Assembly (NCBI RefSeq): GCF_900187975.1
Contig: NZ_FZPC01000013.1
Coordinates: 1 to 64,000, forward strand
From: Pseudomonas delhiensis
GTDB taxonomy: Bacteria > Pseudomonadota > Gammaproteobacteria > Pseudomonadales > Pseudomonadaceae
Direction of reading: 5' to 3'
DNA length: 64,000 nucleotides
Shown here piece after piece: positions 1-64,000 of this stretch. Position 1 is the stretch's first letter. Every line of letters starts with the position of its first letter. A program made the position numbers and the translations under genes. The notes under the pieces were generated by a model. It was given only the letters and a program-made list of their open reading frames with translations, searched no databases and was not told the DNA's origin.

Positions 1-86
1 ATGTTCATCGTGACTCCCCCTCCGGGACTGTTGCCAACACATCAGTCTGGCACCTAGATGCCGTAGGAGGGAGGAGTCCATTTCAT
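1..86 (-). mobile_element. Probable 5' edge of an IS110/IS1111-type insertion sequence (truncated by window)
   Basis: Read on the minus strand, this stretch resembles an IS leader. An ATG at 8-6 is preceded by a strong purine-rich ribosome binding site (rc of about 16-26), and about 75 bp of non-coding sequence precedes that up to the point where the local repeats begin. Only about two codons of the putative transposase remain, so no protein evidence exists. The IS110/IS1111 assignment rests on my memory of similar leaders upstream of Pseudomonas transposases that target REP sequences. The nearby dense REP-like repeats fit that habit. The alternative is an ordinary gene start. Confidence 0.35.
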
Positions 87-87
87 T

Positions 88-443
88 GCCCTACGAGTTT
101 GCCGGCTGACTCTGCGTTATCCGACAGCTCGGGACAGCCCCCTCTCCCTTCAGGGAGAGGGTTGGGGAGAGGGGACGGACTTCGCTCTGGCACCTCTGCC
201 AACCCTGACTCCGCTCCCCCTCCCTAACCCTCCCCGCAAGCGGGAGAGGGGACCGTTCGGTGTGATGCGAAACCACGAAGCTCCCGGATTCCCATGTAGG
301 GCGCATAACGCCTACGGCGTTATCCGCCAAATCGCGGACAAGGTCCGCGCCTACGGTTCCAGGAAGCACAGTCGTAGGAGCGGACTCCGTCCGCGATTGC
401 CCCCCGCCACACAAAACCCTCCGGTGGCACAGCCCTCCCCCGG
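88..443. repeat. Cluster of dispersed Pseudomonas repeats (copy 2 at 879-1235)
   Basis: Non-coding. About 139-174 and 213-252 are two oppositely oriented copies of the CCCTCTCCC...GGGAGAGGG type repeat. About 298-328 is the imperfect palindrome GGGCGCATAACGCCTACGGC followed by GTTATCCGCC. About 371-397 is a REP-like GTAGGAGCGGACTCCGTCCG element. The same three families recur in most larger gaps of this window. No open frame here looks like a gene. Confidence 0.75.
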
Positions 444-878
444 CTAGATGTTGTACTCCGGCGGCGGCGCCGGCAGTTGCGCCAGCAGTTCGTGCAGCCC
501 CGCCGACCACTGCTTGCGGATGCTCGCGTAGTAGGCGTCCTCCTCCGTCACCCGGTAGCCCGCCGGGACGATCAGGCTGTCGCGGTGGTACACCAGCAGG
601 TCCAGCGGCATGCCCACCGAGAGGTTGCTTCGAATCGTCGAATCGAAGGACACCAGCGCGCAGCGCAGGCCTTCGGCCAGGCTGGTGGTGAACTCCAGGT
701 TGCGGTCGAGGATCGGCTTGCCGTACTTGCTCTCGCCCAGCTGCAGGAAGGGCGTGTCTTCCGTGGCCTGGATGAAGTTGCCCTGGGGGTAGATGCTGTA
801 CAGCTCCGGCGGGCCGCCGGCGATCTGCCCGCCGACCAGGAAGGAGCAGCTCAGGTCGGTGTTGCCGGCCAGGGGCGC
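444..878 (-). pseudogene. Truncated duplicate of the Anbu peptidase gene (3' fragment)
   Basis: This encodes residues about 101-244 of the Anbu peptidase at 1236-1970 and uses the identical stop codon context. It lacks the N-terminal third, including the nucleophilic Thr and the catalytic Asp and Lys. An internal ATG at 653 could start a 69-residue product, but nothing resembling a ribosome binding site supports it. It is a by-product of the 791-bp tandem duplication and is not expected to be catalytically active. Confidence 0.85.
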
Positions 879-1235
879 GCCCTACGAGTTTGCCGGCTGA
901 CTCTGCGTTATCCGACAGCTCGGGACAGCCCCCTCTCCCTTCAGGGAGAGGGTTGGGGAGAGGGGACGGACTTCGCTCTGGCACCTCTGCCAACCCTGAC
1001 TCCGCTCCCCCTCCCTAACCCTCCCCGCAAGCGGGAGAGGGGACCGTTCGGTGTGATGCGAAACCACGAAGCTCCCGGATTCCCATGTAGGGCGCATAAC
1101 GCCTACGGCGTTATCCGCCAAATCGCGGACAAGGTCCGCGCCTACGGTTCCAGGAAGCACAGTCGTAGGAGCGGACTCCGTCCGCGATTGCCCCCCCGCC
1201 ACACAAAACCCTCCGGTGGCACAGCCCTCCCCCGG

Positions 1236-1970
1236 CTAGATGTTGTACTCCGGCGGCGGCGCCGGCAGTTGCGCCAGCAGTTCGTGCAGCCCCGCCGACC
1301 ACTGCTTGCGGATGCTCGCGTAGTAGGCGTCCTCCTCCGTCACCCGGTAGCCCGCCGGGACGATCAGGCTGTCGCGGTGGTACACCAGCAGGTCCAGCGG
1401 CATGCCCACCGAGAGGTTGCTTCGAATCGTCGAATCGAAGGACACCAGCGCGCAGCGCAGGCCTTCGGCCAGGCTGGTGGTGAACTCCAGGTTGCGGTCG
1501 AGGATCGGCTTGCCGTACTTGCTCTCGCCCAGCTGCAGGAAGGGCGTGTCTTCCGTGGCCTGGATGAAGTTGCCCTGGGGGTAGATGCTGTACAGCTCCG
1601 GCGGGCCGCCGGCGATCTGCCCGCCGACCAGGAAGGAGCAGCTCAGGTCGGTGTTGCCGGCCAGGGGCGCGGCGTCGCGGGCCACCACCTCGCGCACGGT
1701 GGCGGCCACCAGGGCGGTGGCTTCGTAGAGGGTGGGCACGCTGTGCAGGTTGGCCTGGGCGGTGTCGCCCAGGCGTTGCTTCAGCAGGTTCACCACCGAC
1801 TGCGAGGTGGCCAGGTTGCCGGCGCTCTGCAGCACGATCAGGCGCTCGCCGGGCACGCCGAAGGTGAACAGCTTGCGGAAGGTGGCGATGTGGTCGATGC
1901 CGGCGTTGGTCCGCGAGTCCGAGGCGAACACCAGGCCCTCGTCCAGGCACATGGCTACGCAATAGGTCAT
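1236..1970 (-). CDS. Anbu-type proteasome-like peptidase (ancestral beta subunit)
   Basis: A 244-residue protein of the bacterial Ntn-hydrolase family related to proteasome beta subunits and HslV. The start MTYCVAM places Thr2 to become the N-terminal nucleophile after Met removal. The SDSRTNAG segment supplies the Asp (mature D17) and FRKL supplies the Lys (mature about 32), the proteasomal triad. An AGAAGG ribosome binding site precedes the ATG. It is the last gene of a four-gene minus-strand operon with ATP-grasp, alpha-E and transglutaminase-like genes. That is the conserved Anbu context, thought to make and process a peptide or peptide tag. The physiological substrate is unknown. Its 3' half is duplicated downstream (444-878). 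Confidence 0.93.
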   Translation of the reverse strand: MTYCVAMCLDEGLVFASDSRTNAGIDHIATFRKLFTFGVPGERLIVLQSAGNLATSQSVVNLLKQRLGDTAQANLHSVPTLYEATALVAATVREVVARDAAPLAGNTDLSCSFLVGGQIAGGPPELYSIYPQGNFIQATEDTPFLQLGESKYGKPILDRNLEFTTSLAEGLRCALVSFDSTIRSNLSVGMPLDLLVYHRDSLIVPAGYRVTEEDAYYASIRKQWSAGLHELLAQLPAPPPEYNI

Positions 1971-2040
1971 GGGATGGCCTTCTTCTGGGGTGCCCGGGGA
2001 ATACTAGACCACCGGGCGCCTTCGCCCGGCCCCGTCGGGC

Positions 2041-2835
2041 TCACTGCTGGCCGCGCAGCAGCGGCGCCACCACCCGCGCGTGCATCTGCTCGCCCAGGCC
2101 GCTGCCGCGGCGCATGCCGCGCACCGGGCAGGCGTCCAGGTAGTCCAGGCCCACCGCCAGCTTCAGGTGGCGCTCCGGGCGCGCCAGTTCGTTGGTCACG
2201 TCGAAGCTGTACCAGGCATCGTCCAGCCAGGCCTCGGCCCAGGCGTGGTTGGCCAGGTCCTGGTCGCCGCCGCGGTACAGGTAGCCGGAGACGAAGCGCG
2301 CCGGGATGCCCAGGCTGCGCGCGCAGGCGAGGAAGGCATGGGTGTGGTCCTGGCAGACCCCGGCGGCGCCGGCGAAGGCCTCGGCGGCGGTGCTTTCCAC
2401 CCCGGTGGAGCCCGGCTGGAACGGCATCTGCGCGTGCAGGGCGTGCATCAGCCTGATCAGCGCCGCGCGGTCGCGGGCCTCGCCGCACTGCGCCAGGGCG
2501 AAGGCGCGCAGGGCGTCGTCGGGGGTGGTCAGGCGAGTGTGGCGCAGGAACGGCAGCGGCGACAGGGCATCGTGCTCGGCCTCGCGGCTCTCGTCGATCT
2601 CCACCAGGCCGCGGGCGCGGATCACCACGGCCTCGTGGGGTTCGTCGATGCTCAGCACGTGCAGCACGTTGCCGTAGGGGTCGCGCTGGGCGCGGGCCGG
2701 GCGCGGCAGCGTGAGCTCCCAGCTGAGCACGTGCTGGCGCTCGCTTTCCTGGGGCGTCAGGCGCAGGTACTGGATGCTGGCGCGCACCGGGTCGTCGTAG
2801 CGGTAGGTGGTGTCGTGGCTGATGGCGAGTTTCAT
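2041..2835 (-). CDS. Transglutaminase-like cysteine peptidase of the Anbu operon
   Basis: A 264-residue cytosolic protein with an N-terminal beta-rich domain (residues 1 to about 110, transglut_N-like) and a transglutaminase core. The catalytic triad is visible as Cys161 (GAAGVCQDH), His197 (ANHAWAEAW) and Asp212 (FDVTNE). No signal peptide is seen. Its ATG overlaps the stop of the upstream alpha-E gene by 4 bp (ATGA), so the two are translationally coupled. Family members in this context are thought to cleave or transfer amide/isopeptide bonds made by the neighbouring ATP-grasp enzyme. That role is inferred from conserved linkage and is not shown here. Confidence 0.9.
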   Translation of the reverse strand: MKLAISHDTTYRYDDPVRASIQYLRLTPQESERQHVLSWELTLPRPARAQRDPYGNVLHVLSIDEPHEAVVIRARGLVEIDESREAEHDALSPLPFLRHTRLTTPDDALRAFALAQCGEARDRAALIRLMHALHAQMPFQPGSTGVESTAAEAFAGAAGVCQDHTHAFLACARSLGIPARFVSGYLYRGGDQDLANHAWAEAWLDDAWYSFDVTNELARPERHLKLAVGLDYLDACPVRGMRRGSGLGEQMHARVVAPLLRGQQ

Positions 2836-3782
2836 ACGGCCTCCAGATAGGAACTGTGGATTGCCCGGGCCAGTTGGCGGACCAGCAGGATGAAGTCGGT
2901 GAGCCAGGCGTGCAGGCCGTCACCGAGGATCTCGTCGATCGCCGTGTAGCGCAGGCGCGCGGCCAGCTCGGCGGCCAGGCGCTGCGCCGGCCGGCCGTTG
3001 TCGCCGGGCAGGGTGGAAAGGATGCCGTCCAGTTCCTCCACGCAGGCTTGCAGGGAACGGGGCACCTCGGCACGCAGGAGCAGCAGTTCGGACACGTGGC
3101 GGGCATCGGGCGAGCCACGGTAGATCTCGTTGTAGGCTTCGAAGGACGAGAGGGCGCGCAGCAGCGCGCTCCACTGGTAGTAACCGCGCGCCGAGGTGTC
3201 GCTGACCTCCTCGGCCTCCTCGCCGAGCAGCTCGTAGCGGGCGTCGAGCAGGCGCAGGGTGTTGTCGGCGCGTTCGATGAAGGTGCCCAGGCGGATGAAG
3301 CTGGAGGCCTCGCCGCGCATGATGGTGCCGTAGGTGGCGCCGCGGAACAGGTACGAGCGCTCCTTCACCCATTCGCAGAAGCGGCTGATGCCGTAGCGGC
3401 CCAGGCCCTGCTGGGCGATGCTGCGCATCTCCAGCCAGGTGGCGTTGATGTTCTCCCAGATGTCCGCGGTGATCCGCCCGCGCACCGCGTGGGCGTTGCC
3501 GCGGGCGGCCTGCAGGCAGCGGTAGATGCTCGCCGGGTTGTCGGCGTCGAGGGCGAAGAAGTGCAGCATGCGCTCGGGCTGCATCTTCCCGTGGCGCTCC
3601 AGGTAGTCGTCCATGGTGCCGGTGATCAGCAGCGGCATGGCCAGCTCGTCGGCGCCGCCGCCGCGGTCGTCCGGCGGCATCAGCGACAGCGAGTAGCTCA
3701 CGTCGAGCATGCGCGCGAGGTTCTCCGCGCGCTCCAGGTAGCGGGACATCCAGTACAGGTCGGCTGCGGTACGGCTCAGCAT
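2832..3782 (-). CDS. Alpha-E domain protein (DUF403 family) of the Anbu operon
   Basis: A 316-residue, mostly alpha-helical protein beginning MLSRTAADLYWMSRYLERAE, the typical alpha-E family N-terminus. I chose the ATG at 3782 because GGAGGACTGAG lies directly before it. The gene starts one base after the TGA of the upstream ATP-grasp gene. An in-frame start 39 bp further upstream would lie inside that gene and adds an unconserved peptide. Alpha-E proteins occur either fused or adjacent to circularly permuted ATP-grasp proteins, and are thought to be their partner in an amidoligase complex. No catalytic residues can be assigned. Confidence 0.9.
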   Translation of the reverse strand: MLSRTAADLYWMSRYLERAENLARMLDVSYSLSLMPPDDRGGGADELAMPLLITGTMDDYLERHGKMQPERMLHFFALDADNPASIYRCLQAARGNAHAVRGRITADIWENINATWLEMRSIAQQGLGRYGISRFCEWVKERSYLFRGATYGTIMRGEASSFIRLGTFIERADNTLRLLDARYELLGEEAEEVSDTSARGYYQWSALLRALSSFEAYNEIYRGSPDARHVSELLLLRAEVPRSLQACVEELDGILSTLPGDNGRPAQRLAAELAARLRYTAIDEILGDGLHAWLTDFILLVRQLARAIHSSYLEAV

Positions 3783-3783
3783 C

Positions 3784-5193
3784 TCAGTCCTCCACCACCC
3801 AGGTGTCCTTGGTACCGCCACCCTGTGACGAATTGACGACCAGCGAGCCTTCGCGCAGCGCCACGCGGGTCAGCCCGCCGGGCACCAGGCGCGTCTCGCG
3901 GCCGGACAGCACGAAGGGCCGCAGGTCGATGTGGCGCGGGGCGATGCCGCTGTCGACGTAGGTCGGGCAGGTCGACAGGCACAGCGTCGGCTGGGCGATG
4001 TAGGCGTGCGGGCGGGCCTTGATGCGTTCGCGGAAGGCCTCGATCTCCTGGCTGCTGGCCGCGGGGCCCACCAGCATGCCGTAGCCGCCGGAGCCCTGGG
4101 TTTCCTTGACCACCAGTTCCGGCAGGTGCGCCAGCACGTGGGACAGGTCCTGGGGCTTGCGGCACTGCCAGGTGGGTACGTTCTTCAGGATGGGTTCCTC
4201 GGACAGGTAGAAGCGCACCATGTCGCCGACGTAGGGGTAGATCGACTTGTCGTCGGCCACCCCGGTGCCGATGGCGTTGGCCAGCACCACGTTGCCGGCG
4301 CGGTAGGCCGCCAGCAGGCCGGGCACGCCGAGCATCGACTCGGGGTTGAAGGCCAGGGGGTCGAGGAAGGCGTCATCCAGGCGCCGGTAGATCACGTCCA
4401 CCGGGCGCGGGCCGGCGGTGGTGCGCATGTACACGCGCTCGTCGCGGACGAACAGGTCGGCGCCCTCCACCAGCTCCACGCCCATCTCGCGGGCCAGGAA
4501 GGCGTGCTCGAAGTAGGCGCTGTTGAAGCGCCCGGGGGTCAGCACCACCACGCTGGGGTTGTCCAGCGGGCTGGAGCTGCGCAGGGTCTCCAGCAGCAGG
4601 TTCGGGTAGTGGTCGATGGGGGCGATGCGCTGCACGGCGAACAGCTCGGGGAACAGCCGCATCATCATCTTGCGGTCCTCGAGCATGTAGCTCACGCCGC
4701 TGGGGGTGCGCAGGTTGTCCTCCAGCACGTAGTAGCTGCCGTCGGCGTCGCGCACCAGGTCGACGCCGGCGATGTGGGCGTAGAGGTCGCGGTGCAGGTC
4801 CAGGCCCTGCATGGCGATCTGGTAGCCCTCGTTGGTCAGCACCTGCTCCGCCGGGACCACCCCGGCCTTGATGATGCGCTGCTCGTGGTAGAGGTCGGCG
4901 AGGAACATGTTCAGCGCCCGCACCCGCTGGATGCAGCCGCGCTCCACCACGCGCCATTCGCTCATGGGAATGCTGCGCGGGATGGTGTCGAACGGGATCA
5001 GGCGCTCGGTGCCCTGCTCGTCGCCATAGAGGGTGAAGGTGATGCCGGCGCGGTGGAACAGCAGGTCGGCCTCGCGCCGGCGCTGCTCCAGCGTCTCCGG
5101 CGGCGCCGCCGCCAGCCAGCGGGCGAATTCGCGGTAGTGCGCCCGGCACTGGCCATTCGCGTCATACATCTCATCGTAGAAAGTGCGGGACAT
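3784..5193 (-). CDS. Circularly permuted ATP-grasp protein (DUF404/DUF407 type)
   Basis: A 469-residue putative peptide or amide ligase. The N-terminus (MSRTFYDEMYD) and the segments LEDNLRTPSGVSYMLEDR (about 160-178) and VVKETQGSGGYGML (about 380) are hallmarks of this family, in which the ATP-grasp elements are circularly permuted. The ATG at 5193 is preceded by an AGGAG-type site. Longer in-frame starts up to 5355 add a low-complexity extension that is probably not translated. It is the first gene of the Anbu operon, followed at 1 bp by the alpha-E gene. The ligated substrate is not known. Confidence 0.92.
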   Translation of the reverse strand: MSRTFYDEMYDANGQCRAHYREFARWLAAAPPETLEQRRREADLLFHRAGITFTLYGDEQGTERLIPFDTIPRSIPMSEWRVVERGCIQRVRALNMFLADLYHEQRIIKAGVVPAEQVLTNEGYQIAMQGLDLHRDLYAHIAGVDLVRDADGSYYVLEDNLRTPSGVSYMLEDRKMMMRLFPELFAVQRIAPIDHYPNLLLETLRSSSPLDNPSVVVLTPGRFNSAYFEHAFLAREMGVELVEGADLFVRDERVYMRTTAGPRPVDVIYRRLDDAFLDPLAFNPESMLGVPGLLAAYRAGNVVLANAIGTGVADDKSIYPYVGDMVRFYLSEEPILKNVPTWQCRKPQDLSHVLAHLPELVVKETQGSGGYGMLVGPAASSQEIEAFRERIKARPHAYIAQPTLCLSTCPTYVDSGIAPRHIDLRPFVLSGRETRLVPGGLTRVALREGSLVVNSSQGGGTKDTWVVED

Positions 5194-5565
5194 GCCGAAC
5201 TCCTTGTCGCCACCAGTACTCTTGCCATCGCAAGCCCCGTGCCATCGAAACAAAGCCTTTCGCTTCAACGACTTGCAAAACACGCCCTGCCCTGGCGCGC
5301 CACTTTGGTGCAGCCGGCGCGGGCAACGGGCCGGCACCGCCCCGTTTGGCGCCAACCGGGTCAGTCTAGGCCAGCGGCGGCAACCGGCCCGCCGGACTTG
5401 GGCCTATGCTTATGCCTGGACGGCGGCCGTGGGCTTGTAGCCCCCGCAGGGCGCGACTAGGCTGCCAGAGATGTCGATCTGCCATGACATGATGCTGTGC
5501 CCAGGTGCCCCGCCCGCGGTGCGGTACGGCCGCAGAGGCTCCTAACCCCTTACAGGAGTCCGACC
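5194..5565. other. Divergent intergenic region between the Anbu operon and ydcSTUV-patD
   Basis: 372 bp with no credible gene. It must hold the promoters of both outward-facing operons. For the plus-strand operon, TTGTAG (5435-5440) and TAGGCT (5458-5463) with 17-bp spacing are a weak sigma-70-like candidate. I see no clear operator. Confidence 0.4.
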
Positions 5566-6705
5566 ATGCCTTCCCCGAAATTCGCCCCCCTGGCCTTCGC
5601 CGGCGTCTGCGCCCTGGCCAGCGCCGCCTCGCAGGCCGCCCAGAGCGGCGCGCCCGAGGGCGCCCTCGACATCATCGCCTGGCCCGGCTACATCGAACGC
5701 GGCGAGAGCGACAAGAACTACGACTGGGTGACGCCCTTCGAGAAGGAGACCGGCTGCAAGGTCAACGTGAAGACCGCCGCCACCTCCGACGAGATGGTCA
5801 GCCTGATGGCCAAGGGCGGCTACGACCTGGTCACCGCCTCGGGCGATGCCTCGCTGCGCCTGGTCTACGGCAAGCGCGTGCAGCCGATCGACGTCGGCCG
5901 GATCCCCAACTGGAAGAACGTCGACCCACGCCTGCAGGACGCGCCCTGGCACACCGTCGCCGGCAAGCACTACGGCACGCCCTACCAGTGGGGCCCGAAC
6001 GTGCTGATGTACAACACCAAGGTCTTCCCCAAGGCGCCGGAAAGCTGGAGCGTGGTGTTCAAGGAACAGCAGCTGCCCGACGGCAAGAGCAACAAGGGCC
6101 GCGTGCAGGCCTACGACGGCCCCATCTACATCGCCGACGCCGCGCTCTACCTCAAGGCCACCGAACCCTCCCTGGGCATCCAGGACCCGTACCAGCTCAC
6201 CGAGGACCAGTACGCCGCGGTGCTCAAGCTGCTGCGCGCCCAGCACGCGCTGATCCACCGCTACTGGCACGACGCGACCGTGCAGATGAGCGACTTCAAG
6301 AACGAGGGCGTGGCCGCCTCCGGCTCCTGGCCCTACCAGGTCAACGCCCTGCAGGGCGAGAAGCAGCCGATCGCCTCGACCATCCCCGCCGAGGGCGTCA
6401 CCGGCTGGGCCGACACCACCATGCTGCACGTCGACGCCAAGCACCCGAACTGCGCCTACAAGTGGCTGAACTGGTCGCTGGAACCCAAGGTGCAGGGCGA
6501 CGTCGCCGCCTGGTTCGGCTCGGTGCCGGCGGTGCCGGCCGGCTGCAAGGAAAGCCAGCTGCTCGGCGCCCAGGGTTGCGCCACCAACGGCTACGACCAG
6601 TTCGAGCGCATCGCCTTCTGGAAGACGCCGCAGGCCGAGGGCGGGAAGTACGTGCCCTATAGCCGCTGGACGCAGGATTACATCGCGATCATGGGCGGCA
6701 GGTAG
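5566..6705 (+). CDS. ydcS: ABC transporter substrate-binding protein, polyamine/GABA type (YdcS-like)
   Basis: A 379-residue periplasmic solute-binding protein. Residues 1 to about 25 form a Sec signal peptide (hydrophobic LAFAGVCALASAAS, cleavage near SQA/AQ). The mature region (ALDIIAWPGYIERGESDKNY, ending in SRWTQDYIAIMGGR) matches the spermidine/putrescine-binding PotD/YdcS class. The ATG at 5566 is chosen because CAGGAG lies 8 bp before it. It is the first gene of an operon with an ATPase, two permeases and gamma-aminobutyraldehyde dehydrogenase, the same order as E. coli ydcSTUV-patD. That context points to uptake of putrescine, GABA or a related amine, but the exact ligand cannot be read from sequence. 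Confidence 0.88.
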   Translation: MPSPKFAPLAFAGVCALASAASQAAQSGAPEGALDIIAWPGYIERGESDKNYDWVTPFEKETGCKVNVKTAATSDEMVSLMAKGGYDLVTASGDASLRLVYGKRVQPIDVGRIPNWKNVDPRLQDAPWHTVAGKHYGTPYQWGPNVLMYNTKVFPKAPESWSVVFKEQQLPDGKSNKGRVQAYDGPIYIADAALYLKATEPSLGIQDPYQLTEDQYAAVLKLLRAQHALIHRYWHDATVQMSDFKNEGVAASGSWPYQVNALQGEKQPIASTIPAEGVTGWADTTMLHVDAKHPNCAYKWLNWSLEPKVQGDVAAWFGSVPAVPAGCKESQLLGAQGCATNGYDQFERIAFWKTPQAEGGKYVPYSRWTQDYIAIMGGR

Positions 6706-6717
6706 CGCTCCGGCAAC

Positions 6718-6830
6718 CGTAGGGCGAATAACCGTTCGCGGTTATCCGCCGCCTGGCCTCGGTTACCGCCCCACTCGGGTTCGACCCTGGGTGTAACGGC
6801 GTACAACCGCGAACGGTTGTACGCCCTACG
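6718..6830. repeat. Inverted pair of GTAGGGCG-type palindromic repeats
   Basis: GTAGGGCGAATAACCGTTCG (6719 on) continues into GGTTATCCGCC. Its inverted relative runs from GGCGTACAACCGCGAACGG to CGCCCTACG, ending at 6830. Each half is itself an imperfect palindrome. The pair lies between ydcS and ydcT, so it could fold into a large hairpin in the operon mRNA and lower expression of the distal genes relative to the binding protein. Confidence 0.75.
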
Positions 6831-6887
6831 TCGGGCGCTCCCCCATGCACTACCCTGTTAGAGCACACCAGCCACGCGGGTAGCGCC

Positions 6888-7907
6888 ATGACCACAGCCG
6901 TCCAGTTCACCGAGGTGAGCCGCCACTACGGCGAGGTGAAAGCCGTCGACCGGGTGTCCATCGAGATCAAGGATGGCGAGTTCTTCTCCATGCTCGGTCC
7001 CTCGGGCTCCGGCAAGACCACCTGCCTGCGGCTGATCGCCGGGTTCGAGCAACCCTCCTCCGGCTCCATCCGCATCCATGGCCAGGAAGCCGCCGGGCTG
7101 CCGCCCTACGAGCGCGACGTGAACACGGTGTTCCAGGACTACGCGCTGTTCCCCCACATGAACGTGCTGGACAACGTCGCCTATGGCCTGAAGGTCAAGG
7201 GCGTGGCCAAGGCCGAGCGCCTGAAGCGTGCCGAAGAGGCCTTGAACATGGTCGCCCTGGCCAACTACGGCAGCCGCAAGCCGGCGCAGCTGTCCGGCGG
7301 CCAGCGCCAGCGCGTGGCCCTGGCCCGCGCCCTGGTCAACCGCCCGCGCGTGCTGCTGCTGGACGAGCCCCTGGGCGCGCTGGACCTGAAGCTGCGCGAG
7401 CAGATGCAGGTGGAGCTGAAGAAGCTGCAGCGCCAGTTGGGCATCACCTTCATCTTCGTCACCCACGACCAGGGCGAGGCGCTGTCCATGTCCGACCGCG
7501 TGGCGGTGTTCAACAAGGGTCGCATCGAGCAGGTGGACACCCCGCGCAACCTCTACATGAAGCCGGCCACGCCCTTCGTCGCCGAGTTCGTCGGCACCGC
7601 CAACGTGCTGCGCGGCGACCTCGCCCGGCGCCTGCTCGGCGAGGCCGGGGCCTGGTCGCTGCGGCCGGAGCACGTGCGCTTCGGCCAGGCGCGCGAGGGC
7701 GAACTGCAGGTCGCCGGCACCCTGGTGGACGTGCAGTACCTGGGCGCCGCCAGCCGCTACGAGATCGCCCTGGACGACGGCGGCCGGCTGGTGGCCGCGC
7801 TGCCCAACGGCGAGCGCGAGGAACTGCGCCCGCAGCCCGGCGAGGCGGTCAGCGCCTGCTGGGCGCGCAGCGCGCTGGTGCCGCTGCGCGAGGAGCCGCT
7901 GCCATGA
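6888..7907 (+). CDS. ydcT: ABC transporter ATP-binding protein, polyamine type (YdcT/PotA-like)
   Basis: A 339-residue ATPase of the cytoplasmic face of the importer. Walker A GPSGSGKTT (37-45), signature LSGGQRQRVALARAL, Walker B VLLLDEP and the H-loop THDQGEAL are all intact. The C-terminal ~100 residues form a TOBE-like regulatory domain (SLRPEHVRFG). The stop overlaps the start of the first permease as ATGA, so translation is coupled. A repeat pair of about 110 bp separates it from the binding-protein gene. PotA-like ATPases often serve several polyamine systems, and here the linkage indicates a dedicated one. Confidence 0.93.
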   Translation: MTTAVQFTEVSRHYGEVKAVDRVSIEIKDGEFFSMLGPSGSGKTTCLRLIAGFEQPSSGSIRIHGQEAAGLPPYERDVNTVFQDYALFPHMNVLDNVAYGLKVKGVAKAERLKRAEEALNMVALANYGSRKPAQLSGGQRQRVALARALVNRPRVLLLDEPLGALDLKLREQMQVELKKLQRQLGITFIFVTHDQGEALSMSDRVAVFNKGRIEQVDTPRNLYMKPATPFVAEFVGTANVLRGDLARRLLGEAGAWSLRPEHVRFGQAREGELQVAGTLVDVQYLGAASRYEIALDDGGRLVAALPNGEREELRPQPGEAVSACWARSALVPLREEPLP

Positions 7908-8809
7908 TGCGCGCGGTCTCCAGCTTCCTCTACCGGCGCGGCAACCTCTACCTGCTGATGCTGCTGATCCCGCCGCTGCTGTGGTTCGGGGTAATCTACG
8001 TCGGCTCGCTGTTCGCCCTGCTGTGGCAGAGCTTCTACACCTTCGACGACTTCACCATGGCGGTGACGCCGGAGCTGACCCTGGCCAACTACAAGGCGCT
8101 GTTCAACCCGGCCAACTACGACATCGTGCTGCGCACCCTGGGCATGGCCGTGGCGGTGTCCCTGGCCAGCGCCGTGCTGGCCTTCCCCATCGCCTACTAC
8201 ATGGCGCGCTTCGCCGGGCCCAAGGAGAAGGCCTTCTTCTATATCGCGGTGATGCTGCCGATGTGGGCCAGCTACATCGTCAAGGCCTACGCCTGGACGG
8301 TGATCCTGGCCAAGGGCGGCATCCTCTACTGGATCATCGAGAAGCTGCACCTGCTGGGGCCGCTGAACCTGCTGCTGGACGTGCCCGGCGTGGGCGGCAA
8401 CACCCTGTCCACCTCGCACCTGGGGCGCTTCTGGGTGTTCACCTACATCTGGCTGCCGTTCATGATCCTGCCGATCCAGGCCGCCCTGGAGCGCCTGCCG
8501 CCGTCGCTGCTGCAGGCCAGCGCCGACCTGGGCGCGCGGCCGCGGCAGACCTTCGCCCAGGTGATACTGCCGCTGGCCTTCCCCGGCGTGGTGGCCGGCT
8601 CGATCTTCACCTTCAGCCTGACCCTGGGCGACTTCATCATCCCGCAGCTGGTCGGCCCCAGCGGGCTGTTCATCGGCACCATGGTCTACGTGCAGCAGGG
8701 CTCCATCGGCAACATGCCGCTGGCCGCGGCCTTCACCCTGGTGCCCATAGTGCTGATCGCCATCTACCTGTCCATCGCCAAGCGGCTGGGGGCCTTCGAT
8801 GCACTCTGA
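7904..8809 (+). CDS. ydcU: ABC transporter permease 1 (YdcU/PotB-like)
   Basis: A 301-residue inner-membrane permease of the MetI/PotB superfamily with about six hydrophobic helices. The first is [20 protein letters not shown] near residues 13-32. The EAA-like loop contacting the ATPase is visible as [20 protein letters not shown], about residues 203-222. The start overlaps the ATPase gene by 4 bp and the stop overlaps the next permease by 11 bp, so the three are tightly coupled. Comparable to E. coli YdcU in order and size. Confidence 0.92.
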
Positions 8810-9605
8810 GCGAGCTTCCTGGCCCCTGCGCCTGGCCGCCTGGGGCGGGCTGGTGTTCCTGCACTTCCCGATCCTGGTGATCCTGCTGTACGCCTTCAAC
8901 ACCGAGGAGTCGGCCTACAGCTTCCCGCTGCAGGGCTTCACCCTGCGCTGGTTCGCCGAGGTGGCCCAGCGCGGCGACGTGCTGGAGGCCATCTGGCTGT
9001 CGGTGAAGATCGCCTGCGTCGCCACCCTGGTGGCCATGGTGCTCGGCACGCTCGCCGCCGGCGCGCTGTACCGTCGCGACTTCTTCGGCAAGGAGGGCAT
9101 CTCGCTGATGCTGATCCTGCCCATCGCCCTGCCCGGCATCATCACCGGTATCGCCCTGCTCTCGGCGTTCAAGACCCTCGGCATCGAGCCCGGCTTCCTG
9201 ACCATCGTCATCGGCCACGCCACCTTCTGCGTGGTGATCGTCTACAACAACGTGATCGCCCGTTTCCGCCGCACCTCGTTCAGCCTGATCGAGGCCTCCA
9301 TGGACCTGGGCGCCGACGGCTGGCAGACCTTCCGCTACATCGTCCTGCCGAACATCGCCACCGCCCTGCTGGCCGGCGGCATGCTGGCCTTCGCGCTGTC
9401 CTTCGACGAGATCATCGTCACCACCTTCACCGCCGGCCACGAGCGCACCCTGCCGCTGTGGCTGCTGAACCAGCTCACCCGCCCGCGCGACGTGCCCATC
9501 ACCAACGTGGTGGCCATGCTGGTGATGCTGGCGACCATGCTGCCGATCCTCGGTGCCTACTACCTGACCCGCGGCACCAGCGACGTGGCCGGCGGCGGCA
9601 AGTGA
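8799..9605 (+). CDS. ydcV: ABC transporter permease 2 (YdcV/PotC-like)
   Basis: A 268-residue second permease subunit with about six membrane segments ([20 protein letters not shown] near the N-terminus). The EAA loop is readable as [20 protein letters not shown]. It starts within the last 11 bp of the preceding permease gene. Together with it and the ATPase it forms the membrane part of the importer. About 50 bp later the patD dehydrogenase gene begins, preceded by AGAGGAG. Confidence 0.92.
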
Positions 9606-9655
9606 ACAGGCCCCCGCCCGGCGGGGAAGCAGCCACCGAACCAGAGGAGCCCGCC

Positions 9656-11080
9656 ATGCAAAGCAAACTGCTGATCAATGGCCAGTTCGTCGCCGGCGAA
9701 GGCGAGAAGCTGGACATCCTCAACCCCTCCACCGGCGAAGTGCTGGGCCGGATAGCCGAAGCCAGCGAGGCCCAGGTGGACGCCGCCGTGCGCGCCGCCG
9801 ACGCGGCCTTCGACGGCTGGTCGCAGAGCACCCCGAAGGACCGCGCGCTGCTGTTGCTGCGCCTGGCCGACAAGATCGAGGAGCACGCCGAGGAACTGGC
9901 GCGCCTGGAATCGCAGAACTGCGGCAAGCCCTACGCCGCCGCGCTGAACGACGAGATCCCGGCCATCGCCGACGTGTTCCGCTTCTTCGCCGGCGCCTGC
10001 CGCTGCCTGCCCGGATCGGCGGCCGGCGAATACCTGCCCGGCTTCACCTCGATGATCCGCCGCGACCCGGTGGGGGTGATCGCCTCCATCGCGCCCTGGA
10101 ACTACCCGCTGATGATGGCCGCCTGGAAGCTCGGCCCGGCCCTGGCCGCCGGCAACTGCGTGGTGCTCAAGCCCTCGGAGCAGACGCCGCTGACCGCCCT
10201 GCGCCTGGCCGAGTTCATCGCCGAACTGTTCCCCGCCGGGGTGGTCAACCTGGTGTTCGGCCGCGGCCCCACGGTGGGCAGCCCGCTGGTCAGCCACGCG
10301 CTGGTGCGCATGGTCTCGCTGACCGGCTCGGTGGGCACCGGCAAGAGCATCATCCGCAGCGCCGCCGACAGCGTGAAGCGCCTGCACATGGAGCTGGGCG
10401 GCAAGGCCCCGGTGATCGTCTTCGACGACGCCGACCTGGCCGACGTGGTCGAGGGCATCCGCACCTTCGGCTTCTACAATGCCGGGCAGGACTGCACCGC
10501 GGCCTGCCGCATCTACGCCGGCAGGAAGATCTACGACAACTTCGTCGCCGACCTGGCCGGCGCCGTGTCCAGCCTCAAGACCGGCCTGCAGGACGACCCG
10601 GCCACAGAACTGGGCCCGCTGATCACCGCCAGCCAGCGCGAGCGCGTGTCCGGCTTCGTCGAACGGGCCAAGGCCAGCCCGCACATCCGCATCGCCACCG
10701 GCGGCAGCGCGGTGGCCGGCCAGGGCTTCTTCTACCAGCCGACGGTGGTGGCCAACGCCCAGCAGGACGACGAGATCGTGCGCAACGAGGTGTTCGGCCC
10801 GGTGGTCTCGGTGACCCCGTTCAGCGACGTCGAACAGGCCATCCGCTGGGCCAACGACTCCGAGTACGGCCTGGCCAGCTCGGTGTGGACCCGCGACGTG
10901 GGTCGCGCCAGCCGGGTGGCAGCGCGCCTGCAGTACGGCTGCACCTGGGTGAACACCCACTTCATGCTGTGCAGCGAGATGCCCCACGGCGGCTTCAAGC
11001 AGTCCGGCTACGGCAAGGACCTGTCGATGTACGGGCTGGAGGACTACACGGTGGCGCGGCACGTGATGATCAAGCATTGA
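9656..11080 (+). CDS. patD: Gamma-aminobutyraldehyde dehydrogenase
   Basis: A 474-residue NAD-dependent aldehyde dehydrogenase, exactly the length I know for E. coli PatD (YdcW). Close stretches are recognisable, such as [32 protein letters not shown] with the catalytic Cys, and the C-terminus [14 protein letters not shown]. It oxidises 4-aminobutanal from putrescine breakdown to GABA. The start at 9656 follows AGAGGAGCCCGCC. It is the last gene of the ydcSTUV-patD operon, which joins amine uptake to its oxidation. I recognise the sequence and position strongly, but the substrate range of the enzyme itself is inferred. Confidence 0.92.
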
Positions 11081-11085
11081 GGCCG

Positions 11086-11550
11086 GCTATCGCGGACGGA
11101 GTCCTACGCCATGCCCCGCCTGCAGGAGCGGGCCCTGCCCGCGATTCGCGCGCAAGGCGCGCTCCTGCAGGTTGAAGCTGAACTACGCATTCATGCCGGA
11201 CAGCCCCCTCTCCCGCTTGCGGGAGAGGGTTGGGGAGAGGGAACGGCGTCAATCCGCAGCACGGTGCCGCCGGTGAACGCCATTCGCGGACGAAGTCCCC
11301 TACGCCATGCCCACCTGGAGCGGGCCTTGCCCGCGAATCGCGCGCAGGGCCCGCTCCTGCAGGTTGAAGCTGAACTACGCACTCATGCCGGACAACCCCC
11401 TCTCCCGCTTGCGGGAGAGGGTTGGGGAGAGGGGACGGCGTCAATCCGCAGCACGGTGCCGCCGGTGAACGCCCTTCGCGGACGGAGTCCTACGCCATGC
11501 CCACCTGTAGGAGCGGGCCCTGCCCGCGATTCGCGCGCAAGGCGCGCGTT
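11086..11550. repeat. Tandem array of ~193-bp composite repeat units (2.4 copies)
   Basis: Units begin with CGCGGACGGAGTCC-type sequence at about 11091, 11285 and 11477 (spacing 194 and 192 bp). The third is incomplete. Each full unit holds a REP-like GAGCGGGCCCTGCCCGCG palindrome, a CAGGTTGAAGCTGAACTACGC spacer and a CCCTCTCCCGCTTGCGGGAG repeat. The array fills the convergent gap between patD and cntB and contains no credible gene. It may serve as a bidirectional transcription barrier. Confidence 0.8.
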
Positions 11551-11558
11551 TCTCGGTG

Positions 11559-12524
11559 TCAGAGGTCGATCACCAGCCGCGGCGTGCGCGAGCGGGAGAC
11601 GCAGAGCATCAGGCTCTGCTGCGAAGCCTTTTCCTCGTCGCTCAGGTACTGGTCGAAATGCTCCGCCTCGCCTTCGAGGATGGCCGTCTCGCAGGTGCCG
11701 CAGACGCCCTCGCGGCACAGGCACTCGACCTTGGCCGCCTTCACGTTCTCGATGGCCTGGAGGATGGTCATGCCCTCCTCCACCCGCAGTTCGCGGCCGG
11801 AGCGGGCCAGCACCACGGTGAAGGCGGCGCCTTCGGCCGGGGCGGCGGCGAACTGTTCCCAGTGCACGCGCTCATCGCCGATGCCGGCTGCTTTCGCGCC
11901 TGCGATCACCGCGTCGATCAGCGGCTTGGGCCCGCACACGTATACATGTGCATCCTCGGCCAGGCCGGCGAACAGCGCCTCCAGGTCGAGCTTGCGCGCC
12001 AGGCTGTCGATGTAGAAGCGCACGTGTTCGGCGTGCGGGCCCTGTTCCAGCTCGGCCTGGAAGGCGCCATGCTCCGGGCTGCGGAACGCGTAGTGCAGCT
12101 CGTAGGGCGTGGCGCCGCCTTCCAGGTCGTGCAGCTGGGCCAGGAACGGGGTGATGCCGATGCCGCCGGCGATCAGCACGTGGCGGCCGGCGCCGGGGTC
12201 CAGGGCGAACAGGTTGTTCGGGGTGGAGATGGTCAGCCGGGTGCCGACCTCCACCTGCTGGTGCATGAAGGCCGAGCCGCCCCTGGACTGCTCCTCCAGG
12301 CGCACGCCGATCTGGTAGTGGCTGAGGTCGCGCGGGTCGCTCATCAGCGAGTAGGCGTTGCTGAAACTGCCCGCCGGGTCCTGCACGATCACGTGGCTGC
12401 CGCCGCTGAAGGCCGGCATCGGCTGGCCGTCCTCGCGCACCAGGGTAAAGCGCCTGATCAGCGGCGTCGCCTGTTCCACCGCGCTGACGCGGACGCTGAA
12501 CATCTCGTATTTGTTGGCCATCAT
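11559..12524 (-). CDS. cntB: Carnitine monooxygenase reductase component (CntB-like)
   Basis: A 321-residue flavin/[2Fe-2S] reductase of the phthalate dioxygenase reductase/VanB family. Its order is an FMN-binding barrel (residues 1 to about 105), an NAD-binding domain (LIAGGIGITPFLAQL, about 116-130) and a C-terminal plant-type ferredoxin domain with C270-x4-C275-x2-C278-x29-C308. It passes electrons from NAD(P)H to the Rieske centre of CntA. Two adjacent ATGs (12524 and 12521) follow GAGGTGA and either could be used. It is the last gene of the carnitine cluster. Separation of reductase from oxygenase by a dehydrogenase gene resembles Acinetobacter carnitine clusters. A glycine-betaine-type reductase is the main alternative, but the partner oxygenase argues for CntB. 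Confidence 0.88.
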   Translation of the reverse strand: MMANKYEMFSVRVSAVEQATPLIRRFTLVREDGQPMPAFSGGSHVIVQDPAGSFSNAYSLMSDPRDLSHYQIGVRLEEQSRGGSAFMHQQVEVGTRLTISTPNNLFALDPGAGRHVLIAGGIGITPFLAQLHDLEGGATPYELHYAFRSPEHGAFQAELEQGPHAEHVRFYIDSLARKLDLEALFAGLAEDAHVYVCGPKPLIDAVIAGAKAAGIGDERVHWEQFAAAPAEGAAFTVVLARSGRELRVEEGMTILQAIENVKAAKVECLCREGVCGTCETAILEGEAEHFDQYLSDEEKASQQSLMLCVSRSRTPRLVIDL

Positions 12525-12583
12525 TCACCTCGACTGCATCGGCGCGCGGCAGGCCCTGCCGCGCGCCGGAACCCGTTGCCCGC

Positions 12584-14032
12584 TCAGACGGCGAGGCACA
12601 GGTACTTGATTTCCAGATAGTCCTCGATGCCGTACTTCGAGCCCTCGCGGCCCAGGCCGGACTGCTTCACCCCGCCGAACGGCGCCACCTCGTTGGAGAT
12701 CAGCCCGGTGTTGACGCCCACCATGCCGTACTCCAGGCGCTCGGCGACCTTGAACACGCGGCCGAGGTCGCGGCTGTAGAAGTAGGCGGCCAGGCCGTAC
12801 TGGGTGGCGTTGGCCAGCTCGATCACCTCGGCGTCGGTGGAGAAGCGCACCAGCGCCGCCACCGGGCCGAAGATTTCCTCTTCCAGCAGCGCCATGCCCG
12901 GGCGGATGCCGGCCAGCACGGTGGGCTCGAAGAAGCCGCCGCCCAGCGCGTGGCTGCGGCCGCCCAGCACCAGCTCGGCGCCCTTGCCGACGGCGTCGTC
13001 GATCAGGCTGCGCACCTTGGCCACCGCCTTGTCGCTGATCAGCGGGCCGACCTGGGTGCCCTCGGCGCTGCCATGGCCGACCTTCAGTTCGCGCACGCGT
13101 TCGACGAAGCGGGTGGCGAAGCGCTCGTACACGGCGTCGTGCACATAGAAGCGGTTGACGCACACGCAGGTCTGCCCGGCGTTGCGGTACTTGGCGACCA
13201 GCGCGCCTTCCACCGCCGCCTCGATGTCCGCGTCGTCGAAGACGATGAAGGGCGCGTTGCCACCCAGTTCCAGGGAGACCTTCTTGATGGTCTCGGCGCA
13301 CTGGCCCATCAGCAGGCGGCCCACCGGGGTCGAGCCGGTGAAGGTCAGCTTGCGCACCAGCGGGTGGCCGGTGAGCTGCGCGCCTATGGCCACGGCGTCG
13401 CCGGTGACGATGCTCAGCAGCCCGGCCGGCAGCCCGGCGCGCTCGGCCAGTTCGACCAGCGCCAGGGCGCTGAAGGGCGTCTCGTTGGCCGGCTTGAGCA
13501 CCACGCTGCAGCCGGCGGCCAGGGCCGGGGCGACCTTGCGGGTGATCATCGCCGCCGGGAAGTTCCACGGGGTGATGGCCGCGCATACGCCTATGCCCTG
13601 CTTGATCACCAGCAGGCGCTTGTCGTTGCTCGGGCTGGGGATGACGTCGCCGTAGATGCGCTTGCCTTCCTCGGCGAACCACTCGACGAAGGAGGCGGCG
13701 TAGCGGATCTCGCCCAGGGCCTCGTGCAGCGGCTTGCCCTGCTCGAAGGTCATCAGCCGGGCCAGGTCGTCCTCGTTTTCCAGCAGCAGCTCGAACCAGC
13801 GGCGCAGCACCTGGGCGCGCTCCTTGGCGGTTTTCGCGCGCCAGCCTTGCAGGGCGGCGTCGGCGGCCTCGATGGCGCGGACGGTCTCGGCGCCGCCCAT
13901 CAGCGGCACCTGGCCCAGCAGCTCGCCGGTGGCCGGGTCGGTCACCGCGACGGTGCGGCCGTCGTCGGCGTCGCACCAGGCGCCGGCGATGTAGGCCTGC
14001 TGGCGGAACAGTTTCGAATCGTTGAGTTTCAC
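12584..14032 (-). CDS. Succinate-semialdehyde-type dehydrogenase, probable malic semialdehyde dehydrogenase
   Basis: A 482-residue NAD(P)-dependent aldehyde dehydrogenase, GabD length. N157 (TPWNFPA), E255 (SLELGGNA) and the nucleophile C289 (NAGQTCVC) are present. A GTG start at 14032 is chosen: GGAGAG stands before it and the protein then begins MKLNDSKLFRQQAYIAG, as in GabD proteins. It lies between cntA and cntB. In carnitine clusters this enzyme oxidises malic semialdehyde, the four-carbon product released with trimethylamine, to malate. On sequence alone it cannot be told from succinate-semialdehyde dehydrogenase, so the substrate is inferred from position. Confidence 0.85.
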   Translation of the reverse strand: MKLNDSKLFRQQAYIAGAWCDADDGRTVAVTDPATGELLGQVPLMGGAETVRAIEAADAALQGWRAKTAKERAQVLRRWFELLLENEDDLARLMTFEQGKPLHEALGEIRYAASFVEWFAEEGKRIYGDVIPSPSNDKRLLVIKQGIGVCAAITPWNFPAAMITRKVAPALAAGCSVVLKPANETPFSALALVELAERAGLPAGLLSIVTGDAVAIGAQLTGHPLVRKLTFTGSTPVGRLLMGQCAETIKKVSLELGGNAPFIVFDDADIEAAVEGALVAKYRNAGQTCVCVNRFYVHDAVYERFATRFVERVRELKVGHGSAEGTQVGPLISDKAVAKVRSLIDDAVGKGAELVLGGRSHALGGGFFEPTVLAGIRPGMALLEEEIFGPVAALVRFSTDAEVIELANATQYGLAAYFYSRDLGRVFKVAERLEYGMVGVNTGLISNEVAPFGGVKQSGLGREGSKYGIEDYLEIKYLCLAV

Positions 14033-14084
14033 GCAAGTCTCTCCAGGCGCCGCCGCCGGCCGCACGGGCCGGCGGCGGTCGGCC

Positions 14085-15206
14085 TCAGGCGTCCAGGTGG
14101 GCGACGGCGATCAGGTTGTGGAAGTGGGCGATGCCGTGCTCGCTGATGCCGCTGCGCTGCTTGTCCACCATGATCCGGCCCTGGCCGCGGTAGCCGCGGG
14201 ACTTCAGGCCCTTCTGCACGCTTTCCACCAGGCGCAGGTCCTCGGGGCGGAACACGTCGCGGTACCACTCCACCAGCACCTTCTGCTCCTCGGTCAACTC
14301 CTTGTCGAGGAAGTAGATGTCGTAGTGCTGCAGGGTGGTCTCGGCGTCCACCGGGAACTCGTAGATCACGGTCATGAAGTTGGCGCCCGGCGGCACGTTG
14401 AACATGGTGCAGGGCCAGGCCCAGAAGCCGGCGAAGGACGGGTCGGTGACCGACTCGTCGACCTTGAACGACTGCTCCGAGGACTTGGCGATGCCGTACT
14501 GCAGCGACCAGTTGCCGTGCAGGGTGTGGCCGTACTGGCCGACGTCCACCGAGTCGGCGAAGCTGGGGTGCGCCGGGCCGCAGTGGTAGCACTCCATGTA
14601 GTTGTCGACGATGGACTTCCAGTTGGCCGGGGTGCTGGTGACGAAGCGCGCCGCCAGCTGCAGGTCGTCGATCACCGCGCAGGCCTGGCGCATGCGGGCT
14701 TCCAGGCCCGGCAACTGGTCCTCGACGCTGCCGGCGTCGTTGTCCATGTTGATGAAGATGAAGCCGGCGTACTCCTCGACGCGCAGCGGCACCAGGCCGT
14801 AGTCGCCCTTGTCGAAACCCTGCACGGCGTCGCAGTTGCGCACGTGGGTCAGCTCGCCGTCGAGCTTGAAGGTCCAGGCGTGGTACGGGCAGGCGATGAC
14901 GTTCTTGGCCTTGCCGCTGCCTTCCAGCAGCTGGTGGCCGCGGTGCGGGCAGACGTTGTAGAAGGCGCGCAGCACGCCGTCGCGGCCACGCACGACGATG
15001 ATGCTTTCGCCGATCACCTCGCGGGTGATGTAGGCGTTGTTCTCCGCCACTTCGCTGCGGTGCGCCACGCAGATCCAGCTGCGGGCGAAGATGGCTTCCT
15101 TCTCGTGCTCGTACACCGCCTTGCTGGTGTAGAAGTGCGCGGGGATGGTGAAGGCTTCTTCGTGGTTGGCGCAGAAGTCGGCTGGCAGGCGTTGGAAGTC
15201 GTTCAT
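14085..15206 (-). CDS. cntA: Carnitine monooxygenase oxygenase component (Rieske, CntA)
   Basis: A 373-residue Rieske non-haem iron oxygenase that splits L-carnitine to trimethylamine and malic semialdehyde. Rieske ligands are C86/H88 (NVCPHRGH) and C106/H109 (CPYHAW). The mononuclear iron ligands are H208, H213 and D323. The residue that bridges the two centres is E205 (YMECYHCGPAH). Glu205 in place of the usual Asp is the feature described for CntA, and with the start at 15206 the numbering coincides exactly. GGAGA lies 7 bp before that ATG. A start 24 bp upstream lacks a site. Most of the sequence is recognisably like Acinetobacter CntA. It would act with CntB, encoded downstream. Confidence 0.93.
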   Translation of the reverse strand: MNDFQRLPADFCANHEEAFTIPAHFYTSKAVYEHEKEAIFARSWICVAHRSEVAENNAYITREVIGESIIVVRGRDGVLRAFYNVCPHRGHQLLEGSGKAKNVIACPYHAWTFKLDGELTHVRNCDAVQGFDKGDYGLVPLRVEEYAGFIFINMDNDAGSVEDQLPGLEARMRQACAVIDDLQLAARFVTSTPANWKSIVDNYMECYHCGPAHPSFADSVDVGQYGHTLHGNWSLQYGIAKSSEQSFKVDESVTDPSFAGFWAWPCTMFNVPPGANFMTVIYEFPVDAETTLQHYDIYFLDKELTEEQKVLVEWYRDVFRPEDLRLVESVQKGLKSRGYRGQGRIMVDKQRSGISEHGIAHFHNLIAVAHLDA

Positions 15207-15253
15207 CGGTTGGTCTCCGGTGTCGGGCACGGGCGTAGCCGTGCTTTTTACTT

Positions 15254-15281
15254 ATTGGTTAACGGACATCTATTGGTTAAC
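15254..15281. promoter_or_regulatory. Direct repeat ATTGGTTAAC x2, probable operator of cntA
   Basis: ATTGGTTAAC occurs at 15254-15263 and 15272-15281, an 18-bp period, 48-75 bp upstream of the cntA ATG. Each copy contains the palindrome GTTAAC, which is AT-rich and unexpected in this GC-rich DNA. The same core with the same 18-bp spacing lies upstream of the BCCT gene. It is probably bound by the cluster's regulator. Which protein binds it is not shown. Confidence 0.7.
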
Positions 15282-15343
15282 AAGCCGGGCAAAAAAATTT
15301 GCCGCAAGGTGCCCGCCTCCGCTCGGGAGGCGGGCCGTATCGC

Positions 15344-16948
15344 TTACTGCGCGGGCGCCGCGGCGGCCACCGGTTGCGGCTCGGCGTGGGGCTCCTCGCC
15401 GGCCAGGCGGGTGGCCTCTTCCTCGATCAGGTGCGCCGGCATCTGGCCGTAGTCCTGCACCATCCACTTGAGGAAGCCGTAGATCTTCACCAGCAGGATC
15501 GCCATGAACGGGATGGCGGTGAGCACCACGGCCGTCTTCATGGTCGACAGCGAGGCCTTGGCGAAGAGCATGGCCAGCGGCACCAGGGTCAGGGTCACGC
15601 ACCAGAACAGCCGGTGGGTCGGCGTCGGGTCGTCGCCTTCCTGCAGGTTGCGGGTGCTGGTGGCGGCCACCGCGTAGGCCGCGGCGTCCATGTGCGAGGC
15701 GCAGAACACCGCCATGATGAACAGGTACACGGCGAGGAACGCCTTGCCCATCGGCAGGGCCGCCAGCAGCGTTTCCACCGCGCTCTCGCCGCCGTGCTCG
15801 CTGAGGATCTTCGGCACGTCGATGGCCCCGCTGATGAACTGGTGCATGCTGTAGCTTTCCAGCGCGCCGAAGAAGAACCAGCAACCGAAGCTGCCGCCCA
15901 TCAGCAGGGCGAACACCACTTCCTTGATCTGCCGGCCGCGCGACACGCAGGTCACGAACATGGCCACGCCGGGCGCGTAGGACACCCACCAGAGCCAGTA
16001 GAACACCGTCCAGTTGCGGGTGAAGGCGCCATCCCCCGCCGGGTCGGTGAACAGGCTCATGTGCACGTAGTTCTGGATCATCAGGCCGATGGAATTGGCC
16101 GTGTTGTTGATGGTGAACTGCGTCGGGCCGACCAGCAGCACCACCGCGGCGAACACCAGGGCGCCGTAGCAGACCATCTTGCTCAGGTGCTGCAGGCCGC
16201 CGTCGATGCCGATGTAGGAGCTGAGCGAGAAGAGCACGGCGATCACGCCGATCACCAGCAGCTGCACCATGAAGGTGTCGGGGGTGCCGACCAGGCCGGA
16301 CAGGCCGCGGGTGAGGGTCGAGGCGGTGAGCGCCAGGGACACGGTGAGCGCGCCCATCATGGTCAGCAGGAAGATCAGGTCCACCGCGCGGCCCACGGGG
16401 CCCGTGGCCTTGAAGCCGGTGACGGCCTCGACGATGGAGGCCAGGTTCAGGCCGCTCTTCTTGCGCACGTGGAAGTGGTAGGCCATGGCCAGCGAGGCCA
16501 GCGCGTAGATCGACCAGGCACTGATGCCCCAGTGGAAGAACGAGTAGCTGACGCTGTATTCCAGCGCCTGGGCCGACTCCGGCACCATGTTCAGGCCGGG
16601 GGTCTGGTAGTAGTAGGCCCACTCCATCACGCCCCAGTACAGGGTCGAGGAGCCCATGCCGGCGCAGATGAACATGAACACCCAGGTGGCGGTGGAGTAT
16701 TCCGGCTTGCCGCTCCCCAGGCGGATGTTGCCGTACTTGCTGAAGGCCAGGTACAGCACCACCAGGGAACTGCCGAACACCAGCAGCTGCACGCTGGTGC
16801 CGAAGGTACGGGTGGAGAGTTCGAACAGGGTGTTGGCCAGTTGCCCGGACTGTTCCGGGAAGGCGGCCAGGCCGACCACGGTGAGCAGCACGGCGACAAG
16901 GCTTACGGTTATCAGGAACACATCAATCTTTTTGTTCTTGTGCGACAT
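15344..16948 (-). CDS. BCCT-family transporter, probable carnitine/betaine uptake
   Basis: A 534-residue inner-membrane transporter with about twelve hydrophobic segments. The signature region ([20 protein letters not shown], residues about 95-114) and [18 protein letters not shown] match the betaine/carnitine/choline family and resemble CaiT and related carnitine carriers. The hydrophilic C-terminus is Ala/Pro/Glu-rich. The ATG at 16948 follows AGGAGT. The gene lies directly upstream of cntA with the same orientation and has its own GTTAAC-bearing promoter region. In this setting it most likely imports carnitine for CntAB. Choline or glycine betaine remain possible. Confidence 0.88.
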
Positions 16949-17053
16949 CAATCGACTCCTGGAGCTATGGAAGTCTCCCCGCCCGCGGGTAGGCAAATCC
17001 CGTCTGTGGGGTGGGAAGGGTTATTTCGTTCGGCTGGGCTCGCTCTCCTTTCT

Positions 17054-17088
17054 GTTAACCTTAAGTTAACTAAAATCCAATGGTTAAC
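17054..17088. promoter_or_regulatory. Three GTTAAC motifs upstream of the BCCT gene
   Basis: GTTAAC occurs at 17054-17059, 17065-17070 and 17083-17088. The last two are 18 bp apart, the same spacing as the pair before cntA. They lie about 105-140 bp upstream of the transporter ATG. This shared arrangement suggests that one regulator controls both transcription units. Confidence 0.65.
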
Positions 17089-17187
17089 AGTTTGCCTGTA
17101 ACTCCTCTTGCCTGCAAGCCTGAGGCGCAGGTCTCACGCGGCTTTCCGGATGATCGGCGGCCCGCGTCCCGGGCCGCCAGGGCGCAC

Positions 17188-18273
17188 TCAGCCGGCGACG
17201 CGCGCGGCGATGGCCTCGCCCACTTCCCGGGTGGAGCGTTGGCCGCCCATGTCGCGGGTCACCTCGCCCGCGGCGATGACCTGCTCGATGGCCGCGAGGA
17301 TGTCGTCGTGGGCGGCGCGGTAGCGCGCGTCGCCCTGGCCGAGGAAGTCCAGCATCAGCGCGCCGGACCAGATCATGGCGATGGGGTTGGCGATGTTCTG
17401 GCCGTAGATGTCCGGCGCCGAGCCGTGCACCGGCTCGAACAGCGAGGGGAACTTGCGCTCCGGGTTGAGGTTGGCCGAGGGCGCGATGCCGATGGTGCCG
17501 GCGCAGGCCGGGCCGAGGTCGGAGAGGATGTCGCCGAACAGGTTGGAGGCCACCACCACGTCGAAGCGCTCCGGCTGCAGCACGAAGCGCGCGCAGAGGA
17601 TGTCGATGTGCTGCTTGTCCCAGGTGATGTCCGGGTACCCGGCAGCCATGGCCGCGGTGCGCTCGTCCCAGTAGGGCATGCTCACGGCCATGCCGTTGGA
17701 CTTGGTGGCCGAGGTCAGGCGCTTGCGCTCGCGGGTCTGGGCCAGGTCGAAGGCGTACTTGAGGATGCGGTCGACGCCGCGGCGGGTGAACACCGACTCC
17801 TGCAGCACGAACTCGTTCTCGGTGCCCTCGAACATGCGCCCGCCCAGGGAGGAATACTCGCCCTCGGTGTTCTCGCGGATCACCACGAAATCGATGTCGC
17901 CGGGCTGCTTGTTGGCCAGCGGGCACGGCACGCCGGGGAACAGGCGCACCGGGCGGATGTTCACGTACTGGTCGAACTCGCGGCGGAACTTCAGCAGCGA
18001 GCCCCACAGGGAGATGTGGTCCGGCACCTTGTCCGGCCAGCCGACGGCGCCGAAGTACAGGGCGTCGAAGCCCTTGAGCTGCTCGAACCAGTCGTCGGGC
18101 ATCATCTTGCCGTGCTGCAGGTAGTAGTCGCAGCTGGCCCACTCGAAGTGCTCGAACTCCAGCGCCAGGCCGTGCCTGGCCGCGGCCGCCTGGACGACGC
18201 GCAGGCCTTCGGGAAGGACTTCGTTGCCGATGCCGTCGCCGGCGATGGCGGCGATGCGATAGGTCTTGCTCAT
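17188..18273 (-). CDS. Tartrate/D-malate dehydrogenase (decarboxylating), TtuC/DmlA type
   Basis: A 361-residue enzyme of the isocitrate/isopropylmalate dehydrogenase family. The start MSKTYRIAAIAGDGIGNEVL is typical of TtuC. NPIAMIWSGALML and the metal-binding NLFGDILSDLGPACAG are clear. It converts D-malate to pyruvate and CO2 with NAD, and family members also oxidise tartrate. In the carnitine cluster it would finish the route from malic semialdehyde through malate to pyruvate. The start at 18273 has only a weak AGAGTG site. A LysR gene is divergent, as for E. coli dmlA-dmlR. A GC-rich hairpin (17156-17178) follows the stop but lacks a U-tract, so readthrough toward the BCCT gene is possible. 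Confidence 0.9.
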   Translation of the reverse strand: MSKTYRIAAIAGDGIGNEVLPEGLRVVQAAAARHGLALEFEHFEWASCDYYLQHGKMMPDDWFEQLKGFDALYFGAVGWPDKVPDHISLWGSLLKFRREFDQYVNIRPVRLFPGVPCPLANKQPGDIDFVVIRENTEGEYSSLGGRMFEGTENEFVLQESVFTRRGVDRILKYAFDLAQTRERKRLTSATKSNGMAVSMPYWDERTAAMAAGYPDITWDKQHIDILCARFVLQPERFDVVVASNLFGDILSDLGPACAGTIGIAPSANLNPERKFPSLFEPVHGSAPDIYGQNIANPIAMIWSGALMLDFLGQGDARYRAAHDDILAAIEQVIAAGEVTRDMGGQRSTREVGEAIAARVAG

Positions 18274-18288
18274 GCTGGGCACACTCTT

Positions 18289-18319
18289 GTTGGTATCAGG
18301 GCTGGTTGGTATCAGGGCT
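18289..18319. promoter_or_regulatory. Tandem repeat GTTGGTATCAGGGCT x2 in the ttuC/lysR divergent promoter
   Basis: Two perfect 15-bp copies at 18289-18303 and 18305-18319 (16-bp period), directly upstream of the dehydrogenase start on the minus strand. It could be a binding site or a small recent duplication. No GTTAAC core is present here. Confidence 0.5.
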
Positions 18320-18408
18320 TGTTGGGTGTAGGGAAAGCGTGCCGCCCATGCTATAAGCGCCAATCGAAAACATAATCCCGCCATCCATGGATTCTTAAGA
18401 CACGAATC

Positions 18409-19323
18409 GTGAACAATCTGCCGAACCTGGAAGACCTCGCCGTCTTCGTCCAGGTCGCCCGGCGCGCGAGCTTCGCCGCCGCCGCCGGCGAGCTGGGCAT
18501 GTCCACCGCCTTCATCAGCAAGCGCATCCGCCTGCTGGAGCAGAACCTCGGCGTACGCCTGCTGCACCGCACCACCCGGCGGGTGTCGGTGAGCGAGGAC
18601 GGCGAACGCGTCTACCACTGGGCGCTGCGCATCCTCGACTCGGTGCAGCGCATGGGCGACGAGGTCTCGGCGCTGCACCGCGAGCCCAGCGGCCAGCTGC
18701 GCATCGCCAGCAGCCTGGGCCTGGGCCGGCGCTTCGTCGCCCCGGCGCTGTCGGAACTGGCGGCGCGCTACCCGCAGCTGGACATCCGCCTGGACGTCCA
18801 CGACCGTCTGGTGGACCTGCTGGCCGAGGGCGTGGACCTGGACATCCGCGTGGGCAACGAGATCGCCGCCAACCTCATCGCCAAGCCCCTGGCGCGCAAC
18901 CGCCGGGTGCTCTGCGCGGCCCCGGAATACCTGGAAAGACGCGGCACGCCGCGCAGCCTGGCCGAGCTGACCAGCCACGACTGCCTGGTGATCAAGGAGC
19001 GCGACCACCCCTTCGGCATCTGGCACCTGGAAGGCCCGGACGGCGAGGAAAGCGTGAAGGTCACCGGTCCGCTGTCGTCCAACCACGGCGAGGTGGTGCA
19101 CCAGTGGTGCCTGGACGGCCGCGGCGTGCTGCTGCGCTCCTGGTGGGACGTGCACGACAGCCTGGCCGACGGGCGCCTGGTGCAGGTGCTGCCGGAGTAC
19201 CAGCAGGCGGCGGACATCTGGGCGGTGCACGCCTCGCCCCTGGCCAGCTCGGCCAAGGTGCGGGTGGCGGTGGAGTTCTTCCGCCAGTACTTCGCCGAGC
19301 GCTACACGCTGCCGGAGGGCTGA
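18409..19323 (+). CDS. LysR-family transcriptional regulator (DmlR-like), divergent from the malate dehydrogenase gene
   Basis: A 304-residue LTTR. The N-terminal winged helix-turn-helix (residues about 6-65, FAAAAGELGMSTAFISKRIR) is followed by a LysR substrate-binding domain. It opens with GTG at 18409 and I see no good ribosome binding site, so the start is tentative. It faces away from the tartrate/D-malate dehydrogenase gene, as DmlR does in E. coli. It is also the only regulator gene touching the carnitine cluster, so it may control the whole set in response to malate or carnitine. Which ligand applies cannot be read from sequence. Confidence 0.88.
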   Translation: MNNLPNLEDLAVFVQVARRASFAAAAGELGMSTAFISKRIRLLEQNLGVRLLHRTTRRVSVSEDGERVYHWALRILDSVQRMGDEVSALHREPSGQLRIASSLGLGRRFVAPALSELAARYPQLDIRLDVHDRLVDLLAEGVDLDIRVGNEIAANLIAKPLARNRRVLCAAPEYLERRGTPRSLAELTSHDCLVIKERDHPFGIWHLEGPDGEESVKVTGPLSSNHGEVVHQWCLDGRGVLLRSWWDVHDSLADGRLVQVLPEYQQAADIWAVHASPLASSAKVRVAVEFFRQYFAERYTLPEG

Positions 19324-19360
19324 GCGCAGCGCGGGTTTCAATCCGATGGCACGGCCAACG

Positions 19361-19468
19361 GCGGATAACCGCGAACGGTTATTCGCCCTACGGTCGATTG
19401 CCCCCTCCACACGGAACCACCCGGTGGCACGCTCGTAGGGCGCATAACGCCTACGGCGTTATCCGCCA
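19361..19468. repeat. Pair of GTAGGGCG/GCGGATAAC palindromic repeats
   Basis: GCGGATAACCGCGAACGG through TTCGCCCTACGG (19361-19392), then CGTAGGGCGCATAACGCCTA through TTATCCGCC (19434-19468). It lies in the convergent gap between the LysR gene and ung, where it may act as a transcription boundary. Confidence 0.75.
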
Positions 19469-19497
19469 TCGGACACCGGTGTTCCCCGGCAGCCCCC

Positions 19498-20193
19498 TCA
19501 AACCTCCGGCAACGCCCAGTCGATCGGCGCCTTGCCGTTCTGCTCGAGGAACTTGTTGGTCCGGCTGAAATGCCCGTTGCCGAGGAAGCCGCGGTAGGCC
19601 GACAGCGGCGAGGGGTGGGCGGACTTGAGGATCAGGTGCTTGCGCGGGTCGATCAGCTTCTGCTTGCTCTGCGCGTGGGAGCCCCAGAGCAGGAAGACCA
19701 CGCCGTCGCAGCGCTCGTTGACCACCTCGATCACCCGGTCGGTGAAATGCTGCCAGCCGGCCTGGGCATGGGAACCGGCGCGGGAGTGCTCCACCGTCAG
19801 CGAGGTGTTGAGCAGCAGCACGCCCTGCTCCGCCCAGTGCTGCAGGTAGCCGTGGCTGGGAATGGGGATGTTCAGGTCGCGCTGCAGCTCCTTGTAGATG
19901 TTCTGCAGCGACGGCGGCGCCGGCACCCCCGGCTGCACCGAGAAGCACAGGCCGTGGGCCTGGCCGGGACCGTGATAGGGGTCCTGGCCGATGATCACCA
20001 CCTTCACCTTGTCCAGGGGGGTGGAGTTGAGCGCGTTGAAGATCAGCGGGCCCGGCGGGTAGATCACCTTGCCGGCAGCCTTCTCCCTGCGCAGGAATTC
20101 GCCCAGCTCGCGCATGTACGGCTTGTCGAACTCCTCGCGCAGGGCACTCTTCCAGCTCTCTTCCAGTTTGATACGATCGTCGCTCTCGGTCAT
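19498..20193 (-). CDS. ung: Uracil-DNA glycosylase (family 1)
   Basis: A 231-residue base-excision repair enzyme that removes uracil from DNA. The water-activating motif [13 protein letters not shown] with D71 and the DNA-intercalating motif [12 protein letters not shown] with its His are intact. The start at 20193 gives [15 protein letters not shown], the usual Pseudomonas length. A start 30 bp further upstream is less likely. It is convergent with the LysR gene and divergent from the HDOD gene, with a 71-bp gap. Housekeeping function. Confidence 0.97.
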
Positions 20194-20264
20194 GGGACAC
20201 CTGATGGAACATGGCCGCCGCACCCTAAGAAAAGCTCCCGCCCCTTGTCAATGCGGCATAGTCC

Positions 20265-21134
20265 ATGGATCCCTCGGAAAGCTCCCCTGCCATCCCCCCT
20301 GCCGACGCCGTGCGCTTCGCGCTGTACAACCGTTTCCTCAAGGGCGAGGCCAAGGTGCCGCAGATGCCCGAGGCGCACCTGCGCGTGCGCCGCCTGCTGG
20401 GCGATGCACGCACTTCGCTGGAGCAGTTGGCGCGGGTGATCAACGCCGACCCGCCGCTGGCCGCCTACCTCATGCAGTTCGCCGAGAGCCCGCTGCTGCG
20501 CGGCGCGCGCCCCTGCGCCTCGCTGCGCGACGTTTTGGCGCGCCTGGGCACCCGGCGCCTGGGCAACCTGGTGCTGGGCTTCTCCCTGCGCAACCTCTAC
20601 ATCGGCAAGGAGCGCATCCTCCAGCAGATGTTCCGCGCGCGCTGGAACGCCGCCCGCGAGCGCGCCGCCTACAGCGCCCTGCTGGCCCAGCACGGCCGGG
20701 TGGCCGGGGCCGACGACGCCATCCTCGCCGGCCTGCTGCAGGACGTCGGCAGCCTGCCGCTGCTGGCCGAGCTGGAGCGCTGGCCGGACTACCCGCGTGA
20801 CGCCGAGTCGCTGCAGCGCCTGTGCGAGCAACTGTCCGGCGACATCGGCGTGGTCATCATGACCGTCTGGAAGCTGCCCACCCTGACCATCGAGTGCGCC
20901 CGCCAGCGCACCCGCTGGGCCCGCGAGCACGACGGCCCGGCCGACCTCGCCGACCTGGTGCAGGTGGCCGAGCAGCTGCGCGACCCGGCCCTGGCCGGCG
21001 ACGCCCTGGCCGAGCTGCCGGCGTTCCGCCGCCTGGCGCGGGCCTGCCCGGCGCTGCAGCAGCCGGTCCCTCAGCTGCGCAAGCAATTGGCGGAAGAAGT
21101 GAAGCTCTGGCAGCGCCTGCTGGCCGGCCGCTGA
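20265..21134 (+). CDS. HDOD domain protein
   Basis: A 289-residue cytosolic protein with an HDOD domain over roughly residues 30-230. Recognisable features are the LAARVINADPPLAAYLMQFA-like helix (residues about 56-75) and LAGLLQDVGSLPLLAEL (about 155-171). HDOD is related to HD phosphohydrolases but usually lacks the full set of metal ligands. Members act as signalling scaffolds in motility, biofilm and stress responses. No other domain is visible. The ATG at 20265 lies 71 bp from the divergent ung start. Specific function not known. Confidence 0.85.
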   Translation: MDPSESSPAIPPADAVRFALYNRFLKGEAKVPQMPEAHLRVRRLLGDARTSLEQLARVINADPPLAAYLMQFAESPLLRGARPCASLRDVLARLGTRRLGNLVLGFSLRNLYIGKERILQQMFRARWNAARERAAYSALLAQHGRVAGADDAILAGLLQDVGSLPLLAELERWPDYPRDAESLQRLCEQLSGDIGVVIMTVWKLPTLTIECARQRTRWAREHDGPADLADLVQVAEQLRDPALAGDALAELPAFRRLARACPALQQPVPQLRKQLAEEVKLWQRLLAGR

Positions 21135-21140
21135 GCCGCC

Positions 21141-22022
21141 CTACCCCTGGTGCAGCGCCCGGTAGTGACTGGGCGCCATGCCCACCACCCGCTTGAACAG
21201 CCGCGAGAAGTAGTAGGCGTCGGCGTAGCCGAGCTGCTCGGCCACCTGGCGCACCTCCAGGTGGCCCTGGTCGAGCAGGCGGCAGGCGTGGGTCATCTTC
21301 AGCCGGATGAAGTCCTGGATCGGCGCCTGGCCGGTCAGCGCGCGGTAGGTCTTGGCGAAATGGAAGCGCGACAGGCGGAACTGCGCGGCCAGCTCGTCGA
21401 GGTTGAGGCTGCTGTCCAGGTGCTCGCGCATCAGCGCCTGCACCGCCTCGATGTCCAGCACCGCGCCGGACTTCAGCCGCGCCCGCACCGGGCGCAGCGC
21501 CAGGGAGGTCAGCAGGGCCTGCAGCAGCTGCGCGGCATGGATGAAGTGCGGCAGGCTCAGGCCCTGGCGGCGCAGCGCCAGCAGCGCGTCGAACTCCCCG
21601 CGCAGGCGCGGCTGCACGCCCACCCGCAGGCGTGGCGAGGAACCCAGCGGGCGCAGGAACTCCTCGGCCAGGGCGCCGTCCAGGTGCACCCAGTAGATCG
21701 ACCAGGGCCGCTCGACCGCCGCGCCATAGGCATGCACGCGCCCCCGGGGCAGCACCAGCAGGTCGCCGGCGAGCACCTCGAATCGTCCATCCACCGTCTC
21801 CAGCCAGCCCTCCCCGGCGCTGCAGTAGATCAGCAGGTGGTCGTCCGGCGCCTGGCGCTCCATGCGGTGCCCGGCGGCGGCCGGGTAATAGCCCAGCGCC
21901 AGCGGGTAGCAGGCCTGGCCCAGCGGGTGCCGCGCCAGGGCGCGGCGCAGGCGCGGCGGGGTGATGAAGCGGACGCCCTGCTGCGGCAGGGGCCAGGCCG
22001 AGAGAAGCGGGCTGCCGGACAT
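21141..22022 (-). CDS. AraC-family regulator of the branched acyl-CoA cluster
   Basis: A 293-residue activator with an N-terminal cupin-like sensor domain (residues about 20-150) and a C-terminal double helix-turn-helix (about 190-290). The latter contains LDELAAQFRLSRFHFAKTYR and QVAEQLGYADAYYFSRLFKR. The ATG at 22022 follows GAGGTG. A GTG four codons upstream is an alternative. It is divergent from the acyl-CoA dehydrogenase gene. A 14-bp direct repeat with 21-bp period in the shared promoter is a likely target. Position suggests control of valine/acyl-CoA breakdown, as MmsR does for mmsAB, but identity to MmsR is not established. Confidence 0.88.
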   Translation of the reverse strand: MSGSPLLSAWPLPQQGVRFITPPRLRRALARHPLGQACYPLALGYYPAAAGHRMERQAPDDHLLIYCSAGEGWLETVDGRFEVLAGDLLVLPRGRVHAYGAAVERPWSIYWVHLDGALAEEFLRPLGSSPRLRVGVQPRLRGEFDALLALRRQGLSLPHFIHAAQLLQALLTSLALRPVRARLKSGAVLDIEAVQALMREHLDSSLNLDELAAQFRLSRFHFAKTYRALTGQAPIQDFIRLKMTHACRLLDQGHLEVRQVAEQLGYADAYYFSRLFKRVVGMAPSHYRALHQG

Positions 22023-22057
22023 GCGGACGAGCACCTCGATGAAGTCGATCCAATACC

Positions 22058-22092
22058 AAGATCGTCCATCCCCGGGGCAAGATCGTCAATCC
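22058..22092. promoter_or_regulatory. Candidate AraC-type operator: AAGATCGTCCATCC / AAGATCGTCAATCC
   Basis: Two 14-bp direct repeats at 22058-22071 and 22079-22092, one mismatch, exactly 21 bp apart (two helical turns). They lie between the divergent AraC gene and the acyl-CoA dehydrogenase. Direct repeats with 21-bp phase are the standard architecture for AraC-family activators. They end about 72 bp upstream of the dehydrogenase ATG. Confidence 0.7.
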
Positions 22093-22164
22093 ACAGCGGG
22101 GCCCGCCTCGCGCTATAACCGTGGCAGGCTGTCCCACTTCACAAGAACAAACCGAGGAAGCTCC

Positions 22165-23328
22165 ATGGAATTCGATCTCAGCGAAGAACAGCGCCTGCTG
22201 GTGGAAAGCGCCAGGGCCTTCGCCCGCCACGAGCTGGCGCCGCACGCCGCGGACTGGGACCGCGAGCACCACTTCCCGGTGGACGTCATCCGCCGCGCCG
22301 CCGAGCAGGGCTACCTGGGCCTGTACATCGCCGAGGACGACGGCGGCCTGGGCCTGTCGCGGCTGTCCGCATCGCTGATCTTCGAGCAACTGGCTGCCGG
22401 CTGCGTGGCCACCACCGCCTACATCACCATCCACAACATGGCCACCTGGATGCTCGCCAGCTTCGGCGACGCCGCGCTCAAGGCGCAGTGGCTGCCCGGG
22501 CTGATCGGCGGCGAGTCGCTGGCCTCCTACTGCCTCACCGAGCCGGACGCCGGCTCCGACGCCGCCCACCTGCGCACCCGCGCCCGCCGCGACGGCGAGG
22601 AGTACGTGCTGGACGGCGCCAAGACCTTCATCTCCGGCGCCGGCGCCACCGACGTGCTGATCGTCATGGCGCGCACCGGCGCGGACGGCGCCAAGGGCAT
22701 CTCCTGCTTCCTGGTGCCGGCCAACGCCGAGGGCATCCGCTACGGCCGCAACGAGGACAAGATGGGCTGGAAGGCCCAGCCCACCCGCACCATCACCTTC
22801 GAGGGCGTGCGCATCCCGGCGGGCAACCGCATCGGCCCCGAGGGCCAGGGCTTCGTCTACGCCATGAAGGGCCTGGACGGCGGCCGCCTGAACATCGCCA
22901 GCTGCTCCCTGGGCGCGGCCCAGGCGGCGCTGGAGCAGTCGCTGCGCTACGTCGAGGAACGCAAGCAGTTCGGCAAGGCCCTGGCCGAGTTCCAGGCCCT
23001 GCAGTTCAAGCTGGCCGACATGCTCACCGACCTCACCGCCAGCCGCCAGATGGTGCGCCTGGCCGCGCACAAGCTGGACCACAGGGATGCCGAGGCGACG
23101 CTGTACTGCGCCATGGCCAAGCGCTTCGCCACCGACCGCTGCTTCGCCCTGTGCAACGAGGCGCTGCAGCTGCACGGCGGCTACGGCTACCTCAACGACT
23201 ACCCGCTGGAGCGCTGGGTGCGCGACAGCCGCGTGCACCAGATACTCGAAGGCACCAACGAGATCATGCGGGTGATAGTCGCGCGCCGCCTGCTGGACCA
23301 GGGCGGCATGCTCGACCGTTTGCTGTAG
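22165..23328 (+). CDS. Acyl-CoA dehydrogenase, probable isobutyryl-CoA/short branched-chain
   Basis: A 387-residue FAD enzyme. The N-terminal helical domain (MEFDLSEEQRLLVES), the middle beta domain (SYCLTEPDAGSDAAHLRT) and the C-terminal domain with the catalytic base E362 (HQILEGTNEIMRV) are present. It follows GAGGAAG. In the cluster it would oxidise isobutyryl-CoA to methacrylyl-CoA, the substrate of the hydratase encoded next. It corresponds in order to PA0746 of P. aeruginosa. Exact chain specificity is inferred from the neighbours. Confidence 0.9.
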   Translation: MEFDLSEEQRLLVESARAFARHELAPHAADWDREHHFPVDVIRRAAEQGYLGLYIAEDDGGLGLSRLSASLIFEQLAAGCVATTAYITIHNMATWMLASFGDAALKAQWLPGLIGGESLASYCLTEPDAGSDAAHLRTRARRDGEEYVLDGAKTFISGAGATDVLIVMARTGADGAKGISCFLVPANAEGIRYGRNEDKMGWKAQPTRTITFEGVRIPAGNRIGPEGQGFVYAMKGLDGGRLNIASCSLGAAQAALEQSLRYVEERKQFGKALAEFQALQFKLADMLTDLTASRQMVRLAAHKLDHRDAEATLYCAMAKRFATDRCFALCNEALQLHGGYGYLNDYPLERWVRDSRVHQILEGTNEIMRVIVARRLLDQGGMLDRLL

Positions 23329-23341
23329 CGCCTTTGATCTT

Positions 23342-23402
23342 CGTAGGAGCGAGCTTGCTCGCGAACAATTGCGACAGGTTCGCGAGCAAGCTCGCTCCTA
23401 CG
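23342..23402. repeat. Inverted REP pair (GTAGGAGCGAGCTTGCTCGC type)
   Basis: The arm CGTAGGAGCGAGCTTGCTCG (23342 on) and its near-perfect inverse ending CTCGCTCCTACG (23402) are separated by 11 bp. It is a typical Pseudomonas REP doublet between the dehydrogenase and dspI genes. It may attenuate or stabilise the mRNA. The remainder of the gap to 23608 shows no gene. Confidence 0.85.
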
Positions 23403-23608
23403 AAAAGCGGAAAGCACGAAGCCCCGTAGGATGGGTCGAGCGAAGCGATACCCATGCCACGAAAAGCACCGCGCAGATAAATGGAAAAAACGCCCGGCCA
23501 CGCGGTCCAATTCGAACGCAACGGACATGGACGCCCAGGCCCGGGCCCCCTAGAGTCCCCGCATACCCCGGCGCCGGCCACGGCCCGCGCCCTGCCAAGG
23601 AGAACCCC

Positions 23609-24427
23609 ATGAGCACCGCCGTCGAACCCTACAAGCCCGGCCACTTCGACCTGACCCACAAGCTCACCGTGGAGAAGCACGGCCACACCGCGCTCATCAC
23701 CATCAACCACCCGCCGGCCAACACCTGGGACCGCGACTCGCTGATCGGCCTGCGCCAGCTCATCGAGCACCTCAACCGCGACGACGACATCTACGCCCTG
23801 GTGATCACCGGCCAGGGGCCGAAGTTCTTCTCCGCCGGCGCCGACCTGAACATGTTCGCCGACGGCGATAAGGCCCGCGCCCGCGAGATGGCCCGGCGCT
23901 TCGGCGAAGCCTTCGAGGCCCTGCGCGACTTCCGCGGCGTGTCCATCGCCGCGGTCAACGGCTACGCCATGGGCGGCGGCCTGGAATGCGCCCTGGCCTG
24001 CGACATCCGCATCGCCGAGCGCCACGCCCAGATGGCCCTGCCCGAGGCCGCGGTGGGCCTGCTGCCCTGCGCCGGCGGCACCCAGGCGCTGGCCTGGCTG
24101 GTGGGCGAAGGCTGGGCCAAGCGCATGATCCTCTGCGGCGAGCGGGTGGACGCCGACACCGCCCAGCGCATCGGCCTGGTGGAACAGGTGGTGGACAGCG
24201 GCGAGGCCCGCGGCACCGCCCTGCTGCTGGCGGCCAAGGTGGCGCGGCAGAGCCCGGTGGCGGTGCGCACCATCAAGCCGCTGATCCAGGGTGCCCGCGA
24301 GCGCGGCCCGAACACCTGGCTGCCGGAGGAGCGCGAGCGCTTCGTCGACCTGTTCGACGCCGACGACACCCGCGAGGGCGTCAACGCCTTCCTGGAGAAA
24401 CGCGAACCGAACTGGCGCAACAAGTAA
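23609..24427 (+). CDS. dspI: Enoyl-CoA hydratase, DspI orthologue
   Basis: A 272-residue crotonase-fold enzyme. Both catalytic glutamates of hydratases are present, E126 (MGGGLECALACD) and E146 (ALPEAAVGLLP). The oxyanion-hole motif SAGADLNMF is also present. The ATG at 23609 follows AAGGAG. I recognise the sequence as very close to P. aeruginosa PA0745 (DspI, also 272 residues), which is required for making the dispersal signal cis-2-decenoic acid. The local context of acyl-CoA dehydrogenase, hydroxyacyl-CoA hydrolase and hydroxyisobutyrate dehydrogenase fits hydration of methacrylyl-CoA in valine breakdown. Either or both roles may apply. Confidence 0.85.
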   Translation: MSTAVEPYKPGHFDLTHKLTVEKHGHTALITINHPPANTWDRDSLIGLRQLIEHLNRDDDIYALVITGQGPKFFSAGADLNMFADGDKARAREMARRFGEAFEALRDFRGVSIAAVNGYAMGGGLECALACDIRIAERHAQMALPEAAVGLLPCAGGTQALAWLVGEGWAKRMILCGERVDADTAQRIGLVEQVVDSGEARGTALLLAAKVARQSPVAVRTIKPLIQGARERGPNTWLPEERERFVDLFDADDTREGVNAFLEKREPNWRNK

Positions 24428-24437
24428 GGACCGCCCC

Positions 24438-25541
24438 ATGAACGTACTTTTCGAGGAACGCCACGGCCTGCACGGCTTCCGCATCGGCATCGCGACCCTG
24501 GACGCGGAGAAGAGCCTCAACGCCCTCAGCCTGCCGATGATCGAGGCGCTGCTGCAGCGCCTGAAGATCTGGCGCGACGACCCGCACATCGCCTGCGTGC
24601 TGCTGCGCGGCGCCGGCTCCAAGGCCTTCTGCGCCGGCGGCGACGTGCGCAAGCTGGTCGACGCCTGCCGCGAGCGCCCCGGCGAGGTGCCGGAGCTGGC
24701 GCGGCGCTTCTTCGCCGACGAATACCGCCTCGACCACCTCATCCACACCTACGGCAAGCCGCTGATCTGCTGGGCCCACGGCTACGTCATGGGCGGCGGC
24801 ATGGGCCTGATGCAGGGCGCCGGGGTGCGCATCGTCACCCCGTCCAGCCGCCTGGCCATGCCGGAGGTGAGCATCGGCCTGTACCCGGACGTCGGCGCCA
24901 GCTGGTTCCTCGCCCGCCTGCCGGGGCGCCTGGGGCTGTTCCTCGGCCTGGGCGCCACCCAGATGAACGCCCGCGACGCGCTGGACCTGGACCTGGCCGA
25001 CCGCTTCCTGCTCGACGGCCAGCAGGAGGTCCTGCTCACCGGCCTGGTCCAGCTGAACTGGCGCGAACAGCCGGAGGTGCAGTTGCACAGCCTGCTCCGC
25101 GCCCTGGAGCACGAGGCCCGCGGCGAACTGCCCGAGGCCCAGCTGCTGCCGCGCCGCGAACGCCTGGACCAGTTGCTCGACGTGGCCGACGCCAGCGACG
25201 CCTGGCAGGCCCTGGCCGCCGTGCAGAACGACGCCGACCCGCTGCTGGCCAAGGCGGCCAGGACCCTGGCCGGCGGCTGCCCGCTGACCGCCCGGCTGGT
25301 CTGGGAACAGATCCGCCGCGCGCGCCATTCGTCGCTCGCCGAGGTGTTCCGCATGGAGTACGCCATGAGCCTGAACTGCTGCCGCCACCCGGAGTTCCCC
25401 GAAGGCGTGCGCGCCCGGCTGATCGACAAGGACAACACGCCGCACTGGCACTGGCCGGAGATCGCTGCCATACCTGAGGCAGTGGTGGACGCGCATTTCG
25501 AGGCGACCTGGGAGGGCGCGCACCCGCTGGCGGATCTCTAG
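24438..25541 (+). CDS. Enoyl-CoA hydratase/isomerase family, probable 3-hydroxyisobutyryl-CoA hydrolase
   Basis: A 367-residue crotonase-superfamily protein of the HIBCH branch, longer than simple hydratases. Diagnostic stretches are FCAGGDVRKLVDA (about 55-70), GYVMGGGMGLMQGA and MPEVSIGLYPDVGASWFL. The C-terminal EFRMEY-type helix (VFRMEYAMSLNCCRHPEFPEGVRA) is also present. It would release free 3-hydroxyisobutyrate, the substrate of the MmsB-like dehydrogenase encoded next. It starts 10 bp after dspI, so they are co-transcribed. Confidence 0.88.
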   Translation: MNVLFEERHGLHGFRIGIATLDAEKSLNALSLPMIEALLQRLKIWRDDPHIACVLLRGAGSKAFCAGGDVRKLVDACRERPGEVPELARRFFADEYRLDHLIHTYGKPLICWAHGYVMGGGMGLMQGAGVRIVTPSSRLAMPEVSIGLYPDVGASWFLARLPGRLGLFLGLGATQMNARDALDLDLADRFLLDGQQEVLLTGLVQLNWREQPEVQLHSLLRALEHEARGELPEAQLLPRRERLDQLLDVADASDAWQALAAVQNDADPLLAKAARTLAGGCPLTARLVWEQIRRARHSSLAEVFRMEYAMSLNCCRHPEFPEGVRARLIDKDNTPHWHWPEIAAIPEAVVDAHFEATWEGAHPLADL

Positions 25542-25556
25542 CCCCGCCCCCTCCCC

Positions 25557-25637
25557 CGTAGGAGCGAGCTTGCTCGCGAACGCTTTTCCCTGACGCCGCG
25601 GGTGCCAGGCGGGTTCGCGAGCAAGCTCGCTCCTACG
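25557..25637. repeat. Inverted REP pair
   Basis: CGTAGGAGCGAGCTTGCTCG (25557 on) and its inverse ending GCTCCTACG (25637) flank a spacer of about 30 bp. This is the same doublet type as 23342-23402 and divides the same operon at a second point. Confidence 0.85.
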
Positions 25638-25686
25638 AAAAGAAAAGCCTCGCGGCGTTCACCCTGGCAACCAGAGGAGAACGCGG

Positions 25687-26577
25687 ATGAAACAGATAGC
25701 CTTCATCGGCCTCGGCCACATGGGCGCGCCCATGGCCGCCAACCTGCTCAAGGCCGGTTACCTGCTGCGGGTCTTCGACCTGGTGCAGAGCGCCGTCGAC
25801 GGCCTGGTGCCGCTGGGCGCCAGCGCCGCGCGCAGCGCCCACGACGCGGTGGACGGCGTCGACGTGGTGATCACCATGCTGCCGGCCAGCCAGCACGTCG
25901 AGGGGCTCTACCTCGGCGAGCAGGGCCTGCTGCAGCACATCGCCCCCGGCACCCTGGTGCTGGAATGCTCGACCATCGCCCCGGCCTCGGCGCGCAAGGT
26001 CCACCACGCGGCGGCGGAACGCCGCATCCCCATGCTCGACGCACCGGTCTCCGGCGGCGTCGGCGGCGCCGTGGCCGGCACCCTCACCTTCATGGTCGGC
26101 GGCGACGCCCAGGTGCTGGAGAAGGCTAGGCCGATCTTCGCCGCCATGGGCCGCAACATCTTCCACGCAGGCCTCGACGGCGCCGGGCAGGTGGCCAAGG
26201 TGTGCAACAACCAGCTGCTGGCCATCCTCATGATCGGCACCGCCGAATCCCTCGCCCTGGGCGTGGCCAACGGCCTGGACCCGCTGGTGCTGTCCGAGAT
26301 CATGCGGCGCAGCTCCGGCGGCAACTGGGCGCTGGAGGTCTACAACCCCTGGCCCGGGGTGATGGAGAACGCCCCGGCCTCGCGCGGCTACGAGGGCGGC
26401 TTCCTCAGCGCGCTGATGGCCAAGGACCTCGGCCTGGCCCAGGAGGCCGCGCAACTCACCGGCAACGCCACGCCCCTGGGCAGCCTGGCCACCAGCCTCT
26501 ACCGCCTGCTGCTCAAGCAGGGCTTCGGCGACAAGGACTTCTCGGTGGTGCAGAAGCTGTTCGACCAGGGATTGTGA
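25687..26577 (+). CDS. mmsB: 3-hydroxyisobutyrate dehydrogenase
   Basis: A 296-residue NAD-dependent beta-hydroxyacid dehydrogenase. The Rossmann motif FIGLGHMGAPMA (7-18), the substrate motif LDAPVSGGVGGA (118-129) and catalytic K171 (GQVAKVCNNQ) are all present. It oxidises 3-hydroxyisobutyrate to methylmalonate semialdehyde. GAGGAGA precedes the start. It closes the valine-type cluster. No methylmalonate-semialdehyde dehydrogenase (mmsA) is in the window, so that step must be encoded elsewhere. The gene corresponds to the PA0743-like paralogue rather than necessarily to the mmsAB operon. Confidence 0.92.
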   Translation: MKQIAFIGLGHMGAPMAANLLKAGYLLRVFDLVQSAVDGLVPLGASAARSAHDAVDGVDVVITMLPASQHVEGLYLGEQGLLQHIAPGTLVLECSTIAPASARKVHHAAAERRIPMLDAPVSGGVGGAVAGTLTFMVGGDAQVLEKARPIFAAMGRNIFHAGLDGAGQVAKVCNNQLLAILMIGTAESLALGVANGLDPLVLSEIMRRSSGGNWALEVYNPWPGVMENAPASRGYEGGFLSALMAKDLGLAQEAAQLTGNATPLGSLATSLYRLLLKQGFGDKDFSVVQKLFDQGL

Positions 26578-26685
26578 AGCGCAGCTTACGAGTGCATGGC
26601 GGCCCGGCCGGTTTTTCCCGCGCCGGGCAAGGTCGATCATGGGCGCCATTCCGCCGTGCCACGGCCTTTCCCATGGAGTCGCAAG

Positions 26686-27327
26686 ATGAAGATCGCCCTG
26701 ATCGGTGCCACCGGCCACGTCGGCCATTATTTCCTGGAAGAAGCGCTGCGCCGCGGCCTACTGGTGACGGCGCTGGCCCGTGACCCGGCCAAGCTGGCCA
26801 ACCGCGCCGGCCTCACGGTCGTGCGCGCCGACGTCTACGACGCCGCGCAGGTGGCCAGGGCCGTCGCCGGCCATGACCTGGTCATCAGCGCCTTCAACGC
26901 CGGCTGGGGCAACCCGGACATCCGCGCCGCCCACGCCCGCGGCAGCCGCGCCATCCTCGAAGGCGCCAAGGCCGCCGGGGTGAAGCGCCTGCTGGTGCTT
27001 GGCGGCGCCGGCAGCCTGGAAATCGCCCCCGGCCAGCGCCTGGTGGACAGCCCGGAGTTCCCGGAAGCCTGGAAACAGGGCGCCCTCGGCGCCGCCGACG
27101 CCCTCGACCAGCTGCGCGGCGAAAAGGACCTGGACTGGGCCTTCCTCAGCCCGGCCATGCTCCTGGAAGGCGAACAGCGCACCGGCAAGTTCCGTATCGG
27201 CGGCGACCAGGTGCTGTTCGACGCCCAGGGCGAAAGCCGCATCTCCCTTCCCGACCTGGCCGTGGCCATGCTCGACGAGGCGCAAACCCCCGCCCACCAT
27301 CGCCAGCGCTTCACCGTGGCCTATTGA
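26686..27327 (+). CDS. NAD(P)-binding atypical SDR protein (YwnB/NmrA-like)
   Basis: A 213-residue protein with the N-terminal Rossmann motif IGATGHVGHYFLEEALRRG and the single-domain layout of the NmrA/YwnB group (PF13460). The family includes flavin reductase-like and stress-linked proteins of unknown substrate. The ATG at 26686 follows GGAGTCGCAAG. It lies 108 bp after mmsB on the same strand and may be a separate unit. It cannot be given a specific reaction. Confidence 0.82.
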   Translation: MKIALIGATGHVGHYFLEEALRRGLLVTALARDPAKLANRAGLTVVRADVYDAAQVARAVAGHDLVISAFNAGWGNPDIRAAHARGSRAILEGAKAAGVKRLLVLGGAGSLEIAPGQRLVDSPEFPEAWKQGALGAADALDQLRGEKDLDWAFLSPAMLLEGEQRTGKFRIGGDQVLFDAQGESRISLPDLAVAMLDEAQTPAHHRQRFTVAY

Positions 27328-27335
27328 GCGGAACA

Positions 27336-27633
27336 ATGTAGGAGCCATCGCGGACAAGGTCCTACGGGGAAATGCCGTGCCTCACGACAGACTGTAGGAG
27401 CGGGCCCTGCCCGCGATTCGCGCGCAGGGCGCGCTCCTACAGGGGAATACCGCGGGTGGGGCGGCGTAGGGCGAATAACCGTTCGCGGTTATCCGCCGCC
27501 TCACCTTTCCCATCGACCCTGCCTCGGTCGATCCGGAAATGCATGACCAGCGCCAAGCTCGACACCGAGCGGGCCGGTAACCAAGGTCAAACGGCGGATA
27601 ACGCCTGGGGCGTTATGCGCCCCACGGCCCCGA
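27336..27633. repeat. Mixed REP and GTAGGGCG repeat cluster
   Basis: Holds a partial CGCGGACAAGGTCC repeat (about 27348), a GTAGGAGCGGGCCCTGCCCG doublet (27393-27442), a GTAGGGCGAATAACC palindrome (27466-27497) and an inverse GCGGATAACGCCTGGGGCGT element ending at about 27625. It fills the convergent gap between the SDR and alkylsulfatase genes. No gene is seen. Confidence 0.75.
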
Positions 27634-29619
27634 TCACCCCTCGCGCTGCGCCGGCGTGGCGATGTCGAACCAGAAGTCGAAGTCGTCCAGCATGCCGAAC
27701 AGCTTCGCCAGCAGCAGCGGGTTGCCCGAGCTCTTCAGCTTGCCCTGGGCGATCAGCACCACCGGGTTGACCTCCTTGAGCAGCAGGCGGTTGAGGTCGG
27801 CGCGGTCGAGGGTCACCGTCTGCCCGGCGTCCTCGCTGCGCACCCCGCGGATGTTGTTCAGGTGCGAGTTCTTCAGCTCCAGCAGGTATTCCTGGCCGAT
27901 GTCCGGCAGCACCAGGTTGATGGCGAAATCCTCGCCCTCGGCCTTGCCGGCGTTCAGGCGCACGCCCAGGTAGTCGAACAGCAGGCCGGTGTCCATGGCC
28001 GCCAGGGCGTCGGCGCTGGAGGTCTTCAGCGGCGGCAGGTCGCGCGGCACGCCATGGCGCAGCTCGTCCGCCGCGGCCAGGTAGCTGTTGCGCCAGCCGG
28101 CGTTCTCCGCCTGGTAGCCCAGCTGCTCCAGGGCGTCGGCCTGCAGGCGGCGGGCGGCCTGGTTGCCCGGCTCGGCGAAGACCAGCTTGTTGACCACCTC
28201 CACCACCCAGCGGTACTCGCCCTGGTCGAAGGACTTCCGCGCCATCTGCAGCACATGCTCGGCGCCGCCCATGAATTCCACGTACTTCTTCGCCGAATCC
28301 TCCGGCGCCAGCGGGTTGAGGGTGGCCGGGTTGCCGTCGTAGTAGCCCAGGTACTTGTTCACCACCGCGCGCACGTTGTGGCTGACCGAGCCGTGGTAGC
28401 CGCGGTTGTACCACTCGTTGGCCAGCTCCGGCGGCAGCTGGAAGCGCTCGTGGATCTGGTTGATGGTCACGCCCTGGTTGGCCAGGTGCAGGCTCTGGTC
28501 GTTGAGGTAGCCGTAGAGGTCGCGCTGCTTCTCCAGGGTGCGGACGATGTCGTCGTGGCCCCAGCGCGGCCAGTTGTGCACGGCGAACATCACCTCGGCC
28601 TGGTTGCCGTAGCGGTGCAGCGCCTCGTTGATGTACTTGCTCCAGCCCAGCGCGTCACGGACCTCGGCGCCGCGCAGGGTGTAGAGGTTGTGCAGGGTGC
28701 CGGTGACGTTCTCGGCCATCAGCAGCGCCTTCTGCTTCGGCAGCCAGACGTTCATCTCCGACGGCGACTCGGTGCCGGGGGTGTTCTGGAAGGCGAGGTC
28801 GACGCCGTCGATGCGCAGCTGCTCGTCGGGCTTGTCGATGGTGCGGGTCGGCGCGATCAGGCTCATGGGGCCGTGGGCCACGGCCTTGCCGATGGCCATG
28901 TCGACCAGGCCGCGCGGGCCCTGGGGCAGCTGGGTGCCGTACTGGTAGGTGGCGCGGCGCAGCATGGCGTTGCCGGCCAGCACGTTCTCCTTGATGGCCG
29001 ACTCCATGAAGCCCTTGGGCGCGATGATCTGCACCTCGCCCTCGTCCACCTGCTCCTGGCTCACCAGGCCCTTCACCCCGCCGAAGTGGTCGACGTGGGC
29101 GTGGCTGTAGATGATCGCCTTGATCGGCCGCTGCCCCAGTTCCTGGCTGACCAGGGCGTAGGCGGCCCTGGAGGTGGCCGGGGTGGTCAGGGTGTCGATG
29201 ACGATCCAGCCGCTGTCGCCCTGGACGAAGGTGATGTTGGCCAGGTCGAAGCCGCGCACCTGGTAGATGCCGTCGGCGACCTTGTACAGCCCGTACTTGA
29301 GGTTGAGCAGGGCCTGGCGCTGCAGGCTGGGGTTGATGCTGTCGATGTCCCGGCCGGCGTCGAGGAAGCCGAAGCCGCCCAGTTGCCAGGCCACGCTGCC
29401 GTCCTCGTTGCGGATCACCAGCTGTTCCGGGCGCTTGATCAGGCCCTGCTCGACGCGGGCGAAGTCGGCGCGGTCGCCGAACGGCAGCGCCTCGCGCACC
29501 TTCTGCTGCAGGGCCACGGTGAAGGCGCTGGGCGGCTTGGGCGCATCGGCGGGGTCGTCGGCGGCCAGCAGGAGGGGCGACAGGCCGGCCAGCAGGACGG
29601 CGGCGGAAAGGCGCAGCAT
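27634..29619 (-). CDS. sdsA: SdsA1-type secreted alkylsulfatase (metallo-beta-lactamase fold)
   Basis: A 661-residue protein. Signal peptide at residues 1-19 ([16 protein letters not shown]). The binuclear zinc motif [10 protein letters not shown] gives H173, H175, D177 and H178. Further ligand segments follow ([26 protein letters not shown]). The middle alpha-helical dimerisation domain and the C-terminal SCP2-like domain of SdsA1 are both present (658 residues in P. aeruginosa). It hydrolyses primary alkyl sulfates such as SDS to alcohol and sulfate, allowing detergent detoxification and carbon use. A LysR gene is divergent 100 bp away, like sdsB1. Confidence 0.93.
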
Positions 29620-29719
29620 GGAAGACTCCGGTTCTTGTTATGGGAATGCCTGGCACTATGCCGGCAGGCATGCTCATAATTCCAATGCATTCCTTTACCA
29701 ACTTCGATGCAAATCAAGC

Positions 29720-30649
29720 ATGATCGACCTGCGCCAGCTCCGCCATTTCGTCGCCCTCGCCGAACACGGCCACTTCGCCCGCGCCGCCGAGGCGGTGAAC
29801 CTCAGCCAGCCGGCGCTCTCACGCAGCATCCAGGCCCTGGAAAGCCAGCTCGACTGCCGTCTGCTGGACCGCAACCCGCGCGGCATCAGCCTCACCGCCC
29901 ACGGCCGGCTGGTGCTGGAACACGCGCGCCGGCTGCTGGCCGGCAGCCGCGCGCTGGACAACGCGGTGAGCCAGCTGGGCAACCTGGAGGCCGGCGAGCT
30001 GCGCCTGGGCGCCGGCCCCTTCCCCGCCGCGCGCCTGCTGCCGCAGACCCTCGCGGCCTTCAGCCGGGCCCACCCGCGGGTCAGCGTGGCGCTGGCCATC
30101 GAGAACTGGCAGGTCCTGCACCGGCGCCTGCTGGACGACGAGCTGGAGCTGTTCGTCGCCGACTGCCGCGAACTGCAGGACGACCCGCGCCTGGATATCC
30201 ACCCGCTGCGGGTGCACGACAGCCTGCTGTTCTGCCGCCCCGGCCACCCGCTGCTGGCCCGCGGGCCACTGGCGATCGACGACCTGCGCGCCTACCCGCT
30301 GGCCGGCCCGCGCCTGCCGCGCGACGCCCAGCAGCGCCTGGCGCATACCCTGGGCCGCGAACAGCCGCTGGACGTGCAGTGCGACGACGTGCTGATGCTC
30401 AAGGAACTGGTGCGCGGCAGCGACGTGCTCTGCCTGGCGGTGGCCGACGTGGTGGCCGCCGACGTCGCCGCCGGGCGCCTGGCCACCCTGGCCTGGCCGC
30501 GCCAGGCCGGCGACGCCGCGCTGCGCGGCTCGGCCTACGGCCTGGTGCGCCACGCCAGCCGCAGCCTGTCGCCGGCGGCGCAGGCCTTCGTCGAACGGCT
30601 GCTGGAGGTCGACGGCCAGCCCACCGAGGGCCCGGCGCAGAACGACTGA
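29720..30649 (+). CDS. LysR-family regulator, SdsB1-like
   Basis: A 309-residue LTTR with N-terminal HTH (MIDLRQLRHFVALAEHGHFA, then NLSQPALSRSIQALE) and a substrate-binding domain. It is divergent from the alkylsulfatase gene with 100 bp between them, the position of SdsB1, which activates sdsA1 in response to alkyl sulfates. A pair of AATGC-containing inverted half-sites in the gap (GGGAATGC about 29643, GCATGCTC about 29667) could be its target. The stop codon lies in the stem of a terminator-like hairpin. Confidence 0.88.
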   Translation: MIDLRQLRHFVALAEHGHFARAAEAVNLSQPALSRSIQALESQLDCRLLDRNPRGISLTAHGRLVLEHARRLLAGSRALDNAVSQLGNLEAGELRLGAGPFPAARLLPQTLAAFSRAHPRVSVALAIENWQVLHRRLLDDELELFVADCRELQDDPRLDIHPLRVHDSLLFCRPGHPLLARGPLAIDDLRAYPLAGPRLPRDAQQRLAHTLGREQPLDVQCDDVLMLKELVRGSDVLCLAVADVVAADVAAGRLATLAWPRQAGDAALRGSAYGLVRHASRSLSPAAQAFVERLLEVDGQPTEGPAQND

Positions 30650-30670
30650 CGGCACCCGAGGGTGCCGTCA
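30647..30670. terminator. Perfect 10-bp hairpin after the LysR gene
   Basis: TGACGGCACC / GGTGCCGTCA with loop CGAG. The LysR stop codon is the first base triplet of the stem. No U-tract follows on either strand. It sits between the convergent ends of the LysR and lipoprotein genes, so it may protect both 3' ends. Confidence 0.6.
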
Positions 30671-30679
30671 GCGGTGGCA

Positions 30680-30841
30680 TCAGCGACGCCAGTAGTAGCC
30701 GGGGGCCGGCGCGTAGCGCGGCGGCGGCGGGGGCGGCGCGTAGTAGCGGTGGCCGCCGCGCCAGCCACCGTGGTCGTGTTCGTAGACCACGCAGCCGGAC
30801 AGCGGCAGGAACAACAGCAGGGCAACGAGAAGACGACGCAT
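30680..30841 (-). CDS. Small putative lipoprotein, Pro/Tyr-rich
   Basis: A 53-residue protein. It has a hydrophobic signal (RRLLVALLLFLPL) ending in a lipobox LSGC, with Cys17 as the lipidation site. The mature peptide is a short His/Gly/Tyr segment with a run of seven prolines, ending APAPGYYWRR. The ATG at 30841 follows AGGAG at good spacing, which rules out the longer frame beginning at 30922. Short lipoproteins of this make are common in Pseudomonas and of unknown role. Confidence 0.75.
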   Translation of the reverse strand: MRRLLVALLLFLPLSGCVVYEHDHGGWRGGHRYYAPPPPPPRYAPAPGYYWRR

Positions 30842-30949
30842 GGCTAACTCCTGATCGGCATCCGCTTCGAACCAGCGGCTTATACGATCAGACCCGCCGC
30901 CCCCATGGCAGTGCCCGGCCACAGGGTAAAGCTTATGTAAATCACCTAT

Positions 30950-31195
30950 TTACCTCAGGGCAGGCAGGTGCAGGACGCCGAAGAACAGCACCTGCAGGCG
31001 TTCCAGCCAGGGCTGCGGGCGTGCCTTCAGGCGCCGGCCCAGCAGCAGCACCTCGCCGGCATGCACCGCCAGCAGCACGACCGAGAGCAGCAGCAGCGGG
31101 CGGTACAGCTCGCCGAAGGGGTACAGCAGGTTGACCGCGGCGGCCAGCCAGAACATGGCCAGCGCGCCCTTGGCGAAGGACAGCAGGTGCGACAT
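30950..31195 (-). CDS. DUF1145 family small membrane protein
   Basis: An 81-residue protein beginning MSHLLSFAKGALAMFWLAAA, with two or three hydrophobic helices (about 9-26, 32-52, 66-78). It resembles the YhhL/DUF1145 group found in many gammaproteobacteria. The start at 31195 has GGAG at 6 bp. Frames extending to 31468 have no initiation signal. Function unknown. Confidence 0.75.
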   Translation of the reverse strand: MSHLLSFAKGALAMFWLAAAVNLLYPFGELYRPLLLLSVVLLAVHAGEVLLLGRRLKARPQPWLERLQVLFFGVLHLPALR

Positions 31196-31460
31196 GGGCG
31201 ACTCCGATGGGGTGGATGGTCCGCGCAGTCTGCCGCGGCGCGCAAGCCGGCCGACACCGACTTTCGACTGGCGCGCCTGGCTCGCCAGCCGCGGCTGAGC
31301 GCCGCAGTGGAGCGCCGCCGCGGGAGTCGCTAGAGTGGAAGAGTGACCGCCCCACTCCAGCGGATGAGCGCACTCGCAGGATGGGTTGAGCCTGCGAAAC
31401 CCATGCTGCGCAGAGCGATTCGGTGCAGTCGGCAAGACAGTCGTCCCCACGAGGTGCTCC

Positions 31461-32534
31461 ATGCCCACGCTCAGCCATCACGATGCCCAGCAGCGGGTCA
31501 ATGACATCCACGCCTTCACCCGCGAGCTGCAGCGCCTGGGCGAGGAAGGCGCACTGAGCCTGGACGCGGCCCAGCGCGAGGGCCTGCAGGCGCACCACCT
31601 GCGCCTGCTGGACAGCTACCGCGAGCAGTTCGACATCGACCGCGACAGCCAGGACAGCCGCCTGTCCCTGGGCATGCGCATCGCCTCCTTCCTCGGCGCG
31701 CTGGCCCTGGCAGCCAGCCTGTTCTTCCTCTTCTACCAGTTCTGGGGCCTGTTCGGCGAAGCCGTGCAGGTGGCCATCCTCATCGGCGCCTCGCTGCTCA
31801 CCCTGCTGGCCACCTTCTGGCTGCAGCGCCGCGACGCCTCGGGCTACTTCGCCAAGCTGGCGGCCATGCTGGCCTTCGCCGCGCTGGTGCTGAACATCAG
31901 CATGCTCGGGCAGATCTTCAACATCACCCCGTCCGAGCGCGCCCTGCTGCCCTGGGCGGCCTACGCCCTGCTGCTGGCCTACCTGTGCGACGCGCGCCTG
32001 CTGCTGGCCGCCGGGCTGCTCTGCCTGATGGGCTTCATCGCCGCGCGCATCGGCACCTGGAGCGGCGTCTACTGGCTGGACGCGGGCGAGCGCCCGGAGA
32101 ACTTCTTCCCCGCCGCCGTGCTGGTGTTCCTGGTGCCGCTGGCGTTCGAGCAGCGCCGCTTCGACGGCTTCGCCGCGCTGTACCGGGTGTTCGGCCTGCT
32201 GGCGCTGTTCGTCCCCATGCTGGTGCTGGCCAACTGGGGCAACGGCAGCTACCTGCCCTTCGCCCCGCACCGCGTCGAGGGGCTGTACCAGGTGCTCGGC
32301 TTCGCCTGCGCCGCCGCGGCCATCTGGCTGGGCGCGCACCGCGAATGGCCGGAGGTGGTCAACACGGGCCTGGCGTTCTTCGTCATCTTCCTCTTCACCA
32401 AGTTCTACGACTGGTGGTGGGAGGTGCTGCCCAAGTACCTGTTCTTCCTCGCCCTGGGCGTGGCGGCGGTGCTGATCCTGCTGTTCCTGCGCTACCTGCG
32501 CAACGCCCATGGCCTGCTGGGAGGACGCCTGTGA
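31461..32534 (+). CDS. DUF2157 domain membrane protein
   Basis: A 357-residue protein. A soluble helical N-terminus (residues 1 to about 75, LQRLGEEGALSLDAAQREGL) is typical of DUF2157. It is followed by about nine or ten hydrophobic segments to the end. The ATG at 31461 follows GAGGTG. Its stop overlaps the start of the next gene (TGATG), so the two form a coupled pair, a common arrangement of DUF2157 and DUF4401/4824-type proteins. Function unknown. Confidence 0.82.
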   Translation: MPTLSHHDAQQRVNDIHAFTRELQRLGEEGALSLDAAQREGLQAHHLRLLDSYREQFDIDRDSQDSRLSLGMRIASFLGALALAASLFFLFYQFWGLFGEAVQVAILIGASLLTLLATFWLQRRDASGYFAKLAAMLAFAALVLNISMLGQIFNITPSERALLPWAAYALLLAYLCDARLLLAAGLLCLMGFIAARIGTWSGVYWLDAGERPENFFPAAVLVFLVPLAFEQRRFDGFAALYRVFGLLALFVPMLVLANWGNGSYLPFAPHRVEGLYQVLGFACAAAAIWLGAHREWPEVVNTGLAFFVIFLFTKFYDWWWEVLPKYLFFLALGVAAVLILLFLRYLRNAHGLLGGRL

Positions 32535-33358
32535 TGAACTTCACCCGCAACCACGGCCTGCTGCTGGGCCTGGGCCTGATCCTGCTGAGCAACGCCGCCG
32601 CCCTCGGCGCCGCGGCCTGGAACCGCAGCGGCGAGCCGGACAGCCGCCTGAGCCTCGGCGAGCGCGAGCTGCAGCGCAACAGCGACTGGCACCGCGAGAA
32701 CAGCGGCGTCAGCCTGCGCCTGCTGTGGCGCATCCCGGGCGACGAGGCCAACGCCGCCTGGGCGCCACGCATCCCCCTGGAGACCATGCGCGCGCTGGGC
32801 TTCCAGGTGCCCGGCAAGGTCGACCGCGACAGCGCCCTGGCCTTCGACCGCCAGCAGGCCCGCGACGCCCTGCTGGTGCTGGAGCTGGACGGCCCGCTGT
32901 ACCAGCGCGAGCTGGGCCTGGCCCGCGAGCGCCTGGCCCAGGCGGAGAAGCGCCTGGCCGCCAGCCCCGACGACGTGCACCTGAAGAGCGAACGCGACTT
33001 CCAGCGCAACGCCCTGGACAACGAGGAACAGCGCGCCAGCCGGCTGTTCCTGGCCGACGCCGGCACCGACCTGCAGGCCCTGCGCCAGCGCTACCCGGAC
33101 CGCCAGCGCTACGCCATCGTCCACGGCCAGGTGCGGCCCATCTCGCTGTACCGCAACCGCGCCTGGGCCCTGGGCGGCAGCGCCAGCACCGAGGGCGTGC
33201 GCGCGCTCAACGTGCCGCAGCGCTGGCACGACGAACTGGAGGGCCTGGCCCCGCGCGCCGAGCAGCGCGCGGCCCAGGAGCAGCCGCAGCCCTTCGGCGC
33301 CGAGGTGGCCTTCGGCCAGCGCCTGGAGCCCTGGATCGAGCGGATCCAGGCGCGCTGA
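32534..33358 (+). CDS. DUF4824 family protein, membrane-anchored
   Basis: A 274-residue protein with one N-terminal hydrophobic anchor (residues about 8-28, LLLGLGLILLSNAAALGAA) and a polar periplasmic remainder. LLWRIPGDEANAAWAPRIPL is a conserved-looking stretch. A charged coiled-coil-like segment lies at about 115-165. It is translationally coupled to the DUF2157 gene by a one-base overlap. The two probably form one membrane complex. Nothing indicates its activity. Confidence 0.8.
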   Translation: MNFTRNHGLLLGLGLILLSNAAALGAAAWNRSGEPDSRLSLGERELQRNSDWHRENSGVSLRLLWRIPGDEANAAWAPRIPLETMRALGFQVPGKVDRDSALAFDRQQARDALLVLELDGPLYQRELGLARERLAQAEKRLAASPDDVHLKSERDFQRNALDNEEQRASRLFLADAGTDLQALRQRYPDRQRYAIVHGQVRPISLYRNRAWALGGSASTEGVRALNVPQRWHDELEGLAPRAEQRAAQEQPQPFGAEVAFGQRLEPWIERIQAR

Positions 33359-33513
33359 GCGGGCCCGGCCAGGTGCCAGCAGGACTTTGGGCCTAATACC
33401 TATTGCACATTGCGCCACCGCGCCAGCGGGCTAAGGTGAAACACAGGCCCTGCCGATATCCGCGACGGAGCCCGTGCCAGTTGTAATGTCTCGAGGATTG
33501 CTCCCTTCCTCCC

Positions 33514-33539
33514 AGCCCCGCCACCCGGCGGGGCTTTTC
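33514..33539 (+). terminator. Intrinsic terminator AGCCCCGCC-ACCC-GGCGGGGCTTTT
   Basis: Nine-bp GC-rich stem, four-base loop and TTTT tail. It ends just before the sigma-54 promoter of nasS. It would insulate nasST from the upstream DUF2157 operon. The 155 bp before it show nothing else. Confidence 0.85.
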
Positions 33540-33548
33540 TTCATGGCC

Positions 33549-33564
33549 TGGCACTCCCCTTGCT
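33549..33564 (+). promoter_or_regulatory. Sigma-54 promoter of nasS
   Basis: TGGCACTCCCCTTGCT matches the -24/-12 consensus TGGCAC-N5-TTGCW with the mandatory GG-N10-GC spacing. RpoN with NtrC would link nasST to nitrogen limitation. An upstream NtrC site was not identified. Confidence 0.8.
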
Positions 33565-33580
33565 AGAACTTCCCCGGCAC

Positions 33581-33656
33581 GGCCCAACGGCGGGTCGTGT
33601 CCACCGACACCGGCGTCCCTTCGCCCGCCCGTCGCGGCGCGAAGCGGCGCCTTTTT
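33581..33656 (+). promoter_or_regulatory. nasS leader: hexaloop hairpin plus terminator
   Basis: GGCCC-AACGGC-GGGTC (33581-33596) is a hairpin with a six-base loop bearing A1 and G4, the ANTAR/NasT recognition pattern. Its loop is identical to that in the nasA leader. GGCGC-GAAGCG-GCGCC-TTTTT (33636-33656) then forms a short terminator 15 bp before the ATG. A second ANTAR hairpin is not obvious here, so control is less certain than for nasA and nirB. Confidence 0.6.
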
Positions 33657-33670
33657 GCCCCGAGGTAGCG

Positions 33671-34867
33671 ATGACCGACATTACCGCCAAGCTGCACCCA
33701 CTGGCCTGGGTCGCCGGCTCCGATGCACCAGAAAAGAGCGTGCTCGACCTGGGCTTCATGGCCCTGAGCGACGCCGCCTCGCTGATAGTCGCGGCCACCC
33801 AGGGCTTCGCCCAGCCCTACGGGCTGACGCTCAACCTGCGCCGCCAGGGCTCCTGGGCCATGCTCCGCGACGGCCTGCTCGGCGGCCAGCTGGATGCCGC
33901 CCATTGCCTGTACGGGCTGGTCTACGGCGTGCAGCTGGGCATCGGCGGGGTGCCGGCCACCGACATGGCGGTGCTCATGGGCCTGTGCCGGAACGGCCAG
34001 GCGATCAACCTCTCCGCCGCCCTGCAGCGCGACGGCGTGACCAGCGCCGATGCCCTGCGCCAACTGGTCCTGGGCCAGGGCGCGCGGCTGACCCTGGCGC
34101 ACACCTTCCCCACCGGCACCCACGCCCTGTGGCTCTACTACTGGCTGGCCAGCCTGGGCATCCACCCGCTGCGCGACGTCGACACCCTGGTGGTGCCCCC
34201 CACGCAGATGGTCGAGCACCTGCGCGCCGGGCGCATCGACGGCTTCTGCGCCGGCGGGCCCTGGGGCGCCCTGGCCATCGACGAAGGCATGGGCTTCACC
34301 GTCGCCACCAGCCAGTCCATCTGGCCGGACCACCCGGAGAAGGTCCTGGGCGCCACCCGCGCCTTCGTCGAGGAGTGCCCCAACGCCGCCCGCGCCCTGG
34401 TCATGGCCCTGCTCGACGCCAGCCGCTTCATCGAGGCCAGCGAAGAGAACCTGCGCGGCACCGCCCAGCTGATCAGCGGCAGCGACTACCTCGACGCCCC
34501 CCTGGCGAGCATCGAGCCACGCCTGCTCGGCCACTACCAGGACGGCCTCGGCCACGCCTGGAAGGACGCCCACCCGCTGCGCTTCCACGACGCCGGGCGG
34601 GCCAACCAGCCCTGGCTGTCCGATGGCCTCTGGTTCATCACCCAGTTCCGCCGCTGGGGCCTGCTGCGCGGGGAGCCGGACTACCAGGCCGTCGCCGCGC
34701 AGGTGCAGCAACAGGCGCTGTACCGCGAGGCCGCCCAGGCCCTGGGCATCGCCGTGGACGAGCGCGGCCTGCGCAGCTCGACGCTGATCGACGGCAAGCC
34801 CTGGAACGGCGAGGACCCGGCCGGCTACGCCCGCGGCTTCGCCCTGCACGCCCTGAACGATGCCTGA
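33671..34867 (+). CDS. nasS: Nitrate/nitrite sensor NasS
   Basis: A 398-residue protein of the nitrate-binding NrtA/NasS class but without a signal peptide, so it works in the cytoplasm. In the known mechanism it holds NasT inactive and releases it when nitrate or nitrite binds. The segment GFMALSDAASLIVAATQGFA (about 28-47) is typical of this family, as are GTHALWLYYWL and PTQMVEHLRAG. It precedes nasT by 13 bp. A sigma-54 promoter and leader lie upstream. The position beside nasT and the nitrate genes makes the call firm. Confidence 0.94.
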   Translation: MTDITAKLHPLAWVAGSDAPEKSVLDLGFMALSDAASLIVAATQGFAQPYGLTLNLRRQGSWAMLRDGLLGGQLDAAHCLYGLVYGVQLGIGGVPATDMAVLMGLCRNGQAINLSAALQRDGVTSADALRQLVLGQGARLTLAHTFPTGTHALWLYYWLASLGIHPLRDVDTLVVPPTQMVEHLRAGRIDGFCAGGPWGALAIDEGMGFTVATSQSIWPDHPEKVLGATRAFVEECPNAARALVMALLDASRFIEASEENLRGTAQLISGSDYLDAPLASIEPRLLGHYQDGLGHAWKDAHPLRFHDAGRANQPWLSDGLWFITQFRRWGLLRGEPDYQAVAAQVQQQALYREAAQALGIAVDERGLRSSTLIDGKPWNGEDPAGYARGFALHALNDA

Positions 34868-34880
34868 GGGAGCTGCGAAG

Positions 34881-35459
34881 ATGCTGCGCATCCTGCTGAT
34901 CAACGACACCGCGAGCAAGGTCGGGCGCCTGCGCGCCGCCCTGGTCGAGGCCGGTTTCGAGGTGCTCGACGAATCCGGCCTGAGCGTCGACCTGCCGGCG
35001 CGGGTCCAGGCCCTGCACCCGGACGTCATCCTCATCGACAGCGCCTCGCCCGGCCGCGACGTGCTGGAGCAGGTGGTGCTGGTCAGCCGCGACCAGCCGC
35101 GGCCCATCGTCCTGTTCACCGACGAGCACGACCCCCAGGTGATGCGCCAGGCCATCCGCTCCGGGGTCAGCGCCTATATCGTCGAAGGCATCCAGGCCGC
35201 GCGCCTGCAGCCGATCCTCGAAGTGGCCATGGCCCGCTTCGAGAGCGACCAGGCCCTGCGCGCCCAGCTGCAGGCCCGCGAGCAGCAGCTGGCCGAGCGC
35301 AAGCGCATCGAGCTGGCCAAGGGGCTGCTGATGAAGATGAAGGGCTGCCCCGAGGAAGAGGCCTACACCCTGATGCGCCGCCAGGCCATGAGCCGCCAGC
35401 AGAAGCTGGTGCAGGTGGCCGAGCAGATCATCGCGATGCACGAGATGCTGGGGCACTGA
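34881..35459 (+). CDS. nasT: ANTAR-domain antiterminator NasT
   Basis: A 192-residue RNA-binding regulator. Residues 1 to about 120 are a pseudo-receiver (LLINDTASKVGRLRAALVEA). A coiled linker leads to the C-terminal ANTAR domain (ELAKGLLMKMKGCPEEEAYT, about 145-164). It binds two-hairpin RNA leaders and prevents termination when nitrate is present. Candidate targets with the expected hexaloops are in the nasA, nirB and nasS leaders of this window. ATG at 34881 is chosen. An in-frame ATG 21 bp upstream overlaps the nasS end and is less likely. Confidence 0.95.
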   Translation: MLRILLINDTASKVGRLRAALVEAGFEVLDESGLSVDLPARVQALHPDVILIDSASPGRDVLEQVVLVSRDQPRPIVLFTDEHDPQVMRQAIRSGVSAYIVEGIQAARLQPILEVAMARFESDQALRAQLQAREQQLAERKRIELAKGLLMKMKGCPEEEAYTLMRRQAMSRQQKLVQVAEQIIAMHEMLGH

Positions 35460-35681
35460 CACGCGGCCAGTGGCCAGCGGCGGCACCGCGCGATCACCGC
35501 GCCAGCGCCGCTGCTGGCCCAGCCCGCGAGCGAAGCGGCCTATGCTGCCGCCGCCCCGCCCCACCGGCGGGGCCAGCATCCGCTTCCGCCGCCTACGCGG
35601 AAGCCCGCAGTGGGCGTGCGCGGCCAGGCACCCGGACGCCCATCCGTCAGCGCCGGCGCGCCGGCCCGAAAGAGGCACCCC

Positions 35682-36374
35682 ATGCTCGACATCAGCACCT
35701 GGAACCTCAGCGTTCCCACCGACCCCAGGCCCACCGAGGTCACCACCCAGCAGATCGCCCGCGGCTACCAGAGCCACTTCTTCACCCGCAACAGCGCGCG
35801 CATGAGCTTCTGGGTGCCGGTCACCGGCTCGCACACCTCCGACAGCGTCTTCCCGCGCAGCGAACTGCGCGAGACGCTGCCCGACGGCTCCATCTACAAC
35901 TGGTACTACCGCGCCGCCGACAACGAGCTGCGCGCCACCCTGGCGGTGGAGCAGGTGCCGTCGAAGAACAAGGTGATCATCGGCCAGATCCACAGCAAGT
36001 CGCCCTACAGCAACGACGGCGAGCCGCTGGTCAAGCTGCAGTACCACTACATCCCTGGCCAGGAAAGCGGCCGCATCGAGGCCCTGGTGCGCAACCACCC
36101 CGACGATTCCGCCGTGGTCAACGTGCCCCTGCTCAACGGCGTGCAGCTGGGCGAGCGCATCACCTACAGCCTGCGCGTCACCTCCTCGGGCAACCTGGGC
36201 ATCCGCGCGCGCAGCGCCGACGGCGCGGAGAACTACTACAGCAAGGCGCTCAGCAGCACCTGGTCGAAGCAGCTGCTGTACTTCAAGGCCGGCGCCTACA
36301 TCGCCGACAACTACGGCCCCAGCGACGAGGGCGCGCGGGTGACCTTCTACCACATCAACATCGCCCACCGCTGA
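35682..36374 (+). CDS. Polysaccharide lyase family 7 (alginate lyase-like) protein
   Basis: A 230-residue beta-jelly-roll lyase. All three PL7 signatures are visible: R59-SELR63, Q102-I-H104 and Y200FKAGAY206. These carry the catalytic Gln, His and Tyr. AGAGG precedes the ATG at 35682. No signal peptide is visible, which is odd for an enzyme acting on extracellular alginate. It may be exported otherwise, or act on imported oligosaccharides. Its position between nasT and nasA matches PA1784 and has no obvious link to nitrate use. The 222 bp before it hold no clear feature. Confidence 0.9.
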   Translation: MLDISTWNLSVPTDPRPTEVTTQQIARGYQSHFFTRNSARMSFWVPVTGSHTSDSVFPRSELRETLPDGSIYNWYYRAADNELRATLAVEQVPSKNKVIIGQIHSKSPYSNDGEPLVKLQYHYIPGQESGRIEALVRNHPDDSAVVNVPLLNGVQLGERITYSLRVTSSGNLGIRARSADGAENYYSKALSSTWSKQLLYFKAGAYIADNYGPSDEGARVTFYHINIAHR

Positions 36375-36456
36375 AATCACCCGCCGGCAGGATGCCCGGG
36401 CGGGCCGCCAGGGCCTAGAATCGGCGCCTTCTTCCACCGCTTCGCGCAAGGTACCC

Positions 36457-36903
36457 ATGGCCCGCCTCGACCTGCAGTTCCCCGAGGAACTGTTCTGCTA
36501 CCAGACCCAGCTGACCGTCCGCGTCACCGACATCAACGGCGCCCGCCACCTGGGCAACGACTCCATGATCTCGATGATCTCCGAGGCCCGCGCCCGCTTC
36601 CTGTTCGACTTCGGCATCAGCGAGGGCGTCGGCGCGGACGGCATCGGCATCATCGTCACCGACCTGGCCACCACCTACCGCGCCGAGGCCCATGCCCGCG
36701 ACCGCCTGCTGTTCGAGGTGGGCGTGATGGACTTCAACAGGTACGGCGGCGACATCATCTTCCGCATCAGCCGCCCGGCCGACGGCACCCTGGTGGCCAT
36801 GGCCAAGTCCGGCTTCGTGTTCTTCGACTACCGCCAGCGCAAGGTGGTGCCCATGCCCGAAGCCATGCGCACGGCCTTCCCGGCGTTCAACCGGGTGGAC
36901 TGA
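36457..36903 (+). CDS. Hotdog-fold thioesterase-like protein
   Basis: A 148-residue protein with 4-hydroxybenzoyl-CoA thioesterase-like layout. A beta strand with RVTDINGARHLGNDSMISMI (about 22-41, substituting for the usual DTDxxGHVNN) precedes the long central helix and the remaining strands (AEAHARDRLLFEVGVMDFNR). The usual catalytic Asp of the family lies in RVTDING. Substrate unknown. It lies between the lyase and the nasA promoter and is probably monocistronic. Confidence 0.78.
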   Translation: MARLDLQFPEELFCYQTQLTVRVTDINGARHLGNDSMISMISEARARFLFDFGISEGVGADGIGIIVTDLATTYRAEAHARDRLLFEVGVMDFNRYGGDIIFRISRPADGTLVAMAKSGFVFFDYRQRKVVPMPEAMRTAFPAFNRVD

Positions 36904-37005
36904 GCGCCCCATCGGCGGGCACCGGGCCCGCCCCGGCGCCCCCTTCTGGTTCGCCCGCGCGCCGGGCGGCCGGCCAGGTACCCGATTCCACGCCACTTGC
37001 GCGGT

Positions 37006-37021
37006 TGGCCCGGCCCTTGCT
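37006..37021 (+). promoter_or_regulatory. Sigma-54 promoter of nasA
   Basis: TGGCCCGGCCCTTGCT gives GG-N10-GC and a good TTGCT -12 element. One mismatch to the -24 consensus (TGGCCC for TGGCAC). It is located 18 bp before the first leader hairpin. Confidence 0.75.
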
Positions 37022-37038
37022 GGGGCCCCTGCGGTGGC

Positions 37039-37122
37039 GATCAACGGCGATCCCCCATTCACACGACAAAGGCGTCGCATCCGCACCTGCCCCCTGGGTA
37101 GTGCGCGGAGCGACGCCTTTTT
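37039..37122 (+). promoter_or_regulatory. nasA leader: two ANTAR-type hairpins and overlapping terminator
   Basis: Hairpin 1 is GATC-AACGGC-GATC (37039-37052). Hairpin 2 is CGAC-AAAGGC-GTCG (37064-37077). Both loops are hexamers with A1 and G4, the NasT recognition rule. Hairpin 2 overlaps the 5' arm of the terminator AAAGGCGTCGC ... GCGACGCCTTTTT (37068-37122), so the two folds are mutually exclusive. NasT binding would therefore block termination and allow nasA expression when nitrate is present. Confidence 0.85.
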
Positions 37123-37225
37123 CGTTTCACCCCGGCGCAGGGGTGTGCGGGACCTGAACGAGACGCGCGACCGCCGCTGATGGCGGCGCCACGACCCCCT
37201 CTACCGTTGCTGACGAGGTACCCCC

Positions 37226-38437
37226 ATGAACACCAGCTTCTGGAAAGCCGGCCACGCGCCGACGCTGTTCGCCGCCTTCCTCTACTTCGACCTGAGCTTC
37301 ATGGTCTGGTACCTGCTCGGCCCGCTGGCCGTGCAGATCGCCGCCGACCTGCAGCTGACCACCCAGCAGCGCGCCCTGATGGTCGCCACGCCGATCCTCT
37401 CCGGCGCCCTGCTGCGCTTCGTCATGGGCCTGCTGGCCGACCGCTGGTCGCCCAGGCGCGCCGGCCTGTTCGGCCAGGTGATCGTCATCGCCAGCCTCGC
37501 CGGAGCCTGGAGCCTGGGCATCCACAACCTGGAGCAGGCGCTGCTGCTGGGCGTGCTACTGGGCATGGCCGGCGCCTCCTTCGCCGTGGCCCTGCCGCTG
37601 GCCTCGCAGTGGTACCCGCCGCAGCACCAGGGCAAGGCCATGGGCATCGCCGGCGCGGGCAACTCCGGCACCGTGTTCGCCGCGCTGTTCGCCCCGCTGC
37701 TGGCCGCCGCCTTCGGCTGGCAGAACGTCTTCGGCTTCGCCCTGATCCCGCTGCTGCTGACCCTGGCGGTGTTCGCCCTGCTCGCCCGCAACGCCCCCGA
37801 GCGCCCCGCGCCCAAGGCCCTGGGCGACTACCTCAAGGCCCTGGGCGACCGCGACAGCTGGTGGTTCATGTTCTTCTACAGCGTGACCTTCGGCGGCTTC
37901 CTCGGCCTGGCCGCCACCCTGCCCGGCTACTTCCACGACCAGTACGGCCTGGACCCGGTCACCGCCGGCTACTACACCGCCGCCTGCGTCTTCGCCGGCA
38001 GCCTGATGCGCCCGCTGGGCGGCGCCCTGGCCGACCGCATCGGCGGCATCCGCAGCCTGCTGGCGATGTACACGGTGGCCTCGGTATGCATCGCCGCGGT
38101 CGGCTTCCACCTGCCCAGCGCGGTGGCCGCCCTGGCCCTCTTCGTCGCCGCCATGCTCAGCCTGGGCGCCGGCAACGGCGCGGTGTTCCAGCTGGTGCCG
38201 CAGCGCTTCCGCCAGAGCATCGGGGTGATGACCGGGCTGATCGGCATGGCCGGCGGCATCGGCGGCTTCTGCCTGACCGCCGGCCTGGGCGCCGTCAAGC
38301 AGGCCAGCGGCGACTACCAGCTGGGCCTATGGCTGTTCGCCGCCCTCGGCGTGCTGGCCTGGTTCGGCCTGCACGGCGTCAAGCGGCGCTGGCGCACCAC
38401 CTGGGGTAGCGCCGCGGTGACTGCGGCGCGGGTGTGA
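37226..38437 (+). CDS. nasA: Nitrate/nitrite MFS transporter NasA (NarK/NrtP type)
   Basis: A 403-residue transporter with about twelve hydrophobic segments and no signal peptide. MAGASFAVALPLASQWYPPQ and GNGAVFQLVPQRFRQSIGVM, and the paired GNSGTVFAALF/GMAGGIGG regions, match the nitrate-signature motifs of the NNP family. The ATG at 37226 follows GAGG. It takes up nitrate for the reductase encoded downstream. Expression is probably controlled by sigma-54 and NasT antitermination in its 200-bp leader. It corresponds to PA1783. Confidence 0.94.
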   Translation: MNTSFWKAGHAPTLFAAFLYFDLSFMVWYLLGPLAVQIAADLQLTTQQRALMVATPILSGALLRFVMGLLADRWSPRRAGLFGQVIVIASLAGAWSLGIHNLEQALLLGVLLGMAGASFAVALPLASQWYPPQHQGKAMGIAGAGNSGTVFAALFAPLLAAAFGWQNVFGFALIPLLLTLAVFALLARNAPERPAPKALGDYLKALGDRDSWWFMFFYSVTFGGFLGLAATLPGYFHDQYGLDPVTAGYYTAACVFAGSLMRPLGGALADRIGGIRSLLAMYTVASVCIAAVGFHLPSAVAALALFVAAMLSLGAGNGAVFQLVPQRFRQSIGVMTGLIGMAGGIGGFCLTAGLGAVKQASGDYQLGLWLFAALGVLAWFGLHGVKRRWRTTWGSAAVTAARV

Positions 38438-38454
38438 CGGAGAAAGGCTCCTAC

Positions 38455-38750
38455 GACCGTGCTTCCCTGGAATTGTAGGAGCGGGCCCTGCCCGCGAATC
38501 GCGCGCAGGGCGCGCTCCTACAGGGGAATGGCGTGGGCGGGAAAGCGTAGGAGCGGACTCCGTCCGCGATTCGCCGTCGTTGAAAACGGCGGACCGGGAA
38601 TGACGAGGTGAAAGGATGATGCCGATCCCCCGGGCCACTCCGAACGGCCCCCTCTCCCTCTGGGAGAGGGCTGGGGGTGAGGGCGCGGAGTCAACCTGAT
38701 TCACCGCAGCCCAACCCCCTTCGCGAGCAAGCTCGCTCCTACGAAGAGCC
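38455..38750. repeat. Repeat cluster between nasA and the PP2C-kinase gene
   Basis: Contains a GTAGGAGCGGGCCCTGCCCG doublet (about 38476-38523), a GTAGGAGCGGACTCCGTCCG element (about 38548-38573), a CCCTCTCCCTCTGGGAGAGG repeat (about 38649-38683) and a half REP TTCGCGAGCAAGCTCGCTCC (38720-38739). The half REP ends 15 bp before the next start codon and thus lies in that gene's mRNA leader. Confidence 0.75.
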
Positions 38751-38754
38751 CCCC

Positions 38755-40428
38755 ATGACACTGCAACTGACCATCGCCCAGGCCAGCGCCACCGGCCCGC
38801 GGGCGGAGAACCAGGACGCCCTGCGGGTGGTCACCCCGCCGGCCGACCTGGCCGCCAGCAAAGGCCACCTGTTCGCCCTCGCCGACGGCGTCAGCCAGTG
38901 CGCCGATGGCGGCCTGGCCGCGCGCCTGACCGTGCAGGCGCTGGCCAACGACTACTACGCCACCCCGGAGACCTGGGCCGTCGCCCAGGCCCTGGACCGC
39001 CTGTTGCTGTCGCAGAACCGCTGGCTGCAGGCCAACGGCGGCGGCCAGCCGCTGCTCACCACCCTCACCGCGCTGGTGCTGCGCGGGCGGCGCTTCACCC
39101 TCGCCCACGTCGGCGACTGCCGGCTGTACCGCTGGCGCGACGGCGCGCTGGAATGCCTGACCGCGGACCACGTCTGGGAGCAGCCGGGCATGCAGCACGT
39201 GCTCAAGCGCGCCCTGGGCCTGGACCAGCACCTGGTGGTGGACTACCGCGACGGCGAGCTGAGCGGCGGCGAGAGCTTCCTGCTGGCCAGCGACGGCGTC
39301 TGGGCCACCCTGGGCGACGCCGGCATCCGCCGCATCCTCGGCGACGCCCGCGAGCCGCGCGGCGCCGCCGAGGCCCTGGTCAAGGCCGCGCACCTGGCCG
39401 GCAGCCAGGACAACGCCAGCGCCCTGCTGGTGCGCGTCGACGCCCTGCCCGCCAGCGGCCTGGGCGACACCCTGGCGCAACTGGAGCACTGGCCGCTGCC
39501 GCCGGAACTGCGCGCCGGCCAGGCGTTCGAGGGCTGGCAGGTCGAGGGCCGCCTGGCGCAGTCGCGGCAGTCGCTGATCTACCGGGTGCGCGACGCCCAG
39601 CAGCGCCCCTGGCTGCTGAAGACGCTGCCGCCGGCGCTGCACGACGACCCGCGGGCCAGCCAGGCGCTGCTGCTGGAGGAATGGTTCCTGCGCCGCGTGC
39701 AGGGCCGCCACTTCCCCGAGCTGCACGGCCTGCCGCAGCGCCAGCACCTGTACTACCTGATGCGCGAGTACCCCGGGCAGACCCTGGCCGAGCGCCTGGG
39801 CCAGGGGCGCCTGCCGCTGGCCGAATGGCTGTCCCTGGCGCCGCGCCTGTTGCGCGCCCTGGGCCAGCTGCACCGGCGCAACATCCTGCACCGCGACATC
39901 AAGCCGGAGAACCTGCACCTGGGCGAGGATGGCGAGCTGCGCCTGCTGGACTTCGGCCTGGCCTACTGCCCGGGCCTGTCCGGCGACGAGGCCCACCAGT
40001 TGCCCGGCACGCCCTCCTACCTGGCCCCGGAAAGCTTCCAGGGCGTGGCCCCGGCGCCGGGCCAGGACCTCTACGCCGCCGGCGTGACGCTCTACCGCCT
40101 GCTCTGCGAGCGCTACCCCTACGGCGAGATCGAGGCCTTCCAGCACCCGCGCTTCGCCACCCCCACGCCGGCCAGCCGCTACCGCCCCGACCTGCCCGCC
40201 TGGCTCGACGCCTGGCTGCTGCGCGCCGTGGCCGCCGACCCGGCGCAGCGCTTCGAGACCGCCGAGGAAGCCCTGCTGGCCCTGGAGCAGGGGGAGCGCC
40301 AGGCCGGCCTCGGCCAGCGCCCGCGCGCCCTGCTGGCGCGCAACCCGCTGGGCTTCTGGCGCGGCCTGGCGCTGGCCTCGCTGCTGCTCAACCTGCTGTT
40401 GCTGGCGTGGCTGCTGCACCGCCCCTGA
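38755..40428 (+). CDS. PP2C phosphatase / Ser-Thr protein kinase fusion, tail-anchored
   Basis: A 557-residue two-domain protein. Residues 1 to about 235 are a PP2C-type phosphatase with metal-binding D44-G, D180-G and D219 (QDN). Residues about 258-530 are a Hanks-type kinase with Lys289, H379RDIKPEN385 and D399FG. A single membrane helix (about 533-553, GLALASLLLNLLLLAWLL) ends the protein, so both domains face the cytoplasm. A phosphatase and kinase in one chain can run opposite reactions on one target. It sits between nasA and nirB like PA1782. Its targets are unknown, though nitrogen control is plausible. Ribosome binding site is weak and next to a REP. Confidence 0.92.
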   Translation: MTLQLTIAQASATGPRAENQDALRVVTPPADLAASKGHLFALADGVSQCADGGLAARLTVQALANDYYATPETWAVAQALDRLLLSQNRWLQANGGGQPLLTTLTALVLRGRRFTLAHVGDCRLYRWRDGALECLTADHVWEQPGMQHVLKRALGLDQHLVVDYRDGELSGGESFLLASDGVWATLGDAGIRRILGDAREPRGAAEALVKAAHLAGSQDNASALLVRVDALPASGLGDTLAQLEHWPLPPELRAGQAFEGWQVEGRLAQSRQSLIYRVRDAQQRPWLLKTLPPALHDDPRASQALLLEEWFLRRVQGRHFPELHGLPQRQHLYYLMREYPGQTLAERLGQGRLPLAEWLSLAPRLLRALGQLHRRNILHRDIKPENLHLGEDGELRLLDFGLAYCPGLSGDEAHQLPGTPSYLAPESFQGVAPAPGQDLYAAGVTLYRLLCERYPYGEIEAFQHPRFATPTPASRYRPDLPAWLDAWLLRAVAADPAQRFETAEEALLALEQGERQAGLGQRPRALLARNPLGFWRGLALASLLLNLLLLAWLLHRP

Positions 40429-40521
40429 GCACGCACCAGTTCGAGCCGCCCGCGCCTCATCGCGGTGCAGGAAACCCCCGCCGCAGCCTGGAACCCCCAG
40501 GAAATCCGGCCTCCGGCAACC

Positions 40522-40537
40522 TGGCACGGCACCTGCA
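40522..40537 (+). promoter_or_regulatory. Sigma-54 promoter of nirB operon
   Basis: TGGCACGGCACCTGCA has the full TGGCAC -24 element and GG-N10-GC spacing. It lies 33 bp before the first leader hairpin and about 146 bp before the nirB ATG. Confidence 0.8.
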
Positions 40538-40569
40538 AAGGCACTGGCAACAATCTACAAAAGCGCGTC

Positions 40570-40655
40570 CCTCAACGAAGAGGCTCGCACTTCCCGATCG
40601 ATCGGGACTTGGACAAAGGCGTCCTCGCCGGGCAACCGGCGGGACGCCTTTTTTG
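40570..40655 (+). promoter_or_regulatory. nirB leader: ANTAR-type hairpins and overlapping terminator
   Basis: Three hexaloop hairpins with A1/G4 are readable: CCTC-AACGAA-GAGG (40570-40583), CCCG-ATCGAT-CGGG (40593-40606) and GGAC-AAAGGC-GTCC (40611-40624). The last overlaps the 5' arm of the terminator AAAGGCGTCC ... GGGACGCCTTTTTT (40615-40654) and has the same AAAGGC loop as nasA hairpin 2. NasT would bind a hairpin pair and prevent termination. Antitermination of nirBD-nasC-cobA is established in P. aeruginosa. Confidence 0.88.
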
Positions 40656-40682
40656 TTTTCCGCGATTCCTGGAGCCACTCCC

Positions 40683-43133
40683 ATGAAGAAGCTCAAGCTC
40701 GTCCTGATCGGCAACGGCATGGCCGGTATCCGCACCCTCGAGGAACTGCTGAAGATCGCGCCGGACCTCTACGAGATCACCGTGTTCGGCGCCGAGCCCC
40801 ACCCCAACTACAACCGCATCCTGCTCTCGCCGGTGCTGGCGGGGGAGCAGACCTTCGAGGACATCGTCCTCAACGACCTCAACTGGTACGCCGACAACGG
40901 CATCCGCCTGCTGCTCGACCGCAAGGTGGTGAAGATCGACCGCCGCCTGCGCAAGGTCTTCGCCGCCGACGGCAGCGAGGCCGAGTACGACCGCCTGGTG
41001 ATCGCCACCGGCTCCAACCCCTTCATCCTGCCGGTGCCGGGCAACCGCCTGGAGGGCGTGATCGGCTACCGCGACATCGCCGACACCCAGGCGATGATCG
41101 AGACGGCGAAAACCCACAGCCACGCCGTGGTCATCGGCGGCGGCCTGCTCGGCCTGGAGGCGGCCAACGGCCTCAAGCAGCGCGGCATGGAAGTCACCGT
41201 GGTGCACCTGTCCGACTGGCTGCTGGAACGCCAGCTCGACCGCACCGCCGGCAAGCTGCTGCAGTCGGCCCTGGAGGCGCGCGGCATCCGCTTCCGCCTG
41301 AACACCGTCACCGACGAGCTGGTGGACAACGGCGACGGCCGCGTCTGCGCCGTGCAGTTCAAGGACGGCGACGTGGTGGCCGCCGACCTGGTGGTGATGG
41401 CCGCCGGCATCCGCCCCAACACCGAGCTGGCGGAAAGCGCCGGCATCCCCTGCAACCGCGGCATCCTGGTCAACGACACCCTGCAGACCTACGACCCGCG
41501 CATCTACGCCATCGGCGAATGCGCCAGCCACCGCGGCATCGCCTACGGCCTGGTGGCGCCGCTGTTCGAGCAGGCCAAGGTCTGCGCCAACCACCTGGCC
41601 CAGTTCGGCTTCGCCAGCTACAAGGGCTCGGTGGTCTCCACCAAGCTCAAGGTCACCGGCATCGACCTGTTCTCCGCCGGCGACTTCATGGGCGGCGAAG
41701 GCACCGAGACCATCACCCTCTCCGACCCCATCGGCGGCGTCTACAAGAAGCTGGTGATCAAGGACGACGTGCTGGTCGGCGCCTGCCTGTACGGCGACAC
41801 CGCCGACGGCGGCTGGTACTTCCGGCAGATCCGCGAGAACCACAACGTGGCGCAGGTCCGCGACCACCTGATGTTCGGCGAGAGCAGCCTGGGCGACGCC
41901 GGCCACCAGGGCCAGAGCAGCGCCGCGAGCATGCCCGACAGCGCCGAGGTGTGCGGCTGCAACGGCGTGTGCAAGGGCACCATCGTCAAGGCCATCCAGG
42001 AGAACGGCCTGTTCAGCGTCGACGAGGTGAAGAAGCACACCAAGGCGGCCAGCAGCTGCGGCTCCTGCGCCGGGCTGGTGGAGCAGATACTCATCAGCAC
42101 CGTGGGCGGCGCGGCGGACGTCAAGCCCAAGAGCGAGAAGGCCATCTGCGGCTGCAGCGAGCTCAACCACGGCCAGGTGCGCAAGGCCATCCGCGAGCAC
42201 CACCTGACCTCCATGGCCGAGGCCATGCGCTTCATGGACTGGAGCACGCCCAACGGCTGCGCCACCTGCCGCCCGGCGCTGAACTACTACCTGATCTCCA
42301 CCTGGCCGGGCGAGGCGAAGGACGATCCGCAGTCGCGGCTGATCAACGAGCGCGCCCACGCCAACATCCAGAAGGACGGCACCTACTCGGTGGTGCCGCG
42401 CATGTGGGGCGGCGTGACCAACCCGGCCGAGCTGCGGCGCATCGCCGACGTCGCCGACAAGTACCGGGTGCCCATGGTCAAGGTCACCGGCGGCCAGCGC
42501 ATCGACCTGCTGGGGGTGAGGAAGGAAGACCTGCCGGCGATCTGGAAGGACCTCGACATGCCCTCCGGCCACGCCTACGGCAAGTCCATCCGCACCGTGA
42601 AGACCTGCGTGGGCAGCGAGTTCTGCCGCTTCGGCACGCAGAACTCCACCCAGCTGGGCATCGACCTGGAGCACGACCTGTTCAACATGTGGTCGCCGCA
42701 CAAGGTCAAGCTGGCCGTCTCCGGCTGCCCGCGCAACTGCGCCGAGGCCGGCATCAAGGACATCGGCATCATCGGCGTGGACTCCGGCTGGGAGCTGTAC
42801 ATCGGCGGCAACGGCGGCATCAAGACCGAGGTGGCGGAGTTCTTCGTCAAGCTCAAGAGCGCCGACGAGGTCCGCGAGTACAGCGGCGCCTTCCTCCAGC
42901 TGTACCGCGAGGAAGCCTTCTACCTGGAGCGCACCGTGCACTACCTGCAGCGCGTGGGCATGGAGCACATCAGGAAGGCCGTGCTGGAGGACGCCGAGAA
43001 CCGCAAGGCGCTCAACGCCCGCCTGCAGTACGCCCTGTCGCTGGAACAGGACCCCTGGCAGCAGCGCATCGAGCAGCCGCAGCTGAAGAAGGAATTCGAG
43101 CGCATCGCGCTCAAGCAACTGGAAACGGCCTGA
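40683..43133 (+). CDS. nirB: Assimilatory nitrite reductase large subunit
   Basis: An 816-residue NAD(P)H-dependent nitrite reductase that makes ammonium. In order it has a FAD/NAD-binding half (VLIGNGMAGIRTLEELLKIA, then IGGGLLGLEAANGLK) and a BFD-like [2Fe-2S] segment (CGCNGVCKG ... SSCGSCAG, about 421-465). The siroheme/[4Fe-4S] half follows, with ligand cysteines in VGSEFCRFGTQNS and VSGCPRNCAEAGI. A second BFD-like region (CGCSELNHG ... GCATCRPAL) is present. It needs siroheme, whose first committed step is made by cobA in the same operon. The ATG at 40683 follows TGGAG. Confidence 0.97.
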   Translation: MKKLKLVLIGNGMAGIRTLEELLKIAPDLYEITVFGAEPHPNYNRILLSPVLAGEQTFEDIVLNDLNWYADNGIRLLLDRKVVKIDRRLRKVFAADGSEAEYDRLVIATGSNPFILPVPGNRLEGVIGYRDIADTQAMIETAKTHSHAVVIGGGLLGLEAANGLKQRGMEVTVVHLSDWLLERQLDRTAGKLLQSALEARGIRFRLNTVTDELVDNGDGRVCAVQFKDGDVVAADLVVMAAGIRPNTELAESAGIPCNRGILVNDTLQTYDPRIYAIGECASHRGIAYGLVAPLFEQAKVCANHLAQFGFASYKGSVVSTKLKVTGIDLFSAGDFMGGEGTETITLSDPIGGVYKKLVIKDDVLVGACLYGDTADGGWYFRQIRENHNVAQVRDHLMFGESSLGDAGHQGQSSAASMPDSAEVCGCNGVCKGTIVKAIQENGLFSVDEVKKHTKAASSCGSCAGLVEQILISTVGGAADVKPKSEKAICGCSELNHGQVRKAIREHHLTSMAEAMRFMDWSTPNGCATCRPALNYYLISTWPGEAKDDPQSRLINERAHANIQKDGTYSVVPRMWGGVTNPAELRRIADVADKYRVPMVKVTGGQRIDLLGVRKEDLPAIWKDLDMPSGHAYGKSIRTVKTCVGSEFCRFGTQNSTQLGIDLEHDLFNMWSPHKVKLAVSGCPRNCAEAGIKDIGIIGVDSGWELYIGGNGGIKTEVAEFFVKLKSADEVREYSGAFLQLYREEAFYLERTVHYLQRVGMEHIRKAVLEDAENRKALNARLQYALSLEQDPWQQRIEQPQLKKEFERIALKQLETA

Positions 43134-43152
43134 CCGCCCTCGGGAGAACAGC

Positions 43153-43479
43153 ATGAACTGGCAAGACATCTGCGCCCTGGAAGACATCCAGCCGCTGGGC
43201 TCGCGCGTGATCGCCGGCCCGCGCGGCGACATCGCCCTGTTCCGCACCGCCGACGACGAGGTCTTCGCCCTCGACGACCGCTGCCCGCACAAGGGCGGGC
43301 CGCTGTCCCAGGGCCTGATCTTCGGCAAGCGGGTGGCCTGCCCGCTGCACAACTGGCAGATCGAGCTGGACAGCGGCAACGCCGTGGCCCCCGACGTCGG
43401 CTGCGCCCACCGCCACCCGGTGAAGGTGGAGAACGGCCGCGTACTGCTGGCCCTGAAAGACCTGGCCGCCTGCGCCTGA
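43153..43479 (+). CDS. nirD: Nitrite reductase small subunit (Rieske-like)
   Basis: A 108-residue NirD with a Rieske-type fold: CPHKGGPLSQG (about 41-51) and CPLHNWQIEL (about 60-69) keep the Cys-X-His and Cys-X2-His spacing. It pairs with NirB. The start lies 19 bp after the nirB stop with GGGAGAAC before it. Second gene of nirBD-nasC-cobA. Confidence 0.95.
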   Translation: MNWQDICALEDIQPLGSRVIAGPRGDIALFRTADDEVFALDDRCPHKGGPLSQGLIFGKRVACPLHNWQIELDSGNAVAPDVGCAHRHPVKVENGRVLLALKDLAACA

Positions 43480-43504
43480 AGCGGCCGCGACACGGGAGAG
43501 CCCC

Positions 43505-46213
43505 ATGAGCGAACGCCAAGTCACCGCCAGCACCTGCTGCTACTGCGGGGTGGGTTGCGGCGTCCTGATCGAGCACGACGGCGAGCGCATCCTCGGCGTG
43601 CGCGGCGACCCGCAGCACCCGGCCAACCTCGGCCGCCTGTGCAGCAAGGGCTCCAGCCTGCACCTCACTGGCGACCGCGCGGCCCGCGCGCTCTACCCCG
43701 AGCTGCGCCTGGGCAAGGCCCTGGCGCGCGCCCGGGTGGACTGGGACAACGCCCTGGAGCACGCCGCCGGAGTGTTCGCCGAGACCCTCCGCGAGCACGG
43801 CCCGGACAGCGTGGCCTTCTACGTATCCGGGCAACTGCTCAGCGAGGACTACTACGCCTTCAACAAGCTGGCCCGCGCCCTGGTCGGCAGCAACAACATC
43901 GACAGCAACTCGCGGCTGTGCATGTCCTCGGCGGTGGTCGGCTACAAGCGCAGCCTAGGCGCCGACGCACCGCCCTGCTGCTACGAGGACCTGGAACAGA
44001 GCGACTGCGTGCTGATCGCCGGCAGCAACATGGCCTACGCCCACCCGGTGCTGTTCCGCCGGCTGGAGGCGGCCAGGGCGGCGCGGCCGCAGATGAAGGT
44101 GATCGTCATCGACCCACGGCGCACCGACACCTGCGAGCTGGCCGACCTGCACCTGGCCATCCAGCCCGGCACCGACGTGGCGCTGTTCCACGGCATCCTC
44201 CACCTGCTGCTGTGGGAGGGCTGGGTCGACCGCGCCTACATCGAGGCGCACACCCAGGGCTTCGACGAACTGAAGAACCTGGTGCGCGACTATGGCCCGC
44301 TGGCGGTGGCGGAAATCTGCGGCATCGCCGTGGAGGACCTGCAGCGCTGCGCCGAATGGATCGGCCGCGCGCCCAGCTTCCTGTCGCTGTGGTGCATGGG
44401 CCTGAACCAGTCCAGCGCCGGCAGCGCCAAGAACAGCGCGCTGATCAACCTGCACCTGGCCACCGGGCAGATCGGCCGCCCCGGCGCCGGGCCCTTCTCC
44501 CTCACCGGCCAGCCCAACGCCATGGGCGGCCGCGAGACCGGCAGCCTGGCCAACCTGCTGCCCGGCCACCGCGACGCCGGCGATGCCGCGCACCGCGCCG
44601 AGGTGGCGGGCTACTGGGGCGTCGAGGCGCTGCCGGAAGCCCCCGGGCTGACCGCCATCGAACTCTTCGAGGCGGTGCGCGCAGGAAGCGTCAAGGCGCT
44701 GTGGATCGCCTGCACCAACCCCGCACAGTCCCTGCCGGACCAGCAGCGCGTGCGCGAGGCGCTCCAGGCCTGCCCCTTCGTGGTGGTGCAGGAAGCCTTC
44801 GCCACCAGCGAGACCTGCCGCTACGCCGACCTGCTGCTGCCGGCCGCCAGCTGGGGCGAAAAGGAAGGCACCGTGACCAACTCCGAGCGCCGCGTCAGCC
44901 ACGTGCGCCGCGCCGTGCCGGCCCCCGGCGAGGCCCGCGCCGACTGGTCCATCGCCTGCGACTTCGCCCGCCGCCTGGAGCGCCGGCTGCGCCCCGGCCA
45001 GCCGAGCCTGTTCGACTTCGCCGGGCCCCAGGCGCTGTTCGACGAGTACCGCCCGCTCACCCGGGGCCGCGACCTCGACATGGGCGGCATCAGCTACGCC
45101 CTGCTGGACGCGCGCGGCCCGCAGCAATGGCCGTTGCCCGAGGGCAGCGAGCAGGGCCGCAAGCGCCTGTACGCCGACGGCAACTTCGCCACCGCCAACG
45201 GCCGCGCGCGCTTCATCGCCGAGGCCTATCGCGCGCCGAAGGAGCGCCGCGAGGCGCGTTACCCGCTGATCCTCAACACCGGCCGGTTGCGCGACCAGTG
45301 GCACGGCATGACCCGCACCGGCACCGCCGCCACCGCCTTCGGCCACGTCGAGGAGGCCTGCCTGGGCCTGCACCCGGCGGAGCTGCGCCGGCGGCGCCTG
45401 GCGGACGGCCAGCTGGTGCGCCTGAGCAGCCGCCGCGGCAGCCTGGTGCTGCCGGTGCAGGCCGACGACGGCCTGCTGCCCGGCCAGGCCTTCCTGCCCA
45501 TGCACTGGGGCGAGCGTTTCCTCAAGGGCCTGGGGGTGAACGCCCTGACCCTGCCCGCCTTCGACCCACTGTCGCGGCAGCCGGAACTCAAGCACGCCGC
45601 GGTGGAAGTCACCGCCGTCGAACTGCCCTGGCAGTTCTATGCCCTGGTGGAAGGCGAGGTGCAGCAGCGCTTCGCGGCCCTGCGCCCGCTGTTCGACGCC
45701 CTGGACTACGCCAGCTTCACCCTGGTGGGCCGCGAGCGCCCTGCCCTGCAGGTTCGCGCCGCCCACGCCGAGGCACCGGCGGCCGGCTGGTTGCAGCAGG
45801 TCGATGCGCTGCTCGAACTGCTCGACGGCCCGGTGCTGGCCTACGACGACCCGCGCCGCGTCCAGGGCAAGCGGGTGCGCCTGGACAACGGCCGCATCGG
45901 CGGTCTGCGCCTGGCCGGCAGCGGCATCGCCAGCGACTGGCTCAAGGCGCTGTGGCTCTCCGGCGAAAGCGACGCCGACCTGCGCCGCAAGCTGCTCGCC
46001 CCGCCCGGCGCGCAGACCGCCGCGGCCAGCGACAAGACCCTGTGCAACTGCAGGAACGTGCGCCTGAGCCAGGTGCGCGAAGGCATCGGCCGGGGCCTGG
46101 ACCTCGACGGCCTGAAGCGCGAGCTGGGCTGCGGCAGCCAATGCGGTTCCTGCGTTCCCGAAATACGGCGGTTGCTGGCCAGCGAAGCCGGCGCCCTGGC
46201 CGCCAATGCCTGA
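43505..46213 (+). CDS. nasC: Assimilatory nitrate reductase catalytic subunit
   Basis: A 902-residue molybdopterin oxidoreductase that reduces nitrate to nitrite in the cytoplasm. The N-terminal [4Fe-4S] cluster motif is CCYCGVGCGV ... GRLCSKG. The bis-MGD domain follows, including MGLNQSSAGSAKNSALINLH and the C-terminal dinucleotide-binding LNTGRLRDQWHGMTRTG. A final BFD-like [2Fe-2S] domain (TLCNCRNVRLSQVRE ... CGSQCGSCVPEI) is present in the NasA/NasC type with NADH or ferredoxin input. No signal peptide. It overlaps cobA's ribosome binding region. Equivalent to PA1779. The name nasC is used in P. aeruginosa. Confidence 0.95.
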   Translation: MSERQVTASTCCYCGVGCGVLIEHDGERILGVRGDPQHPANLGRLCSKGSSLHLTGDRAARALYPELRLGKALARARVDWDNALEHAAGVFAETLREHGPDSVAFYVSGQLLSEDYYAFNKLARALVGSNNIDSNSRLCMSSAVVGYKRSLGADAPPCCYEDLEQSDCVLIAGSNMAYAHPVLFRRLEAARAARPQMKVIVIDPRRTDTCELADLHLAIQPGTDVALFHGILHLLLWEGWVDRAYIEAHTQGFDELKNLVRDYGPLAVAEICGIAVEDLQRCAEWIGRAPSFLSLWCMGLNQSSAGSAKNSALINLHLATGQIGRPGAGPFSLTGQPNAMGGRETGSLANLLPGHRDAGDAAHRAEVAGYWGVEALPEAPGLTAIELFEAVRAGSVKALWIACTNPAQSLPDQQRVREALQACPFVVVQEAFATSETCRYADLLLPAASWGEKEGTVTNSERRVSHVRRAVPAPGEARADWSIACDFARRLERRLRPGQPSLFDFAGPQALFDEYRPLTRGRDLDMGGISYALLDARGPQQWPLPEGSEQGRKRLYADGNFATANGRARFIAEAYRAPKERREARYPLILNTGRLRDQWHGMTRTGTAATAFGHVEEACLGLHPAELRRRRLADGQLVRLSSRRGSLVLPVQADDGLLPGQAFLPMHWGERFLKGLGVNALTLPAFDPLSRQPELKHAAVEVTAVELPWQFYALVEGEVQQRFAALRPLFDALDYASFTLVGRERPALQVRAAHAEAPAAGWLQQVDALLELLDGPVLAYDDPRRVQGKRVRLDNGRIGGLRLAGSGIASDWLKALWLSGESDADLRRKLLAPPGAQTAAASDKTLCNCRNVRLSQVREGIGRGLDLDGLKRELGCGSQCGSCVPEIRRLLASEAGALAANA

Positions 46214-46223
46214 GGAGATGAAG

Positions 46224-46958
46224 ATGAGCGGAAAAGTCTGGTTGATCGGCGCCGGCCCCGGCGACCCGGAACTGCTGACGCTGAAGGCCGTGCGTGCGCT
46301 GTCCGGCGCGCAGGTGGTGCTGCTCGACGACCTGGTCAACCCCCAACTGCTGGAGCATTGCCCGGCGGCGCGGGTGGTGCGCGTGGGCAAGCGCGGCGGC
46401 TGCCGCTCCACGCCCCAGGACTTCATCCAGCGCCTGATGCTGCGCTATGCCCGCCAGGGCTACCGCGTGGTGCGCCTGAAAGGCGGCGACCCCTGCATCT
46501 TCGGCCGCGGCGGCGAGGAAGCCGCCTGGCTGGAGGCCCGCGGCATCGCCTGCGAACTGGTCAACGGCATCACCGCCGGGCTGGCCGCCGCCACCACCTG
46601 CGGCATACCCCTAACCCTGCGCGGCATCAGCCGCGGCGTCAGCCTGGTGACCGCGCACACCCAGGACGACAGCGAGCCGAACTGGGCGGCCCTGGCCCAG
46701 GCCGGCACCACCCTGGTGGTCTACATGGGCGTGGCGCGCCTGGCGGAAGTCCGCGACGGCCTGCTGGCGGGCGGCATGCGCCAAGGCATGCCGGTGGCGA
46801 TGATCGAGAACGCCTCGCTGCCGCAACAGCGCGAATGCCGCAGCAGCCTGGCCGCGATGCTCGACGACGCCGCCGCCTTCGGCCTGCGCAGCCCGGCCAT
46901 CCTGGTGATCGGCGAGGTGGCCGCCGAGGCCACCCAGGCGCTGGCGCGCAGCGCCTGA
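46224..46958 (+). CDS. cobA: Uroporphyrinogen-III C-methyltransferase
   Basis: A 244-residue SAM-dependent methyltransferase that turns uroporphyrinogen III into precorrin-2. Motifs IGAGPGDPELLTLKAVRAL (7-25), RLKGGDPCIFGRGGEEA (about 87-103) and GITAGLAAATTCGIPLTLRG are complete. It is a single-domain enzyme without the CysG dehydrogenase half. The ATG at 46224 follows GAGGAG at 6 bp, and an ATG 18 bp upstream is less suited. It sits 10 bp after nasC and would supply siroheme for NirB, explaining its place in the operon. Confidence 0.95.
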   Translation: MSGKVWLIGAGPGDPELLTLKAVRALSGAQVVLLDDLVNPQLLEHCPAARVVRVGKRGGCRSTPQDFIQRLMLRYARQGYRVVRLKGGDPCIFGRGGEEAAWLEARGIACELVNGITAGLAAATTCGIPLTLRGISRGVSLVTAHTQDDSEPNWAALAQAGTTLVVYMGVARLAEVRDGLLAGGMRQGMPVAMIENASLPQQRECRSSLAAMLDDAAAFGLRSPAILVIGEVAAEATQALARSA

Positions 46959-46994
46959 ACGCAATGCCGTTCATCGGGATGGCGCCTGGGTTCA

Positions 46995-47300
46995 GCGAAG
47001 GCGCCCTCCTTTCCCTCATCATTCCCACGAACACCGTAGGGCGAATAACCGTTCGCGGTTATCCGCCGCTGGCGGTGCTACCGGGGCGTCCGGCGTGGCC
47101 GGTGAGTCCAATCGCGGACGGAGTCCGCTCCTACGCCCGTGCTTCCTGGAACCGTAGGAGCCGCGATTCGGCGGATAACGCCGTAGGCGTTATGCGCCCT
47201 ACGGGGAGCCCGGGAGCTTCGCGGTTTCGCATCACGCCGAACGGTCCCCTCTCCCGCTTGCGGGGGAGGGTTAGGGAGGGGGAACGGAGTCAGGGTTCGC
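46995..47300. repeat. Repeat cluster downstream of cobA
   Basis: GTAGGGCGAATAACCGTTCG palindrome (about 47036-47068), a TCGCGGACGGAGTCCGCTCC half REP (about 47112-47132), GCGGATAACGCCGTAGGCGT (about 47172-47203), CCCTCTCCCGCTTGCGGGGG (about 47247-47285) and a REP half TTCGCGAGCAAGCTCGCTCC (about 47297-47320). No terminator with a clear U-tract follows cobA. Confidence 0.7.
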
Positions 47301-47329
47301 GAGCAAGCTCGCTCCTACGAAGAGCCAAA

Positions 47330-47660
47330 GCGGCTCTTGATTTTGGATTTCCAGAGAAACATCCGCGCGCACCGGAACGCCCCTTCAGAAGGCCGAGCGA
47401 AACCGGCGCTCAGGAGGTCATGCGACATGGATGTCGCTAGAGCCCCGATCAGCACAGGGACGTGCTGTCGGGGCGGGCCTCCGTGGCGGGGGAATTCGTG
47501 AGGGTAGCCCGGCTTCATCGGGCCCGTATGCGGGGCAAGCCTTCTTGGTTACTTCTTTGGCGTTTGAAAGAAGTGACTCGCCCGAGGGGGCGAAACAAGA
47601 AGGTCGGGCAGACTCGGAGCGGCGCGCTACACCAAGCCCCCAAGCCAATTGGGTTCCCAC
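47330..47660. repeat. Probable long dispersed intergenic element (TTGGTTACTTCTTTGGCG type)
   Basis: Contains GGCCCGTATGCGGGGCAAGC, TTCTTGGTTACTTCTTTGGC and GAAAGAAGTGACTCGCCCGA with GGGGGCGAAAC. I know these words from a repetitive non-coding family in many gammaproteobacteria, including Pseudomonas, often annotated as spurious small proteins. An inner pairing TTACTTCTTT / GAAAGAAGTGA suggests a hairpin. Small frames here were not taken as genes. Confidence 0.55.
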
Positions 47661-47668
47661 AGGCAAAG

Positions 47669-47694
47669 AAAAACCCGGCCTAGGCCGGGTTTTT
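47669..47694 (-). terminator. Terminator of oprF
   Basis: AAAAACCCGGCC-TA-GGCCGGGTTTTT, a symmetric stem with T-tracts on both strands, 18 bp after the oprF stop. Works for minus-strand oprF and could also stop plus-strand readthrough from cobA. Confidence 0.92.
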
Positions 47695-47711
47695 CCTGGA
47701 ACTCAGACCAA

Positions 47712-48770
47712 TTACTGCTGCTTGGCCTGGGCTTCCACTTCGGCTTCTACGCGACGGTTGACCGCGCGGCCTTCAGCGGTGGCGTTGTCGGCAACCGGAC
47801 GGCTCTCGCCGTAGCCGACTGCGTTCACGCGGCCGCCTTCCACACCGTACTCGTTGACCAGTACGTCACGAACGGCGTTGGCACGACGCTCGGACAGTTT
47901 CTGGTTGTAGGCGTCGGTGCCGACGGAGTCGGTGTGGCCTTCAACGGTGGTGCTGGTGGACGGGTACTGCTTCATGAAGTCAGCCAGGTTCTTGATGTCA
48001 GCGTAGCTGTTCTCTTTGACCTTGGACTTGTCGAAGTCGAATTTCACGTCCAGCTGGACGCGGACGACTTCGGCGACGGCCGGGCAGCCGTTGGCGTCAA
48101 CGGTGACGTTGGCCGGGGTGTTAGGGCACTTGTCGACGTTGTCGCAGACACCGTCGTGGTCTTCGTCGGAGCAGACTTCGGCAACCGGCTCCGGAGCCGG
48201 GGCGGCCTTGCCACCACCGAAGTTCATGCCGACGCCGACGCCAGCCATCCACTCGCCCTGGTGGCCGTTGTCACGCTTCTCCAGGCCGTACTGGCCGTCG
48301 AGGCTGGCCTTGGCGAAGAAGTTCTCGGTGAAGTAGTACTTCAGGCCGGCGCCGATGTTGGCCATGGTCAGGTTCTGACGGCCGCCGTTGGCGCTGTTGA
48401 CGTTGGTCAGGCTCTGGTGGCCCAGGCCGGCGGACACGTACGGACGCAGGCCAACACCCGGGGTGCCGAAGTGGTAGATGGCGTCCAGCGAGGCCAGGTT
48501 GCCATGGACCTTCTTGTTGCCGGACTCGTAGGTGCCACGAATGTCGTGGTACTCACCGTAGGACAGGGCCAGCTCGACGTCGTCGGTCAGGAAGTAGCCG
48601 ACGGAACCGCCGTACAGGTCGCCATTCTTCATGTTGCGGGTGCTGTCAGTGAAGTAGCGCTTGCCGAAGGCTTCGGCTTCTACAGCGCCTTGGCCTTGAG
48701 CGAAAGCATTCACGGCGGAAGCGGCGATCATGGAGCCGATCACGACGCCCAGGGTGTTCTTCAGTTTCAT
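47712..48770 (-). CDS. oprF: Major outer-membrane porin OprF (OmpA family)
   Basis: A 352-residue protein. The signal peptide is residues 1-24 (cut AFA/QGQ). An eight-strand N-terminal barrel extends to about residue 180. The hinge contains four cysteines (EVCSDEDHDGVCDNVDKCPN ... NGCP) as in P. aeruginosa OprF. The C-terminal OmpA-like peptidoglycan-binding domain (LDVKFDFDKSKVKENSYADI ... VEGHTDSVGTDAYNQKLSERR) ends at KQQ. It provides slow diffusion, envelope anchoring and adhesion. sigX lies directly upstream on the same strand, as in P. aeruginosa, where SigX helps drive oprF. Confidence 0.98.
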   Translation of the reverse strand: MKLKNTLGVVIGSMIAASAVNAFAQGQGAVEAEAFGKRYFTDSTRNMKNGDLYGGSVGYFLTDDVELALSYGEYHDIRGTYESGNKKVHGNLASLDAIYHFGTPGVGLRPYVSAGLGHQSLTNVNSANGGRQNLTMANIGAGLKYYFTENFFAKASLDGQYGLEKRDNGHQGEWMAGVGVGMNFGGGKAAPAPEPVAEVCSDEDHDGVCDNVDKCPNTPANVTVDANGCPAVAEVVRVQLDVKFDFDKSKVKENSYADIKNLADFMKQYPSTSTTVEGHTDSVGTDAYNQKLSERRANAVRDVLVNEYGVEGGRVNAVGYGESRPVADNATAEGRAVNRRVEAEVEAQAKQQ

Positions 48771-48832
48771 CCGTTAAATCCCCATCTTGGTGGTCAGTAA
48801 GCCGATGACTGCCCACAAAAGGCAGGCCATAC

Positions 48833-48848
48833 AACTTGCGGGCAAGTT
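48833..48848 (-). promoter_or_regulatory. Hairpin in the sigX-oprF intergenic region
   Basis: Reading the minus strand, AACTTGC-CC-GCAAGTT forms a 7-bp stem about 40 bp after the sigX stop. It has no strong U-tract, so partial readthrough into oprF is likely. It could be a sigX 3'-end or attenuator signal. Confidence 0.45.
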
Positions 48849-48887
48849 TATCAGAACTTGCGAATTAGAGAGACAACATTTGCCCAA

Positions 48888-49478
48888 CTATGTTTCGGAT
48901 ATTCCCGAAAACTTTTCACGGAGCCGATCGAGTGCCCGCTTGTATCGCATCTTGGTCGCACTCAGGCCCATGTGCATGATGTCGGCGATCTCCTGGAATT
49001 CAAGCTCTGCGACAAATCGTAGCACCAGAATTTCCCGATCAATGGGATTGACATGCACCAGCCATCGGTCCAGCCCCCCCCGTTCCTCGACCTTCGGCGC
49101 CTTCTCCTCGGAGGCCTCCTCGACCGGGTCCAGACTCAGCGCATCGAGCAGCCGGCGCTTTCGTCTTTCCTTGCGATATTGGGTAATGCACTCGTTGTAA
49201 GTGATGCTGTACAACCAAGTCTTGAACTTCGACTTGCCCTCGAAGTTCTTCAGGCCATACAGCACCTTCAGCATCACTTCCTGGCATACGTCGTCGGCAT
49301 CCCGATCGTTGCCCAGATAGCGCGCGCAGACGTTGAACAGCGTGCGCTGGTATCGGCGCATCAGCTCCTCGTACGCCCGGGTGACGTGGAACAGCTCGTC
49401 ATGGGCGCGCTCCACCAGCTCCTCGTCGGTCAGCTGGCGCGGGTCGTAGCGCTGGGACAATGGTTGCGGCTTGTTCAA
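48888..49478 (-). CDS. sigX: ECF sigma factor SigX
   Basis: A 196-residue ECF sigma factor. Region 2 (YEELMRRYQRTLFNVCARYL ... DADDVCQEVMLKVLYGLKNF) and region 4 (REILVLRFVAELEFQEIADI ... LSATKMRYKRALDRLREKF) are clear. I place the start at a TTG at 49478 because the protein then begins M-NKPQPLSQRYDPR. This is the P. aeruginosa SigX N-terminus and the same 196-residue length. Longer frames add an unrelated arginine-rich leader. SigX controls oprF, cmaX-crfX-cmpX and fatty-acid genes in response to envelope change. The ribosome binding site is weak, fitting low-level synthesis. Confidence 0.93.
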   Translation of the reverse strand: MNKPQPLSQRYDPRQLTDEELVERAHDELFHVTRAYEELMRRYQRTLFNVCARYLGNDRDADDVCQEVMLKVLYGLKNFEGKSKFKTWLYSITYNECITQYRKERRKRRLLDALSLDPVEEASEEKAPKVEERGGLDRWLVHVNPIDREILVLRFVAELEFQEIADIMHMGLSATKMRYKRALDRLREKFSGISET

Positions 49479-49549
49479 GTCGGGTCGGGCCAGGTCATGT
49501 CGGCCGCCGACGCGGCTTCGAAGCGGCGTCGGCATTGCACGGGATCATC

Positions 49550-50374
49550 TCAGCGGCTGGTCACACGGCGCTCGAGGAGCACGCGGTTGGCAATGGACAC
49601 CAACTCGCCCTCATCGGTCATCAGAATAGTCTTGATGGTGCCGATTTCTTCGATGATGCCTTCGACATCGTCCACTTTCACCTCTTGCCCGACCTGGTAC
49701 AGCTCGCGCACGTAGATGCCGGCGATGATCTGCCCGGCGATCTCCCGGCTGCCCAGGCCCAGGGCCAGGGCGGCAGCGAGGCCGACGGTGATCAGCACGA
49801 TGGCGATGATGTAGTTGAGCAGGTCGGTCTTGACCTCGAGCTGGCCGATGGCCACCGAGATGCTGATGATGATCACCAGCCACTGGGCCACGCGGCCCAG
49901 GCCGCCGGCGTATTCCAGGCCGACGCCTTCGGCGGCGCCGCGCACCACGCTGTTGAGCAGTTGCGCCAGGAGCACGCCGACGATCAGCACCAGGGCCGCG
50001 CCGAACACCTTGGGCAGGTACAGGGCGAGCACGTCGAGGGTGGCGGAGACGCGCTGCAGGCCGAGGGACTCGGCGGCGGACACCAGGAACACCAGCAGCA
50101 CGAACCAGTAGACGATCTTGCCCACCAGGGTCGAGACCGGCACCTGGATGCCGACGCGGGCCATCAGCTTGGTCAGGCCGGTGCCGCCCATCAGGCGGTC
50201 CAGGCCGAGCTTGGCCAGCAGCTTGGACAGCAGGGCGTCGAGCAGCTTGGCCACGACGAAGCCCAGCAGCACCACCACCAGGGCACCGAGCAGGTTCGGG
50301 ATGAACCCGGCGAGCTTGCCCCACAGGGTGTTCATGGCGGTGAGCAGGCTTTGCGTCCAGATATCGAATTGCAT
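49550..50374 (-). CDS. cmpX: Mechanosensitive ion channel family protein CmpX
   Basis: A 274-residue inner-membrane protein with about five hydrophobic segments and a C-terminal small MscS-like beta domain (REIAGQIIAGIYVRELYQVG, then KVDDVEGIIEEIGTIKTILM). It is shorter than MscS and has extra N-terminal helices, as in CmpX of P. aeruginosa (PA1775). It lies 72 bp upstream of sigX, in the conserved cmaX-crfX-cmpX-sigX order. Proposed to sense membrane tension and feed back on SigX. Confidence 0.93.
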   Translation of the reverse strand: MQFDIWTQSLLTAMNTLWGKLAGFIPNLLGALVVVLLGFVVAKLLDALLSKLLAKLGLDRLMGGTGLTKLMARVGIQVPVSTLVGKIVYWFVLLVFLVSAAESLGLQRVSATLDVLALYLPKVFGAALVLIVGVLLAQLLNSVVRGAAEGVGLEYAGGLGRVAQWLVIIISISVAIGQLEVKTDLLNYIIAIVLITVGLAAALALGLGSREIAGQIIAGIYVRELYQVGQEVKVDDVEGIIEEIGTIKTILMTDEGELVSIANRVLLERRVTSR

Positions 50375-50376
50375 CT

Positions 50377-50625
50377 TCAGTCGGCCTTGTCAGCGGAAGG
50401 GGCGGAATTCTGCGGGCGCCGGGACACCGGCGCAAGGTGGGCGGCACCGCGGCTCACGCCCAGGCTCAGGGCTTCCAGCCAGTGGCCCATGAGGCTGAAC
50501 AGGTCGCCGGCGCCGACCTGGCGGTTGGCGGTCTTGAGCACGCGACCCAGGCGCGCGTCGTCCTCCGGCGCCTGGGCCGGCATGCGCAGCAGGTTGCGCA
50601 GGGATTCTTCGAACGGGTCGTGCAT
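50377..50625 (-). CDS. crfX: CrfX, small SigX-locus protein
   Basis: An 82-residue soluble protein starting MHDPFEESLRNLLRMPAQAP with no membrane helix. It matches CrfX (PA1774) in position and length. Two bases separate its stop from the cmpX start, so translation is coupled. Biochemical function is unknown. In P. aeruginosa the gene is in the SigX regulon. Confidence 0.88.
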   Translation of the reverse strand: MHDPFEESLRNLLRMPAQAPEDDARLGRVLKTANRQVGAGDLFSLMGHWLEALSLGVSRGAAHLAPVSRRPQNSAPSADKAD

Positions 50626-50679
50626 GCACAGCTCTCCTTCGTGTGCTGCCTTGACGCGGCACAGGCCCCGGAAGTCACA

Positions 50680-51678
50680 TCACAGCCAGCGCAGGCGGCG
50701 GAAGACCCACCACTGGAAACCGGCCACCCCGACCAGCAGCACGCAGGCGACGGGAAAGCCGTAGGGCGCGCTGGAACCGGGAATGCCGCCGACATTGATG
50801 CCCAGCAGCCCGGTGATGAAACTCATGGGCAGGAAAAAGCCGGTGATGATACCAAGAATGTACATGGTCTTGTTCATCCGCTCGGTGATCCGCCGGTGCT
50901 CGGCCTCCTGGATCAGCGAGATGCGCTCGCGCACCAGCTCCAGTTCCTCGAGGTTGCGCGTCAGGCGGTTGTACAGCTCGTTCCAGTAGTCGGCGTCGTC
51001 GGCCAGGGTCCAGGACAGCTTGATCCGCGTCAGCTGCGCGTAGATGTCGCGTTGCGGCGCCAGGTAGCGCCGCAGGCCCGCGGAGCGCCGGCGCAGGGCG
51101 CGCAGCTCGGCCTGGTCGGGCACGTTGCGCTCGTCTTCCTCGATGGCCTCCTCCATGGCGTCGAGTTCGTCGGCCAGGCCGCCGATCAGGGTGTCGATGC
51201 GGTCGGTGAGGTAGTGCGCCAGGCTCAGCACCAGTTCCGAGGCGTTCTTCGGGCCGCGCCCGGCGGCCAGGTCGGTGCGCAGGTCGGCCACCGCCTTGAG
51301 CGGGCGCAGGCGCAGGGAAATCACCCGCTGCTTCTCGGCGAACACCCGCAGCGAGACCATGTCCTCGGGCACCGCGCCGGGGTTGAGGTTGACGCCGCGC
51401 AGGAACAGCAGCAGGCGCTCGGCGCCCAGGTCCAGCAGGCGCGGGCGGGTCGCCTCCTCCAGCAGCAGGTCGCAGGTGAACTCGTTCAGCCCGCTGGATT
51501 CGCGCAGCCAGGACTGCGCCTCGGGGACGCCGCGGTCCCAGTGCACCCAGAGGCTTTCCTCGGGCTTGAGGTCGATCAGGTGCAGTTCCGCCCGGCTGAT
51601 CTGCCGGCCACCGCCACGGCCATCGAGGACGTAGCCGTAGATGAGTCCGCGCTCGGTTCCGCTTTCGTATTGCTGCAT
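50680..51678 (-). CDS. cmaX: CorA-family divalent cation transporter CmaX (ZntB-like)
   Basis: A 332-residue CorA/ZntB family protein: a long cytosolic helical region (about 1-265) and two C-terminal membrane helices. The first ends in the pore signature GINVGG of the GxN motif (FITGLLGINVGGIPGSSAPY). I start it at 51678, with MQQYESGTERGLIYGYVL. In-frame ATGs at 51690 and 51723 are also possible. It is the first gene of cmaX-crfX-cmpX, which carries a SigX-dependent promoter in P. aeruginosa. Predicted to carry Mg2+ or Zn2+. Confidence 0.92.
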   Translation of the reverse strand: MQQYESGTERGLIYGYVLDGRGGGRQISRAELHLIDLKPEESLWVHWDRGVPEAQSWLRESSGLNEFTCDLLLEEATRPRLLDLGAERLLLFLRGVNLNPGAVPEDMVSLRVFAEKQRVISLRLRPLKAVADLRTDLAAGRGPKNASELVLSLAHYLTDRIDTLIGGLADELDAMEEAIEEDERNVPDQAELRALRRRSAGLRRYLAPQRDIYAQLTRIKLSWTLADDADYWNELYNRLTRNLEELELVRERISLIQEAEHRRITERMNKTMYILGIITGFFLPMSFITGLLGINVGGIPGSSAPYGFPVACVLLVGVAGFQWWVFRRLRWL

Positions 51679-51751
51679 CGCGTGTTCCATGAGGTGCCGG
51701 GCGCCGCCGGCAGGTGCGTCCATTGACCGGCGAAAGCGCCCGGCGTTCGGC

Positions 51752-52240
51752 TCACTCGGGCATTTTCAGGGCCTGGGGGGAGATGATGATGCCGTTGTTG
51801 TCGGCATAGACGAACTCGCCCGGGCGGAAGGTGACGCCGCCGAAGGTCACGGCCACGTTGAGGTCGCCGATGCCGCGCTTGTCGGTCTTCATCGGGTGGC
51901 TGGCCAGGGCCTGCACGCCCAGGTCGGTCTGCGCGATCACGTCGACGTCGCGGATGCAGCCGTAGACCACGATGCCTTCCCAGCCGTTCCTCGCCGCCTT
52001 CTCGGCCAGCATGTCGCCCAGCAGCGCGCGGCGCAGGGAACCGCCGCCGTCGACCACCAGCACCTTGCCCTTGCCGTCCTTGTCGACCTGCTCCTTGACC
52101 AGGGAGTTGTCCTCGAAGCACTTGATGGTGACGATTTCGCCGCCGAAGGAGTCGCGACCGCCGAAGTTGCTGAACATGGGCTCGACGACCTGGACCAGGT
52201 CGGGGTAGGCGTCGCACAGATCAGGGGTGACGTATTGCAT
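51752..52240 (-). CDS. rraA: RraA-family protein (putative regulator of RNase E activity / HMG aldolase)
   Basis: A 162-residue protein with the RraA fold. The glycine-rich loop [20 protein letters not shown] (about 62-81) and [20 protein letters not shown] (about 89-108) carry the substrate-binding Arg and Asp residues. RraA proteins inhibit RNase E, and paralogues are 4-hydroxy-4-methyl-2-oxoglutarate aldolases. Sequence alone does not separate the two well. The ATG at 52240 follows GGAG. It is the PA1772 equivalent. Confidence 0.9.
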
Positions 52241-52394
52241 GGAGAGACTCCTTGGAGTGTCGGATGAACGGGCAGCGGACCGGCAAAGCGGCGATGACGC
52301 CCGGAATGACCGGAACCTGGCTTGGCGTCACAGTCTAGCGACTGTCACGCCATCCGCCTACGCCCGCCGCCCTGCCCCGCGGCTTCGCGGCCGC

Positions 52395-52618
52395 CAGGCG
52401 GACAAGGTAGGAGCGCGCCCTGCGCGCGAATCGCGGGCAGGGCCCGCTCCTACAGGTTGCCGTGAGGCATGGCATTTCTCCCGTAGGACTCCGTCCGCGA
52501 TTGGATTCACCGGCCGCACCGGACGCCCCGGCGGATAACCGCGAACGGTTATCCGCCCTACGGTCTCCCCGCCACTCACCGTAGGGCGCATAACGCCTAC
52601 GGCGTTATCCGCCGTTTT
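52395..52618. repeat. Repeat cluster between rraA and the hydrolase gene
   Basis: CGCGCCCTGCGCGCGAATCG doublet (about 52409-52455), TAGGACTCCGTCCGCGATTG (about 52484-52503), GCGGATAACCGCGAACGGTT to GCCCTACGG (52531-52562) and CGTAGGGCGCATAACGCCTA to TCCGCC (52580-52614). The stop of the hydrolase gene lies 18 bp further on. The 154 bp nearer rraA show no gene. Confidence 0.75.
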
Positions 52619-52631
52619 CGCCGGACACCAA

Positions 52632-53621
52632 TTATCCGCCCTGCGCCGCCCCACCCGCGCCATTCGCCTGCAGGGGCAGCGCCTGGCGTTCCAGCCAGTG
52701 CAGGACCTGCGGCCAGACCTCGCGCTGGGCAGCCTTGCTCACCAGCATCTCGACGTGCCCGAAGTTTTCCGAAAAGCCCTGCCGGCGCCCCAAACAGAGG
52801 TACTCACGGACCTCGGAGCCGAACTGCTCGAACAGCTTGCGGCAGGCCCAGGGCGGGTCCTGGCGGTCGCCCTCGGCGCTGACCGCCAGCACCGGCGCCC
52901 GCACCTCGGCCAGGCCGGCCCACCAGTCGTTGCCGCGCTCGCCGAAGCGGCCGAACAGGCCGTACCAGCGCAGGGCCTCCAGGGCCAGGCCGATGGGCTC
53001 GTCCTCCGGGCCGCGGCGCAGGCGCGGGCCGGGGATCACGCCCATGCGCTTGAGCAGGAAGCGCCCGCTCCAGACCACCGGCGGCAGCTTCAGCGCCCAG
53101 TAGTCGCGGCTGACCTGGCTGCCGAACAGCGCCACGCTGGCGACCTGCTCCGGCGCCAGGTAGCCGCCGCCCAGGGCCGCGGCCAGGCTGGTGCCGCCCA
53201 GGGAATGGCCGATCCAGTGCGGCGCCTGGCCGCCCTGCTCGACGACGAAGGCGGCGATGGCCGGCAGGTCGAAGCGCGCGTAGGCGGCGACGCTGTTGCG
53301 CGAATAGTCGAGGTTGCGCGGCGACAGGCCGTGGCCACGCATCTCCGGTATCCACACGTCGAAGCCGGCGCGCGCCAGGTAGGGCCCGAGGCCGATGGCC
53401 CTGGGCGAGTACCAGAAGCGCCGGTTGGAGAAGCTGCCGTGCACCAGGATCACCGGCGCGCCGCGCTGCTCGCGGCCCGGCAGGCCCAGGCGGGTCAGCG
53501 CCAGCTCGACGCTGGGGTCCGGGCTGTTGTTGGGTTTCAGGCGGTAGACGTCCTCGGTGAGGTCGCCACGCAGTTCGGCGCTGACGAGCGCCACGGGGAA
53601 GAGTCGGCTACTGCTGTGCAT
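52632..53621 (-). CDS. Alpha/beta-fold hydrolase (esterase)
   Basis: A 329-residue cytosolic hydrolase. The oxyanion segment VILVHGSFSNRRFW, the nucleophile elbow HWIGHSLGGTSLA (Ser), the acid SAEGDRQDPP (Asp) and the late His (SENFGHVEML) form the usual triad. The ATG at 53621 is chosen. A start 42 bp further upstream lies close to the ppsA terminator. No signal peptide. It follows ppsA on the same strand but behind a strong terminator, so it is probably a separate unit. PA1771 equivalent; natural substrate unknown. Confidence 0.87.
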   Translation of the reverse strand: MHSSSRLFPVALVSAELRGDLTEDVYRLKPNNSPDPSVELALTRLGLPGREQRGAPVILVHGSFSNRRFWYSPRAIGLGPYLARAGFDVWIPEMRGHGLSPRNLDYSRNSVAAYARFDLPAIAAFVVEQGGQAPHWIGHSLGGTSLAAALGGGYLAPEQVASVALFGSQVSRDYWALKLPPVVWSGRFLLKRMGVIPGPRLRRGPEDEPIGLALEALRWYGLFGRFGERGNDWWAGLAEVRAPVLAVSAEGDRQDPPWACRKLFEQFGSEVREYLCLGRRQGFSENFGHVEMLVSKAAQREVWPQVLHWLERQALPLQANGAGGAAQGG

Positions 53622-53642
53622 GTCGTTGGATGGGCTGGCACG

Positions 53643-53671
53643 AAAAAGGGCGGGTGCAAGCACCCGCCCTT
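53643..53671 (-). terminator. Terminator of ppsA
   Basis: On the minus strand AAGGGCGGGTG-CTTG-CACCCGCCCTTTTT: an 11-bp perfect stem with a T-tract, 26 bp after the ppsA stop. Strong intrinsic terminator separating ppsA from the downstream hydrolase gene. Confidence 0.93.
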
Positions 53672-53696
53672 CCTGGACCCGCAGGTCCGGTTGGCG

Positions 53697-56066
53697 TCAG
53701 GCCTGGCCTTCGGCCAGGAAGAACCAGGTGTCGAGCACCGAGTCGGGGTTCAGCGACACGCTCTCGATGCCCTGTTCCATCAGCCACTTGGCCAGGTCCG
53801 GGTGGTCCGAGGGGCCCTGGCCGCAGATGCCGATGTACTTGCCGGCCTTGTTGCACGCGGCGATGGCGTTGGCCAGCAGCTTCTTGACCGCCGGGTTACG
53901 CTCGTCGAACAGGTGCGCGACGATGCCCGAGTCGCGGTCCAGGCCCAGGGTGAGCTGGGTCAGGTCGTTGGAGCCGATGGAGAAGCCGTCGAAGAACTCC
54001 AGGAACTCCTCGGCCAGCAGGGCGTTGGACGGCAGTTCGCACATCATGATGACCTTCAGGCCGTTCTCGCCGCGCTTCAGGCCATTGGTGGCCAGCAGTT
54101 CGACCACCTGCGAGGCCTCGCCGAGGGTGCGCACGAAGGGCACCATCAGCTCGACGTTGGTCAGGCCCATCTCGTTGCGGACCTTCTTCATCGCCCGGCA
54201 TTCCAGCTCGAAGCAGTCGCGGAAGGATTCGCTGATGTAGCGCGAGGCGCCGCGGAAGCCGAGCATCGGGTTCTCTTCTTCCGGCTCGTAGAGCTTGCCG
54301 CCGATCAGGTTGGCGTACTCGTTGGACTTGAAGTCCGACAGGCGCACGATGACCTTCTTCGGCCAGAAGGCCGCGGCCAGGGTGCTGACGCCCTCCACCA
54401 GCTTCTCGACGTAGAAGCCCACCGGGTCGTCGTAACCGGCGATGCGCTTCTCGACGCTGTCCTTGATGTCCGCCGGCAGGCTGGCGAAGTTCAGCAGCGC
54501 CTTGGGGTGCACGCCGATCATGCGGTTGATGATGAATTCCAGGCGGGCCAGGCCCACGCCCTCGTTGGGCAACTGGGCGAAGTCGAAGGCGCGGTCCGGG
54601 TTGCCGACGTTCATCATGATCTTGAACGGCAGCTCGGGCATGGCGTCCACCGAGTTCTGGCGCACGTCGAAGCCCAGTTGGCCTTCGTAGATCAGGCCGG
54701 TGTCGCCTTCGGCGCAGGACACGGTGACCTGCTGGCCGTCCTTCAGCACGGCGGTGGCGTTGCCGCAGCCGACCACCGCCGGGATGCCCAGCTCGCGGGC
54801 GATGATCGCCGCGTGGCAGGTACGCCCGCCTCGGTTGGTGACGATGGCGCTGGCGCGCTTCATCACCGGCTCCCAGTCCGGGTCGGTCATGTCCGAGACC
54901 AGCACGTCGCCGGGCTGCACCTTGTCCATCTCGGACACGTCGTGGATCACCTTCACCGGGCCTGCGCCGATGCGCTGGCCGATGGCGCGGCCTTCCACCA
55001 GGACCTTGCCCTTCTCCTTGAGCAGGTAGCGCTCCATCACGGTGGCGCTGGCGCGGCTCTTCACGGTTTCCGGGCGGGCCTGGACGATGTACAGCTTGCC
55101 GTCGTCGCCATCCTTCGCCCACTCGATGTCCATCGGGCGCTGGTAGTGCTTCTCGATGATCAGCGCCTGCTTGGCCAGCTCGGTGACCTCGGCGTCGCTC
55201 AGGGCGAAGCGCGCGCGGTCGGCCTTCTCCACGTCGACCACCTTGACCGACTTGCCGGCCCTGGCTTCGTCGCCGTAGATCATCTTGATCGCCTTGCTGC
55301 CCAGGTTGCGGCGCAGGATCGCCGGGCGGCCGGCTTCCAGGGTGGGCTTGTGCACGTAGAACTCGTCGGGGTTCACCGCGCCCTGCACCACGGTCTCGCC
55401 GAGGCCGTAGGCGCCGGTGATGAACACCACGTCGCGGAAGCCGGACTCGGTGTCCAGGGTGAACATCACCCCGGCGGTGCCGGTTTCCGAGCGGACCATG
55501 CGCTGCACGCCGGCGGACAGGGCGACCAGCTTGTGGTCGAAGCCCTGGTGCACGCGGTAGGCGATGGCGCGGTCGTTGAACAGGGAGGCGAAGACTTCCT
55601 TGGCCGCGCGGATCACGTTGTCCACGCCGCGGATGTTCAGGAAGGTCTCCTGCTGGCCGGCGAAGGAGGCGTCCGGCAGGTCCTCGGCGGTGGCGGAGGA
55701 ACGCACGGCGACGGCCATGTTGGCGTTGCCGCCGGCCATCTCGGCGAAGGCCTTGCGGATGTCGGCGTCCAGCTGGACGGGGAACTCGGCGTCCATCACC
55801 CACTGGCGGATCTGCGCGCCGGTCTTGGCCAGGGCGTTGACGTCGTCGACATCGAGGGCGTCCAGGGCGGCGTGAATGCGGTCGTTCAGGCCACTCTGCT
55901 CGAGGAAGTCACGGTAGGCCTGGGCGGTGGTGGCGAAGCCACCGGGAACCGAAACCCCAGCACCGGCGAGGTTGCTGATCATTTCGCCCAGGGATGCGTT
56001 CTTGCCCCCCACACGTTCGACATCATGGACGCCGAGCTTATCGAGGGAAACTACGTACTCTACCAA
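53697..56066 (-). CDS. ppsA: Phosphoenolpyruvate synthase
   Basis: A 789-residue enzyme converting pyruvate, ATP and water to PEP, AMP and phosphate. The N-terminal nucleotide-binding domain ([20 protein letters not shown]) is followed by the central swivelling domain with the phospho-accepting His ([20 protein letters not shown], near residue 420). The C-terminal barrel ([20 protein letters not shown] ... [20 protein letters not shown]) is complete. Full length as in E. coli (792). Divergent from ppsR, whose product regulates it by phosphorylating the Thr beside the catalytic His (here RTCH). Confidence 0.97.
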
Positions 56067-56233
56067 GGTGATCTCTCCACTGAATGTTGGAAAAGCTCAA
56101 ACGGGCCACCGCGACGCTGCCCCCTTTTCTGGCCGACGCCAGAAAAATAAGTGACAATGTCCCGGCAGGAGGCCTTGCAAAAGCGCGGCCTATCATACTC
56201 AGGATTCTTTCCTACATTAAGGCCCGCAGCGCA

Positions 56234-57052
56234 ATGAAACGTACGGCTTTCTTCATTTCCGACGGAACCGGCATCACCGCCGAAACCCTCGGCCAGAGTC
56301 TCCTTGCGCAGTTCGAGAACATCCATTTCCACAAACTGACGCGGCCGTACATCGACACCGAAGAAAAAGCGCGCGTCATGGTACAGCAAATCAACGCGGC
56401 TGCGCAGGCGGACGGTGCCCGCCCGATCATCTTCGACACCATCGTCAACCGTGAGATCCGGGCGGTCCTGGCCCAGTCGAACGGCTTCATGATCGACATC
56501 TTCTCGACCTTTTTGTCCCCGCTGGAGCAGGAATTATCCGCGGACTCCTCGTATTCCGTCGGAAAGTCCCACAGCATCGGCCACAATCCGCACTACATGG
56601 AGCGGATCGACGCGGTGAACTTCGCCCTCGACAACGACGACGGCGCCCGCACCCACTACTACGACAAGGCCGACCTGATCCTGGTCGGCGTGTCGCGCTG
56701 CGGCAAGACGCCCACCTGCCTCTATATGGCAATGCAATATGGCATTCGTGCGGCGAACTACCCGCTGACCGAGGAGGACATGGAGCGCCTGCAGCTGCCC
56801 AACGCCCTCAAGCCCTACAAGGGCAAGCTGTTCGGCCTGACCATCGACCCCGACCGGCTCACCGCCATCCGCAACGAGCGCAAGCCCAACAGCCGCTACG
56901 CCAGCTTCGCCCAGTGCGAGTTCGAGGTGCGCGAGGTGGAGAACCTGTTCCGCCGCGAGAACATCGCCTACATCAACTCCACCCACTTCTCGGTGGAGGA
57001 GATCGCCGCCAAGATCATGGTGGAGAAAGGCGTCGAGCGCCGCCTGAAGTAG
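56234..57052 (+). CDS. ppsR: PEP synthase regulatory kinase/pyrophosphorylase (PSRP)
   Basis: A 272-residue bifunctional DUF299 enzyme: ADP-dependent kinase and phosphate-dependent pyrophosphorylase acting on PpsA. The P-loop-like [16 protein letters not shown] (152-167) and the N-terminal [16 protein letters not shown] (5-20) are diagnostic. The ATG at 56234 is chosen because [13 protein letters not shown] is the family start. A frame beginning at 56084 is longer but unsupported. It faces away from ppsA with 167 bp between, a fixed pairing in Pseudomonas. Confidence 0.95.
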
Positions 57053-57255
57053 CCCCGCCCGGCCCTGTGACACGGCTCACGCTGCCGCCCGCCGGGGCCC
57101 GGCGGGTGTCGTCACACGGGACCTGCGTGCTAGAATCGCGCCCCCGCATCCCTCCTGGGGGCCCACCCGCCCAGCCAAGGATGACTCGCCCGCAGGCCGT
57201 GGCGTTTGCCGGATGCCCCCGTTCACTGGCCTACGGCCCCCAGCGCTCAGGACTT

Positions 57256-57795
57256 ATGAGACTCAAGCCCACAGCCCTGCTGCTCCTGCTTTTCCTGGCA
57301 GCCTTCGGCGGCCCCGCCGGCGCCGCCGGCAAGACCGTCTACGGGCTCATCGAATACGCCCACGTCGGCCAGCTCGACCAGGTGCTGGCGGCCAAGCTCG
57401 ACACCGGCGCCAAGACCGCCTCCCTGAGCGCCCGCGACATCAAGCGCTTCAAGCGCGACGGCGAGACCTGGGTGCGCTTCTACCTGGCCACCGACGCCGC
57501 CGACAGCCAGCCGCTGGAGCGGCCGCTGGCGCGCATCAGCAAGATCAAGCGCCGCCACGGCGACTTCGACCCCGACGAGGGCAAGGCCTACACCGCCCGC
57601 CCGGTCATCGAGCTGGACGTCTGCCTGGGCAGGCTGCGCCGTACCATCGAAGTGAACCTTACCGACCGCAGCGCATTCCAATACCCCCTGCTGATCGGTT
57701 CCGACGCGCTCAAGCGCTTCGGCGCCCTGGTCGATCCCAGCCTGAAATACGCCGCCGGCCAGCCCGGCTGCCCCGTTGCGAAACCTGCCGAGTAA
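57256..57795 (+). CDS. Retropepsin-like aspartic protease, periplasmic (RimB/ATP-dependent zinc protease family)
   Basis: A 179-residue protein. A signal peptide is likely at residues 1-24 (LLLLLFLAAFGGPAGAAG). The retropepsin-like motif KLDTGAKTASLSA puts the catalytic Asp at D49 (D-T-G). Databases name this family 'ATP-dependent zinc protease' (PF05618). It is the first gene of a three-gene operon with a transglutaminase-like membrane protein and a RimK-type ATP-grasp enzyme. It would cleave what they join or process. The ATG at 57256 follows AGGA. PA1768 equivalent. Confidence 0.85.
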   Translation: MRLKPTALLLLLFLAAFGGPAGAAGKTVYGLIEYAHVGQLDQVLAAKLDTGAKTASLSARDIKRFKRDGETWVRFYLATDAADSQPLERPLARISKIKRRHGDFDPDEGKAYTARPVIELDVCLGRLRRTIEVNLTDRSAFQYPLLIGSDALKRFGALVDPSLKYAAGQPGCPVAKPAE

Positions 57796-57800
57796 AGCCC

Positions 57801-59327
57801 ATGCGCTCCATCAACCTGCACCTGAAGATCCTGATCGCCCTCCTGGTGGTCCTGGGCGTTTCCATCACCGCCTACCAGATCTTCATCCTCGGCATACCCA
57901 TGACCGAGGCGGAAACCGACGACCTGTGGAACATCGACGCCAAGGTCGAGTTCGTCGCCACGCCGAAGACCCCGGTCAAGGTGCAGATGTTCGTGCCGCC
58001 GCTGACCCAGGGCTACGTCAGCCTCAACGAGAGCTTCGTCTCGAACAACTACGGGGTGAGCATCAACCGCGCCGACGGCAACCGCAAGGTGACCTGGTCC
58101 TCGCGCCGCGCCAACGGCAAGCAGACGCTCTACTACCGCCTGGTGCTGACCAAGCGCTTCAGCGGCGAGCAGCCCAAGGAGAAAGGCCCGATCTTCCGTG
58201 ACAGCCCGCCCCTGGAAGGCCCGGAGAAGATCGCCGCCGAGGCGCTGATCGCGCCCATCCGCCAGCATTCGGCGGACATCGAGACCTTCGTCAGCGAAAC
58301 CATCAAGCGCGCCAACAACCTGGCCGACGACAACGTCAAGCTGCTGCTGGCCGGCGACACCAGCCTGGAGAAGCGCTCCTACATCGTCGAGACCCTGCTG
58401 GCCCAGGCCCACGTGCCCATGGAGCGCGTGCACACCCTGCGCCTGCTGGCCAACCAGGCGCAGAGCCCGGAACTGTGGCTGCGCAGCTACAACGGCAAGG
58501 ACTGGCTGTACTTCAACCCGGAAACCGGCGAGCGCGGCCTGCCCGCCGACCGCCTGATCTGGTGGCTGGGCGACGAGCCGCTGCTGGCGGTGGAAGGCGG
58601 CAAGAAGGCGCTGATCAGCTTCAGCCTGAACAACAGCGAGATGAACGCCATCCGCCTGGCCAAGCTGACCAACGAGAACACCGACGCAAGCTTCCTCGAC
58701 TACTCGCTGTACGGCCTGCCGCTGTCCACCCAGCAGACCTTCCAGATCATGATCATGATCCCCTTCGGCGTGCTGGTGATCCTGGTCCTGCGCAACCTGA
58801 TCGGCATCCAGACCCTCGGCACCTTCACCCCGGTGCTGATCGCCCTCGCCTTCCGCGAGACCGGCCTGCAGTGGGGCATCGGCCTGTTCACCGTGATCAC
58901 CGCCCTGGGCCTGTCGCTGCGCTCGTACCTGGAGCACCTGAAGCTGCAGATGCTGCCGCGGCTGTCGGTGGTGCTGACCTTCGTGGTGGTGATGATCGCC
59001 GCCATCAGCCTGCTCAGCCACCGCCTGGGCTTCGAGAGCGGCCTGTCGGTGGCGCTGTTCCCCATGGTGATCCTGACCATGAGCATCGAACGCCTGTCGA
59101 TCACCTGGGAAGAACGCGGCGCCGCCCACGCCATGAAGGCCGCCATCGGCACCCTGTTCGCCGCGGCCCTGGCGCACATCCTGATGCGCGTGCCGGAGCT
59201 GGTGTACTTCGTGTTCACCTTCCCCGCGGTGCTGCTGCTCCTGGTGGCCTTCATGCTGGCGATGGGCCGTTACCGCGGCTACCGCCTGACCGAGCTGTTC
59301 CGCTTCAAAGCCTTCCTGAAGGACTGA
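57801..59327 (+). CDS. Inactive-transglutaminase fused to a seven-helix membrane domain
   Basis: A 508-residue inner-membrane protein. A signal-anchor (residues 9-30) leads to a long periplasmic region that contains a transglutaminase-like fold at about 160-265. No catalytic Cys is present where the active protein would have one (LLAGDTSLEKRSYIVETLLA), so the domain is probably a binding module. The last ~200 residues have about seven hydrophobic helices (MIMIPFGVLVILVLRNLIGI onward). It lies 5 bp after the protease gene and 3 bp before the ATP-grasp gene. PA1767 equivalent; function unknown. Confidence 0.88.
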   Translation: MRSINLHLKILIALLVVLGVSITAYQIFILGIPMTEAETDDLWNIDAKVEFVATPKTPVKVQMFVPPLTQGYVSLNESFVSNNYGVSINRADGNRKVTWSSRRANGKQTLYYRLVLTKRFSGEQPKEKGPIFRDSPPLEGPEKIAAEALIAPIRQHSADIETFVSETIKRANNLADDNVKLLLAGDTSLEKRSYIVETLLAQAHVPMERVHTLRLLANQAQSPELWLRSYNGKDWLYFNPETGERGLPADRLIWWLGDEPLLAVEGGKKALISFSLNNSEMNAIRLAKLTNENTDASFLDYSLYGLPLSTQQTFQIMIMIPFGVLVILVLRNLIGIQTLGTFTPVLIALAFRETGLQWGIGLFTVITALGLSLRSYLEHLKLQMLPRLSVVLTFVVVMIAAISLLSHRLGFESGLSVALFPMVILTMSIERLSITWEERGAAHAMKAAIGTLFAAALAHILMRVPELVYFVFTFPAVLLLLVAFMLAMGRYRGYRLTELFRFKAFLKD

Positions 59328-59330
59328 GCC

Positions 59331-60317
59331 ATGTTCGGCCTGATCAAGCGGTGGAAAGCCCTGGAAGCCAAGGGCATCATGGGCATCAACCGGCGCAACG
59401 CGGACTTCGTGCTGAAGTACAACAAGCGCCACCTGTACCCGATCGTCGACGACAAGATCATCACCAAGGAGCGCGCCATCGCGGCGGGCATCCACGTGCC
59501 GGAGATGTACGGGATCATCTCCACCGAGAAGGAGATCGAGAAGCTCGACAGCATCATCGGCGAGCGCAACGACTTCGTCATCAAGCCGGCGCAGGGCGCG
59601 GGCGGCGACGGCATCCTGGTGATCGCCGACCGCTTCGAGGGCAACTTCAAGACCGTCTCCGGGCGCATCATCAGCCGCGAGGAGATCGAGTACCAGCTCT
59701 CCAGCATCCTCACCGGCCTGTACTCCCTGGGCGGCCACCGCGACCGCGCGCTGATCGAGTACCGCGTCACCCCCGACCAGATCTTCCGCAGCATCAGCTA
59801 CGAGGGCGTGCCGGACATCCGCATCATCGTCCTCATGGGCTACCCGGTGATGGCCATGCTGCGCCTGCCGACGCGCCAGTCCAACGGCAAGGCCAACCTG
59901 CACCAGGGCGCCATCGGCGTGGGCGTGGACCTGGCCACCGGCATCACCCTGCAAGGCACCTGGCTGAACCGCAAGATCGCCAAGCACCCGGACACCACCA
60001 ACGCGGTGGACGGCGTGCAGCTGCCGCACTGGGACGGCTTCATGAAGCTGGCCGCCGGCTGCTACGAGTTGTGCGGCCTGGGCTACATCGGCGTGGACAT
60101 GGTGCTGGACCAGGACAAGGGCCCGCTGATCCTCGAACTCAACGCCCGCCCCGGCCTGAACATCCAGATCGCCAACGACTGCGGCCTGACCGGCCGCGCC
60201 CAGGCGGTGGAAGCCCACCTGGTGGAGCTGCAGGCCAAGGGCGTGGAGGAAACCCCGGAAGAGCGCGTGCGCTTCTCCCAGAAGCTGTTCGGGCACGTGC
60301 CGGCGCGGGAGATCTGA
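59331..60317 (+). CDS. RimK-type ATP-grasp ligase (alpha-L-glutamate ligase-like)
   Basis: A 328-residue cytosolic ATP-grasp enzyme. NDFVIKPAQGAGGDGILVIA (about 81-100) is the ATP-binding strand-loop. GPLILELNARPGLNIQIAND carries the metal-binding Glu and Asn of the C-terminal lobe. Family members ligate amino acids to peptides or proteins. It is the last gene of the protease / transglutaminase-membrane / ligase operon. Its acceptor is unknown; with periplasmic partners it may make a small exported peptide or modify a membrane target. PA1766 equivalent. Confidence 0.9.
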   Translation: MFGLIKRWKALEAKGIMGINRRNADFVLKYNKRHLYPIVDDKIITKERAIAAGIHVPEMYGIISTEKEIEKLDSIIGERNDFVIKPAQGAGGDGILVIADRFEGNFKTVSGRIISREEIEYQLSSILTGLYSLGGHRDRALIEYRVTPDQIFRSISYEGVPDIRIIVLMGYPVMAMLRLPTRQSNGKANLHQGAIGVGVDLATGITLQGTWLNRKIAKHPDTTNAVDGVQLPHWDGFMKLAAGCYELCGLGYIGVDMVLDQDKGPLILELNARPGLNIQIANDCGLTGRAQAVEAHLVELQAKGVEETPEERVRFSQKLFGHVPAREI

Positions 60318-61135
60318 GGCAGGGCGAACAACCGTTCGCGGTTATCCGCCGCCGTCCGTACCAGCGGGGCGTCCGGCGTGGTCGGTGAATCCGATCGCGG
60401 ACGGAGTCCGCTCCTACGGGGGAGAAATACCGTGTTTCCCGGCAACCTGTAGGAGCGGGCCCTGCCCGCGAAATCGCGCGCAGGGCGCGCTCCTACATGG
60501 GAATGCTGTCGGTGGGACGGCGTAGGAGCGGATCTCATCCGCGAATCGCGCCTGAACCTCCGGCTATCGCGGACAAGGCCCGCTCCTACGGGGGAGAAAT
60601 ACCGTGTTTCCCGGCAACCTGTAGGAGCGGGCCCTGCCCGCGAAATCGCGCGCAGGGCGCGCTCCTACATGGGAATGCTGTCGGTGGGACGGCGTAGGAG
60701 CGGATCTCATCCGCGAATCGCGCCTGAACCTCCGGCTATCGCGGACAAGGTCCGCTCCGGGGGAGAAGTGCCGTGTTTCCCGGCAACCTGTAGGAGCGGG
60801 CCCTGCCCGCGAAATCGCGCGCAGGGCGCGCTCCTACATGGGAATGCTGTCGGTGGGGCGGCGTAGGAGCGGATCTCATCCGCGAATCGCGCCTGAACCT
60901 CCGGCTATCGCGGACAAGGTCCGCTCCTACGGGGGAGCAATACCGTGTTTCCCGGCAACCTGTAGGAGCGGGCCCTGCCCGCGAAATCGCGCGCAGGGCG
61001 CGCTCCTACATGGGAATGGTGTCGGTGGGACGGCGTAGGAGCGGACTCTGTCCGCGATTTGGCGGATAACGCCGTAGGCGTTATGCGCCCTACGAACTAT
61101 CGCGAACGCGGGACCCCAAGCTCGCTCCTACAGTC
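60318..61135. repeat. Tandem array of ~170-bp REP-containing units (four copies)
   Basis: GTAGGAGCGGGCCCTGCCCG marks each unit at 60449, 60621, 60790 and 60962 (periods 172, 169, 172). A unit contains that REP doublet (arms to GCGCGCTCCTAC), ATGGGAATGCTGTCGGTGGG, GTAGGAGCGGATCTCATCCG, CTCCGGCTATCGCGGACAAG and ACCGTGTTTCCCGGCAACCT. Copies differ by a few bases; copy 2 to 3 lacks TAC in one REP arm. A GTAGGGCG-type element (61062-61094) and a half REP end the tract. Nothing coding. Confidence 0.9.
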
Positions 61136-61156
61136 CCGGGCCAGCCGCGGCGCCCC

Positions 61157-62326
61157 TCACCGCACCACCGCCAGCTCGAACCCGCCCTGGTCCGCGTGCT
61201 CGCGCACCTTCATGCCCTCCCCGTTCACCGCCAGGTTTTCCAGCGGCCGCTTGTAGGGCTTGTTGTCCAGGGTCTGCAGGGCGCGGTCCTCGTCGGTGGT
61301 CAGCAGCAGCACGTAGCGCTCGCCCTGGTTGGCGCGCACCGGCACCGTGCCTTCGATGAAGGCGTAGCGGTACCAGGTTTCCGGGTTGAGCTTGTACACC
61401 GCGTCGCTGACCAGGCGCGTCGGGCGCTTGCGTTCGTCGAGGAACAGCAGCGACGGGTAGACCACCTGGTGGTTGGAGAAGCTGCGCACGCGCAGGCCGT
61501 AGACCTGCTGCGAGGCCGGCAGCTTCATGGCCACGTAGTAGCTCTTGCCCATGGGGAAGTCGAAGCTGGGGGAGAACTTGTTGAGCTCCTCGTAGCGCGG
61601 CTCGTCGGCGTTCAGTTCGGTGAACTCGGCGTCGGCTATCTGCTCGCAGCAGCGCCGCTGCAGGTCCTGGTAGAGGTCGTCGAGGGTCTTGCCGCTGCCC
61701 TTGAGCAGGGCCTTCATGGCGTCCGTCTGCTCGCCGCTGCCGTCCAGCCCGGGCAGGGCCTGCGGGCGCTGCCTGAACTGCACCTCGCGGCCTTCGGTGA
61801 AGGCGACCTGGCTGCGGCGGATGCCGTCGGCGCGGTCCTGGGCGGTGATCGGCGAGTTGTGCATGCGGCCCTGCTCGTCGACCCAGGTGTAGTACGGGTT
61901 GCCGTTCTCGCTGCGGACGAAGCCCTTGTCCTCGTAGGCCTCGGCGTCGATGTACTCGGAGGAGTGGTCGCCGTTGGGCAGCACGTAGTCGCCGCGCCCG
62001 GCGGGCACCTGGTTGCCGGCGTAGAAGCTGTTCTGCAGGTTGCCCTGGCCATCCACCCAGGTGAAGTAGCGGCGCTTGCTCTCCCCCGCCGGCGCGCTGC
62101 CGGGCCAGAGGGTGCCGCCGTCGTCGCGCTGGCGGGCGCGGTCGCTCTGGTCGATGCGCTTGGCCGCCTGGCGCTGCTGCTGGCCGTAGCCGGCGTCGAC
62201 GAAGGTGTTGTGCACCTGGCCGCTGTCGTCGATCCACGACAGGTAGCGCCCGGCGTCGGCCAGCGCCGGCAGCGGCGCGGCCGCCGTGGCCAGCAGGCAG
62301 AGGAGCAGGTGGCGGGAACGCTGCAT
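61157..62326 (-). CDS. MalM-like periplasmic protein with three DUF4124-type repeats
   Basis: A 389-residue exported protein with a signal peptide at about 1-23 (ALA/DAG). Three short repeats of the form YxxWxDxxGxxxN lie at about 28-42 (YLSWIDDSGQVHNTF), 87-101 (YFTWVDGQGNLQNSF) and 145-159 (YYTWVDEQGRMHNSP). The C-terminal ~180 residues resemble MalM-family proteins (GKSYYVAMKLPASQQVYGLR, then RYVLLLTTDEDRALQTL). The ATG at 62326 lies 11 bp after the fadL-homologue stop, so they form an operon. PA1765 equivalent. It may help the porin, but its role is unknown. Confidence 0.8.
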   Translation of the reverse strand: MQRSRHLLLCLLATAAAPLPALADAGRYLSWIDDSGQVHNTFVDAGYGQQQRQAAKRIDQSDRARQRDDGGTLWPGSAPAGESKRRYFTWVDGQGNLQNSFYAGNQVPAGRGDYVLPNGDHSSEYIDAEAYEDKGFVRSENGNPYYTWVDEQGRMHNSPITAQDRADGIRRSQVAFTEGREVQFRQRPQALPGLDGSGEQTDAMKALLKGSGKTLDDLYQDLQRRCCEQIADAEFTELNADEPRYEELNKFSPSFDFPMGKSYYVAMKLPASQQVYGLRVRSFSNHQVVYPSLLFLDERKRPTRLVSDAVYKLNPETWYRYAFIEGTVPVRANQGERYVLLLTTDEDRALQTLDNKPYKRPLENLAVNGEGMKVREHADQGGFELAVVR

Positions 62327-62337
62327 CCGTCCGGTCC

Positions 62338-63936
62338 TCAGAAGGTGGTGTTGTAGGTCAGTGCGAAGATATAGGCCTTCACCGTGGTGTGTACATCCAT
62401 GCCGGCATAGGGGTTGTAGACCAGGTTGTCGATGCCGGTGCAGGTCAGGTTGCAGCTCTGCCCGTTCTTGATGCTCTGCTTGGAGACGAAGTAGTTGAAG
62501 CCCAGGTCGATGTTGGTGTCCTTGTCCCAGCGGTAGCCCAGGCCCAGGCCGTACAGGTTGGCGTCGCCGATGGGCACCAGGGCGTCGGCCTTGCTCTTGG
62601 GGATCGCCGAGGGCCGGTACTCGTAGCCGGCGCGCAGCTGCAGGCGGTCGTTGACGTCGTACTGCACGCCCATGGCGTAGCTCCAGGTGTCGCGGTAGCC
62701 ACGGTCGAGGATGATGCTGTGGTCGGTGGCGCCGTTGGGGGCGAAGTTCTTGGCGATGCGCAGCAGGTCCAGTTCCTTGTCGAACTCGATCTCCAGGTTG
62801 TTCCAGTCGCTGTAGCCGCTCCACTTCAGGTCGAAGTTGAACTGCCAGTCGTCGAACGGGCGCAGCTTGATGCCGGTGGAGAAGTTGTCCGGGTTGGTCA
62901 TCTTCAGCGTCGCCACGCCGTGCTCCTCGTCGGCGTTGCCGTAGGGGAACAGCGGGCTGAGGAAGGCGCCGAACACCGAGTTCTGCAGGCCGGACCAGAA
63001 GCCCTGCCAGTCCTTGGTGTAGTCCACCCGGTACTTGCCCTTGAGCTTCATGCGCGACTCGCTCTGGTACACCGCGCCCCAGGCGAACCAGTCGTTGGGC
63101 TCCCAGAGCACGCCGAGGTTGAAGCTGGGCGAGAGGGTCTGCTGCATGTCCAGCTTGAGGTTGGCCAGGGTGTCGTAGGGGCCGATGCGGCCGCCGCAGA
63201 CGTTGAACACCAGTTCGACGATCTCCTGGGCGCCGGGCACGCAGGTGGTGTCGTGGAGGGTCTGCAGCAGGCCGGTGAGCAGGCCCGGGTTGCGGAAGTC
63301 GGTGTCCAGGGCCATGGCCTGGTGCGAGAAGCCGACGGACAGGCCGAACGACAGGCTGTCGTTCATCTGGTAGCCCACCGAGGGCGAGAAGTAGGTCAGC
63401 CGCTGCAGCGACACGCGGCGGCCGTCGTAGCGCCCCGGGTCGCTGTCCGAGTCCCGCGAGTAGCCCAGCGCCTGCGGCGTGTAGACGTTGGTGGCGAAGG
63501 TGAACTTGGAGCCCGGCGGGTTGATCGACAGGCCCGCCAGGGGCGCCACCAGCATGGGCACGTCGGTCATGCCGCCCAGGCCCGGCAGGTACATGGTCGG
63601 CGTCATGGTGCGGCTGTGGGAGTTGGCCACCGGGTCGTCGGACACGCCGAAGGTGCTCTCGCCGTAGTTCGGCGGCGCGTGGAAGCCGGCGCGGATGTCC
63701 ATTACCCCGCTGACCAGCTTCACCGTGGTCTGCCGGCCCTTGAGCTTGGTCAGGGCGGCGGGGTTGTAGTGCACCGCGTCGATGCCGGTGGAATCGGCGG
63801 TGACCGCGTTGCCCAGGGCCATCGCCTTGGGGTTGCCGATGGTGATGTCGTTGGCCAGTTGGGCCTGGGCCGGCAGAATCCAGCCAAGCCCCGCCCCTGC
63901 CATCGCCAGCAACAGTGGCGAAATGCGCTTCGTCAT
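62338..63936 (-). CDS. FadL-family outer-membrane hydrophobic-compound transporter
   Basis: A 532-residue porin. The signal peptide is residues 1-25 (ILPAQA/QLAND). The N-terminal hatch region (ITIGNPKAMALGNAVTADSTGIDAVHYNPAAL) carries the NPA motif of FadL. The rest is a long beta-barrel ending in a final aromatic strand (FALTYNTTF). Members import long-chain fatty acids or other hydrophobic molecules. PA1764 equivalent, one of several FadL homologues of P. aeruginosa. It follows another minus-strand gene by 18 bp and precedes the MalM-like gene. GGAG precedes its ATG. Confidence 0.92.
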   Translation of the reverse strand: MTKRISPLLLAMAGAGLGWILPAQAQLANDITIGNPKAMALGNAVTADSTGIDAVHYNPAALTKLKGRQTTVKLVSGVMDIRAGFHAPPNYGESTFGVSDDPVANSHSRTMTPTMYLPGLGGMTDVPMLVAPLAGLSINPPGSKFTFATNVYTPQALGYSRDSDSDPGRYDGRRVSLQRLTYFSPSVGYQMNDSLSFGLSVGFSHQAMALDTDFRNPGLLTGLLQTLHDTTCVPGAQEIVELVFNVCGGRIGPYDTLANLKLDMQQTLSPSFNLGVLWEPNDWFAWGAVYQSESRMKLKGKYRVDYTKDWQGFWSGLQNSVFGAFLSPLFPYGNADEEHGVATLKMTNPDNFSTGIKLRPFDDWQFNFDLKWSGYSDWNNLEIEFDKELDLLRIAKNFAPNGATDHSIILDRGYRDTWSYAMGVQYDVNDRLQLRAGYEYRPSAIPKSKADALVPIGDANLYGLGLGYRWDKDTNIDLGFNYFVSKQSIKNGQSCNLTCTGIDNLVYNPYAGMDVHTTVKAYIFALTYNTTF

Positions 63937-63954
63937 GGGAACTCCGCTCGCCGT

Positions 63955-64000
63955 TTAGTCGGGCTTCAGGCCCTTGATATCCAGGGGCAGGGAAACCCCC
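63955..64000 (-). CDS. C-terminal end of an unidentified gene upstream of the fadL homologue
   Basis: Reading the minus strand, the last codons give GVSLPLDIKGLKPD and a TAA stop at 63957-63955, 18 bp before the porin ATG. Only fourteen residues are visible, so no family can be named. The short gap suggests it is the first or a preceding gene of the same operon. Confidence 0.45.
   Translation of the reverse strand, partial: GVSLPLDIKGLKPD

Follow-up and report, generated by a model that had tools for sequence, protein, structure and literature searches.

A predicted L-carnitine degradation operon of the Acinetobacter type in Pseudomonas delhiensis, alongside a carnitine dehydrogenase operon

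RESULTS

The cnt locus

The window analyzed here is a whole stretch of 64,000 nucleotides from Pseudomonas delhiensis (assembly GCF_900187975.1, contig NZ_FZPC01000013.1, positions 1 to 64,000), an organism whose closest named relative is Pseudomonas citronellolis. Six genes occupy positions 11559 to 19323, all with open frames and without internal stops; lysR is divergent, and mdh, bcct, cntA, msadh, and cntB are co-directional. The features of the locus are as follows.

11115..11547, no strand assigned: REP-like repeats next to cntB (a 174-nt direct repeat in two copies, containing palindromic units)
11559..12524, minus strand: cntB, carnitine monooxygenase reductase (321 aa; Fer2 and NAD_binding_1 domains)
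12584..14032, minus strand: msadh, malic semialdehyde dehydrogenase (482 aa; Aldedh domain; SSADH model TIGR01780, 709 bits against a cut-off of 646)
14085..15206, minus strand: cntA, carnitine monooxygenase Rieske oxygenase (373 aa; Rieske and Ring_hydroxyl_A domains)
15344..16948, minus strand: bcct, betaine/carnitine/choline family transporter (534 aa; NF007412, 905 bits against 647)
17188..18273, minus strand: mdh, tartrate dehydrogenase/DmlA family protein, probable beta-decarboxylating D-malate dehydrogenase (361 aa; TIGR02089, 571 bits against 470)
18346..18377, minus strand: candidate CarR operator/promoter in the lysR-mdh gap (conserved block GATTAT ... CTTATAGCATGG; putative function)
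18409..19323, plus strand: lysR, divergent regulator, CarR/DmlR orthologue (304 aa; LysR domains)

A first-pass annotation had proposed these six gene identities, and they were borne out by family matches, intact frames, and conserved gene order. No NCBIfam cut-off was reached by the CntA, CntB, or LysR of the operon, and the glycine betaine monooxygenase (GbcA) model NF058607 scored 168.8 bits at the operon, below its curated score of 670. When 46 distinct intergenic regions, most of them from Pseudomonas, are aligned, the block in the lysR-mdh gap is conserved; it is a candidate carnitine operator. In P. citronellolis LMG 18378, which has the same cluster (L009), copies related to the cntB-side repeats (76 to 77%) lie in the interval from lysR to ung, and in genome G002 both contigs end at the lysR-ung junction. 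The repeats beside cntB are a possible rearrangement edge.

Comparison with known carnitine clusters

In the description given in PMC11353897, the A. baumannii operon reads carR-mdh-bcct-hyd-cntA-msadh-cntB, its pathway has been reconstituted and runs via D-malate, and mdh is required for growth on carnitine. The six genes that the two clusters have in common are arranged and oriented alike, and all of the active-site residues that we checked agree as well. Identities to the Acinetobacter proteins (A. nosocomialis, L067) are 74% for CntA, 73% for MDH, 61% for MSA-DH, 59% for BCCT, 57% for CntB (best segment only), and 46% for LysR. The A. baumannii operon carries hyd between bcct and cntA, whereas a 137-base gap stands in its place here; hyd is also absent from the E. 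coli cluster, and we therefore treat it as not defining. That cluster, dmlR-dmlA-yeaV-yeaW-yeaX, has the same order as the one described here (identities of 73% for CntA, 80% for MDH [DmlA], 63% for BCCT, 65% for LysR [DmlR], and 57% for CntB against YeaX, best segment) but lacks the malic semialdehyde dehydrogenase that is present in P. delhiensis. The CAR module of Psychrobacter plasmid pP32BP2 has these five genes and a divergent LysR, arranged identically, and, as reported in PMC6514802, releases trimethylamine (TMA). It is plasmid-borne, and PMC6514802 describes its host as TMA inhibited, with a tmm-like gene and no tdm, whereas the genome studied here matches both tmm and tdm. The cnt cluster of P. 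delhiensis is an ordinary member of a known carnitine pathway.

Residue and family evidence for CntA and the two dehydrogenases

Among solved chains, CntA is nearest to the carnitine monooxygenase 6y8j (E = 3.6e-201). With residue numbering checked on A. nosocomialis L067 against PMC7948474 and PMC10952381, all 14 of the published residues that we examined are kept: the iron ligands His208, His213, and Asp323, the Glu205 bridge, the Cys206/Cys209 pair, and Tyr203, Phe216, Tyr225, Phe258, Asn270, Tyr295, Tyr315, and Phe319. The alignment confirmed the earlier placement of Glu205, His208, His213, and Asp323, which occur at identical numbers. The first-pass annotation had also called Glu205 diagnostic, a description that did not hold. 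Glu205 is conserved in 110 of 110 aligned rows (rows of more than 85% of query length only), and because these include two distant Rieske paralogues from the same genome, Glu205 alone is nondiagnostic. The two paralogues, which were those long enough among eight other Rieske places in the genome, show 5 and 6 differences from CntA among its 8 pocket residues.

The malic semialdehyde dehydrogenase (MSA-DH) groups with 65 cnt-linked rows, Acinetobacter MSA-DH among them, on a branch (support, 100/98) separate from 14 GabD-like paralogues. The set was built from matches that span more than 440 residues and contain no stop; the tree omits L005, which duplicates the row of the window, and the Klebsiella locus L169 is absent from the rows, its best matching segment starting at residue 146. 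Residues R165, N183, E255, R283, C289, and S446 correspond to the published R166, N184, E256, R284, C290, and S447 (reference positions as given in PMC11353897), so that the catalytic Cys/Glu, the substrate Arg/Arg/Ser, and the cofactor Asn184 are all present. All 78 cnt-linked rows carry Asn184 (67 different sequences, counting the window and the reference), whereas position 184 is Ser or Glu in all 14 sampled GabD-like paralogues. On the tree and on Asn184 we reject the reading that the msadh product is a GabD paralogue, and clade plus Asn184 makes a practical sequence test for telling malic semialdehyde dehydrogenase from similar GabD enzymes. MDH matched 3flk with an E value of 9.1e-211; it belongs to the tartrate dehydrogenase/DmlA family, and its specificity for D-malate is putative.

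Conservation and distribution of the operon

We mapped gene order in 80 loci from several genera gathered by CntA similarity, counting only matches over half of the query length (in one of the maps, also at least 55% identical). The six-gene order was found in 51 of the 80 loci, including all 20 Acinetobacter loci among them, a recurrence far beyond chance. Eleven loci (nine titled Pseudomonas, one Pantoea, and one Aquitalea) keep this order but lack msadh. Another pattern, bcct-cntA-cntB with or without msadh and lacking a match to mdh in the flank that was fetched, was seen in 11 of the 80 (L011, L012, L014, L043, L046, L049, L050, L054, L058, L062, and L064).

CntA is present in 15 of 25 genomes of the genus, with no match in the other 10, and in 28 of 198 genomes of the family (13 of 173 outside the genus). 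The same gene adjoins cntB in 13 of the 14 other CntA-bearing genus genomes. The earlier suggestion that this organism may have gained the path is at odds with these counts: because so many other carriers keep the same gene beside cntB, we reject recent acquisition by this organism as the best reading. Vertical descent in the genus, accompanied by losses, would account for the distribution, and nothing marks the path as recently gained; an earlier gain into the genus may have occurred.

A carnitine dehydrogenase operon in the same genome

The first-pass annotation had contrasted the cnt route with the carnitine dehydrogenase route of P. aeruginosa and called for a genome search for the cdhA operon. 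This search found such an operon elsewhere (L094), in which cdhR is divergent from caiX-cdhC-cdhA-cdhB-hocS. The gene set (cdhR, caiX, cdhC [BKACE], cdhA, cdhB, and an alpha/beta hydrolase) follows the P. aeruginosa order as given in PMC5806209. The cdhA product scored 652 bits against the NF005471 cut-off of 414. The regulator resembles GbdR at 334 bits, below the cut-off of 480, and its name, cdhR, therefore rests on position. The P. aeruginosa operon shares its growth substrate with the cnt operon but yields glycine betaine, with no C-N cleavage to TMA. Of the two options raised earlier, a TMA path in addition to the dehydrogenase route or in its place, the former agrees with the genome and the latter does not. 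At a CdhA threshold of E ≤ 1e-80, 13 of the 25 genus genomes have both CntA and CdhA, 10 have CdhA only, 2 (G003 and G013) have CntA only, and none has neither. These counts give no support to the idea that the CntA and CdhA routes exclude each other.

Candidate genes for trimethylamine consumption

The genome also contains matches to the TMA monooxygenase Tmm (836.6 bits against 675), the trimethylamine N-oxide (TMAO) demethylase Tdm (1156.9 against 1100), and dimethylamine monooxygenase (DmmA family, 110 against 60, plus a HODM subunit). Next to a type III glutamine synthetase (673.8 bits against 469.6) lie glutamate-synthase-like and sarcosine-oxidase-like genes. This methylamine locus, whose sarcosine-oxidase-like genes score below curated cut-offs, lies on a different contig from the cnt operon. 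The genome thus appears to encode a complete-looking route from TMA to ammonia, with the methylamine part probable, and because of this route TMA may be an intermediate. The label "TMA-producing" that had been given to the path needs qualification, since TMA monooxygenase, TMAO demethylase, dimethylamine monooxygenase subunits, and a probable methylamine pathway are encoded alongside it. In this host, the operon shared with A. baumannii is accompanied by the cdh operon and the TMA-degrading locus.

Across the family, TMA monooxygenase was found in 53 and CntA in 28 of 198 genomes, the two samples being taken as identical, and both were found in 7 against 7.5 expected. We therefore detected no association between CntA and Tmm (odds ratio, 0.90; Fisher P = 1; 198 genomes, uncorrected for kinship), and these co-occurrence counts do not support a general coupling of CntA to TMA use. 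Within the genus, Tmm occurs in 3 of 15 genomes with CntA and 1 of 10 without. A literature search on P. citronellolis and trimethylamine returned a single paper, about a microbial fuel cell.

DISCUSSION

We consider it very probable that the locus is an operon of the Acinetobacter CarR type, serving the inducible degradation of L-carnitine. The identity and order of the genes can be read at the locus itself, and orthology with A. baumannii suggests the reactions and the induction. Carnitine would be imported by the BCCT protein, and electrons would pass from NADH through CntB to CntA. With its Rieske centre and mononuclear iron, CntA would oxidize carnitine at the C-N bond to give trimethylamine and malic semialdehyde. 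Malic semialdehyde dehydrogenase would convert the latter to D-malate, and D-malate dehydrogenase would decarboxylate this to pyruvate. The route from carnitine to TMA and pyruvate put forward in the first-pass annotation is thus supported by orthology with the A. baumannii pathway as described in PMC11353897. The separate cdh operon would convert carnitine to glycine betaine alongside the cnt operon, and trimethylamine would probably be taken to formaldehyde and ammonia via the methylamine locus on the other contig.

The divergent LysR would switch the operon on with carnitine, or with D-malate. Orthology and the conserved intergenic block would be compatible with activation on carnitine, and in a quick tree (SH-aLRT, 96; a subset of 27 chosen loci and five distant outgroups) LysR shares one branch side with 27 other cnt-linked LysR proteins, including Acinetobacter CarR and E. 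coli DmlR. The inducer of E. coli DmlR is D-malate. Since our LysR is nearer to DmlR (65% identity) than to CarR (46%), its inducer is uncertain. The same proximity, together with that of MDH to DmlA (80%, against 73% to Acinetobacter MDH), would also fit a different reading, in which the dmlR-dmlA half is a D-malate/tartrate utilization pair, its regulator senses D-malate rather than carnitine, and the carnitine genes ride along as a passenger module; the 11 loci without a match to mdh in their fetched flanks point the same way. We regard this as unlikely, given the occurrence of all six genes together in 51 of 80 loci, the placement of the CarR and DmlR rows on one branch side, and the requirement for mdh in carnitine-grown A. 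baumannii described in PMC11353897.

Two further readings, both with less to recommend them, concern the substrate and the use of the operon. A. baumannii CntA also accepts and oxidizes gamma-butyrobetaine, with which it was crystallized (PMC7948474), and the natural substrate therefore cannot be fixed by sequence. A main role for the cluster in the use of a different quaternary amine, for example gamma-butyrobetaine, with carnitine as a side substrate, nevertheless seems very improbable: the expected product would be succinic semialdehyde, for which the genome has separate GabD-like enzymes, whereas the linked dehydrogenase groups with MSA-DH and the operon holds a D-malate dehydrogenase-like gene. 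It is scarcely more probable that the operon is silent or merely limits carnitine levels, leaving catabolism to the cdh operon. The presence of that operon and the 10 genus genomes without a CntA match are compatible with such a role, which PMC11353897 suggests for clusters lacking msadh and/or mdh, but here both genes are present with intact frames. Moreover, the CntA-bearing genomes G003 and G013 gave no match to CdhA at the threshold used, so the CntA route apparently can stand alone.

The test separating MSA-DH from GabD helps to judge whether carnitine carbon can enter metabolism through a given cntA cluster. More tentatively, and at slightly under even chances, we propose that the P. citronellolis group runs two parallel carnitine routes and degrades CntAB-derived TMA completely, yielding ammonia and one-carbon units; an organism with CntA could then consume more TMA than it releases. 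The path may comprise Tmm, Tdm, dimethylamine monooxygenase, and the gamma-glutamylmethylamide/N-methylglutamate pathway. CntA genes are taken as markers of carnitine-derived TMA formation, and PMC11353897 already cautions that gene context must be weighed when cntA is read. The presence in one cell of a TMA-avoiding route and a complete-looking TMA-consuming route is a further reason to do so.

The carnitine gene cluster is intact and of a known kind

The genome containing the window (6.73 Mb, 81 contigs) carries six genes at 11559-19323, all of which are intact.

Carnitine cluster of the window, in order
minus strand: cntB, reductase of carnitine monooxygenase
minus strand: msadh, malic semialdehyde dehydrogenase (MSA-DH)
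minus strand: cntA, oxygenase of carnitine monooxygenase
minus strand: bcct
minus strand: mdh, D-malate dehydrogenase type
plus strand: lysR, regulator gene divergent from the other five

The minus-strand genes are separated by 59, 52, 137, and 239 bases, and mdh and lysR by 135 bases. Pfam and NCBIfam matches placed all six products in the families expected; none of CntA, CntB, and LysR exceeded a curated NCBIfam cut-off, and CntA clearly did not reach the GbcA model (168.8 versus 670). We compared gene order at loci fetched by CntA similarity, taking the best 80 of 584 confirmed. Within this sample, the six genes occurred in the same order and orientation at 51 loci, including all 20 from Acinetobacter; 11 loci kept the order with msadh missing, and 18 had partial, cut-off, or other arrangements. 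The closest named relative among these best 80 of 584 matches was Pseudomonas citronellolis LMG 18378, whose CntA is 98% identical. Escherichia coli dmlR-dmlA-yeaV-yeaW-yeaX follows the order of the window but lacks msadh. The Acinetobacter baumannii cluster has a hyd gene that is absent here. A Pseudomonas CntA has already been published, the protein of Pseudomonas sp. TDA1, with 73.8% similarity to that of A. baumannii (PMC7118221).

The A. baumannii enzymes convert L-carnitine to trimethylamine (TMA) and malic semialdehyde, which passes through D-malate to pyruvate and CO2, and E. coli given this enzyme set grows on carnitine (PMC11353897). The first-pass annotation, which had described a cluster converting carnitine to TMA plus pyruvate, was thus right about the products, by way of D-malate on the A. 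baumannii pathway, and sound about the cluster, given six intact genes of the expected families in an order common to most of the sampled loci. The operon is of an ordinary, already characterized kind, and that earlier reading is largely upheld.

Other arrangements were also seen. Five Pseudomonas loci (L119 from genome G004, L011, L012, L014, and L015) have cntA and cntB without an intervening msadh, with bcct in four of the five and, in L015, mdh and lysR on the other side. The record for E. coli strain 405 annotates yeaX as frameshifted (L168, 6100-7064). In Klebsiella pneumoniae CP125156.1 (L169, 7340-8884), an msadh match whose best segment starts only at query residue 146 lies between cntA and cntB, where the PLSDB table lists no gene; this is either a broken gene or a gap in the table.

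CntA keeps all 14 published residues checked, but Glu205 is not specific to it

The solved chain nearest to the window CntA is carnitine monooxygenase 6y8j. Residue numbers were set on the Acinetobacter nosocomialis copy, which agrees with the published positions, and projected onto the window protein. All 14 residues checked, whose roles are published (PMC7948474, PMC10952381), are kept.

CntA residues kept in the window protein
His208, His213, Asp323: iron ligands
Glu205: bridge
Cys206/Cys209: cysteine pair
Tyr203, Phe216, Tyr225, Phe258, Asn270, Tyr295, Tyr315, Phe319

In an alignment of 110 rows (including duplicate loci, the reference, and the window), 106 close rows kept every checked residue save Phe258, replaced by Tyr in two rows. 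The other four rows, all distant, represent only two proteins, both from the window's own genome and each entered twice (L004/L095 and L006/L097); eight further Rieske places were found in this genome, of which only two were long enough for alignment. Both distant paralogues retain Glu205 and the iron ligands. Five of eight pocket residues differ from CntA in L004/L095, which keeps the cysteine pair, and six of eight in L006/L097, which lacks it. Glu205 had been called diagnostic; it is indeed present with H208, H213, and D323, but because two distant Rieske paralogues of the same genome also keep it, it does not single out CntA by itself.

The surroundings of these paralogues were recorded as well. 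On contig C47 (L095, 4999-12468), a second cluster combines a BKACE enzyme with a thioesterase, an aldehyde dehydrogenase, an enzyme resembling carnitine dehydrogenase (275 bits, under the cut-off of 414), and the GbcA-like Rieske oxygenase with five of eight pocket residues unlike CntA; it perhaps serves catabolism of another quaternary amine. On contig C29 (L097, 6185-10153), the 384-amino-acid Rieske oxygenase, with pocket residues that are not CntA-like and no cysteine pair, accompanies a GMC oxidoreductase and an AraC-type regulator.

Tree position and Asn184 separate MSA-DH from the GabD-like enzymes sampled

By identity alone, the window semialdehyde dehydrogenase could pass for GabD: its identity is 68 to 69% with two GabD-like paralogues of the same genome and 63% with another, compared with 61% for the Acinetobacter MSA-DH. 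However, a tree (midpoint rooted for drawing only) split 65 cnt-linked rows, including Acinetobacter, from 14 GabD-like paralogues with branch support of 100/98. Asn184, a cofactor residue of A. baumannii MSA-DH (PMC11353897), is present in 78 of 78 cnt-linked rows (67 different sequences), while the 14 paralogues have Ser (nine) or Glu (five). Placement with the cnt-linked rows, apart from the 14 GabD-like paralogues sampled, together with Asn184, led us to reject GabD. The parts of PMC11353897 consulted do not contain this Asn versus Ser/Glu contrast, which adds a useful sequence test for MSA-DH.

Regulation

An alignment of 46 distinct intergenic regions showed that a block in the lysR-mdh gap is conserved (GATTAT and then CTTATAGCATGG). 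In A. baumannii, the stretch separating carR from the operon is bound by CarR when carnitine is present (PMC11353897). The window LysR is 65% identical to E. coli DmlR versus 46% to Acinetobacter CarR, and in a quick tree that included five distant outgroups, the 28 sampled cnt-linked regulators lay on one side of a branch. Either carnitine or D-malate may be the inducer of the window operon.

The CntA path is additional to a cdh operon and was probably inherited

The first-pass annotation had proposed that this organism may have gained a TMA-producing path in addition to, or in place of, carnitine dehydrogenase. Another contig carries an operon in the Pseudomonas aeruginosa cdh order (reference order from PMC5806209), so the CntA path is in addition.

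Operon in cdh order (locus L094)
GbdR-like regulator, in the cdhR position
caiX
cdhC (BKACE)
cdhA, NF005471, 652 bits versus a cut-off of 414
cdhB
alpha/beta hydrolase, in the hocS position

Among 25 genomes of the genus, CntA was found in 15 and CdhA in 23; 13 have both, and two (G003 and G013) have CntA only. Of the 14 other genomes with CntA, 13 have the same neighbor gene adjoining cntB, which argues against a recent gain by this organism; in the fourteenth, G001, the contig ends on the cntB side. On the opposite flank, 10 of the 14 share a further gene, next to lysR in nine and next to cntA in G004, where cntA and cntB are the only cnt genes found. The distance from cnt to ung is about 70 to 91 kb in seven genomes that have both on one contig (G003, G005, G013, G018, G020, G022, and G024) and some 750 kb in G004. 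In the window and in G001, ung directly adjoins lysR, and the window lacks the shared cntB-side neighbor; the next nearest genome, G002, retains that neighbor, and its contig stops just past lysR. Most likely, the cluster was inherited within the genus and lost from some of the 10 CntA-less genomes, and in the P. citronellolis group a rearrangement joined lysR to ung. REP-like repeats flank the window cluster on the cntB side, and LMG 18378 has related ones between lysR and ung; such repeats may have mediated the rearrangement.

At 5566-11080, the window has apparent ABC transporter genes (read from translations) and, after them, a gene for an aminobutyraldehyde dehydrogenase (825 bits with a subfamily model, cut-off 615); these genes and the cnt operon are convergent. 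The G002 cntB neighbor differs from these genes.

A probable TMA-consuming route

A third contig, C51, carries a methylamine-type gene set at about 18.8 to 43.9 kb.

Methylamine-type genes on C51
TMA monooxygenase (836.6, cut-off 675)
TMAO demethylase (1156.9, cut-off 1100)
DmmA-family protein
DmmB-like reductase
HODM subunit
GcvT-like protein
PurU
type III glutamine synthetase (673.8, cut-off 469.6), plus three genes encoding glutamate-synthase-like domains
four-gene sarcosine-oxidase-like set (under its curated cut-offs), with PurU and FolD

From its gene pattern, we take the last part of this locus to be a probable gamma-glutamylmethylamide/N-methylglutamate pathway; the library labels are silent on pathway. 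Judged from its gene content, the genome probably carries a TMA-consuming route. Across 198 genomes of the family, CntA and TMA monooxygenase were not associated (both in 7, 7.5 expected). A second DmmA-family/DmmB-like/HODM set adjoins an amino-acid-type permease gene on contig C66 (L099, 6845-11079), with no GcvT-like gene seen adjoining it.

In a host without tdm, a CAR module released TMA that halted growth, and the module was proposed to benefit its host only given a TMA-using pathway (PMC6514802). The probable TMA-consuming route would give the genome of the window such a pathway. The presence of the CntA path in addition to a cdh operon, the evidence against its recent gain, and the probable TMA-consuming route are useful additions to the account of this cluster.
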